From: a virus
Direction: 5' to 3' (one strand)
Virus record (IMG/VR): IMGVR_UViG_3300010354_000648
Span: 1-24,056 of that record
Length of the DNA stretch: 24,056 bases
The position numbers and the translations under genes are program-made. Below are positions 1 to 24,056 of the stretch, in pieces; within the stretch, counting starts at the first letter, position 1; every line of letters begins with the position of its first letter. The notes beneath the pieces are model-generated. The model saw only the letters and a list, made by a program, of their open reading frames with translations. It did not search any database and was not told the origin of the DNA.

Positions 1-1
1 T

Positions 2-3000
2 ACTACAGGAATTGCAACAGTAAGAAATGTTACATTTTCACTCCCAAATGCAACAACATTTGCAATAAATGGTGCTAACCCAACTATTTCTGGTACAAGC
101 ACTGGAACTTTAACTTTATTCAATACGGCGTTAACTAGGGTTGATGCTTTCCAAGCAGCAACAGATATAGTCATTGGTGGAGTAACAGGTGTTACTACGA
201 TTAGAAATAATTTAAATGTACCAGGATTAGATGCATTTGATATTCAAATTTCGGGAATATCAACATTCTTTGATAGCATTAATCAACCAGTTGGAACTAC
301 AAATTTAAATCAATTAGTAGTTTCGGGAGTAACTACTCTAGGTGGAATTAGTAATTTTGCAAATGATATTAATTCTATAAACATAATTAATTCTGGAACA
401 GTAAATACATCATCATTAAACGTTACTGGTGTTTCTACACTAAGGGGTGATTTAAATGTACGCGGAAATCTTACTGTTGATGGCAATGTCACATCAGTTA
501 ATTCATCGGTTTTACAAATAGATGATATAAACATTGAACTTGGTGTTGTGACAACACTATCTGGAATACAAGGATCTGTTGTAAGTGGTGCAAATGCAAT
601 TACATTAGACACAAATTTATACACTACAACTGGATTAATTCCAGGACAAACAATAACACAAACTGCAGGTACAGGTTCAATAGCATCTGGTACTGTTAGA
701 ATTGCAACTATAGTTTCAGCATCAACGTTTACAGTTGATGCACTACATTTGACAACAGGTGACATTACATTCAATGTTGGTGGAGCAACAGATTATACTG
801 CTAATGATGGTGGGGTTACTTTATATGGAACTACAAACAAGAGAATTTATTATTCAAGAGTTGACGATTCTTGGAGATCTACTGAAAACTTAGAACTTCT
901 TGGAGGTAAATCCTACAAAATAAATGGACAAGAGTTATTAAGAGAAACTCAACTAACAATTCAAAATGCCAATATTGGTGGAATTGCTACTATATCAAAT
1001 TTAAATTCTAATAATAGTTCAACATTTATTGGCACTGTTGGAAATCTTTTAGGAAATAATATTTACTATGTTGGAATATCAAGCTTCAACGAAACTTACG
1101 TTTCAGTAGGTATCGTTACAAACTTAAGAGCAGATTACTTTACATTAACAAATAAAGAAACTTTAATCGTATCTCAAAATAATTCTGTAATAGGACCAAA
1201 TACAAATAGAATTGCAATTAATACTACTGGTCTAAGACCAGAGATGACTGTTTATTCTACTGGAACTGAACTATTACCAAACACCACAATTCTGTCTATA
1301 GATGCTCCAGGTGTTATTACAATTACACCATCATCTATTAATCCATCCCAAACTACAACATCTACCGTGAGGGTAGTTGATGATCCTCGTGCTGGTGTTG
1401 CTAGCATTACAAAATTAAAAGCACATGTAGGTATCTTTACTAATTTTGATACAAGCAATGCAAATATAACTGGCATAGCAACAGCACAGCGTCTTTATGT
1501 AAACACAGACATCTATACACCTGGTATTTCATCAGCAGAAACTGTTACCGCTCGTGTTGGTTTAGTTACATTCTTAAGTGGAAATAATATTCAATACACT
1601 GGTGTTGGTACTATTAACACACTAAGAACAAATATTGGATTTGTTACAAATTTAGTTGGTACTAATCTTTGGTATTCTGGCATTTCAACACTACCAATTT
1701 TAAATACTAATGTTGGTATAGTCACATTCTTAACGGGTACTAATATTGTTTATAGTGGAATTGGTACTATAGACACCATAAGGTCTAATGTTGGATTTGT
1801 TACTACATTCTATGGTAGAGATATCCAAGTCACTGGAGTAACAACTACACCAACTATAAGAGTTAATACTGGATTTGTAACTACTATTTCTGGAACAAGA
1901 GCAACATATCCAGATATCGATAATACAAATTTATATAATACTGGAATAGCAAGTTTCACGAATTTAAGAACTAATGTTGGTATTGTAACATTTTTAACAG
2001 GAACTAATTTAAGTTACACTGGAATTGGTACTATTAATGATGTAAGATCAAACATTGTATATTCTGGAATTGGTACTATTGATACATTAACATCAACTGA
2101 TGTTACCATTTCAAATATATTAGATGTTCTAGAAATTATTACCAACAGAATAGGTACAATTAATTTAGATACAACAGATTTAAATGTCACTGGTGTATCT
2201 ACTATAGCATCTCTTACTGTACAAAATGTTGCAATAACTTCTGCTACTGGCGATAATTTCCAGACAACTACAATAACTGGTGAAAATTTAATATCTGATA
2301 GAATATATTCAGTAGGAATTACTAGTTTATCACAATTCTTTGGAAATATTGGATTTGTAACAAGTCTAACTGCTACAAATGTATCTTCTGGACTTGGAAC
2401 TATTACAACATTAAACAATACCAATTTTTACAACACTGGTGTTGGTACGGTTCTTGACTTAAGAACTAATGTAGGTTTAGTAACATTCTTAAGAGGTACT
2501 AATCTTACTTACAGTGGAATTGGTACTGTAGATACACTAAGATCTAATGTTGGATTTGTTACATTCCTAGAAGGAACCAATATTGCCTATAGTGGAATTG
2601 GTACTGTAGATACACTAAGATCTAATGTTGGATTTGTTACTACATTATCGGGTACAAACTTATCCTTTACTGGTGTTACTACATTAGTAACCGTAAATGC
2701 AAGTACTCTTCAAATTGGTAATATCACAAATACGGATACAGTTAGAACTAATGTAGGTTTAGTAACATTTATAAGTGGTACTAATATTGTTTATACTGGT
2801 ATTGGTACTATTGAAACTTTAAGAAACAACGTTGGATTTGTTACATTCCTAACAGGAACTAATCTTGCTTATAGTGGAATTGGTACTATTGATACATTAA
2901 GAACTAATGTTGGATTTGTTACTTCAATTTCAGGTACAACTGCATCATATACAAATGGAATATTTAATGTATTAAATGCACCAACTGGAATTATTACTGG

Positions 3001-4141
3001 ACTATCTGGTACTAGAGCCACCTACGTAGACTTTGATACTACAAACATATACGCTTCTGGTATAGGATCTATCTCTACATTAAGAACTAACATTGGATTT
3101 GCAACATTCTTATCAGGAACTAACTTAAATTATTCTGGAGTTTCTACGGTTGGATTTACTAGCGCAACAAACCTAAATGTATCTGGTATTACAACGATTA
3201 ATACGTTATTAATATCACCGAACAATACATTCAATTATATCTCTGGTGGTATAGATCTTGCCTTCAGTGGTATCGGTACTATTAGTAATTTAAGATCTAA
3301 CGTTGGTATTGTAACTTTCATATCTGGAACAAATCTTAACTACTCTGGGGTTGGTACAATTCCAACAATACAAAATACTAATATTGTAAGTACTGGTATA
3401 GCAACTGTAAATCAGTTGAATGGAACTAATTTAAACTTTACTGGAATTTCAACCTTTAATGCAATTAAAGGTAATAGTTTAGAAATTAATGATCTTGATA
3501 TTTTTGGATCTAATCTACTATACGCTGGAATAGCGACGTTTACAAGTAGATTAGATTCTACAAATGTATCCAATTTTAACTTCTTTAATGCAACTAATAT
3601 CGCTATTACTGGTGTAGGAACTTTACCTATAATAAGATCCGATCATATTCAAAATACTGGCGTAACTACTACTGGTAGATTACGTGTTGGTGTAGGTGGA
3701 ACTATCTTAACTGCAGATGCTACATCTGGAATCGGTTCTGTTGGTATCAATACAGTTTCACCAAACTCAGCACTTCATGTATATGGCGATTTACAAATAA
3801 GAGGAAATACTCTTGTAGGAACTATTTCGACAACTCTAACTTCAAATGCAACTGTTCAAGTGCATACTGCGCTATCGAGGGAAATATTTAGATCTGTAGA
3901 ATATACAGTACAAACTTCTATAGGAAATACTCATCAAATCGTTAAGATTTTATCAATTCATGATGGAGTAACATGTTCAAATTCTGAGTATTCAAATCTC
4001 TCAACTGGCGTTGATGTAGCATCCTATGATGTTGTTATAGATAACTCTATACCACCTGGATTTATCGCTTTAAGAGTAACACCAGTATCTAATGTTGGGG
4101 TAACAACAGTAGTCGTTAACTTCATAGCTAACAGAATATAA
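2..4141 (+). CDS. Fibre-like virion structural protein, 5' end outside the window
   Basis: The frame is open from position 2 to the TAA at 4139-4141, giving 1379 visible codons and no start. A GTG at 548 lies inside a conserved segment and is not the start: residues before it (LNVRGNLTVDGNV, then DDINIEL) continue a domain I know from T4-like marine phage structural proteins. This domain runs on to about nt 960 with an IYYSRVDDSWRSTENLELLGGKSYKING-type region (key residues W, L-GG, Y-ING). After it come at least 15 copies of a ~26-residue repeat, then a C-terminal block (from about nt 3660) with VGINTxxPNSALHVYGD, which is common near the ends of phage fibres. The repeat region probably forms an elongated trimeric beta-structure on the virion exterior. 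That is inference; no enzymatic motif is visible. The stop codon overlaps a late promoter for the next gene. Family-level call is solid; the exact virion position is not known. Confidence 0.85.
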   Translation, partial: TTGIATVRNVTFSLPNATTFAINGANPTISGTSTGTLTLFNTALTRVDAFQAATDIVIGGVTGVTTIRNNLNVPGLDAFDIQISGISTFFDSINQPVGTTNLNQLVVSGVTTLGGISNFANDINSINIINSGTVNTSSLNVTGVSTLRGDLNVRGNLTVDGNVTSVNSSVLQIDDINIELGVVTTLSGIQGSVVSGANAITLDTNLYTTTGLIPGQTITQTAGTGSIASGTVRIATIVSASTFTVDALHLTTGDITFNVGGATDYTANDGGVTLYGTTNKRIYYSRVDDSWRSTENLELLGGKSYKINGQELLRETQLTIQNANIGGIATISNLNSNNSSTFIGTVGNLLGNNIYYVGISSFNETYVSVGIVTNLRADYFTLTNKETLIVSQNNSVIGPNTNRIAINTTGLRPEMTVYSTGTELLPNTTILSIDAPGVITITPSSINPSQTTTSTVRVVDDPRAGVASITKLKAHVGIFTNFDTSNANITGIATAQRLYVNTDIYTPGISSAETVTARVGLVTFLSGNNIQYTGVGTINTLRTNIGFVTNLVGTNLWYSGISTLPILNTNVGIVTFLTGTNIVYSGIGTIDTIRSNVGFVTTFYGRDIQVTGVTTTPTIRVNTGFVTTISGTRATYPDIDNTNLYNTGIASFTNLRTNVGIVTFLTGTNLSYTGIGTINDVRSNIVYSGIGTIDTLTSTDVTISNILDVLEIITNRIGTINLDTTDLNVTGVSTIASLTVQNVAITSATGDNFQTTTITGENLISDRIYSVGITSLSQFFGNIGFVTSLTATNVSSGLGTITTLNNTNFYNTGVGTVLDLRTNVGLVTFLRGTNLTYSGIGTVDTLRSNVGFVTFLEGTNIAYSGIGTVDTLRSNVGFVTTLSGTNLSFTGVTTLVTVNASTLQIGNITNTDTVRTNVGLVTFISGTNIVYTGIGTIETLRNNVGFVTFLTGTNLAYSGIGTIDTLRTNVGFVTSISGTTASYTNGIFNVLNAPTGIITGLSGTRATYVDFDTTNIYASGIGSISTLRTNIGFATFLSGTNLNYSGVSTVGFTSATNLNVSGITTINTLLISPNNTFNYISGGIDLAFSGIGTISNLRSNVGIVTFISGTNLNYSGVGTIPTIQNTNIVSTGIATVNQLNGTNLNFTGISTFNAIKGNSLEINDLDIFGSNLLYAGIATFTSRLDSTNVSNFNFFNATNIAITGVGTLPIIRSDHIQNTGVTTTGRLRVGVGGTILTADATSGIGSVGINTVSPNSALHVYGDLQIRGNTLVGTISTTLTSNATVQVHTALSREIFRSVEYTVQTSIGNTHQIVKILSIHDGVTCSNSEYSNLSTGVDVASYDVVIDNSIPPGFIALRVTPVSNVGVTTVVVNFIANRI
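1553..3334 (+). repeat. ~26-residue (78-nt) protein repeat array in the first fibre gene
   Basis: The consensus is roughly TNLxYSGIGTIDTLRSNVGFVTFL followed by x-G. The NVGFVTFL-type core recurs at least 15 times, for example near 1630, 1711, 1789, 1975, 2347, 2467, 2548, 2626, 2749, 2830, 2908, 3088 and 3301. Two adjacent copies are identical over 50 nt (2513-2562 and 2591-2640), exactly 78 nt apart. Some copies are shortened, as at 2040-2085 where a SGIGTI half-unit follows with no NVGFVT core between. The repeat is in the coding frame and is not CRISPR-like. Confidence 0.9.
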
Positions 4142-4144
4142 ATA
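4137..4144 (+). promoter_or_regulatory. T4-type late promoter, TATAAATA
   Basis: TATAAATA is an exact match to the T4 late promoter -10 element. Transcription would start near 4150 and give a short leader holding the ribosome binding site of the 3255-residue fibre gene. The TAA stop of the preceding gene (4139-4141) lies inside the element. Confidence 0.75.
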
Positions 4145-4165
4145 AACTAAGATAAAAAATTACGC

Positions 4166-4173
4166 AAAGGGGA
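4166..4173 (+). promoter_or_regulatory. Ribosome binding site deciding a TTG start
   Basis: AAAGGGGA ends 9 nt before the TTG at 4183. No ATG or GTG lies at a suitable distance in this frame, and the encoded N-terminus (M)ADKNFRVKHG matches the usual beginning of marine T4-like structural proteins. TTG is therefore taken as the real start. Confidence 0.7.
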
Positions 4174-4182
4174 TAGTGAACC

Positions 4183-7100
4183 TTGGCTGATAAGAATTTT
4201 AGGGTAAAGCATGGTATCAATATTGATACCGAGAGATTAGTAGACGTTAATAGAAACATCGTAGCTGGTGTTACTACGTTCGCTCATGCAAGGGTAACTG
4301 GTGTTACAACCGTAGGTATTATTTCTGCCACCAATGGTGCTGGTGGAATGGGTATTGTAACATTCCAATCACAAATCGCTATTGAAAGTGGTGGACAAAG
4401 GATAACAATTACCCCACCAAGTCAAACGTCTGGATTTGTATCTTCATTTACTTTGACACTTCCAGCAAAACCTGGAACTGATGGACAAGTACTAACATAT
4501 GGTCCTGATGGAGTTCTAGGTTTTACTACCAATGGATTATATGAAAATAGATATTATGTCTCCTCAGCAAATGGAGATGATAATAATGACGGTAGATCAA
4601 AACCATTTAAAACTATTAAAAAGGCTGCTCAAGCAGCATCTTTTAGGTCATTCCAGTTACCAGGTGGAAGATATATAGATGCTGGTAATTTATTAACTGC
4701 TAATAGACAATTTATTCAAGAAGAAGTTGTTTCATATTTAGAATTTAATTTTCCAAACATTTATACAGATAAACCTGATTATGACAGAGCAATTTGTATA
4801 AGAGATGTTGGATACATTGTAGATGCTATTGCATACGACCTCTCTTACAGTGGAAATAGTAAGTCAGTAGAAGCTGGTCTTGCTTATTGGAGTGGTGGTG
4901 TATCTTATGTTCAAGGAGAAGAAAGTGAAGCATTGTTTGCATATAATTATATAAAATTCTTAGCACAATATGTAATTAATAATCAAACTCCACCAACATT
5001 ATATCAAAATGTAATTACACAAACCTTTGATTTTACCATTACTGATGATCCAGCTAATGTAAATATCAATAGATTTCATAGATCAAAGGACGCTAGAAAT
5101 TTAATCGTAAATAATAGACAAGAAATTATTGACAAGTCTCTTGCTGCAGTAGCAATTGCTCACTCGGACTTTTATTTTCCAAATGAAAGTTCTACTAACG
5201 CAAGATCCAGATATTATGATGCTTATAGATTAATTCAACAAAATAGACAAACTATTATTGATTATTCTTATGCTGGAATAGCAACTGCATATCCAGCATT
5301 TGTAAATCCAAATCCTAACAAGTGTAGGAGAGATTTGGGTTATTTTATCGATGCAATTTCTACGGATGTTTTTACTGGTGGTAATAACTACGCTAGAGAA
5401 TTTGTATTAAAATATTTTACTGGTGTTGGTATTGGTAGTCTTGCTGGTGAAGAGCAGCAAACTATCTACGCATTTAGATACGCTGGAGACTTAATGAGAG
5501 AGGCGATAACAAATCGTCTTCCAATCAAAGATTTAACTGTTTCTGTAGGATCAACCACATATGGTGGAATAGGAACAGCAAATAATTACAATAATCAACA
5601 ATCTATTGCCTTTGATATTTTATTCAATCAAGAAGGTGATCAATATATTCTGAACGCACAAACAATCCCATCAAATACAAGCCCAAATGCTTGTTTTGAT
5701 GTTCAAACTAATATTGTTTCTCTTGTTGGTATTGTTACTAGTGTCATCGGAGCAGGTAACACAACAAGTTTACCAGCATATAATGGTGGATATTTTGCTG
5801 GAATTACAACATCGTGTAATGTTATTTGTGGAAGTATTGGTATTGGATCCACAAACATAATAGGCGGTAGAAAGTGTGCAAGAGATCTTGGATATATTGT
5901 TGACGCTATCGCACAAGATATTTCTTACCAGTCAAATCAACACATCATATATGCAACAAAAGCATATTTTGATGGTGCGGGTGTTCCAATATCAAATGGT
6001 CTATTAGGTGAGCAATCACAATCAGTAACTGCATTCCAAGCAGCAAGAGATTATGCAAAGTTGGCGATTACAAATCAATTAAATTATCAAGATTTAACTA
6101 TAATTGCAGATTCACTTACTGGGTTCAATACAAGTCCATCTTCTTGTGCAAATGTTAGAGCAAATATTGATAGTTTAGTTGGAATTCTAACAGCAGCAAT
6201 TACAAATGGAAATCTGTCATCTGTTCCAGCAACTGGTATAGGAGCAACAACAGATTGTGCAAATGTTAGATCTGCCATTGTAAACTCAGTAGGTATTATA
6301 ACTTCTATCATTGGTATAGGTACTACTGCAGCACCAGCAGTGTCTTTACCAACAACACTATCCAGACCAATCTGTATATTTGTAGAAGCTGGAGATTATG
6401 TAGAAGATAACCCAATTCTCCTTTATGATGATGTTGCCGTTGTTGGTGATAACCTTAGAAATACAATTATTAGACCACAAAACGCAGGTAAAGATCTTTT
6501 CCGAGTTAGGAAAGGTTGTTATGTAACTGGTTTTGCTATGAAAGACTATATTGATGCTGCTGGTGTGCCTCAATATACTTTCGATTATGCTGTAGCATTT
6601 GACGACCCTCTTGATACATTTACAAGTAGAATTGGATATGCAGTAAAAACTGATAAACCAGCAATTACAAGATCACCATATATTCAAAACTGCTCTATAC
6701 TGTCATTCTTAGGCGCAAATGGTATCCTTGTTGATGGTGCAAAAATACAATCACCTAACGTTGCAAATATACCAGAAGAAGGAGAAAACCCTGTATCGGG
6801 AGGACAACCACAATTTGGTAAATCCATGGTTGCTGCGGCATTTACCATGGTTTCGTTTGGTGGAATTGGATGGAGAACTATAAATGATGGTTACGCTCAA
6901 GTAGTTTCTTGCTTCCAAATTTTCTGTAAGTATGGATCATTAACACAATCTGGTGGATACTTATCAATCACAAACTCGGCAACTAACTTTGGTTTATATG
7001 CACTAAGATCTTCTGGATTTAATGAAAGATCTTATGTATTCGATAGAGGTAGAATTGCGGCAACAGGAACAAGCAGTGGTGCCCAAACATTAAGAACAAT

Positions 7101-10100
7101 TGGTTTAGGAAGAACTGATCAAGATCTATATGTTCTAAGATTCTTTGATAATGCTGGAAATGATGATACAGCAGATTTTAAACCAGTTGTAACTCAAGCA
7201 ACATTCCAACCAACAGTAGGTCTTAACACTGCAACAGATAGATTTACCGTTGTTGCACACCCATTTTTAAATGGAGATACTGTATTATACATTGGTGATG
7301 AAAACTCAGCCCCTCAAAGAGTTATTGAGGGTATGGTTAGCGGTAACCAGTATTACTTGGGATACATCGATGCTAATACATTCCAACTATATGAAGATGA
7401 AGCATTAACAAGAATTGTTAACACAAAATCAAGACCTACTGGAATTAATACGTTCCAGAAAGGAAATGTAGAATTTTTCGCATCAGAAATTTTAGATTCA
7501 CACAACGACTATCAAATTGTTTCTCTTGCAAGTACAACCTCATCATTGAACTTTGTTTCTGGTAGACAAATTACACAATTAGTTCCTGGTGGAACTGCAG
7601 TTGGATATGCTTATACTTACAATTCAACAAAGAGAGAGTTAGTAGTTTCAGTAGAATCTTCTGGTGGCGTAACTAGACTATTTGGAGTAACAGATGGTGT
7701 TGCGACGTTAAAAATTAATGACCATAGTGGAAGCCCAGTTTCTATCGCTGTTACTGGTGTTGCTGGAGTTAGCACTTATTATACCGTTGAATGTAAAGTT
7801 GGTGCTACAATACCAGATACTGTTATCAACGGTGTAGGTAATTTACCAGAGACTTACAAATTACACTTCCATAGACCATCTATTATCAACTCTTCATCTC
7901 ACACATGGGAGTTCTCTGGATCTGGTACTGACTATAATGCATTACCAGAGAACGGAGGAAAAACAATAACGTCTACCGAACAACTTTCGGAACTTGGTGG
8001 TCGTGTTTATTCTTCTGGAACTAATGAATTAGGTGACTTTAAGATTGGTAGCTTTATTACTGCATATAATAGAACTGGTAATATTGTCTTTAATAATAAA
8101 GTTACCATTGGTCAGTTAGATTCTCTGAGATTAAGTCTTTCTGGTGGTGTTGCTGTTGAAGAGTTCTCAACTGATATTGGACTTGGTGATAATGAAATCG
8201 GAGGTCCACAGAATAAGAGAGTTTCAACTCAACTAGCGGTTAGAACATTCTTAAACAATAGACTGGGAAGCTTTATTGATAAATCAATTTCAACCAATGC
8301 TGTTCCAAGTGCTATCGTTCAATTAAATTCAAATGGACAGATTAACCCAGACCTTATTCCACCAAAAGTCGTTAACTACTACACAGCGAGTGTTTCTGGT
8401 GGAAGAACAGATCTAGTTAATAGAATACCAGCAATAAACCTTCAAAGTGGGGATACTGTTCTTGAACCAGCAAGTGGATATGTACTAACTAATGATCTTT
8501 TTGGTCAGTATTTAATTCTAAGTAGCACTACAAGAAATTATAACTACTTAAACGGTGATGAAATAATTGGAACGAATAGTGCTGGGGGTGCGATTGGAAT
8601 TGTCACTGCACCACCTTCAAATGCAGTTGGATATGGAACAACGGGTCTTGTAAAAGGTGTTTTACTATCAGCAACTATAACCTCTGGCGGTTCTGGTTAT
8701 ACAAATCCAGGTATCTACACATGCGTTCTCGATAGAACAACTGGAATTGGTACTAGTGCAAGAGCTGCTATAACTGTCGGTGCTTCTGGAACAGTAACAG
8801 CAATTAGTGTTAATTTTGGTGGACGTGCTTATACTTCAGGTGATGTTTTAACTATCAATAATGCAACGCTTCTTGGTGGAAGAACTGGTGGTGCCAACTT
8901 TACTGCTACTGTCAGCATAGTAGAAACTAGACTATATTTAAGATTAACAAATAATCAAAAGTTTACTGCCTCAACATCTTTACCTGATTACATTACTGAT
9001 AGAGATGCTGTAGGTATTGGTACAAGTTTACAAATACAGTATCAAAAAACTTTTACACCAACAGATATTAGTATTGGTGGTGGTGTAGACTTTACAAATA
9101 ATAGAATAGTTGTCGGTCTTTCAACTTTTACAAATGGAGATCCTGTAATTTATTCTTCCGCTGGAGGAAATGTTATTGATGGATTAACACAGAGTGATAC
9201 TTATTATATTAAGAGAGTTGGTCTAAGTTCAGTAGAACTTCATACTACATATGGATTAACATCTTTAGTACCTCTAACTGGCAGTGGAACTGGTACACAT
9301 AGCTTAACGAGAGTTGGTGTAAACACTTCTGATGATTTTATAGTATTTGAAAAGCATGGATTTGCAACTGGTGATGCGGTAAGAGTTTCTGGACCAACTC
9401 CAGTGGGCGTAACAACTGGAGCATTCTATTTTGTTGGTTCAATTGTTACTAATGCATTTACTCTTCATTCCACAAGAGCAGACGCTACTTCTTCAGTAAA
9501 TGGATCAACATTTAGTCCAGTAGGATTAGGAAGCACAGCAACTGGAACAGTAACATTTACCAAACAGAACGTTCAATATAACTCTACGGTTAATACATCG
9601 TCAAACATTTTGGACAACTGGAGTGTTCTTGCAACATCTTCAGTCGATGCAGCAAATATAACCAGCGGAACAATTTCACCTTCAAGACTTGGATCTGGTA
9701 GTGCAAACTCCGATACATTCTTGAGAGGAGATTCTACGTTCGATAGAGTTGTAACAAGAGTTGGAATTGCTACTACCGAACCTTTAAGTGCTACTGCTTC
9801 ATTTACAGAAAGTGCTCCAGGTGGAATTGGTATTAACACTTATATTGGTAAAGTTAATCTTTCTATCCAAAGAGTTAAAACTGTAATCGGTCAAGATTAT
9901 ACATCTTTAGGTGTATCTAAATTTAAGACTTCTACGTTTAGTATAGGAAGTGATGGTGAAGTTTCTATTAAAAATTCATCAACAGGTGATATTGATGCGG
10001 CATCTTTAGGTGGTCAAGCAGGTTCTTACTATCTAAATCCAGTAAACTTCACGTCATCTATCCCTATTTCAAAAGGTGGTACTGGATTGGCAGCTCTCCC

Positions 10101-13100
10101 ACCAGCAGGATCAATTCTCCAAGGAAATGGAACCTCATATGATCTTGTAACATCACCAACCTTATCAGGAAATCTCACATTAACTGTTGGTGGGTATTTC
10201 AGAGCAGTTGGTCTTGCAGTAACACATGGAAGTATTAGTGGATTTGGAACTATTACCAATTTAGAATCTACTAACACAATAACTAGTGGAATTGCTACAT
10301 TTAGTGGGTCTGCAAATAACATTAATCAGACTGCTGGTACAGCAGCATTGAATAGATTGACTGTAACTGGTGTTTCAACATTTAATAATACAGTTAATGT
10401 TAACACTATTACAATGTCTGATGCAACGAATTCCCGTTTAACAAACGCGGGAACAATTGTTGCATCAAACCAGACAGTTTCTGGTGTTGTAACATTTAGT
10501 GGATCTGCAAATAATATTAACTGTACAGCAGGTACTCAAGTCTTTAATAGAGCAGTATTCTCGGGAATTACAACATTCTTAAGTGACGTTAATGTAGGTG
10601 TTGCAAATTATCAAACTGCAACTGTTGCTGGAACATTGACTGCTGGAAACTTTAGTGTTTCTGGAATTTCAACTTTAGCAAGAGTATCAATATCTAATAC
10701 GTTACTTGCAACAACCGTTACAGTATCTGGTGTAACTACATTTAGTGATACGATTAATACTCAAGCAATCAATGCTTCTTCTACAGCATCGCTAACTTTA
10801 CCAAATATTTTAAATACAAACACCGTTACAAGTGGTATTACTACCTTTAACAGTGCTTCAAATAATATTAATCAAACTGCTGGTACAGCAGCATTGAATA
10901 GATTGACTGTTGCTGGAATTTCTACATTCACTGGACAAGTAAATTATGGAACTTTATCTGGATTTACGTTAACTAACAGTGGAACCGCAGCATTAACAAA
11001 TGAAACTGTTTCTGGAGTATCAACATTTAGTGGATCTGGAAATAACATTAACCAAACTGCTGGTACAGCAGCACTGAATAGATTAACTGTTACTGGTATT
11101 TCTACGTTTACTGGTCAATTAAATGCTGGAACTGTATCTGCTACTACTTTATCAGGAACTCTGGGTAATACCCTAACAATCAACTCGCCTTTAACAGGAT
11201 CATCTTATAACAACTCAGCAGCAGTCAGTATTGGTATTAATGCTACAAGTGCAAATACTGCAAACTTTGTTGTTCAGCGTGGTGCTTCTGGTGAATTTAG
11301 TGCTGGTGCAATCACTGCAACAAACTACTTAGTTACTACAGCAAGTTCTACAGAGGCGTCTGGTGTTGCTTTACAAAGAGTATTCAGTAAGACTGTAAAT
11401 GCTGGTCAACTTTATAGATTGGCAGAATATGAAGATACTGAAGGTGATGTAGCATTTGAAATTCAAGTTTCATCAGAGACTGGAGCACACTCAGGAACAT
11501 CTATATACAGATTCCAAGGTGGATTTAGTATACTGACTGGTTCGTACTATAGATTATATCCATATAATACTGGCAATGGTCATGGAGATGGTGCAGATAC
11601 TGGATTAGATAGTAACGCTTGGAATGTATTTATCTATGGTGCAGCAGTAACTGGAAGTTCATACAAATACGGTATCGCAGTTCATGTTCCTGCAGGAAGA
11701 TCAAATAAAGTTCTAGTAACTACAGTTACCGAACTTAAGAGAGGTATGACCTTTACCGATCAAAGTGCAACGGCAGTTATTACAACATTCACCAATTCTG
11801 GAAATGTTTATCCAAATAAAAATTTATTCATAGAAAATAGAATTGGTGTCGGTAAAGTTCCAACTACTGCGATTGATGTAAATGGAACAGTAACTGCCAC
11901 CACATTTGCTGGTTCTGGTGCTTCATTAACGTCTATTCCTAACAGTGCAACCACAGCAACAAGTGCAAATACCATTAATGCAATAGTTGCTAGAGATGGT
12001 TCTGGTAACTTTAGTGCTGGTACAATCACGGCAACTTTAACTGGAGATTCTAGTGGATTAACTTCGTTTGACACAAGAGCAACCAATCCACAACCACAAT
12101 CTTATAGTGCATCATTAAGAATAGATTTTAAAGAGAATACTGCAAATTCACTTTCTGATGGTGGAACTTACAATGGCGTTCTTTCTTGGAGAAAGTATGG
12201 AACTACTACTGATTTTAGTGGTGGTGCTATGCTCCAACTTGCGTACACAGATAATGGAAATCTGTGGCGCAGAATAAGTACAAACTCAACAACATGGGGA
12301 ACCTGGGCTAAGTTCTGGCATGATGCAAATGATGGTTCTGGATCTGGTCTCGATGCTGATTTACTTGATGGATTGAACTTAAGTACAAACGGAAGTGCTA
12401 ATACATCAGCGAATATTATTCCAAGAACAGATGCTTCTGGTAATATTGGATTTGCTACAGTTTCAACTACTGTTGGTATTCTAACAAATACTACAAACAT
12501 TGATAGAGTTTATGTCGGAAATGATAATGCAATTCTCAGAAAAGACATTAATGACTTTAAGGAAAAAGTTGGACTAACCTACAAACAATTCCGCCCAAGA
12601 AGTTCTGATACTACAGATACTAACTATTGGACTGGTGTGATGGGTTGGAACACCACAGACCTGAATAATGTCTTTGATTGGGGTTCTGGTTTTGTTGATA
12701 CTTGGGGATCTCCAGGAAATGCTCCTTCGGGAACAACTCACTGGGTTGGCACTCAAGCAATGCACTATACCAACAACTCAACCAGATATGGTTGGCAGGA
12801 ACTTGTTGGTGCTGGTGATCCTTCTCTACACTTTATAAGAGGTGTTTGGGGTGGTGCATTTACATCATGGAGAAGAATTTGGAATGAAGGTAATGATGGT
12901 TCTGGATCTGGTCTTGATGCAGATTTACTCGATGGTTTGAATTCGGCATCTACTAATACAGTCTCAACTATTGTTGCTAGAGATAGTTCTGGTGGTTTTG
13001 CTGCGGCAAAAGTCGATACTACTCAGTTAACCAAAACAAATGCAAGAGTAGATACTGCAGAAAGATATCCAATTGGTCATTACAGCCAAGGTGAAGCGGT

Positions 13101-13950
13101 ATTTGAGTTAGATCCAACTTGGACAAATGCAGAACTACAGAATTATTTCAATTTTGCTGGCGTTTCTTGGGTCAACGATTCAACTGCCCCTGGTGGTTAT
13201 GCAGTTTCTATTACTGGTCAACCAAGCGTTGGTGGTGAATATGGATCTGGTTTCCCATATATTCCAGTTGATACTAATGACATATATTATATGGAGTGTT
13301 ACATTAGAAATGTAACTGGAACAAATACTCATTATATGGGTTCTATTGATTACAATGAAGCATTTACATCATTAGGTGGAAATCCAGGATCGTTTGGATA
13401 TTGGGCAATGCTTAATACAAATCCAGGAACTACTTGGACTAAAGTAAGTGGATACATTACAGGATTTGGTGCTTCTACTGGTCAGTTTAAGGCAGGTACT
13501 AAGTATTGGACACCTATGGCATTGTTCAATTACACGACAACACAAGTACCTGGATCATCTGCTGTTTGTTATATTTCTGGATGGAAAGTATTCAGAGTTT
13601 CACACTTTGGTAACAGAACAATTACTGGTAATTTCACCGCAAGTGGTAATGTTACTGCAAACTCCGATATTAAACTCAAGACAAATATTAAACCAATTGA
13701 AAATGCTCTTGAAAAAGTAACTAAGATGCGTGGTGTTGAATTTGATCGTATTGATAGAGACAATGAGCATCAAATTGGTGTTATTGCTCAAGAAATTGAA
13801 GAGGTTATTCCAGAAGTTGTTTCTGATAATTATGGAACAAAAGCAGTTGCTTATGGAAACATTACAGCAGTTCTAATTGAGGCAATTAAGGAACAACAAG
13901 TTATGATAAATAATCTGAAAGCAGAAATTGAGGAGTTGAAGAAAAAATGA
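4183..13950 (+). CDS. Giant mosaic tail fibre/adhesin with C-terminal S74 chaperone domain (3255 aa)
   Basis: Starts at TTG behind AAAGGGGA. Modules in order: (a) residues 1-120, ADKNFRVKHG leader; (b) 124-148, YYVSSANGDD...PFKTIKKAAQ, the N-cap pattern of pectin-lyase-like right-handed beta-helices; (c) about 150-720, a helical insertion with three DLGYIVDAIA-type repeats; (d) from about 727 the helix resumes (ICIFVEAGDYVEDNP); (e) about 1500-1585, GSGYTNPG...GGRAYTSGDVLTI module; (f) about 1960-2000, SKGGTG fibre motif; (g) 2041-2314, NNINQTAG repeats; (h) two DGSGSGLDADLLDGLN repeats at 2717 and 2905 separated by Trp-rich modules ending in W-R-RIWN; (i) about 2958-3146, a Trp/Tyr-rich beta-sandwich-like segment, perhaps carbohydrate-binding; (j) 3161-3255, Peptidase_S74 intramolecular chaperone, with SDIKLK (Ser3161, Lys3166 as the expected Ser-Lys dyad) and GVIAQEIEEVIPEVV, ending in a coiled coil. 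Self-cleavage before Ser3161 would leave 3160 residues. Likely function is host receptor binding at the virion surface. Confidence 0.88.
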   Translation: MADKNFRVKHGINIDTERLVDVNRNIVAGVTTFAHARVTGVTTVGIISATNGAGGMGIVTFQSQIAIESGGQRITITPPSQTSGFVSSFTLTLPAKPGTDGQVLTYGPDGVLGFTTNGLYENRYYVSSANGDDNNDGRSKPFKTIKKAAQAASFRSFQLPGGRYIDAGNLLTANRQFIQEEVVSYLEFNFPNIYTDKPDYDRAICIRDVGYIVDAIAYDLSYSGNSKSVEAGLAYWSGGVSYVQGEESEALFAYNYIKFLAQYVINNQTPPTLYQNVITQTFDFTITDDPANVNINRFHRSKDARNLIVNNRQEIIDKSLAAVAIAHSDFYFPNESSTNARSRYYDAYRLIQQNRQTIIDYSYAGIATAYPAFVNPNPNKCRRDLGYFIDAISTDVFTGGNNYAREFVLKYFTGVGIGSLAGEEQQTIYAFRYAGDLMREAITNRLPIKDLTVSVGSTTYGGIGTANNYNNQQSIAFDILFNQEGDQYILNAQTIPSNTSPNACFDVQTNIVSLVGIVTSVIGAGNTTSLPAYNGGYFAGITTSCNVICGSIGIGSTNIIGGRKCARDLGYIVDAIAQDISYQSNQHIIYATKAYFDGAGVPISNGLLGEQSQSVTAFQAARDYAKLAITNQLNYQDLTIIADSLTGFNTSPSSCANVRANIDSLVGILTAAITNGNLSSVPATGIGATTDCANVRSAIVNSVGIITSIIGIGTTAAPAVSLPTTLSRPICIFVEAGDYVEDNPILLYDDVAVVGDNLRNTIIRPQNAGKDLFRVRKGCYVTGFAMKDYIDAAGVPQYTFDYAVAFDDPLDTFTSRIGYAVKTDKPAITRSPYIQNCSILSFLGANGILVDGAKIQSPNVANIPEEGENPVSGGQPQFGKSMVAAAFTMVSFGGIGWRTINDGYAQVVSCFQIFCKYGSLTQSGGYLSITNSATNFGLYALRSSGFNERSYVFDRGRIAATGTSSGAQTLRTIGLGRTDQDLYVLRFFDNAGNDDTADFKPVVTQATFQPTVGLNTATDRFTVVAHPFLNGDTVLYIGDENSAPQRVIEGMVSGNQYYLGYIDANTFQLYEDEALTRIVNTKSRPTGINTFQKGNVEFFASEILDSHNDYQIVSLASTTSSLNFVSGRQITQLVPGGTAVGYAYTYNSTKRELVVSVESSGGVTRLFGVTDGVATLKINDHSGSPVSIAVTGVAGVSTYYTVECKVGATIPDTVINGVGNLPETYKLHFHRPSIINSSSHTWEFSGSGTDYNALPENGGKTITSTEQLSELGGRVYSSGTNELGDFKIGSFITAYNRTGNIVFNNKVTIGQLDSLRLSLSGGVAVEEFSTDIGLGDNEIGGPQNKRVSTQLAVRTFLNNRLGSFIDKSISTNAVPSAIVQLNSNGQINPDLIPPKVVNYYTASVSGGRTDLVNRIPAINLQSGDTVLEPASGYVLTNDLFGQYLILSSTTRNYNYLNGDEIIGTNSAGGAIGIVTAPPSNAVGYGTTGLVKGVLLSATITSGGSGYTNPGIYTCVLDRTTGIGTSARAAITVGASGTVTAISVNFGGRAYTSGDVLTINNATLLGGRTGGANFTATVSIVETRLYLRLTNNQKFTASTSLPDYITDRDAVGIGTSLQIQYQKTFTPTDISIGGGVDFTNNRIVVGLSTFTNGDPVIYSSAGGNVIDGLTQSDTYYIKRVGLSSVELHTTYGLTSLVPLTGSGTGTHSLTRVGVNTSDDFIVFEKHGFATGDAVRVSGPTPVGVTTGAFYFVGSIVTNAFTLHSTRADATSSVNGSTFSPVGLGSTATGTVTFTKQNVQYNSTVNTSSNILDNWSVLATSSVDAANITSGTISPSRLGSGSANSDTFLRGDSTFDRVVTRVGIATTEPLSATASFTESAPGGIGINTYIGKVNLSIQRVKTVIGQDYTSLGVSKFKTSTFSIGSDGEVSIKNSSTGDIDAASLGGQAGSYYLNPVNFTSSIPISKGGTGLAALPPAGSILQGNGTSYDLVTSPTLSGNLTLTVGGYFRAVGLAVTHGSISGFGTITNLESTNTITSGIATFSGSANNINQTAGTAALNRLTVTGVSTFNNTVNVNTITMSDATNSRLTNAGTIVASNQTVSGVVTFSGSANNINCTAGTQVFNRAVFSGITTFLSDVNVGVANYQTATVAGTLTAGNFSVSGISTLARVSISNTLLATTVTVSGVTTFSDTINTQAINASSTASLTLPNILNTNTVTSGITTFNSASNNINQTAGTAALNRLTVAGISTFTGQVNYGTLSGFTLTNSGTAALTNETVSGVSTFSGSGNNINQTAGTAALNRLTVTGISTFTGQLNAGTVSATTLSGTLGNTLTINSPLTGSSYNNSAAVSIGINATSANTANFVVQRGASGEFSAGAITATNYLVTTASSTEASGVALQRVFSKTVNAGQLYRLAEYEDTEGDVAFEIQVSSETGAHSGTSIYRFQGGFSILTGSYYRLYPYNTGNGHGDGADTGLDSNAWNVFIYGAAVTGSSYKYGIAVHVPAGRSNKVLVTTVTELKRGMTFTDQSATAVITTFTNSGNVYPNKNLFIENRIGVGKVPTTAIDVNGTVTATTFAGSGASLTSIPNSATTATSANTINAIVARDGSGNFSAGTITATLTGDSSGLTSFDTRATNPQPQSYSASLRIDFKENTANSLSDGGTYNGVLSWRKYGTTTDFSGGAMLQLAYTDNGNLWRRISTNSTTWGTWAKFWHDANDGSGSGLDADLLDGLNLSTNGSANTSANIIPRTDASGNIGFATVSTTVGILTNTTNIDRVYVGNDNAILRKDINDFKEKVGLTYKQFRPRSSDTTDTNYWTGVMGWNTTDLNNVFDWGSGFVDTWGSPGNAPSGTTHWVGTQAMHYTNNSTRYGWQELVGAGDPSLHFIRGVWGGAFTSWRRIWNEGNDGSGSGLDADLLDGLNSASTNTVSTIVARDSSGGFAAAKVDTTQLTKTNARVDTAERYPIGHYSQGEAVFELDPTWTNAELQNYFNFAGVSWVNDSTAPGGYAVSITGQPSVGGEYGSGFPYIPVDTNDIYYMECYIRNVTGTNTHYMGSIDYNEAFTSLGGNPGSFGYWAMLNTNPGTTWTKVSGYITGFGASTGQFKAGTKYWTPMALFNYTTTQVPGSSAVCYISGWKVFRVSHFGNRTITGNFTASGNVTANSDIKLKTNIKPIENALEKVTKMRGVEFDRIDRDNEHQIGVIAQEIEEVIPEVVSDNYGTKAVAYGNITAVLIEAIKEQQVMINNLKAEIEELKKK
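4804..5937 (+). repeat. Three DLGYIVDAIA-type repeats inside the split beta-helix domain
   Basis: Copies start at 4804 (DVGYIVDAIAYDLSYSGN), 5332 (DLGYFIDAISTDVFTGGN) and 5884 (DLGYIVDAIAQDISYQSN), each preceded by C/I-R-R or A-R. Between the first two there is a second internal repeat, NRQEIIDKSL...FYFP and NRQTIIDYSY...PAFVNP. Pattern and composition suggest a helical domain inserted into the beta-helix. Confidence 0.8.
10303..11124 (+). repeat. NNINQTAGTAALNRLTV repeats in the giant fibre
   Basis: Four copies have their Asn-Asn at 10315, 10510, 10861 and 11041, so spacing is uneven (65, 117 and 60 residues). Copies 1, 3 and 4 read NNINQTAGTAALNRLTV almost exactly. Copy 2 is diverged (NNINCTAGTQVFNRAVF). 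Each is followed by a GVSTF/GISTF turn. Probably stacked units of the fibre shaft. Confidence 0.8.
12331..12942 (+). repeat. Duplicated DGSGSGLDADLLDGLN element in the giant fibre
   Basis: The 16-residue element occurs at 12331-12378 and 12895-12942, 564 nt (188 residues) apart, each time just after a Trp-rich segment (TWAKFWHDAN and SWRRIWNEGN). LDADLLDG is a familiar joint between modules in phage tail fibres, so this marks repeated receptor-facing modules. Confidence 0.8.
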
Positions 13951-14216
13951 TTACTTATGAAATTCCAAAAGATTTAGATGGAAAAAATTATGTAACAGTT
14001 GTATTTAAAAATGAAAACGGTGATATTTTTACTAAATCAGTCAATATTCCAAGAAATGAAGATGGTTCTATAGATAATGATTATTTTGATGATATTCTTG
14101 AGGGTCAATTAAGAGGTGTTGAAAATAAATCCAAGATTGGAGCAATTACATTCGTTACTCCAGGTAAAGAACCTAATCCAGATGATGTTCCAGATACTAT
14201 AAAAGACAATTCATAA
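13947..14216 (+). CDS. Small acidic protein of unknown function after the fibre gene (89 aa)
   Basis: The ATG at 13947 overlaps the TGA of the fibre gene (ATGA), with GAGGAG at 13930-13935 as ribosome binding site, so translation is probably coupled to the fibre. The 89-residue product begins MITYEIPKDLDGKNYVTVVF and is acidic towards its end (NPDDVPDTIKDNS). It has no membrane segment, cysteine motif or recognisable domain. Beta-strand-like and charged segments alternate in the first 70 residues. It is the last gene before a strong terminator, so it closes the fibre transcription unit. Small genes directly after a fibre gene often encode fibre assembly helpers or attachment proteins in T4-like phages; that role here is only a guess from position. 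Confidence 0.8.
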   Translation: MITYEIPKDLDGKNYVTVVFKNENGDIFTKSVNIPRNEDGSIDNDYFDDILEGQLRGVENKSKIGAITFVTPGKEPNPDDVPDTIKDNS

Positions 14217-14218
14217 TT

Positions 14219-14246
14219 AAAAGAGGGACTTAGTTCCCTCTTTTTT
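14219..14246 (+). terminator. Rho-independent terminator after the fibre unit
   Basis: A 10-bp perfect stem (AAAAGAGGGA paired with TCCCTCTTTT, positions 14219-14228 and 14235-14244) encloses a 6-nt loop. The 3' arm leads straight into a T run ending at 14246. This is the only convincing intergenic terminator in the window. Confidence 0.9.
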
Positions 14247-14253
14247 ATAAATA
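14246..14253 (+). promoter_or_regulatory. T4-type late promoter, TATAAATA, fused to the terminator
   Basis: Exact TATAAATA. Its first T is the last base of the terminator T run. By T4 geometry transcription starts at about 14259-14261, at or next to the first possible start codon of the downstream gene. It would serve the 423/489-residue protein, gp17 and the zinc-finger gene, since no other promoter is seen before 17655. Confidence 0.75.
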
Positions 14254-14260
14254 AAAAAAA

Positions 14261-15532
14261 GTGTCGCTAGAAATGAAGAGATTATCCGAAGACCACAAAG
14301 AGATTGCAAGTGGTAAGAAGAAAGATGATGAAGGATATATGGCCCGTAATGAAATGGATACTATTGAACGTTCTATTAATAAATTGAGAAAAGTTATAAA
14401 AAAAGGAGATACTCAGTTACCTGCTTGGGTGCAATCAAAGATCACCAAGGCAGCAGATTATATTGATACTGCTGCAGAGTATCTTCAAAGTGATGAAGGT
14501 ATTGATGAAGGAAAGCAAGTTAGTTTTGCTGTTAAAAAATCATCTGGTGCTGGAGCACTTACTCCAGATGCAGCAAAACAACTAGGAGATAGAGCGGTCA
14601 AATTACAAAAAGCAAAAGCAGCGGCAGTTTCTCTTCCATCAGTAAAAAAGGAAGAGATAACTTTAGTACAAAAAATTCTTGGTGAAGAGAAATGTGGTAA
14701 AGGAATGTATTGGTGTAACACCGATAAAGTATGCAAACCTTTACCTGATGGTTTTAAGGTAGATGGGCAAAAGAAAAAACCAACCGAAGTTGGGATTGGG
14801 AAACCAGTTGCAGAAGAAAAATCATGCAATCATACAAAGAAAGGAAAATCATGTCCACTGCATGGTGAAGAAGATTGTTCAATGAAAGAAGAGAAAGATC
14901 CAAAAGGACCAGTAAAATCATACAAATCTCCAGAGGAAATTGCTAAAAAGCACGGCGTTTCGGTAGAAGCAATTCAAAAACAACTTAAGATTGGAACTAA
15001 AGTTGAGGGAGAACACACTTCAGATAAAACAGCAGCAAGAATTACTGCATTACAACATTTAGACGAAGTTCCAAATTATTACACTAAACTCAAAAAAGTA
15101 GAAAAGAAATCTACAAAATCCGAAAGTGTTACTATTGAAGATATGTTTGGTAATAAATTTGTAGAATTTATAGATTTAATTAAACCAGAACCATTAAAAA
15201 AAGAAGAGCAAATAGACGAAGCAGTTAGACTTCCATCACAAAATGGGCAATTGATGGCAATAATGTTTACTTGGAGAGGAAGATCGTATTCTTTGAGAAT
15301 GTTCTTCCCACAAATAAAAGTACCTTCAAGAAAGGAAGTTGAATATGAATTGCAAAAAGTATATCCAGAAGCAAAAGTTTTAAATACACGTATAACAGAT
15401 TTAAGACCTGGTGGAGATCCTATTGTTCAAGTTCAAAATTCTCCTTCAAAAAATTATCTATTAAATAACAAAAATATCGGTGAGAGTGCTGCTTGGACAA
15501 AGAAATCGGGAAAGCAGCAAGCGGCGGTCTAA
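14261..15532 (+). CDS. Multidomain phage protein upstream of terminase, zero-frame product (423 aa)
   Basis: Candidate starts are GTG at 14261 and ATG at 14273. A TAA in the same frame at 14252-14254 excludes an earlier one, and neither has a clear Shine-Dalgarno sequence. Order of parts: a helical N-terminal module (about 22-77, with LPAWVQSKITKAADYIDTAA); a Lys/Ala-rich linker; Cys-rich segments with C145, C152, C158 and then C189, C198, C206, which could bind metal; a segment at about 223-283 (EEIAKKHGVSVEAIQKQL, EHTSDKTAARITALQHL, YYTKLKK) that resembles the DUF5661 phage family; and a small alpha/beta-like domain at 327-378 (MFTWRGRSYSLRMFF, VPSRKEVEYELQKVYPEA). The frame ends QQAAV just after a -1 slippery site, so part of the product is probably extended to 489 residues. 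Likely a virion or head-assembly protein of marine T4-like phages; its precise role is unknown. Confidence 0.8.
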   Translation: MSLEMKRLSEDHKEIASGKKKDDEGYMARNEMDTIERSINKLRKVIKKGDTQLPAWVQSKITKAADYIDTAAEYLQSDEGIDEGKQVSFAVKKSSGAGALTPDAAKQLGDRAVKLQKAKAAAVSLPSVKKEEITLVQKILGEEKCGKGMYWCNTDKVCKPLPDGFKVDGQKKKPTEVGIGKPVAEEKSCNHTKKGKSCPLHGEEDCSMKEEKDPKGPVKSYKSPEEIAKKHGVSVEAIQKQLKIGTKVEGEHTSDKTAARITALQHLDEVPNYYTKLKKVEKKSTKSESVTIEDMFGNKFVEFIDLIKPEPLKKEEQIDEAVRLPSQNGQLMAIMFTWRGRSYSLRMFFPQIKVPSRKEVEYELQKVYPEAKVLNTRITDLRPGGDPIVQVQNSPSKNYLLNNKNIGESAAWTKKSGKQQAAV

Positions 15533-15550
15533 ATGAAAAAGGTCGCCGCT
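15508..15550 (+). promoter_or_regulatory. Programmed -1 ribosomal frameshift signal
   Basis: The heptamer GGGAAAG (15508-15514) lies in the zero frame as G GGA AAG, the X XXY YYZ phase needed for tandem -1 slippage. After a 5-nt spacer (15515-15519) comes an 11-bp stem: 15520-15530 pairs with 15540-15550, including two G-U pairs, with a 9-nt A-rich loop (15531-15539). Seven consecutive pairs at the stem base (AGCGGCG with CGCCGCT) are nearly all G-C, which stands out in AT-rich DNA. The zero-frame TAA (15530-15532) sits at the top of the stem. GGGAAAG is the slippery sequence known from the lambda G/GT tail assembly frameshift. Confidence 0.8.
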
Positions 15551-15729
15551 CATACGAAAAAGAAAATCCTGGTAGTGATTTAAAAAGACCTTCAAAGGAA
15601 GTTGGAAATCCACGTAGAACATCATTTTGTGCCCGTATGAAGGGAATGAAGAGTAAATTAACTTCAGCAAAAACTGCAAACGATCCAGATTCAAGAATAA
15701 ACAAATCGCTCAGAGCTTGGAATTGTTAA
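15514..15729 (+). CDS. Basic C-terminal domain read in the -1 frame as frameshift extension (71 codons)
   Basis: The frame is open from 15484 (after a TGA at 15481-15483) to the TAA at 15727-15729. It has no ATG before the MKGMK segment and no ribosome binding site; a TTG at 15493 is the only candidate start upstream of the domain. Read after slippage, K418 joins to AASGGLNEKGRRSYEKENPG, then RRTSFCARMKGM and finally DPDSRINKSLRAWNC. The joined sequence AWTKKSGK plus AASGGLNEKGRRSYEKENPG is what I recall as a continuous domain in other phage proteins (the DUF6321 type, name from memory). The domain is very rich in Lys and Arg, so nucleic-acid contact is conceivable but unproven. The predicted fusion is 489 residues. 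A genuine deletion or sequencing error between two once-continuous frames is the alternative, but the slippery site and stem-loop argue against it. Confidence 0.8.
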   Translation, partial: AASGGLNEKGRRSYEKENPGSDLKRPSKEVGNPRRTSFCARMKGMKSKLTSAKTANDPDSRINKSLRAWNC

Positions 15730-15738
15730 TTACTTATT

Positions 15739-17385
15739 ATGGCTGAACATTATCTCGGTAATCCGCTTTTAAAGAAAGCGAATACTGCTATTGAGTTTAC
15801 TCAAGATCAAATTATAGAATTTGCTCGTTGTCAAGACGACCCAATTTACTTTGCAAAAAATTATATTCAGATTGTTACCCTTGATTATGGTTTACAACCA
15901 TTTAAACCATATAAGTTCCAAGAAACAATGATTGATAGATTTCATAATCATCGTTTTAATGTATGCAAATTACCAAGACAGTCTGGAAAGTCTACGATTG
16001 TTGTCTCATATCTTCTTCATTATGCAATTTTTAATGACAACGTAAACATCGCTATTCTAGCTAACAAGGCATCTACTGCAAAAGATCTTTTAGACCGCCT
16101 TCAGACGGCATATGAGAACCTACCAAAGTGGTTACAGCAGGGGGTAATGACATGGAACAAAGCATCTTTGGAGTTGGAAAATGGATCAAAAATTATTGCT
16201 GCTTCTACATCAGCATCTGCAGTTCGTGGAGGTTCATACAACATCATCTTCCTCGACGAATTTGCTTTTATTCCCAACCATATTGCTGATCAGTTTTTTA
16301 GTTCAGTTTATCCTACTATTTCTTCTGGTAAAAATACCAAAGTAATTATTGTTTCTACCCCTCATGGGATGAATCATTTTTATAAAATTTGGCATGATGC
16401 CGAACGTAAAAAGAATGAATACATCCCAACAGAAGTTCACTGGAGTGAAGTTCCTGGTAGAGATGAAAAATGGAAAGAACAGACTATTGCAAACACTAGT
16501 GAGCAGCAGTTCAAAGTTGAGTTTGAATGCGAATTCTTAGGATCTGTTGATACATTAATTTCACCAAATAAACTTCGCAATTTGGTTTATGAAGCACCTA
16601 GATTAAGAAGTGGTGGTTTAGATGTTTTTGAAGACGTGAAGGATGACCACAATTATGTAATTTCGGTTGATGTTGCTAGAGGAGTTGGTAATGATTATTC
16701 GGCATTTGTTGTTGTAGACATAACACAATTTCCACATAAAGTTGTTGCAAAATATAGGGACAATCAAATAAAACCAATGCTATTTCCAAGCATTGTCCAT
16801 GAAGTAGCAAAGAGTTACAACGATGCTTATGTCTTATGTGAAGTAAATGATGTTGGAGATCAAGTAGCATCAATTTTACACTTTGATCTAGAATATCAAA
16901 ATGTTTTAATGTGCTCTATGCGAGGTAGAGCTGGTCAAATTGTTGGACAAGGATTTTCTGGAAAGAAAACTCAATTAGGTGTTAAGATGTCCAAAACTGT
17001 AAAAAAAGTTGGGTGTCTTAATCTTAAAACAATGGTTGAAGAAGATAAATTATTGTTTAATGATTATGATATAATCAGCGAATTAACAACTTTTATTCAA
17101 AAATCAAATTCATTTGAAGCAGAAGATGGTTGTAATGATGATTTAGCAATGTGTCTTGTAATTTATGCTTGGTTAGTTGTACAAGATTATTTTAAAGAAT
17201 TAACGGATCAAGATGTTAGAAAAAAATTATATGAAGAAAAAGAGAATGAAATAATGCAAGATATGGCACCATTTGGATTTATTGTGGATGGGATAAATGA
17301 TCAAGCATCTTTTGTAGATGACACTGGAGATCGATGGTATACGGATGAGTATGGTGACATGGCATATATGTGGGAATATCGATAA
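15739..17385 (+). CDS. 17: Terminase large subunit, gp17-like (548 aa)
   Basis: DNA-packaging motor: an ATPase that drives DNA through the portal, and a nuclease that cuts the concatemer at headful completion. The ATPase domain shows Walker A LPRQSGKST (78-86, Lys84), Walker B IIFLDE (169-174, Asp173/Glu174) and the coupling motif STPHG (206-210). The RNase H-fold nuclease shows ISVDVARG (Asp311), CEVNDVGD (Glu368) and GCNDDLAM (Asp467/Asp468) as the expected acidic triad. At 548 residues it is somewhat shorter than T4 gp17 (610). The ATG lies 9 nt after the TAA of the -1 frame domain. It has no Shine-Dalgarno sequence and no late promoter directly upstream, so it is probably transcribed from 14246. 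Ribosomes completing the frameshifted product terminate next to this start, whereas those ending in zero frame stop about 200 nt earlier; coupling is therefore possible. Confidence 0.97.
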   Translation: MAEHYLGNPLLKKANTAIEFTQDQIIEFARCQDDPIYFAKNYIQIVTLDYGLQPFKPYKFQETMIDRFHNHRFNVCKLPRQSGKSTIVVSYLLHYAIFNDNVNIAILANKASTAKDLLDRLQTAYENLPKWLQQGVMTWNKASLELENGSKIIAASTSASAVRGGSYNIIFLDEFAFIPNHIADQFFSSVYPTISSGKNTKVIIVSTPHGMNHFYKIWHDAERKKNEYIPTEVHWSEVPGRDEKWKEQTIANTSEQQFKVEFECEFLGSVDTLISPNKLRNLVYEAPRLRSGGLDVFEDVKDDHNYVISVDVARGVGNDYSAFVVVDITQFPHKVVAKYRDNQIKPMLFPSIVHEVAKSYNDAYVLCEVNDVGDQVASILHFDLEYQNVLMCSMRGRAGQIVGQGFSGKKTQLGVKMSKTVKKVGCLNLKTMVEEDKLLFNDYDIISELTTFIQKSNSFEAEDGCNDDLAMCLVIYAWLVVQDYFKELTDQDVRKKLYEEKENEIMQDMAPFGFIVDGINDQASFVDDTGDRWYTDEYGDMAYMWEYR

Positions 17386-17615
17386 TGGATCTAGATAACC
17401 AAATAAGATTTGGACATTTATTGTTGGTAGATAGAAAATGTAGAGTTTGTGGTGAGATTAAAAACTTAATAGATGGATTTTATCAAACAAGAAAAGATAG
17501 AGGACCAGTATCGTCTTCTTATTCTTACGAATGTAAAGAGTGTACTGTAAAAAGAATCGTAAAGTCTAGAAAACCACACTCAGTAAATTTAGAATGGGAA
17601 TACCCAGACTGGTAA
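17385..17615 (+). CDS. Small zinc-finger-like protein between terminase and sheath genes (76 aa)
   Basis: The ATG at 17385 shares one base with the terminase stop (TAATG), a classic coupled start. A GTG at 17370 would add five residues but has no support. Two CxxC pairs (C19/C22 in CRVCG and C50/C53 in CKEC) lie 27 residues apart around an FYQTRKDRG segment, followed by a basic KRIVKSRK stretch. This CxxC...F...CKxC layout resembles the zinc-binding part of phage endonuclease VII-like and HNH-associated proteins, but the catalytic part is absent, so a nuclease call is not justified. Coupling to gp17 suggests a role in packaging or DNA handling, which is inference. The ending LEWEYPDW is acidic and aromatic. 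Confidence 0.85.
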   Translation: MDLDNQIRFGHLLLVDRKCRVCGEIKNLIDGFYQTRKDRGPVSSSYSYECKECTVKRIVKSRKPHSVNLEWEYPDW

Positions 17616-17654
17616 CTGTTCACGCCCAATTTCCCCCACGTAAAGTATATTTTT

Positions 17655-17662
17655 AATAAATA
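17655..17662 (+). promoter_or_regulatory. Late promoter, AATAAATA, before the sheath gene
   Basis: AATAAATA fits the NATAAATA late element described in marine T4-like phages. Expected start is near 17668, leaving about 30 nt of leader containing AGGAG (17687-17691) six bases before the gp18 ATG. It probably drives gp18 and gp19 together. Confidence 0.7.
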
Positions 17663-17697
17663 TTTTTTAGAGCAAATCTGAGACTTAGGAGCAAAAC

Positions 17698-20439
17698 ATG
17701 GCAACTCCTCAATTATCTCCTGGTATATTAGTCAGGGAAGTTGATTTAACTGTTGGGAGAGCTGAAAACGTATTAGATAATATTGGTGCTATTGCAGGAC
17801 CTTTTAAAAGTGGCCCAGTAGATGAACCAACAGATATTACTACAGAACAAGAACTTTTAAATGTATTTGGACCTCCAACAACTAGAGACAACCAATACGA
17901 ATATTGGATGTCAGCATCTTCATACTTAGCATATGGTGGTGTTTTAAAAGTTGTTAGAACAGATGGCCCCGATCTTAAAAATTCCAATGTTGGTGTTGGT
18001 GCATCATCAATTAACGTAAAAATTAAAAACTTCGACGACTATTTAACGAATTATTCAAGTACATCCCCACAGTTTTACTTCGCAGCAAAAAATCCAGGGG
18101 CATGGTCAAATAATTTGAAAGTATGTATTATTGACGATTTAGCAGATCAAATTATTGGTATTGCAACTACAAATCCAGAAAATTTAGGATTTCAGGTTGG
18201 TTATGGTGTAACTGTTGATATTTCGGGAAATGTTATTCCTGGAACAGGAACTACTCAAGTTTTTAATGGTTATTTGAAGGGTCTTATCACAAAAATAACA
18301 CCTAAATCTATTGCTTCAAATAAATCCGAAATTGCAGTTAAAATTGTTTCAAGAGTTTCCTCAGCGGGAACAGAATATCCAATTAATTATGCCGAAAATA
18401 ACCAATTTGCATCATTTGCAACTTCAAATAGAATTAATGTAATTAATAACTCAGGTAATCTTGTATCACCACAGGATTCTGTTGGATTAGTTGGTATTAC
18501 AACTTTCAGCGCAATTGATGGGGAGCAAGGTGAAGTTTATATTGGAGTTGGTGGAACTACATCTGGTTCTGGGTCAGGAGCATCATTTACTATTACCAGA
18601 AATAATACTAATGGTGGAGTACAATCTGCAGTAGTAGTTAATCCTGGTCTTGGATATTCGGTTGGTGCAACTATTACAATCCCTGGAACATCAGTCGGTG
18701 GATTTACATTAGCAAATGGTGCAGTAAGGTCTATAACTGTAGGCGCTGCAACAACTTTAATTGCACAAGCAAATACAACATATTCATCAGTTAGTGGAGT
18801 AAGTACTCTTGGTACAGGGGCACTATTTACTGTTTATAGAGATGGTGCTGGTGGAATTAGTACAGTTTCTATCGTAAATCCAGGTGGTGCTTATGGTGTT
18901 GGTACTACCGTAAGTATTGCAGGAACTTCGATTGGAGGATCAACTCCAGCAAACAATTTGATATTAACAGTTTCTTCATTAAGGAATGATAATGTAGTTT
19001 TAACTGTTACTGAATCAGAAGCAAGGGTTGAAATTTTAGACGTTGTAGATTGGTATGGTGAACAAACACTAGGATTAGAAAATTCTATTGTTTACTGGAA
19101 GTCCATTGCACCAAAACCAACAACAAATAATTATGTAGCAGAAAGAAATGGTAGAAACGATGGTTTACATATTGTCTTAGTTGATGATACTGGTGATGTC
19201 ACTGGAATTCAAGGAAATATTATTGAAAAGCACATAGGATTGTCTAAAGCATCTGATACAATTTCAAGCGTAAATTCACCACAAAAAATTTGGTTTAAAA
19301 ATTATCTAGCAAATTATTCAAAATACATTTACGCAGGGTCGGATCCATCTGAAGGAATTGATAATTTCCACAAAACTACACCAATCTCTTCTGGATTTAC
19401 TACAAGTTTTTCAACATTTCAATCATCTGAGGGTATATGGGATCAAGATGCCCAGGATTCCGTTTTTAGTTCCATTGGACCTGTTTGCTACAATTTAACG
19501 AATGGTATTGATTACAGTACCACTGGTGGTATGAAAGCAACTTTAGGTAATTTACAGACTTCATATAGATTATTTGATAATAGAGATGAAATTGCTGTAG
19601 ATTACTTAATCAATGGTCCTGGTCTGGATGATATTGCATCTTCTCAAGCAAAAGCAAATAATTTAATTGCAATTGCAGAAGCAAGAAAAGATTGTGTTGC
19701 TGTTATTTCACCACATAGAGGAAGTGTAGTCGATATCACCAACTCAAATACTCAGACTGAAAATATCATTGAATTCTTTACGGCATTAACTTCATCATCG
19801 TATGCAGTATTTGATAGTGGATATAAGTACACTTATGATAGATTTAATAATCTGTTTAGATATATTCCATGTAATGCTGATATTGCTGGATTAATGTGCA
19901 GAACAAATATTGTTGCATATCCTTGGTTCTCTCCTGCTGGTCAGCAAAGAGGAAACATTTTAAATGCAATCAAACTAGCATATAATCCAAATAAAGCACA
20001 AAGAGACAGATTATATCCAGCAAGAGTTAATAGCATCATCAATCAACCTGGTGGTGGAATTATCTTGTTTGGTGATAAGACTGCTCTAGCATATCAATCA
20101 GCATTTGATAGAATTAATGTTCGTAGATTATTCTTAACTATTGAACAAGCATTAGAAAGAGCAGCACAGTCTCAACTATTTGAATTCAACGATCAGTTAA
20201 CAAGAGCAAACTTTGTTAACATTGTAGAGCCTTACTTACGTGATGTTCAAGCAAAGAGAGGTGTTTATGATTATCTCGTAGTTTGTGATGAAACAAATAA
20301 CACTCCTGATGTAATTGATAACAATGAGTTTAGAGCAGACATTTATCTGAAGCCTGCGAAATCAATTAATTATATAACTCTTACTTTTGTTGCTACCCGC
20401 ACAGGTGTTAGCTTTGAAGAAGTCGCTGGAAGAGTTTAA
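17698..20439 (+). CDS. 18: Contractile tail sheath protein, gp18-like (913 aa)
   Basis: Sheath subunit that polymerises around the tail tube and contracts at infection. The N-terminus (TPQLSPGILVREVDLTVG...IGAIAGPFKSGPVDEPTDI) and C-terminus (FEFNDQLTRANFVNIVEPYLRDVQAKRGVYDYLVVCDETNN, with I-LKPAKSINYITLTFVA) carry the usual sheath signatures. Those C-terminal strands form the inter-subunit mesh in contractile sheaths. At 913 residues it is well above T4 gp18 (659). Part of the excess is a surface-type insertion at about residues 281-430 made of two related Gly-rich modules. AGGAG sits six bases before the ATG, and a late promoter lies 36 nt upstream. The gp19 gene follows after a 32-nt gap with no terminator, so sheath and tube are probably made from one transcript. 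Confidence 0.97.
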   Translation: MATPQLSPGILVREVDLTVGRAENVLDNIGAIAGPFKSGPVDEPTDITTEQELLNVFGPPTTRDNQYEYWMSASSYLAYGGVLKVVRTDGPDLKNSNVGVGASSINVKIKNFDDYLTNYSSTSPQFYFAAKNPGAWSNNLKVCIIDDLADQIIGIATTNPENLGFQVGYGVTVDISGNVIPGTGTTQVFNGYLKGLITKITPKSIASNKSEIAVKIVSRVSSAGTEYPINYAENNQFASFATSNRINVINNSGNLVSPQDSVGLVGITTFSAIDGEQGEVYIGVGGTTSGSGSGASFTITRNNTNGGVQSAVVVNPGLGYSVGATITIPGTSVGGFTLANGAVRSITVGAATTLIAQANTTYSSVSGVSTLGTGALFTVYRDGAGGISTVSIVNPGGAYGVGTTVSIAGTSIGGSTPANNLILTVSSLRNDNVVLTVTESEARVEILDVVDWYGEQTLGLENSIVYWKSIAPKPTTNNYVAERNGRNDGLHIVLVDDTGDVTGIQGNIIEKHIGLSKASDTISSVNSPQKIWFKNYLANYSKYIYAGSDPSEGIDNFHKTTPISSGFTTSFSTFQSSEGIWDQDAQDSVFSSIGPVCYNLTNGIDYSTTGGMKATLGNLQTSYRLFDNRDEIAVDYLINGPGLDDIASSQAKANNLIAIAEARKDCVAVISPHRGSVVDITNSNTQTENIIEFFTALTSSSYAVFDSGYKYTYDRFNNLFRYIPCNADIAGLMCRTNIVAYPWFSPAGQQRGNILNAIKLAYNPNKAQRDRLYPARVNSIINQPGGGIILFGDKTALAYQSAFDRINVRRLFLTIEQALERAAQSQLFEFNDQLTRANFVNIVEPYLRDVQAKRGVYDYLVVCDETNNTPDVIDNNEFRADIYLKPAKSINYITLTFVATRTGVSFEEVAGRV
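18568..18984 (+). repeat. Two related modules inserted in the tail sheath
   Basis: Module 1 (residues about 291-335) reads GSGASFTITRN, then VVVNPGLGYSVGATITIPGT, then VGG. Module 2 (about 372-415) reads GTGALFTVYRD, then SIVNPGGAYGVGTTVSIAGT, then IGG. The common pattern is G-GA-FTV--D/N...V-NPG--Y-VG-T--I-GTS-GG. Similar modules are familiar as additions to structural proteins of marine T4-like phages. Confidence 0.85.
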
Positions 20440-20455
20440 TTATTTAATTAACACT

Positions 20456-20464
20456 AAAGGAGGA
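20456..20464 (+). promoter_or_regulatory. Strong Shine-Dalgarno sequence of the tail tube gene
   Basis: AAAGGAGGA is the best ribosome binding site in the window, seven bases before the gp19 ATG at 20472. It fits the high copy number of the tube protein and contrasts with gp17 and gp20, which have no visible Shine-Dalgarno sequence. Confidence 0.8.
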
Positions 20465-20471
20465 ACCTAAA

Positions 20472-21077
20472 ATGACAGCGAGAAACATCAGAACAATCAC
20501 CGATTTCAAATCACAACTTGCTGGTGGCGCGGCAAGACCAAATTTATTTGAAGTCGCAATTCCATCATTCCCATCTTTCGTAAATGGTTGGAATGATGAG
20601 AAGTTTAACTTCCTATGCAAAGCGGCAGCATTACCAGCATCTAACGTGGCACCAATTGATGTTCCATTTAGAGGACGTATTTTGAAAGTTGCTGGTGATA
20701 GAACTTTTGATACATGGACAGTAACTGTTATTAATGATGAAGATTTCCAATTGAGAACTAAATTTGAACAGTGGATGAACCAAATTAATAAACTAAGCAA
20801 TGGAACTGGTGCAACTAGACCAGCATCTTATATGGTTGATGCTTATGTTTATCAACTTGGAAGAGGTCAAACTAAAGAATCGACTTCAAATACAACTTCA
20901 GCATCACAAAATCCATTGAGAGTATACAAATTCTACGATATTTTCCCAACAAATGTATCACAAATTGAACTATCATATGATACTTCAGATACTATTGAAG
21001 AATTTACTGTAGAATTCCAAGTTCAGTGGTGGTCTGCTGGAACCACTGGTGATCAAAATGGAACTGAGATTGTATAA
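20472..21077 (+). CDS. 19: Tail tube protein, gp19-like (201 aa)
   Basis: Subunit of the inner tail tube through which DNA passes. The sequence NIRTITDFKSQLAGGAARPNLFEV, followed by FLCKAAALPASNVAPIDVPFRGRILKVAGDRTFDTWTVTVINDEDF, is the typical gp19 N-terminal beta-barrel of T4-like myoviruses; W-VTVINDEDF--R--FE-W is especially diagnostic. It is a little longer than T4 gp19 (163), with an extra Ser/Thr-rich segment (about 137-150, ESTSNTTSASQ) before the final strands (YKFYDIFPTNVSQIELSYD). It follows gp18 without a terminator or its own promoter, but has a very strong ribosome binding site. Its TAA overlaps the late promoter of gp20. Confidence 0.96.
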   Translation: MTARNIRTITDFKSQLAGGAARPNLFEVAIPSFPSFVNGWNDEKFNFLCKAAALPASNVAPIDVPFRGRILKVAGDRTFDTWTVTVINDEDFQLRTKFEQWMNQINKLSNGTGATRPASYMVDAYVYQLGRGQTKESTSNTTSASQNPLRVYKFYDIFPTNVSQIELSYDTSDTIEEFTVEFQVQWWSAGTTGDQNGTEIV

Positions 21078-21083
21078 TAAATA
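21076..21083 (+). promoter_or_regulatory. Late promoter, AATAAATA, before the portal gene
   Basis: AATAAATA shares two bases with the gp19 stop codon (21075-21077). Transcription would start near 21089, giving a leader of about 22 nt before the gp20 ATG with no Shine-Dalgarno sequence. Confidence 0.7.
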
Positions 21084-21110
21084 GTATATCAATCAAGTAC
21101 AACTTTAATA

Positions 21111-22781
21111 ATGGCAAAATTATTTGGATTTTCTATTGACGATAAACAACAAACATCACCATCAGTAGTTTCCCCCGTTCCTCAAAATAATGAGGACGGG
21201 GTTGACCACTATTTGACTAGTGGGTTTTTTGGTTCATATGTAGATATTGAAGGTGTTTATAGAACTGAATATGATTTAATCAGAAGATATCGTGAAATGG
21301 CACTACATCCAGAATGTGATAGTGCTATTGAAGATATTGTGAACGAAGCTATTGTAAGTGATACTAATGACAGTCCCGTTCAAATAGAATTATCAAATTT
21401 AAATGCCAGCGACGGCATTAAAAAGAAGATTAGAGAAGAGTTTAAACATATTTTAGAGCTGTTAGATTTTGATAAAAAGTGCCACGAAATTTATAGAAAT
21501 TGGTATATTGATGGAAGACTATACTACCATAAAGTCATTGATTTGAAAAATCCTCAAGAAGGTATTCAAGAATTAAGATATGTTGACGCACTGAAAATGC
21601 GTTATGTTCGCCAATCTGTTAAAAAAGGATCCAAAACAAATAAAGAAAGAGTTGTTAATGGAATCAGTGAAAATCCAATGGATTATGAATTTCCAGAAAT
21701 AGAAGAATATTTCATTTATAATCCATCGGCACAATCTCCAATTGGAACTATTAACAGTAGAGTATCAACTCAAACCAGTGGTGGCATAAAAATTGCTAGA
21801 GATGCAGTTGCATATTGTACTTCGGGATTAGTAGATAGAAATAAGGGATCCACATTATCATACTTACATAAAGCAATCAAGGCACTTAATCAATTAAGAA
21901 TGATTGAGGATAGTCTTGTAATTTATAGATTATCAAGAGCGCCAGAAAGAAGAATTTTCTATATTGATGTTGGTAATCTACCCAAAATTAAAGCAGAGCA
22001 ATATCTTCGTGATGTTATGATGAGATATCGTAACAAATTAGTTTATGATGCTGGAACTGGCGAAATCCGCGATGATAAGAAATTTATGAGTATGCTTGAG
22101 GATTTCTGGTTACCTCGCCGTGAAGGTGGACGTGGTACAGAAATCACTACTCTCCCTGGAGGTCAAAATCTTGGAGAAATTACTGATATTAAGTATTTCC
22201 AAAGCAAACTTTATAGATCATTGAATGTTCCCCCATCAAGAATGGAGGGAGAAGGTGGATTTAATCTTGGTCGTTCATCAGAAATTCTTAGAGATGAACT
22301 TAAGTTCACCAAATTTGTTGGGCGTTTAAGAAAGCGTTTCTCAAATCTTTTTAATGATATGCTTAAGACACAATTAATTCTTAAGAATATTATTACTCCA
22401 GAAGATTGGAATATTATGAGGGAGCATATTCAATATGATTTCTTATATGATAATCATTTTTCTGAACTAAAAGAAGCAGAATTAATGACTGAAAGACTTA
22501 ATATGGCAGCAACTGCTGAACCATACATCGGTAAATATTATTCCCAAGATTACGTTCGTCGCAAAATTCTTCGCCAGACTGATGAAGAGATTGTGGAACA
22601 AGATTTATTAATTAAAAAAGAAATTAAGGATGGAATTATTCCAGATCCTAATGCACCAATTGATCCTGCTACTGGTATGCCAATGGCAACAGATCAAACT
22701 GCTGGAGGAGATAATATAAACGGAGCATCAGGAAAAGTTCCCATCGAACCATCTGCTGATGGGTCGGTTACACAATTATAA
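21111..22781 (+). CDS. 20: Portal vertex protein, gp20-like (556 aa)
   Basis: Dodecameric portal of the head: initiates prohead assembly, docks the gp17 motor and later the tail. Recognised by the conserved marine T4-like N-terminus (EDGVDHYLTSGFFGSYVDIEG, then RRYREMALHPECDSAIEDIVNEAI), the core stretch YRNWYIDGRLYYHKVID, and the clip/stem region IYRLSRAPERRIFYIDVGNLPK through RVPPSRMEG-like NVPPSRMEGEGGFNLGRSSEI. The length is close to T4 gp20 (524). The C-terminal tail (PDPNAPIDPATGMPMATDQ) is low-complexity and acidic/Pro-rich. Gene order after gp19 agrees. No Shine-Dalgarno sequence is visible before ATG 21111, and two hairpins lie within its first 40 codons. Confidence 0.97.
   Translation: MAKLFGFSIDDKQQTSPSVVSPVPQNNEDGVDHYLTSGFFGSYVDIEGVYRTEYDLIRRYREMALHPECDSAIEDIVNEAIVSDTNDSPVQIELSNLNASDGIKKKIREEFKHILELLDFDKKCHEIYRNWYIDGRLYYHKVIDLKNPQEGIQELRYVDALKMRYVRQSVKKGSKTNKERVVNGISENPMDYEFPEIEEYFIYNPSAQSPIGTINSRVSTQTSGGIKIARDAVAYCTSGLVDRNKGSTLSYLHKAIKALNQLRMIEDSLVIYRLSRAPERRIFYIDVGNLPKIKAEQYLRDVMMRYRNKLVYDAGTGEIRDDKKFMSMLEDFWLPRREGGRGTEITTLPGGQNLGEITDIKYFQSKLYRSLNVPPSRMEGEGGFNLGRSSEILRDELKFTKFVGRLRKRFSNLFNDMLKTQLILKNIITPEDWNIMREHIQYDFLYDNHFSELKEAELMTERLNMAATAEPYIGKYYSQDYVRRKILRQTDEEIVEQDLLIKKEIKDGIIPDPNAPIDPATGMPMATDQTAGGDNINGASGKVPIEPSADGSVTQL
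21173..21230 (+). other. Two consecutive hairpins in the start of the portal gene, the second terminator-like
   Basis: Hairpin 1 pairs 21173-21184 with 21191-21201: CCCCGT and CCTCA arms form 11 bp with one bulged T (21179) and a 6-nt loop. Hairpin 2 pairs CCACTA (21206-21211) with TAGTGG (21218-21223), followed by G and six T (21225-21230). They lie about 85-140 nt downstream of the expected late transcription start. They could attenuate portal expression, or be a by-product of codons for the conserved SPVPQNNEDGVDHYLTSGFF segment. Confidence 0.4.
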
Positions 22782-22787
22782 TAAATA
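22780..22787 (+). promoter_or_regulatory. Late promoter, AATAAATA, after the portal gene
   Basis: AATAAATA shares two bases with the gp20 TAA (22779-22781). Expected start is near 22793, about 20 nt before the ATG of the short gp67-like gene. It would drive that gene and those after it, which are separated by only 2-4 nt. Confidence 0.7.
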
Positions 22788-22812
22788 AATCAGAATTTAT
22801 TTAATTAAACTA

Positions 22813-22968
22813 ATGGATGAACTTTTAGATATGATCATTTCAGATGAATCTCCATCACAAGTAAGTGATAAAATTAAAGAATTACTTTTCACAAAATCTT
22901 CTGAAAAAATTGAAGGATTGAGACCATCTGTAGGCGCTGCATTATTTGGCGAACAAGAAGAGGATTGA
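22813..22968 (+). CDS. Very short prohead-core-like protein in the gp67 position (51 aa)
   Basis: Runs ATG 22813 to TGA 22966-22968. The product begins MDELLDMIISDESPSQVSDK and ends GAALFGEQEED. Pattern (short helix, D-SP, helix IKELLFTKSSEKIEGLRP, acidic end) and location directly after gp20 match the small prohead core protein gp67 of T4-like phages, which in T4 is a longer acidic protein cleaved by the gp21 protease. The residue match to T4 gp67 is weak, so the name is positional. It has its own late promoter, and no Shine-Dalgarno sequence is visible. A 60-codon cut-off would miss it. Confidence 0.75.
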   Translation: MDELLDMIISDESPSQVSDKIKELLFTKSSEKIEGLRPSVGAALFGEQEED

Positions 22969-22972
22969 TCAA

Positions 22973-23293
22973 ATGAAATCATTCAAGCAATTTATATCTG
23001 AATCAGTTAATATTGCTGGTGATTTTACTGGAAATCTTTATATTAATTCTCAACCAGAACAACCACAACAGGTTGGTGAAGGATATGTTGCCGATATAAT
23101 GTGGCAAGGAAATCTTTATAGATTGGAATTAGTAACAACTTCTGGAGTTCCATCAAAACAAGAACTTGGTGAGCAACTTCAGAAAGAATATCCTGGAGCA
23201 ATGGTACATAACATTTATCCAGCAGAAGAAAAGAATTTTAACATTAAAAATACAAAAAGATATCACCCATCGAAATTAGAGTGGATTGATTAA
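22973..23293 (+). CDS. Protein in the gp68 position with a small shared virion domain (106 aa)
   Basis: Starts at ATG 22973, four bases after the preceding stop, with AAGAGGA (22958-22964) eight bases upstream; a TTG at 22946 in the same frame would overlap the previous gene and has no support. The N-terminus MKSFKQFISES resembles the opening of T4-like prohead proteins. Residues 37-82 (GYVADIMWQGNLYRLEL, VPSKQELGEQLQKEYPGAMV) form a small alpha/beta-like domain that is clearly similar to residues 327-378 of the protein encoded upstream of terminase. In T4 this position holds the prohead core protein gp68. I see position and general character agreeing, but no firm family proof. Confidence 0.75.
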   Translation: MKSFKQFISESVNIAGDFTGNLYINSQPEQPQQVGEGYVADIMWQGNLYRLELVTTSGVPSKQELGEQLQKEYPGAMVHNIYPAEEKNFNIKNTKRYHPSKLEWID

Positions 23294-23295
23294 TA

Positions 23296-24056
23296 ATGGC
23301 TCAGTGGAATATACAAACTCAAGATTATTTAAATCAAGAGAGAAGTCTTTTTGAAGTTAATGGTCTTGCAACAAGAGATGGACATATTGTAGATGAATAT
23401 AATCCATTTCCAGTAACTATAAACACAGATGCTTTTGGAAGAACAAGAGTATCAAACCCACTTACACTTTTTGATTCATCTCACAGATATAGAGATAATA
23501 ATCTTTGGGATTCATTAGTCGTAGGCACTGGTTCTACGGTTGGATTTGTAACAGCACAAGGTTTAGTTCATCTTGGAATTGGAACTACTGCTGGTTCTTC
23601 TATCACAAGAGAAACCACAAAGGTATTTGCATATCAACCAGGAAAGTCTTTGTTGGTAATGAATACTTTTGTGATGAATGCTCCAAAGGAAAATCTTCGT
23701 CAAAGAGCAGGATATTTTGGTGCTGATAATGGAATTTATTTTGAAGTTAATGGAATTGGTTCTACTTCCGTAAGTTTTGTAGAAAGAAGTTTATCAACAG
23801 GAGCAGAAACAAGAGTTCCACAATATCAGTGGAATGGAGATAAATTGGATGGAACTGGACATTCTGGATTAACTTTAGACACTTCCAAAGCACAAATTTT
23901 GTGGACAGATGTTGAGTGGTTGGGATTAGGAACCGTAAGAGTTGGATTTGTAATCAATGGAAAATTTATTCATTGTCATTCTTTCCATCACGCAAATATA
24001 ATTGAATCCACTTATATGACAACTGCTTCTTTGCCGTTGAGATTGGAAATTTCAAA
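23296..24056 (+). CDS. Virion structural protein, 3' end outside the window (253 visible codons)
   Basis: ATG 23296 follows the previous stop after two bases; no stop occurs before the right edge. The product starts MAQWNIQTQDYLNQERSLFE and contains DAFGRTRVSNPLTLFDSSHRY, VFAYQPGKSLLVMNTFV, ENLRQRAGYFGADNGIYFE and LDTSKAQILWTDVEWLGLGT, then FHHANIIESTYMTTASLPLR. I recognise these as a conserved structural protein of T4-like marine phages, often found in virion proteomes with no T4 homologue. It also carries GTGSTVGFVTAQG and GIGTTAG strings like those of the fibre genes. It is beta-rich and lacks enzymatic motifs. In the canonical T4 order the prohead protease gp21 would be expected here. Confidence 0.85.
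   Translation, partial: MAQWNIQTQDYLNQERSLFEVNGLATRDGHIVDEYNPFPVTINTDAFGRTRVSNPLTLFDSSHRYRDNNLWDSLVVGTGSTVGFVTAQGLVHLGIGTTAGSSITRETTKVFAYQPGKSLLVMNTFVMNAPKENLRQRAGYFGADNGIYFEVNGIGSTSVSFVERSLSTGAETRVPQYQWNGDKLDGTGHSGLTLDTSKAQILWTDVEWLGLGTVRVGFVINGKFIHCHSFHHANIIESTYMTTASLPLRLEIS

Follow-up and report, generated by a model that had tools for sequence, protein, structure and literature searches.

A putative programmed -1 ribosomal frameshift, kept in diverged phages, in the gene upstream of terminase

The stretch of DNA analysed here, referred to as the window, comprises 24,056 nucleotides of a viral record (IMG/VR IMGVR_UViG_3300010354_000648). Since its nearest named DNA is cyanophage-like, a Synechococcus-type host is inferred. 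The features considered below are the following.

14246..14253, + strand: TATAAATA, a T4-type late-promoter-like motif upstream of the putative frameshift gene
14261..15532, + strand: 0-frame ORF (short form), 423 aa from GTG 14261 or 419 from ATG 14273, with C-terminal residues ...SAAWTKKSGKQQAAV before the stop
15508..15514, + strand: slippery heptamer G_GGA_AAG (GGGAAAG read directly; 0-frame codons TCG GGA AAG)
15514..15729, + strand: -1 frame extension of 71 aa, the DUF6321 domain (PF19846; long form)
15515..15519, + strand: spacer CAGCA, 5 nt, of equal length in all carriers of the -1 arrangement
15520..15550, + strand: predicted stem-loop, 11 bp with a 9-nt loop
15520-15530, + strand: 5' arm of the stem, AGCGGCGGTCT
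15530-15532, + strand: 0-frame stop TAA, whose first base closes the 5' arm and whose other two lie in the loop
15531-15539, + strand: loop, AAATGAAAA
15540-15550, + strand: 3' arm of the stem, AGGTCGCCGCT
15739..17385, + strand: terminase large subunit (gp17-like), the next gene (PF03237, PF17289)
22946-23293: small gene after a portal-like gene, with the capsid-targeting-like MKSFKQFISES near its start

According to Pfam, the 0-frame protein carries DUF5661, and its body has homologs at 79 IMG/VR loci, most of which align from about residue 2-8. The -1 frame is open from 15484 to 15729 and matches PF19846 with E=3.9e-22 and 79.1 bits, against a gathering cut-off of 28.5. A -1 slip would join K418 to AASGG..., giving a product of 489 aa from GTG 14261 or 485 from ATG 14273. 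A preliminary description of this DNA had proposed a programmed -1 frameshift on the basis of the phase of GGGAAAG, the 5-nt spacer, the 11-bp stem-loop, the stop within this structure and the -1 frame running to 15729, and each of these elements was read where it had been placed. The motif TATAAATA occurs twice in the window, which is no excess over chance, and each copy directly precedes a gene. The copy at 4137 lies ahead of a 3255-residue tail-fibre-like ORF (4183-13950) whose C-terminus is a Peptidase_S74 self-cleaving chaperone domain.

DUF6321 is present in 502 phage records, mainly of cyanophages, and every isolate looked at encodes its DUF6321 protein in one frame. The domain forms the C-terminus of a single ORF in S-SM2, ACG-2014j, S-H38, Sf-FS3 and P-SSM2, and it is likewise in frame in P-HM2, S-SRM01, S-N03, S-SCSM2R, B23 and DSL-LC02, the last being the closest isolate encountered. 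The motif AAWTKKxGKxxSGGLNEKGR stood in one frame at 50 of the first 53 places that were inspected; the window (counted twice) and L007 were the exceptions. No -1 carrier was found among annotated phages, where every match at 100% coverage covers 71 nt, one more than the 70 of the -1 allele, and is therefore in frame. A scan of genome contigs for the -1 spacing returned one match only, by chance, and four extra matches from a looser scan were rejected as chance or in frame. With the pattern Trp-N26-Gly-Gly, the matches listed were small stand-alone DUF6321-like proteins of other viruses and the known carriers. The predicted DUF6321 fold is helical (pLDDT 74) and had no match in the PDB. With the majority of relatives using a single frame, there is no universal need for two products. 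The preliminary description had named single-frame relatives as evidence that would refute its proposal; such relatives are indeed the majority, but the carriers keep two frames together with the signal.

These carriers were found by scanning IMG/VR with the pattern Trp-N12-Gly-Lys, 8 nt, Gly-Gly-Leu, which has the one-base-short spacing and does not require a slippery site. The scan returned five contigs from five datasets, namely L269 (=L087), which is a near-twin of the window, and the diverged L167 (=L007), L195, L237 and L285. GGGAAAG was present in all five though absent from the search pattern, compared with 3/76 at the homologous place in an unbiased set of in-frame relatives. All five have the same order of G_GGA_AAG, C[AC][GC]CA and AGCGGCGG...CG[CT]CGC, then a 0-frame stop at the loop, which is TAA or TGA in the carriers other than the window. 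In each case the fusion length equals the spacing of the family exactly (AAW[TQ][KR]K.GK-xx-SGGLN), and the alignment of relatives that had been proposed as a check shows GGGAAAG, stem, both frames and exact fusion length to be kept in the carriers. The diverged carriers differ from one another in the -1 domain by 30-46 of 207 nt but by only 1-8 of 69 residues, mostly through synonymous changes; L195 and L285, for instance, are separated by 28 synonymous codon differences and a single amino acid. Such drift requires that the domain is translated in the -1 frame. What the sequences themselves show is the architecture, the persistence of the signal and of both reading frames in diverged phages, and coding selection acting on the -1 domain. 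The putative frameshift shows itself to be specific to some lineages, and in a tree of the 174 nt past the element the carriers do not form one clade (4 changes, at least 2 of them forced, on a short alignment), which makes recombination or repeated origin possible.

The 0-frame bodies of the five carriers vary, with lengths of 519, 596, 360, at least 178 and 276 aa. Despite near-identity, the body protein of L087 has about 95 extra residues internally relative to window 14261-15529, and internal modules of the body gene come and go between close relatives of this kind.

RNAfold of the window returned precisely the 15520-15550 stem, at -15.1 kcal/mol and with G-C in 7 of the 11 pairs. Not one of 5,000 sequences that encode the same peptide synonymously, drawn according to the codon usage of this phage, folded as well, and in every carrier the native hairpin (-14.0 to -20.1) was stronger than all 3,000-5,000 such recodings of SGGLNEKGRRSY (about -2.3 to -3.0 for random ones). 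A predicted stem-loop 5 nt past the heptamer is therefore beyond chance, being exceptional against recodings; for stimulation itself there are no data. The element is rich in codons that this phage uses rarely, including TCG (6% of Ser), AGC (23/502 Ser) and CGC (10/234 Arg). The carrier stem depends on the Arg-Arg of GRRS, the second of which is Lys in 100/104 in-frame relatives, and 0/74 in-frame relatives attained -13.5 kcal/mol at the place of the hairpin. Across carriers, 93% of the cells in the stem pair counts were paired. No double-sided compensatory change was seen at any base pair of the stem in the carriers, the stem being too conserved to tell, and an Rfam search gave no match. Shuffle z-scores for 61-nt stretches of the carriers were moderate only (-1.25 to -3.9 for those correctly placed). 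Two in-frame DUF6321 alleles, L019 and L032, retain GGGAAAG and a strong hairpin (-17.9 kcal/mol in L019); a -1 slip in these would terminate at once.

A similar trace would be left by an error of sequencing or assembly, or by the recent loss of one base that turned an in-frame gene into a pseudogene, and most relatives do have one more base than the window between GGNAAR and GGNGGN. However, one and the same architecture recurs in five contigs of five datasets that are up to 46/207 nt apart, the -1 domain has drifted mostly by synonymous changes, and the slippery site and stem are conserved at a place without a long homopolymer. A control scan of IMG/VR for the +1 spacing gave one error-like contig, with more indels nearby. 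Error or decay is thus strongly disfavoured, and we give it very little credence.

The DUF6321 domain might also be a gene in its own right, initiated independently or by coupling, either at TTG 15493 or by re-initiation past the stop. The preliminary description had stated that the -1 frame has no ATG or ribosome binding site ahead of its conserved part; as a correction, the TTG in the window could in principle serve, and L285 has an ATG, while other viruses have DUF6321-like domains as small proteins that stand alone. Two other carriers, L195 and L237, have no ATG, GTG or TTG ahead of the domain in the -1 frame, so that an own start or coupling is unlikely to yield the domain there. Moreover, the ATG next to the stop is in the 0 frame and closes after 16 codons, and the family motif AAWTKKxGK is split precisely at the slippery site. 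We consider a separate gene quite improbable. Real recoding by another route, namely transcriptional slippage or a +2 shift, is barely credible: -1 and +2 cannot be separated by the frame relation alone, but G_GGA_AAG is a known tandem -1 site, it stands at the right distance from the stem, and a long homopolymer on which a polymerase could slip is lacking.

A conserved programmed -1 ribosomal frameshift in the gene upstream of terminase is therefore left as the very probable explanation, judged from sequence comparison in the absence of any slippage measurement, ribosome profiling or peptide data; its proposal in the preliminary description is supported by four diverged relatives and a near-twin. 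A phased X_XXY_YYZ heptamer, a predicted stem at 5 nt, within the required span of about 5-9 nt, a start-less -1 ORF under coding selection and a two-frame layout kept in diverged relatives are the sequence criteria for the heptamer-plus-stimulator class of such frameshifting, and all four are fulfilled; the remaining criterion of the class is measured slippage above background. Ribosomes would meet G_GGA_AAG five nt ahead of a stable G-C hairpin, and some, probably most, would stay in the 0 frame up to the stop a few codons on and release the short protein, although that the long form is the minority has not been shown. Others would slip back one base, re-read GGA AAG as GGG AAA and continue into DUF6321. 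The body protein would then exist in two versions, one of them extended by a basic C-terminal domain, and presumably at a fixed ratio. Slippage itself, its efficiency and the product ratio are inferences only, as is slippage in the host, which is itself inferred and for which there are no data on its tRNA-Lys slipping at this site.

Homologous junctions carry a second signal. In close relatives of the body (L088-L090, which are 94% identical, L099, L100 and L105-L107) a divergent DUF6321 follows in frame, with no obvious slippery site at the junction. In 15 contigs (L097, L103, L104, L112-L118, L120, L122, L123, L127 and L151), A_AAA_AAG and a stop occupy the same junction; the body ends with GRGGTTGAAATA NNN GAN NNA AAA AAG and then the stop, the upstream GRGGTTGAAATA being nearly invariant. 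Past this heptamer the -1 frame enters one of three domains: a CNKP domain, another domain without a name, or a divergent DUF6321 that lacks any start codon for 171-189 nt. A_AAA_AAG is also kept in about 20 contigs with an in-frame CNKP domain (L091-L094, L096, L098, L101, L108, L111, L119, L132, L133, L135, L140, L147, L148, L152, L413-L415 and L418). In these in-frame homologs it is mostly followed by TCT GA, and a -1 slip mostly meets TGA after one codon; the slip would thereby give the short product, which mirrors the group of 15. Over 38 sequences with a median protein identity of 48%, the codons of the site are almost fixed (GTT 37/37, ATA 36/37, AAA 36/36, AAG 35/37) and other conserved codons vary. 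Taken alone the CNKP cases are ambiguous, because this domain also occurs as a small protein that starts at an ATG of its own; no such ambiguity attaches to the cases with the divergent DUF6321. On balance it seems rather probable that, in this T4-like, cyanophage-related group, the C-terminal slot of the gene upstream of terminase is controlled by recoding, with different end domains behind two types of -1 site (G_GGA_AAG with a hairpin, and A_AAA_AAG with an upstream GRGGTT), and that some phages swapped the frame of the long product and kept the slippery site, both forms still being made.

The heptamer of the lambda G/GT frameshift is G_GGA_AAG, and the -1 frameshift of E. coli dnaX uses A_AAA_AAG with an internal Shine-Dalgarno-like sequence and a hairpin. 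Both heptamers are known strong sites, G_GGA_AAG is highly shift-prone in E. coli, and the mechanism of the G/GT frameshift has been described (PMC5009743). The parallel with lambda drawn in the preliminary description stands for the mechanism, with the same heptamer, a -1 shift towards the end of a late gene, and short and extended forms. It fails for the gene, which unlike G/GT lies upstream of terminase and not of a tape measure, has its stop placed at the loop of a strong hairpin, and gave no match when homology to the G/T family of tail assembly chaperones was sought; with terminase as the next gene, membership in that class is not met. The homologous genes with A_AAA_AAG resemble dnaX in the heptamer, the conserved upstream GRGGTT, a hairpin 5 nt downstream in some, and the short form that a slip in the in-frame members would give; unlike dnaX they are phage genes, and in the 15 contigs the polarity is inverted, a slip leading to the long form. 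Compared with the cyanophage DUF6321 / T4-GC119 proteins, the -1 domain is a clear member with a similar neighbourhood near gp16/gp17, but theirs is encoded in frame. In the full-text literature, of which few subscription journals were covered, no account of recoding at this locus came up. Frameshifting of this kind is a classical mechanism.

In biological terms, some phages would make DUF6321 proteins in two lengths at a domain-exchange junction, which would imply that stoichiometry matters, probably in the particle. Recoding would act here as the switch for the end piece of a viral gene, slippage remaining unmeasured, and gene callers miss that last domain in the carrier phages. The homologs (in frame, slip to long, slip to short) form a natural series in which effects of frameshift-set ratios could be tested. 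The gp16-gp17 neighbourhood, the annotations, capsid-targeting-like starts and a segment shared with a post-portal gene suggest that the product belongs to the prohead or the virion; that it acts in the assembly of either is an inference. In some phages the annotation of DUF6321 proteins is structural protein or virion protein. A few short DUF6321 proteins begin like the capsid-targeting peptides of T4 (6/106 ORFs, versus 31/3668). The small post-portal gene at 22946-23293 and the body protein have a segment in common (37% over 51 aa, E=5e-6).
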